DNA of 11,618 bases from Pseudomonadota bacterium. GTDB taxonomy: Bacteria; Pseudomonadota; Gammaproteobacteria; Pseudomonadales; Pseudohongiellaceae. Position numbers and translations under genes: made by a program. The notes below the pieces were generated by a model. The model was not told where the DNA came from. It saw nothing but the letters and a program-made list of their open reading frames with translations, and did no database searches. Shown in pieces: positions 1 to 11,618 of this stretch. Position 1 is the first letter of the stretch. Each line of letters starts with the position of its first letter. The DNA lies in assembly GCA_022563075.1 (NCBI GenBank), contig JADFOC010000031.1, forward strand, positions 1 to 11,618. The letters run 5' to 3'.

Positions 1-772
1 GCTTATTCGGAGAACCAAAACCGATCACGGTCTTACAACTGATCAGGCTTGGCCGGTTAGCCTCTGCCTGGGCGCGTTCAATCGCTGCAGCGATAGCTGC
101 AGGGTCATGACCATCCACTGGCAGCACTTGCCAGTCATAGGCTTCAAATCGTTTGTGCGTGTCATCGGCAAACCATTGCGCCACTTCACCATCAATTGAA
201 ATACCGTTGTCGTCGTAAAAAACAATCAGCTTGCCCAGTTGCAAGGTCCCGGCCAGAGAACAGACCTCATGGGAAATGCCTTCCATCAGACAACCATCTC
301 CGATAAAGGCATAGGTATGGTGACTGATGACTGCGTGCCCTTCGCGGTTGAACTGAGCGGCCAGGGTTCTTTCCGCGATAGCCATGCCAACCGCATTGGC
401 CAAGCCCTGTCCCAGGGGTCCAGTGGTGGTTTCCACACCGGGGGTATAGCCATACTCCGGGTGCCCGGGTGTCTTGGAACCGAGTTGCCGGAACTGCTGC
501 AATTCTTCGATGGGCAGGTCATAACCAGTGAGATGCAACAGCGAATAAAGCAACATCGAACCGTGGCCGTTGGAAAGCACGAAGCGGTCTCGATTAAACC
601 AATTGGGATTGCCTGGATTATGCTGCAAATAATCATTCCAAAGTACTTCGGCTATGTCCGCCATGCCCATGGGTGCGCCAGGATGTCCGCTTTTCGCCTT
701 CTGTACCGCATCCATGCTTAATGCGCGAATGGCATTAGCGCATTGTTGTCTTGACACAGCGTTTTCCGCCAT
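1..772 (-). CDS. tkt: Transketolase, N-terminal part (3' end outside window)
   Basis: Transketolase is a cytosolic thiamine-diphosphate (ThDP) enzyme that moves two-carbon ketol units in the non-oxidative pentose phosphate pathway. The frame is open from the ATG at 772 to the left edge, giving 257 codons; full-length family members have about 660 residues, so only the ThDP-binding PP domain is present. Visible landmarks are [10 protein letters not shown] (residues 27-36, active-site His30), SNGHGS (67-72), TTTGPLGQG (115-123) and the ThDP/metal motif GDGCLMEG (158-165), which ends at DDN (187-189). The start is supported by AGGAGTT at 779-785 with a 6-nt spacer. The gene is divergent from the sahR-metK operon; in many gammaproteobacteria tkt is followed by other central-carbon genes, which would lie beyond the edge. 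No residue looks anomalous. The identification is secure; the exact paralog name is not determinable. Confidence 0.97.
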
Positions 773-782
773 CGATTGAACT

Positions 783-982
783 CCTGTTATTCACACTAAT
801 ACCTATCTATTGCCCGGCCCTTGGTCTGGTGCCGGACAGCCTATTTTCGAATTTGCAAGCATTGGGAAACCTGAGGACAGGTATTTTCCCGCACCTGAAC
901 TTAATATGCCACCGACACTGAAATTAAATTCGAAGACAAGCCCTGGGTACAAAATAACTGTAAAAATAGCTCTAAGAAAGCC
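783..982. other. Divergent intergenic region between tkt and sahR
   Basis: No gene is supported here. A 65-codon rightward frame at 810-1007 starts at a TTG without a ribosome binding site and resembles nothing known. The stretch must carry the tkt promoter, but I could not find a convincing -35/-10 pair on the minus strand. One hairpin-capable element is visible at 864-890: GGGAA pairs with TTCCC, and the inner ACCTG pairs with CAGGT around an AGGA loop, with a 3-nt bulge. No T-run follows it on either strand, so it is not a normal intrinsic terminator. It could lie in the tkt leader. Confidence 0.5.
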
Positions 983-1018
983 TCAAACCTATATCAATAT
1001 ATTTTGATATAGGTTTGA
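983..1018. promoter_or_regulatory. 36-bp palindromic operator, probable SahR site
   Basis: The left arm TCAAACCTATATCAATAT (983-1000) is mirrored by the right arm (1001-1018): 17 of 18 base pairs match, with the single mismatch at 998/1003. The core has the form ATATCA-N8-TGATAT. ArsR-family dimers bind AT-rich palindromes of this kind next to promoters. The site lies 58 bp before the regulator's ATG and overlaps the candidate -35 box at 1015-1020, which fits repression by occlusion. Assignment to SahR rests on position and symmetry; I did not compare it with a published motif. It lacks a downstream T-run, so it is unlikely to be a terminator. Confidence 0.72.
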
Positions 1019-1043
1019 AATCGGGTGCCGTTGCTGGTACTGT
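1015..1043 (+). promoter_or_regulatory. Candidate sigma-70 promoter of the sahR-metK-ahcY operon
   Basis: TTGAAA (1015-1020, 5 of 6 to consensus) is followed by a 17-bp spacer and TACTGT (1038-1043), a weak -10 box preceded by an extended -10 TGG. Transcription would start near 1050, about 26 nt before the ATG at 1076. The -35 box is partly inside the palindrome at 983-1018. The -10 matches only 3 of 6 positions, so another start inside the AT-rich palindrome is possible. Confidence 0.4.
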
Positions 1044-1075
1044 AGCGCCTTTCTCAGTTTTCCAAGATCCACTCG

Positions 1076-2065
1076 ATGAAACTTGCCGTACTAGAATCCA
1101 GAGAATCCGATTCCTCGAATTCGATCGATCAGCTTACCGAACTGCATAAGGCACTGGCAGATAATTTACGCCTGCAAATATTGAGGCTGTTGAAGAATGA
1201 ATCATTCGGTGTGCTGGAGCTATGCCGAATTCTGGATATCCGGCAATCGGCCCTCAGCCACCATCTCAAGATTCTGGCTACCGCCAAGCTAGTGTCGACA
1301 CGACGTGAGGGTAACTCCATATTCTACCGTCGCGCCTTCCTGTCAGACGAAGAGAACTACCATGATACCAAGAAGAGTGTGTTCGAGAATGTTGATGCCC
1401 TGCCAATACCAAACAACCAACTTAAAAAAATCAAACAAATACAGCTGGAGCGAGCTCATTTGTCGTTGGATTTCTTCACTCGAAACGCCGAAAAGTTCAA
1501 CGAGAAACAAGGACTCATCGTAGAACATGCTGATTATGCGATGAGCATCCATGATGTGATTGCTGGCCTGGGTTTTGATGATGCCGCTAGCGTATTGGAA
1601 GTAGGTCCCGGCGAAGGCCAGTTACTGGTAGAACTGGCGGCCAATTTCAAAAATCTGACTGCGCTGGATAACTCCAAAGACATGCTGGAAAAATCCAGGT
1701 CCGCCATCGACGCCGCCGAACATGCCCATGTCAATTTCATCCTTGGTGACACCAGTATCGCCAGAAATAAGAATGTTCGTAGCGACCTGATTATTTTTAA
1801 TATGGTATTGCATCACATTTCATCGCCGGCAAAGACCTTCGAAGATGCTGCTGCCTTACTGCGACCCGATGGTTATCTACTGATTGTCGATCTTTGTAGC
1901 CACAACCAGAACTGGGTGAGAGAGTCCTGTGGCGATTTGTGGCTTGGCTTCGACGGCAACGATTTAGATCGGTGGGCACTCAAGGCAGGCCTGGTCGCAG
2001 GACAGAGCTCATACCTGGGTCTGCGAAACGGTTTTCAAATACAAATGCGTGTGTTTAAAAAGTGA
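1076..2065 (+). CDS. sahR: SahR-like ArsR-family regulator fused to a SAM-methyltransferase-type domain
   Basis: This 329-residue protein has two parts. Residues about 18-95 form an ArsR-type winged helix: ALADNLRLQILRLL, then helix-turn-helix VLELCRILDIRQSALSHHLKIL (46-67), then the wing VSTRREGNSIFYRR. The usual metal/arsenic motif ELCVCD is replaced by ELCRILD with a single Cys, which argues against a metal sensor. Residues about 150-329 look like a class I methyltransferase fold: VLEVGPGEG (173-181, SAM/SAH loop), acidic ALD (D198), GDTS (224-227), and FNMVLHHI followed by LLRPDGYLLIVD. SahR repressors respond to S-adenosylhomocysteine and control methionine-cycle genes in Proteobacteria. 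I infer that the C-terminal domain here is the SAH/SAM sensor, though real methyltransferase activity cannot be excluded. The gene is the first of an operon and lies 30 nt before metK. Its ribosome binding site is weak (AAGA), consistent with low expression. Confidence 0.85.
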   Translation: MKLAVLESRESDSSNSIDQLTELHKALADNLRLQILRLLKNESFGVLELCRILDIRQSALSHHLKILATAKLVSTRREGNSIFYRRAFLSDEENYHDTKKSVFENVDALPIPNNQLKKIKQIQLERAHLSLDFFTRNAEKFNEKQGLIVEHADYAMSIHDVIAGLGFDDAASVLEVGPGEGQLLVELAANFKNLTALDNSKDMLEKSRSAIDAAEHAHVNFILGDTSIARNKNVRSDLIIFNMVLHHISSPAKTFEDAAALLRPDGYLLIVDLCSHNQNWVRESCGDLWLGFDGNDLDRWALKAGLVAGQSSYLGLRNGFQIQMRVFKK

Positions 2066-2095
2066 CATTAATTTCGTAGCGCAAAGGAAAAAGCA

Positions 2096-3256
2096 ATGGC
2101 AGAAACAAGCTTGTTTACTTCGGAGTCTGTGTCGGAGGGTCACCCCGATAAGATGGCAGATCAAATATCCGACGCAATTTTGGATGCATTGTTGGAACAG
2201 GATAAAGATTCGCGCGTGGCTTGCGAAACTATGATCAAGACCGGCATGGTCGTAGTGGCGGGTGAAATTACCACCGATGCCTACGTCGACATCGAAGGTC
2301 TGGTACGCGAGGTAGTCAACGATATTGGCTACAATCATTCATCAAGCGGGTTCGATAGCAATACCTGTGCGGTGCTCAATGCAATTGGTAAACAATCACC
2401 CGATATTGCCATGGGTGTCGATGAGACCGACGATCATGAGCAAGGTGCCGGCGATCAGGGCATGATGTTTGGGTATGCTACCAATGAAACAGAAGTATTG
2501 ATGCCGGCGCCAATTACTTATTCTCACTTACTGGTTAAACGCCAGGCCGAAGTCAGAAAAAATGGCACCCTGCCCTGGTTGGAGCCCGATGCGAAAAGCC
2601 AGATTACGTTTCGATATGAGGACAACAAACCCGTTGCTATCGATGCAGTAGTGCTTTCGACTCAACATCGCGATGACATATCTCTGCAAGATGTGAGAGA
2701 TGCCGTGCTAGAAGAAATTATCAAACCAGTCCTCCCGGAGAACTGGATCAACGAAGACACCAAGTACTTCATTAATCCAACTGGTCGATTTGTCATTGGT
2801 GGTCCATATGGTGATTGCGGCCTTACCGGCCGAAAAATTATTGTCGACACCTACGGAGGTATGGCGAGGCATGGGGGTGGCGCCTTCTCGGGCAAGGATC
2901 CTTCCAAGGTAGACCGTTCGGCAGCCTATGTGGCCCGCTATGTTGCCAAGAATCTGGTGGCAGCAGGCATTGCCGATCGTTGTGAAATTCAGTTGTCCTA
3001 TGCCATCGGTGTGGCCGAACCAACATCAATCAGTGTTGAAACATTCGGCACCGGCAAGATCAGTAACCACAAGATAGTCGCTCTGATACGTGACCATTTC
3101 GAATTACGCCCCAAAGGATTAATCGCGATGCTGGATCTGATCAAACCTATCTACCGAGCAACTGCCGCCTATGGACATTTTGGCCGAGAAGACGAGGGGT
3201 TTAGTTGGGAAAAAACAGACAGAGCTGACGCGCTAAGAAGCGACGCCGGAATCTAA
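2096..3256 (+). CDS. metK: S-adenosylmethionine synthetase (methionine adenosyltransferase)
   Basis: MetK condenses L-methionine with ATP to give SAM, phosphate and pyrophosphate in the cytosol. The 386 residues match the usual family length (about 380-400). Landmarks: SEGHPDK (13-19, catalytic His16 and metal-binding Asp18), GEITT (56-60), [12 protein letters not shown] (117-128, family signature 1), [19 protein letters not shown] (229-247), GGGAFSGKD (260-268, the P-loop-like signature 2) and the YGHFGR tail region (359-364). The start is supported by AAAGGA at 2083-2088 with a 7-nt spacer. It is second in the operon, 30 nt after sahR and followed almost immediately by ahcY, so SAM formation and SAH removal are co-expressed. 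Nothing is missing from the active site. Confidence 0.98.
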
Positions 3257-3268
3257 CAGACATTCAAT

Positions 3269-3272
3269 GGAG
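3269..3272 (+). promoter_or_regulatory. Ribosome binding site that fixes the ahcY start
   Basis: GGAG lies 6 nt before the ATG at 3279. The upstream in-frame ATG at 3267 overlaps this Shine-Dalgarno sequence and has no good one of its own. The start at 3279 is therefore preferred over the longer frame, which would add only MEKI. Confidence 0.75.
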
Positions 3273-3278
3273 AAAATC

Positions 3279-4685
3279 ATGACCAACCTATCCATGCAAG
3301 AAAATTCAGGCATAGCTCAGGACTATAAAGTAGCCGAGATCGAGCTGGCCGAGTTTGGCCGCAAGGAAGTTATCCTCGCCGAAGCGGAAATGCCGGCACT
3401 GATGTCACTGCGCAGCAACTACGCTGAATCGAAACCATTGGCTGGCGCTAAGATACTGGGCTGTATTCACATGACGGTGCAGACGGCGGTATTAATCGAA
3501 ACGCTGGTGGTATTGGGGGCTGAAGTACGCTGGTCTTCATGCAATATATTTTCAACCCAGGACCATGCGGCCGCCTGTATCGCTGTGGCCGGGATCGCCG
3601 TGTATGCCTGGAAAGGACAAACAGAAGAAGAAGGTGAATGGTGTATTGAACAAACTATTCTGAAAGACGGCGATCCCTGGGACGTGAACATGATCCTGGA
3701 TGACGGTGGTGACCTCACCGCCATGGTGCACGAAAAATACCCGCAACTGCTGGATAACATTCATGGCATCACCGAAGAAACCACGACTGGCGTGCATCGG
3801 CTATTGGAGATGTTAAAAGAAGGCTCGCTGAAGGTACCCGCAATTAATGTGAACGATTCCATAACCAAATCCAAGAACGACAACAAGTATGGTTGTCGCC
3901 ATAGCCTTAACGATGGCATTAAACGGGGTACCGATATGTTGTTGGCGGGGAAACACGCGCTGGTCATTGGCTATGGCGATGTCGGCAAGGGTTCTGCCCA
4001 GAGCCTTAGACAAGAAGGCATGATCGTTAAAATCGCAGAGATAGATCCTATCTGTGCCATGCAAGCCTGTATGGATGGGTACGAAGTTGTCTCTCCTTAC
4101 TTAAATGGCGTTAACAGCGGTGCTGCCGATGGAATCGATACTGCACTGCTGTCCAAGCTCGATTTAATCGTCACCGCCACTGGCAATATCAATGTCTGTG
4201 ATAAATTCATGTTGGATCAAGTCAAGACCGGCGCGGTCATTTGCAATATTGGTCACTTCGACAACGAAATTGATACGCAATACATGCGTGATAATTGGGA
4301 GTGGGATACCATCAAACCGCAGGTGCATAAGATTTATCGAAACGGCAGTGCTAATCCGAGCGATTACCTAATTCTACTTTCCGAAGGCAGGTTGATTAAC
4401 CTTGGTAATGCGACTGGTCACCCGTCTCGAGTGATGGATGGATCGTTTGCAAACCAGGTTCTCGCGCAAATGTTTTTGTTTAAACGTCAATTTGCCCAGC
4501 AATCAGATAAGGAAAAACGCTCTAGCCTACGCGTCGAAGTCTTGCCCAAGTATCTGGATGAAGAAGTTGCCGCATTAATGGTGAAGGGCTTCGGTGGCGT
4601 GTTGACTCAACTTACGTCATTTCAAGCGGACTATATTAATGTTGCCGTGGCTGGTCCCTATAAGAACGATACTTATAAATACTAA
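3279..4685 (+). CDS. ahcY: Adenosylhomocysteinase (SAH hydrolase)
   Basis: AhcY reversibly cleaves S-adenosylhomocysteine to adenosine and homocysteine with tightly bound NAD, removing the product that inhibits methyltransferases. With the start at 3279 it has 468 residues, a normal length for bacterial forms that carry the extra mid-domain segment. Landmarks: [15 protein letters not shown] (62-76, substrate domain), DDGGDLT (141-147), TEETTTG (165-171), the substrate/NAD cluster [16 protein letters not shown] (192-207, with Lys197, Asp201, Cys206), the Rossmann loop GYGDVGKG (231-238), GHFDNEID (325-332), [10 protein letters not shown] (374-383) and the C-terminal YKY. The longer start at 3267 is less likely because its ribosome binding site is poor. 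The gene begins 22 nt after the metK stop, so there is no room for the SAH riboswitch often found before ahcY; control is probably through the operon's upstream palindrome. Confidence 0.97.
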
Positions 4686-4715
4686 TCGACATTGCATTGG
4701 TATTTTGTGATAACT

Positions 4716-4720
4716 AAGGA
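4716..4720 (+). promoter_or_regulatory. Closely spaced ribosome binding site of metF
   Basis: AAGGA ends only 2 nt before the ATG at 4723, while 5-9 nt is usual. An in-frame TAA at 4711-4713 rules out an earlier start. The next possible start is a TTG at 4732, spaced 11 nt from AAGGA. Translation of metF may therefore be weaker than that of its operon partners. Confidence 0.5.
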
Positions 4721-4722
4721 CT

Positions 4723-5574
4723 ATGGATTCTTTGAGTCAGACTCAATTCAGTGTCGAATTTTTTCCGCCGCGTAACGCGACGGGAGAAACCAAGTTGGAT
4801 GCTGTTCATGCAAAGTTAGCGGCGCTTAAACCCGATTTTTTCTCGGTAACCTATGGCGCTGGCGGGTCTACAAAAGCAGGCACCAAGCAGATTGTTTTGC
4901 GTTATCAGGCGCTAGGATCAACGCTGGCACCACATCTCTCCTTTGGCGGTGTCGACGAAGATGAGTTGCGCAGCCTGCTGGAAACTTATAAGCAGGCTGG
5001 CATCAATCGGCTGGTAGCTTTGCGGGGTGACATTCCTTCCGGCATCGGCGCGGTAATTCAGCACCGTTATGCCAACAAACTGGTGGAGTTTATACGCCAG
5101 GAAACAGGCGATCATTTTCACATTGATGTGGCGTGTTATCCAGAGTCTCATCCCGAATCTCCCAATTTTGACTCTGACGTGAACTATTTCAAACAGAAAA
5201 TCGATGCCGGCGCGAATTCTGCAATCACGCAGTATTTTTACAATGCCGATGCCTACTTTCGGTTTGTGGAATATTGCGACCGCTCCGGAATTTCAGTACC
5301 CATCGTTCCTGGCATCATGCCTATTACAAACTATGCGAATCTTGCTCGCTTCAGCGAAAAATGTGGAGCCGAGATTCCACAATGGCTAGGGAAGCGTCTT
5401 CAAGGTTACGGCGATGACATTGACGGTCTTCGAAGTTTTGGTGTGGACGTCGTTTCTGCCCTGTGTGAACGCCTGTTGGAAGGTGGGGCACCGGGGCTTC
5501 ACTTCTATTCGATGAACCTGGCCAACAGTGTCAGCCAGATTTGGCACAATCTGGCTCTTTCAGATCGAAGCTAA
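4723..5574 (+). CDS. metF: 5,10-methylenetetrahydrofolate reductase
   Basis: MetF is a FAD enzyme that reduces 5,10-methylene-THF to 5-methyl-THF, the methyl donor for methionine synthase. The protein has 283 residues, a typical length for the single-domain TIM-barrel bacterial enzyme. Landmarks: VEFFPPR (11-17, catalytic Glu12), SVTYGAGGST (41-50), ALRGD (99-103, flavin-facing Asp103), CYPESHPES (138-146), ITQYFY (168-173, Gln170) and PGIMPI (196-201). It follows ahcY by 37 nt and completes the cycle: AhcY releases homocysteine, MetF supplies the methyl group, and MetK reuses the methionine. No methionine synthase (metE or metH) is in the window. The start has an unusually close Shine-Dalgarno sequence (see 4716-4720). 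Confidence 0.97.
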   Translation: MDSLSQTQFSVEFFPPRNATGETKLDAVHAKLAALKPDFFSVTYGAGGSTKAGTKQIVLRYQALGSTLAPHLSFGGVDEDELRSLLETYKQAGINRLVALRGDIPSGIGAVIQHRYANKLVEFIRQETGDHFHIDVACYPESHPESPNFDSDVNYFKQKIDAGANSAITQYFYNADAYFRFVEYCDRSGISVPIVPGIMPITNYANLARFSEKCGAEIPQWLGKRLQGYGDDIDGLRSFGVDVVSALCERLLEGGAPGLHFYSMNLANSVSQIWHNLALSDRS

Positions 5575-5589
5575 CGGAATTGGTGAAAG

Positions 5590-6315
5590 ATGCGTATCTC
5601 TCGCATTTACGAACCTGCTCAGCTTGCAGGCAATAAAACGCTGCTGCTTCCCGGTGAAGTCTCGCATTATCTAACTCATGTTCTACGTCTGCGCGTCGGT
5701 CACAGACTGCATCTTTTCAACGCAAGAGATGGAGAGTTTGTCGGGGAAATAAGCAACATCAATAAAAATGACGTGGCGGTGGACCTGTTGACCCGGGTAA
5801 GAAAAAGTGAAATCCCCTCCCTGAAAATTCACCTGGCATTGGGGCTGTCACGGGGAGACAAAATGGATTATGCGATTCAGAAATCATCGGAGTTGGGCGT
5901 CGCTCAAATAACTCCCGTCTATTCACAGCACTCGGAAGTCAAACTCAAAGCCAATCGTGTTGAGAACAAGCTGAGACACTGGCGCAAGATTGCAATTAGT
6001 GCTTGCGAACAATGTGGACGCTTGGATATTCCTGAGATCTCTGCACCGTGTTCAATACCCCAATGGCTTGAGATGGGCTCGGCGGATCTCGATCTCATGC
6101 TGCAGCCCACCGGGACCGACAAATTTCCCGATGCTATCAACACCAAATCAATTAACTTGTTAGTGGGCCCTGAAGGGGGGTTCGCCGATCAAGAAGTGAG
6201 CTGGGCGCGAGACCATGGCTTTGTCATCGTCGCCATCGGATCTCGAGTGTTGAGAACCGAAACCGCCCCAGTTGCGGCGTTGGCGATATTGCAACATCTG
6301 TATGGCGACATGTGA
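5590..6315 (+). CDS. rsmE: 16S rRNA (uracil-1498-N3)-methyltransferase
   Basis: RsmE is a SPOUT-family, SAM-dependent enzyme that methylates U1498 of 16S rRNA in the 30S subunit. The 241 residues match the family length. An N-terminal PUA-like part (about 1-70; LPGEVSHYLTHVLRLRVG at 20-37) precedes the trefoil-knot methyltransferase domain: LGLSRGDKMDYAIQKSSELGV (84-104), WRKIAISACEQCGR (131-144), the SAM-binding LLVGPEGGF (190-198) and LRTETAPVAAL (221-231). It starts 15 nt after metF and is almost certainly translated from the same mRNA. GGTGA (5582-5586) gives a close, weak Shine-Dalgarno sequence. In the operon it is a consumer of SAM rather than a cycle enzyme. No terminator hairpin is visible after it. 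Confidence 0.96.
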   Translation: MRISRIYEPAQLAGNKTLLLPGEVSHYLTHVLRLRVGHRLHLFNARDGEFVGEISNINKNDVAVDLLTRVRKSEIPSLKIHLALGLSRGDKMDYAIQKSSELGVAQITPVYSQHSEVKLKANRVENKLRHWRKIAISACEQCGRLDIPEISAPCSIPQWLEMGSADLDLMLQPTGTDKFPDAINTKSINLLVGPEGGFADQEVSWARDHGFVIVAIGSRVLRTETAPVAALAILQHLYGDM

Positions 6316-6374
6316 CCCTTGGCTGACAGTTTTAACGAATCCCCCTATCTCGCCACTATCATGCATTAGGCGGA

Positions 6375-7706
6375 CTAGAGGCGAAACCCCAATGCGCCGA
6401 TGCCTATTCTCTTGCCACAAAATCTGAAGGTAAACTCGCTCGAATCGATGTTGCAACAGTCAACACTGGAACTACTGGTTATGGTGTGCCGTCGACGTGC
6501 CTGATGTCGATTGGGCAGGTCTAACACTCTGGGATTGTTAAGCCGCATCTTTTCAGCGTTGGTAATGTAAGCCAGCTTGGGGAAAAGTTTTTCCGTTGAG
6601 TTTTGTTCCAGCACCAGCGCGAGTTCACCCGACGCCAATTCAACCACTGTGCCTGCGGGATAGGTTCCCATGGTATGAATAAATTCGACTACCAGCTGCT
6701 CAGGGAATTTCAATTCTCGTTGTTTATAGAGTTTGGCCATGGCCTTGGCGGGAGAGACGCTTTGCGTATCGGAATCTTTTCGCAGCAATCGCTCGAAGCT
6801 GTAAGCCAGATTGGCAATCCTGGCCAGCCCCGGTATTTGCCCGCCTTTCAATCCCCGTGGAAATCCTAAGCCATCGTGTCGCTCATGATGACATCGCAAG
6901 ATGCCGACGATGCGATCATCCACTGCTTGATGCGCAGACAATAATTTCAGTCCTAGTTCGACATGTTTTTTGTAGGCGAGAAATTCTTTCTTCCTGAAAC
7001 TACCTCGCTTGTTTACTAATCTCAGTGGCAGCAGGTGCATGCCGATGTCGGCGAGCAAAGTCCCCAGAAACAGGACCTTCATTTCATTTCGGTTGATGCC
7101 GATTTGTCGAGCAAGTATGGTCGCCCAGATTGCTGCTCTCACGCAGTAACTGACTTGATGGGATTTCGATGGGTCGGTATTTAGCAGCCAAATTAAAGAT
7201 TGTGGATTGGCAATAATGATGTCGACCAATCCATCGATTGGCTTATCGAGTTCAGCGAACTCAAGTTTCCCATTCGCTCTGACCGCTTGCGTCGTTGCCA
7301 AGAAATCCGCTTGCAGTTTGGTGTATAGCCTGAATGCCTTATCTATTTGTTGCTTGATAGAATGGGTAACCGGGTAGGTGTCGCGTTTGACGTTGAGCGA
7401 GGTGGACACCCTGGCAGACTTTCGTGCGCGGCTTAGCATTGTCAGTTGGCGTGCTTTTTTCTGCCGTGGGGGCACGCCGCGATTGGTGTCTATATAAACA
7501 AACTTACAAAATTTCTGCAGCGTCCGAATATCTTCGTTTTTCCTCAGGTGGAAACCATTCAGAGGAAACGGCGCATCCGACCTGCGGCTGTCCAGTTCCG
7601 AAACAAACATGCCCACAAGCAAGTCTGAGCAATCAAGCTTGAGTACATAATCGGAGGAGAATAGTGATGCAGAAGGCCGCATTCGAGTAAGCTTATCCGA
7701 CTTCAT
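6375..7706 (-). CDS. DUF3391 + degenerate HD-GYP domain protein
   Basis: The 443-residue protein starts with a DUF3391-like region (about 20-80: LLVGMFVSELD at 29-39 and KFVYIDTNRG at 68-77). An HD-GYP domain follows (about 165-395). HD-GYP proteins hydrolyse cyclic di-GMP at a binuclear or trinuclear metal site. Retained landmarks are His183, His248, HHER (273-276), DG (278-279), GFP (281-283, for GYP) and the C-terminal YPAGTVVELASGELALVLEQN (349-369). Expected ligands are lost: HDIGK reads ADIGM (219-223), losing the His and the Lys, and the later Asp in the usual VAD position reads LAY (300-302). It may be a c-di-GMP sensor or inactive protein; this is inference. The last ~45 residues have no recognisable fold. 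The start is uncertain: ATG 7706 has no Shine-Dalgarno sequence, and ATG 7682, preceded by GGATAAG, is an alternative. It is convergent with rsmE and lies downstream of the sutA-like gene. Confidence 0.85.
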   Translation of the reverse strand: MKSDKLTRMRPSASLFSSDYVLKLDCSDLLVGMFVSELDSRRSDAPFPLNGFHLRKNEDIRTLQKFCKFVYIDTNRGVPPRQKKARQLTMLSRARKSARVSTSLNVKRDTYPVTHSIKQQIDKAFRLYTKLQADFLATTQAVRANGKLEFAELDKPIDGLVDIIIANPQSLIWLLNTDPSKSHQVSYCVRAAIWATILARQIGINRNEMKVLFLGTLLADIGMHLLPLRLVNKRGSFRKKEFLAYKKHVELGLKLLSAHQAVDDRIVGILRCHHERHDGLGFPRGLKGGQIPGLARIANLAYSFERLLRKDSDTQSVSPAKAMAKLYKQRELKFPEQLVVEFIHTMGTYPAGTVVELASGELALVLEQNSTEKLFPKLAYITNAEKMRLNNPRVLDLPNRHQARRRHTITSSSSVDCCNIDSSEFTFRFCGKRIGIGALGFRL

Positions 7707-7766
7707 GGTCGCGGCTTGTGAGTGGTTTCACATTTACCGAAGTGTCAGGTTGTAAGTTCGGCTAAA

Positions 7767-7782
7767 TGTTAACTGGTTAACA
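7767..7782. promoter_or_regulatory. 16-bp inverted repeat upstream of the HD-GYP gene
   Basis: TGTTAACTGGTTAACA has two 7-bp arms around a TG centre and contains two GTTAAC palindromes; a third TTAAC copy follows at about 7790. It lies 61 bp before the HD-GYP ATG and 29 bp after the stop of the sutA-like gene. It could be an operator for the HD-GYP gene. It is too AT-rich and lacks a following T-run to be a strong terminator. No factor can be assigned. Confidence 0.35.
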
Positions 7783-7810
7783 CTTTGTTTAACCCGGTTA
7801 TATGGTTTGG

Positions 7811-8052
7811 TTATATCGCGCGACTGCCGTAATTACTCTCCGGCTTTTTCGGTGGATCGGCGGTCACGTCCGCGGCGATTTCACTGATGGTGCCCCCTTA
7901 TTTAGAAATGCTGCAATATCGTCCTCGACTTTACTGCGAAGTCTGCTCCTGGAGGTAATGGTTCTGCTTTCTGCTATTTCTTCTTTACTACCAATATAAT
8001 CGTAATCAATAGTATCGCGCGGCTTACTAGCTGCCTTCGCACTCACTGCCAT
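7811..8052 (-). pseudogene. sutA: SutA-like RNA-polymerase-associated regulator, split by a -1 frameshift
   Basis: The gene starts at ATG 8052 with GGAG at 8060-8063 (7-nt spacer). The first frame reads 62 codons and stops at 7864-7866. Reading one base back at the five-base G run (7893-7897; C on the plus strand) opens a second frame down to TAA 7811-7813, ending in TADPPKKPESNYGSRAI. Joined, the product would be 80 residues with IAAFLNKGGTISEI followed by that tail. This matches my memory of the Pseudomonas SutA C-terminus (FLARGG..., ADPPKKP..YGSR.I). SutA binds RNA polymerase and adjusts transcription in slow-growing cells. The N-terminus here is short and less acidic than in Pseudomonas. 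A TAA just upstream of the G run in the second frame places the shift at or after that run. It may be a true pseudogene, a homopolymer sequencing error or a frameshift-dependent gene. The place next to amtB-glnK also fits the Pseudomonas locus as I remember it. Confidence 0.75.
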
Positions 8053-8227
8053 GATTCAACTCCAAGGGGTTAACTCTTTATTTCAAATTTCAATAATAGA
8101 GTAGTTCAAATCAGCAGAAGTGCTAGCTAAAAAACGCGTATTTTTATTCGAACTAGTTATATAGAAATCAAACTATTTTGAATGAGCTAATTTGAAAGGA
8201 GCGACAGAGATTCTCGGACTGCAATAT

Positions 8228-8258
8228 AAAAAAAAAGCGCCTTTGATCAAAGGCGCTT
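8228..8258 (-). terminator. Intrinsic terminator of glnK-amtB
   Basis: A perfect 24-bp palindrome (8235-8258, half-site AAGCGCCTTTGA) forms a GC-rich stem with a GATC loop. On the minus strand it is followed by an uninterrupted T-run (8228-8236 as A on the plus strand). It lies about 60 nt after the amtB stop codon and should separate the nitrogen operon from the sutA-like gene. On the plus strand no T-run follows, so it acts in one direction only. Confidence 0.93.
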
Positions 8259-8317
8259 CCACGTAAACAACAGGTTAATGGCGTGTAAACTTGTTATGGG
8301 TTACCCCAAAGGCAGTC

Positions 8318-9640
8318 TTACAATACATACCCTCGTTCATCATGCAGGCTAATATCGAGTCCTTCCTGTTCTTCATCCTCATTGACACGTAGACCCATGG
8401 TCATATCGAGGCCTTTAAGTATCAGAAAACTCAACACACCGGTGTAGACTATGGTGAATAAAACACCCTCTGTTTGTATCAGTAGTTGAGCGGCAATGCC
8501 ATCGGCCAGACCGGTGCCGCCAAACATCTCGGCGGTGAAGACACCCGTCAGTATGGCGCCGATAATTCCGCCCACCGCATGGACACCAAACACATCCAGT
8601 GAATCGTCGTAGCCCATGGCTCGTTTCAGCGTGGTGGCGGCATAGAAACAACCAATGCCTGCAGCGGCACCAATTGCTAACGCACCCATAGGACCAACAC
8701 TACCTGACGCCGGGGTAATAGCCACCAGACCCGCTATCGCACCGGAGGCGATGCCTAACACACTGGGCTTGCCATGGATTACCCATTCCGCTGTCATCCA
8801 GCCGATGGCTGCGGTTGCGGTGGCTATTTGCGTCACCAACATGGCCATGCCAGCGCTGCTATTGGCCGCAGCGGCTGACCCGGCATTAAAGCCAAACCAA
8901 CCAACCCACAACAGGGCAGCACCGATAAGGGTATAAGTCAGGTTATGCGGAGGCATCGCTGTCGTTGGGTAGCCTTTACGCTTGCCCAACATTATGCAAG
9001 CCACCAGTCCGGCGATACCCGCATTGATATGAACCACGGTACCACCTGCAAAATCGATGACACCCCAATCCCAAAGTAAGCCGCCGTCGCCTGCCCATAC
9101 CATGTGCACCATAGGGATGTAACACAGAGTTACCCACAGTGCCATGAACACCATCATGGTAGAGAATTTCATGCGCTCGGCAAAAGCGCCGACTATCAAT
9201 GCCGGCGTAATAATAGCGAAGGTCATCTGAAAAGTTGCCCACACAGATTCAGGGATGGTCCCGCTCACCGAATCCACGGTGATGTTTCGCATAAAGACAT
9301 TGTCAAAAGTTCCTACGATGGAATGCAGATTAACTACCCCCGCCTCCATTCCAGTGGTATCGAAGGCCAAGGTGTAGCCATAAACCACCCAGATAATTGT
9401 CATTAATCCGGTAATGGCAAAGCACTGCATCATTACCGACAGTACGTTCTTGCTGCGCACCATCCCCGCATAAAACAGAGAAATGCCCGGTATCGTCATC
9501 AGCAACACCAGCACCGTCGCGGTAATCATCCAGGCGGTATCCCCGGTATCTATCTCCTGAGCGGATGCGATACCAGGCAGTATTAGCAGCAAGGCTGCCA
9601 TCAGGCCGAGTCCCCTTTTGGTTGTCATAAACTTCTTCAT
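8318..9640 (-). CDS. amtB: Ammonium transporter AmtB
   Basis: AmtB is a trimeric inner-membrane channel for ammonium uptake when nitrogen is scarce. The protein has 440 residues: a signal peptide (about 1-28; MKKF, hydrophobic core, IASAQ) and then eleven expected membrane segments. Landmarks: IPGISLFYAGMVRSKN (50-65), WAGDGG (182-187), DFAGGTVVHIN (196-206, with the Asp196 and twin-His His204 positions), GWFGFNAGS (247-255), the second twin-His HAVGGIIG (354-361) and the conserved cytosolic tail. The ATG at 9640 is chosen because GAGGAA (9648-9653) lies 7 nt before it; a longer frame from TTG 9664 would place that sequence inside the gene. It lies 71 nt after glnK, and GlnK is expected to block the channel when ammonium is plentiful. 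A strong terminator follows. Confidence 0.97.
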   Translation of the reverse strand: MKKFMTTKRGLGLMAALLLILPGIASAQEIDTGDTAWMITATVLVLLMTIPGISLFYAGMVRSKNVLSVMMQCFAITGLMTIIWVVYGYTLAFDTTGMEAGVVNLHSIVGTFDNVFMRNITVDSVSGTIPESVWATFQMTFAIITPALIVGAFAERMKFSTMMVFMALWVTLCYIPMVHMVWAGDGGLLWDWGVIDFAGGTVVHINAGIAGLVACIMLGKRKGYPTTAMPPHNLTYTLIGAALLWVGWFGFNAGSAAAANSSAGMAMLVTQIATATAAIGWMTAEWVIHGKPSVLGIASGAIAGLVAITPASGSVGPMGALAIGAAAGIGCFYAATTLKRAMGYDDSLDVFGVHAVGGIIGAILTGVFTAEMFGGTGLADGIAAQLLIQTEGVLFTIVYTGVLSFLILKGLDMTMGLRVNEDEEQEGLDISLHDERGYVL

Positions 9641-9647
9641 ATTTTGT

Positions 9648-9653
9648 TTCCTC
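9648..9653 (-). promoter_or_regulatory. Ribosome binding site that fixes the amtB start
   Basis: GAGGAA on the minus strand has a 7-nt spacer to ATG 9640. This, together with the signal-peptide start MKKF, decides against the upstream TTG at 9664. Confidence 0.8.
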
Positions 9654-9711
9654 AACAATCTCAAATAATCAGTCTTTCAAAGGATTTACTGGTATTTCAG
9701 CCAATAGTGAA

Positions 9712-10071
<360 letters not shown>

Positions 10072-10116
10072 TTAAGCGGTTCGCCCGTTCGAATGCATAC
10101 AACTAAAGGAGCACTA

Positions 10117-10132
10117 TGCATGGGCCGTGCCA
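10117..10132 (-). promoter_or_regulatory. Sigma-54 promoter of glnK-amtB
   Basis: On the minus strand TGGCACGGCCCATGCA matches the sigma-54 consensus TGGCACGNNNNTTGCA at every defined position except one (A for T in the -12 box). The GG and GC dinucleotides have the required spacing. Transcription would start near 10106, leaving a leader of about 55 nt. Such promoters need an enhancer-bound activator, here presumably NtrC. Confidence 0.88.
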
Positions 10133-10246
10133 CTTGTGGTTTTGCTTGAATAAACAAATGCTTAACGGAAACTGGCTGTGGCCTGCTGGATAATTGCGCG
10201 ACTGCGACCGCAAAACTGAGCATTCGCAGTGCGCTCGCGACATTCA

Positions 10247-10263
10247 TGCACTACCGAGGTGCA
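10247..10263. promoter_or_regulatory. NtrC enhancer-type binding site
   Basis: TGCACTACCGAGGTGCA is a 17-bp dyad matching the NtrC consensus TGCACC-N5-GGTGCA at all but one defined base. It lies roughly 140-157 bp upstream of the predicted glnK transcription start, a normal distance for an NtrC enhancer. I did not find a second clear site; NtrC enhancers often come in pairs. Confidence 0.78.
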
Positions 10264-10452
10264 TTAGCTGCCGAGTTGGCTGGCAGAGCATGTCGACTTT
10301 TGCTGGCGGCGGGCCAATCCCTGTTTTGGAAAACACCGCACAGTCACCGCGGTGAGACACTGGACTGCAGCAAAGATCACCACTCGAACTCATCCGGCAG
10401 ATTCCTACTCGCTGGTTGCGGGCAACTCGAAGCCGTGCGCTAACAGGTTTGA
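10264..10452. other. Non-coding stretch between the NtrC site and ubiK
   Basis: No supported gene. The rightward frame at 10246-10443 has no ribosome binding site, no recognisable similarity and begins inside the NtrC site. The leftward frame across 10244-10783 is antisense to ubiK. The only structure seen is a perfect 12-bp palindrome, TCACCGCGGTGA, at 10344-10355, of unknown meaning. Confidence 0.4.
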
Positions 10453-10461
10453 TGCTAAAAT
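10453..10461 (+). promoter_or_regulatory. Candidate extended -10 promoter of ubiK
   Basis: TGCTAAAAT holds an extended TG and a -10 box one base from TATAAT. No good -35 box is visible 17 bp upstream. Transcription would begin near 10468, about 38 nt before the preferred ubiK start. That is too close to the alternative ATG at 10473 for it to be well translated. Confidence 0.3.
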
Positions 10462-10505
10462 AACCCTCGAAAATGCACCGCACCCAACCATGGAATTGCC
10501 TTAGC

Positions 10506-10787
10506 ATGCTCGACAATGAGTTTTTGAGTGACCTGAGTAAGCGACTGTACGCCTTGTTGTCTGGCATGTTACCGATGGCTGAGGAGATTAGCGGGGAGCT
10601 ACGCACCAAAATAGAGCAACAACTTAAGAAAAGCTTCGCCAAGCTCGACCTGCTAAGCCGTGAAGAATTTGATGCGCAAAGTAAAGCGCTGGCCCGAGCC
10701 GAGCAGCGCTTACAAGATTTGGCAGCGACTATCGAGACATTGGAATCGAAGTTGCGCGCAATCGAAGAGGATTCACCTGACAATTGA
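10506..10787 (+). CDS. ubiK: Ubiquinone biosynthesis accessory factor UbiK (BMFP family)
   Basis: UbiK (formerly YqiC) is a small accessory factor that assists the aerobic ubiquinone-biosynthesis complex, in part through UbiJ. The 93-residue product shows the family pattern: an N-terminal helix (MLDNEFLSDLSKRLYALLSG), then KKSFAKLDLLSREEFDAQ (41-58), the most conserved segment, and a C-terminal coiled coil (about 57-87) rich in Leu, Glu and Arg. I chose ATG 10506 because it gives the usual family N-terminus. An in-frame ATG at 10473 would add 11 residues but has no Shine-Dalgarno sequence; the chosen start also has only a distant GGAA. It is divergent from glnK and its 3' end overlaps yifB by 15 bp. 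Confidence 0.88.
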   Translation: MLDNEFLSDLSKRLYALLSGMLPMAEEISGELRTKIEQQLKKSFAKLDLLSREEFDAQSKALARAEQRLQDLAATIETLESKLRAIEEDSPDN

Positions 10788-11618
10788 CTGCAGCTGCTGG
10801 CATCTTCGATAGCTCACGGCTTCCAGAATATCCTGCGTTCGAATCGGCTGGCTGCCCTCGAAATCGGCGATGGTTCTGGCCAGCTTGATGACTCGATGTG
10901 TCGCGCTGGCAGACATGCCCAGTTTATCCATGGTTTGTGCGAGGGACTTGCGAAGTGCCGTTGCCAGCGCGCAATGCTGTTCGAGTTCGATGCCCTGCAA
11001 GTCGCAATTGAGTTTTCCGTTGCGCCGCATCTGCGTTCTTCGGCACTGGTGAATACGCTGTCGCATGGCCGCCCAGTCCGTCTTGCCATGGGCATGCTGT
11101 AACAACTCTGCCTGGGTTAAACCTGGCACCTCAATTATCAGATCGAACCTATCCAGAAACGGACCCGAAAGCCTGCCGAGGTAGCGGTCGATACGGTCTG
11201 GTGAACAGCGGCATTGATGCCTAACATCACCGGCGTAGCCGCAAGGACAGGGGTTCATGGCGGCCAGTAACTGGAAGTTAGCGGGAAACTTGACGCGGTA
11301 GTTGGCACGGCTGACGGTTATTTCACCTGATTCCAACGGCTCCCTTAACGCATCTAAAACACCTGGCTTGAACTGGGCAAGTTCATCCAGAAACAGAACC
11401 CCTCGATGAGCCAGGCTTATCTCGCCAGGCCTGGCTTTGTTACCACCGCCCACCAGGGCGACACTGGATGCCGAGTGATGGGGAGTACGAATCGGGCGTT
11501 GGCGCCAACGGCTAATGTCCAGGGGTATGTCTGCCATAGAATTGATGGCAGCCACCTCCAGCGCTTCAGACTCGTCCATCTCCGGCAGCAAGCCAATCAG
11601 GATGTTGGCCAGCATGTT
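10773..11618 (-). CDS. yifB: YifB/ComM-family AAA+ Mg-chelatase-like protein, C-terminal part
   Basis: The frame is open to the right edge, covering about 281 C-terminal residues of a protein normally about 500 long. The N-terminal Lon-like domain and the start are outside. Visible parts: MLANILIGLLPEM just after the Walker A loop, EALEVAAINS, RPIRTPHHSAS, GGGNKARPGEISLAHRGVLFLDEL (Walker B and its lead-in), the sensor segment LLAAMNPCPCGY, a cysteine cluster ending CRCS, LSGPFLDRFDLIIEVP, and a C-terminal Mg-chelatase-type helical domain ending RCQQLQSIVR. ComM homologues act as hexameric helicases in branch migration during natural transformation; YifB function in non-competent bacteria is less clear. 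The codon at the very edge is Asn where Walker A normally has Ser/Thr. The gene converges on ubiK with overlapping 3' ends. Confidence 0.95.
   Translation of the reverse strand, partial: NMLANILIGLLPEMDESEALEVAAINSMADIPLDISRWRQRPIRTPHHSASSVALVGGGNKARPGEISLAHRGVLFLDELAQFKPGVLDALREPLESGEITVSRANYRVKFPANFQLLAAMNPCPCGYAGDVRHQCRCSPDRIDRYLGRLSGPFLDRFDLIIEVPGLTQAELLQHAHGKTDWAAMRQRIHQCRRTQMRRNGKLNCDLQGIELEQHCALATALRKSLAQTMDKLGMSASATHRVIKLARTIADFEGSQPIRTQDILEAVSYRRCQQLQSIVR

Follow-up and report, generated by a model that had tools for sequence, protein, structure and literature searches.

A SutA-like gene divided between two reading frames at a five-G run in a Pseudohongiellaceae draft genome, probably a recent lesion in a genus that loses this gene repeatedly

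SutA helps RNA polymerase to initiate transcription when growth is slow; it binds the beta protrusion of the enzyme and activates sigma-S transcription. It is described in a review as a factor that acts in growth arrest (PMC8632087). The protein of Pseudomonas aeruginosa has an N-terminal region in which 23 of 55 residues are D or E, and substitutions at G79, V81 and I84, among other positions, are reported to impair its binding, while its short C-terminal tail is given a smaller contribution to activation (PMC9300723). The window analysed here, a stretch of 11,618 nucleotides, makes up the whole of contig C294 in a draft genome that counts 531 contigs and is 73.84% complete. It carries a SutA-like gene on the minus strand (8052..7811), which lies in two frames with a one-base offset at a run of five G residues (7893-7897).

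The upstream frame has 62 codons (7864..8052), starts with ATG at 8052-8050, ends with TGA at 7866-7864, and is preceded by GGAG, a putative ribosome binding site, at 8060-8063, 7 bases before the ATG. It encodes the N-terminal part and positions 1-21 of the 35-position RNA-polymerase-binding domain. The remainder of the domain and a conserved tail are encoded in the other frame (7811..7897), which reads GGTISEIAADVTADPPKKPESNYGSRAI as far as its TAA at 7813-7811. A second TAA of this frame (7900-7898) lies directly upstream of the run, as had been noted earlier. No second lesion was found in the gene. The TGA that ends the short frame shares bases with a GTG of the other frame in a GTGA (7864-7867), and re-initiation there is possible in principle; its product would be the tail alone and it was rejected as an explanation. 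The overlap looks accidental, since its valine codon is part of a conserved VTADPP stretch. Downstream of the gene, an inverted repeat (AAATGTTAAC/GTTAACACTT, 90% complementary) was observed at 7764-7785. A similar stretch, GTGTTA..CAGTTAACAC, follows sutA in genomes G012 and G112 of the same genus, where the repeat finder gave no inverted repeat that reached 8 bases.

Read across the run, the two frames give an 80-residue protein that matches the Pfam domain SutA-RBD (PF20661) over its whole length (41.6 bits, positions 1-35 of 35, cut-off 29.3). The 62-residue frame alone stays below that cut-off (19.6 bits, positions 1-21). A profile of relatives gave 73.5 bits for the N-terminal half (E = 4.3e-20) and 54 bits for the C-terminal half (E = 5.2e-14) in abutting frames, so the second frame is no chance match. 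The first row of this profile is the 80-residue reading itself, so that its scores lean slightly towards that reading; the independent Pfam model agrees with it. These data bear out the preliminary description, which had proposed a SutA-like regulator whose two conserved halves join at the G run. Against the NCBIfam equivalog of SutA (NF041490), the 80-residue reading scored 51.2 with a cut-off of 145, and all five relatives tested also fell below that value (49.7-58.0; 50.6 for protein P0001 and 49.7 for the copy of G012). The first 31 residues contain six D or E and five K or R, and do not form an acidic N-terminus as in SutA. Because the equivalog cut-off is missed and the acidic N-terminus is missing, "SutA-like" is the right name. 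The score against a second family, PFL_1563 (NF058628), was 21.3 with a cut-off of 60.

A protein search with the 80-residue reading found 23 proteins, and the two glycines at the junction are present in every one of them. The best match, P0001, is unbroken, has 80 residues and is 98% identical, with two substitutions; it stands for five member sequences and one 1,495-base contig. P0016, also among the 23, has a different tail and looks frame-shifted further downstream. An unbroken close relative combined with a single lesion is the mark of a recent pseudogene, and both were found here. The break, if real, must therefore be recent, as had been proposed. The 62-residue frame as query found five proteins in the same collection, all longer than 62 residues and none with the same break, and a first scan with that frame found no relative. 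The scan of named genomes yielded at least 19 sutA-like loci with 44-61% identity in their best segments; among the matches listed were Kistimonas, Parendozoicomonas, Sansalvadorimonas, Oleispira, Thalassolituus, Teredinibacter and further gammaproteobacteria.

We consider it probable that the split is genuine and very recent, a frameshift that abolishes the function of a SutA-like gene which this genus loses repeatedly. One base would have been lost from a short G tract, presumably by replication slippage, and translation would leave the conserved frame between the glycines matching G78 and G79 of P. aeruginosa SutA. This correspondence assumes that the numbering of the PDB chain and that of the paper differ by four, as deduced from the residue letters. 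The short product would keep the helix that lies on the beta protrusion of RNA polymerase and would lose G79, the tail and the short strand that contains V81 and I84. RNA polymerase binding would thus likely be lost although the helix stays.

The fate of the gene elsewhere in the genus was followed with a profile search over 84 genomes, this one included. Matches were found in 26, of which those in G012, G025, G011, G007 and this genome were strong, and that in G112 reached 56 bits with three internal stops. The other 20 genomes gave weak matches (25.4 bits at most), nearly all to other SutA-RBD proteins. Only one weak match, that of G023, lies inside the syntenic slot anchored by the rsmE-like gene; it is in two frames and contains stops, and we take it as a sutA remnant from its place in the slot and its tail. 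RsmE was found in 68 of the 84 genomes, and the slot was analysed in 65 of them, the window included (G022, whose contig ends beside rsmE, G055, with a partial hit, and G036 were left out). A slot was counted as readable when it reached amt or glnK, which was the case in 61 genomes and not in G021, G052, G059 and G107. In 54 readable slots there was no trace of sutA at the threshold used, three held an unbroken gene, and four held a copy with a lesion: this genome, G011 (tail only), and G112 and G023 (multiply decayed). Counting this genome and the tail-only G011, 58 of the 61 readable slots thus have either no sutA or one with a lesion. In G011 (L047, about 6755-6800) the gene has its own frame change near its end and a replaced tail. 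As this single change comes after the binding domain, the domain is whole, and the copy may be functional or its frame change may itself be an error.

On a tree of RsmE and GlnK the presence of sutA is scattered, with seven changes. A losses-only model needs 14 events; collapsing the branches with support below 80, 90 or 95 lowers this to 12, 7 or 4, respectively. The tree was built from two short proteins by a quick method with a midpoint root, and 22 of its 62 inner branches are starred. The genus is probably still losing sutA, and the split gene would be a recent step in this process. Among the papers listed by literature searches on SutA with RNA polymerase and Pseudomonas, and on SutA with pseudogene, none was seen to report a loss of sutA, although this does not prove that there is no such report.

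In the window the gene sits between a gene for an HD-GYP-type protein with DUF3391 and HD_5 domains, which is open (6375..7706, minus strand), and the genes for an ammonium transporter, amt (8318..9664, minus strand), and a P-II protein, glnK (9712..10050, minus strand). The rsmE-like gene lies at 5590..6315 on the plus strand. The order metK-ahcY-metF-rsmE-HD-GYP-sutA-amt-glnK-ubiK-yifB recurs in four members of the genus, G007, G011, G012 and G025; the names metK, ahcY, metF, rsmE and yifB are those we presume for these genes, and the other names are supported by family matches. Outside the genus 20 sutA loci were compared. Ten, including G069, five Oleispira or Thalassolituus drafts and Teredinibacter, had glnK upstream, nine of these with amt as well; the other ten, Kistimonas and Parendozoicomonas among them, showed no glnK or amt in the DNA examined, some stretches of which were short. 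From gene order, the linkage of sutA with glnK is widespread and probably old. The ten linked loci suggest that the presence of sutA in the slot is ancestral, while the ten without glnK in the DNA examined count against this.

The ammonium transporter encoded at this place (8318-9664 in the window) comes in two types among the 65 loci compared, and the two share about 30% identity. The type in the window is shared with G003, G040, G041, G043, G045, G105 and G116 (80-84% identical) and the other type occurs in 46 of the 65, which looks like replacement at the same site. In G007 (L049, about 7050-8110), where sutA is unbroken, stops and frame changes interrupt the HD-GYP gene, and in G025 (L048, about 5300-6820) this gene has a single open frame that carries an insertion. 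Among the 54 slots without sutA, it was found in 23 and not found in 31.

The preliminary description had offered a fresh pseudogene, a homopolymer sequencing error and frameshifting as options. The first is favoured here in view of the 58 of 61 slots in which sutA is absent or damaged, and the second is its main rival: the gene of the organism may be unbroken, and the draft contig one base off in a homopolymer. We regard such an error as rather unlikely, while recognising what speaks for it and so against a genuine lesion, namely that the offset is a single base inside a G run, that the draft is fragmented and 73.84% complete, that the gene carries no other lesion, and that P0001 shows the gene kept in a population with a near-identical protein. 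That the protein collection gave no copy with the same break also counts against a genuine lesion, and the support from repeated loss is lessened by the small basis of the tree and by the inclusion of the tail-only G011 among the four lesions. The genuine lesion is supported by the repeated loss of sutA across the genus, by its scattered presence on the tree, by P0001, the unbroken counterpart, by the ancestral presence that gene order outside the genus suggests, and by the loss of residues whose substitution is reported to impair binding in P. aeruginosa SutA. It is also supported by the state of the neighbouring genes in the window, which were compared and found free of frame breaks: MetK, AhcY, MetF, RsmE and GlnK align in one frame to all four genus relatives, and the HD-GYP-type protein to those of G012 and G011. 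Damage or loss of the gene elsewhere in the genus likewise argues against an error. A codon-usage scan of 22 stretches of this genome (171,033 bases) gave seven frame-switch candidates, none shown to be one broken gene; the scan is weak, since it recovered 18 of 60 and 22 of 60 planted deletions and did not flag the break already known in the window. When six of the candidate pairs were searched with Pfam, three pairs belonged to different families and two (L174 and L186) matched nothing; the pair in L188 reads as two genes because the same N-terminal motif was matched twice. The translation of the seventh candidate, L173, reads as two neighbouring genes, which we presume from the families they appear to represent. 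A dicodon version of the scan was discarded as too noisy, giving at least 435 candidates at a detection of 43 of 60 planted deletions. In another stretch of this genome (L181, from contig C9; 288-1107 of the stretch) a frame for a CHASE3 sensor continues into one for FG-GAP repeats, and the draft assembly may be chimeric at this join.

The third option, by which programmed or stochastic -1 frameshifting through P-site GGG slippage, or polymerase slippage, would yield both 62- and 80-residue products, found no support. In its favour, the P-site GGG could re-pair with GGG one base back, the upstream TAA confines the shift to the run, and the C-terminal half is conserved. Against it, none of the five relatives that were read at this site (G012, G025, G007, G011 and G069) has a run of five or more G there, and each of them keeps a single frame through this point. 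Their codons at the stretch (CGC GGC GGC, AAG GGC GGC, AAA GGA GGT, CAG GGT GGC and AGG GGC GGT) indicate that the run is not conserved. The sequence lacks a slippery X XXY YYZ heptamer, and the 86 bases of downstream RNA, folded without pseudoknots, are not unusually stable (z = +0.54, with 150 of 200 shuffles folding as well). Programmed frameshifting is poorly supported by these sequences, and we consider slippage of either kind very improbable. That the 62-residue form is a functional shortened regulator we find scarcely credible: by the mapping to P. aeruginosa SutA it keeps the helix and four of six hydrophobic contact positions, but it falls below the SutA-RBD cut-off, lacks positions needed for binding in P. 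aeruginosa, and has no counterpart with the same break in the protein collection.

A recent loss-of-function frameshift, the reading preferred here, would leave the genome with another protein of the same domain. SutA-RBD matches above cut-off were found in 79 of the 84 genomes, and in 52 of the 54 that have no sutA in the slot. Of 30 SutA-RBD loci fetched, 29 carried a tail motif of PFL_1563 type and one, L024, did not, and the copy of this genome (G000:C342, L045:3952-4128) passes the PFL_1563 cut-off (62.2 versus 60). A second binding-domain protein, of the PFL_1563 type where checked, is widely kept. We infer that it may replace SutA. More tentatively, and with more doubt than confidence, the genus could be shedding SutA-like regulators by many independent events, now at different stages (unbroken, one frameshift, multiple stops, deleted), with the kept PFL_1563-type protein taking the place on the beta protrusion. 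A single lesion alone is ordinary, and the surrounding pattern is the more useful. Read in 61 genomes, the slot captures several stages in the loss of a gene that encodes a growth-arrest-type transcription factor. Such a natural series could be used to ask at what point SutA-type factors can be dispensed with, and whether the widely kept PFL_1563-type protein stands in for them.

The binding domain and tail align without gaps to those of P. aeruginosa SutA (structures 7f0r, 7xl3 and 7xl4), whose PDB chain matches the profile of relatives at positions 30-80 with 68 bits, and the proximity of glnK, mostly with amt, is shared with the linked sutA-like genes of other genera. The gene described here differs from P. 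aeruginosa SutA in its score far below the equivalog cut-off, in its non-acidic N-terminal part and in being split. With the PFL_1563 protein of the same genome (NF058628, L045), which matches SutA-RBD with 40.4 bits, the split gene has this domain in common, and it is set apart from that protein by the tail, which in L045 is VQQIPSGVSGQTSTSGPRQI.
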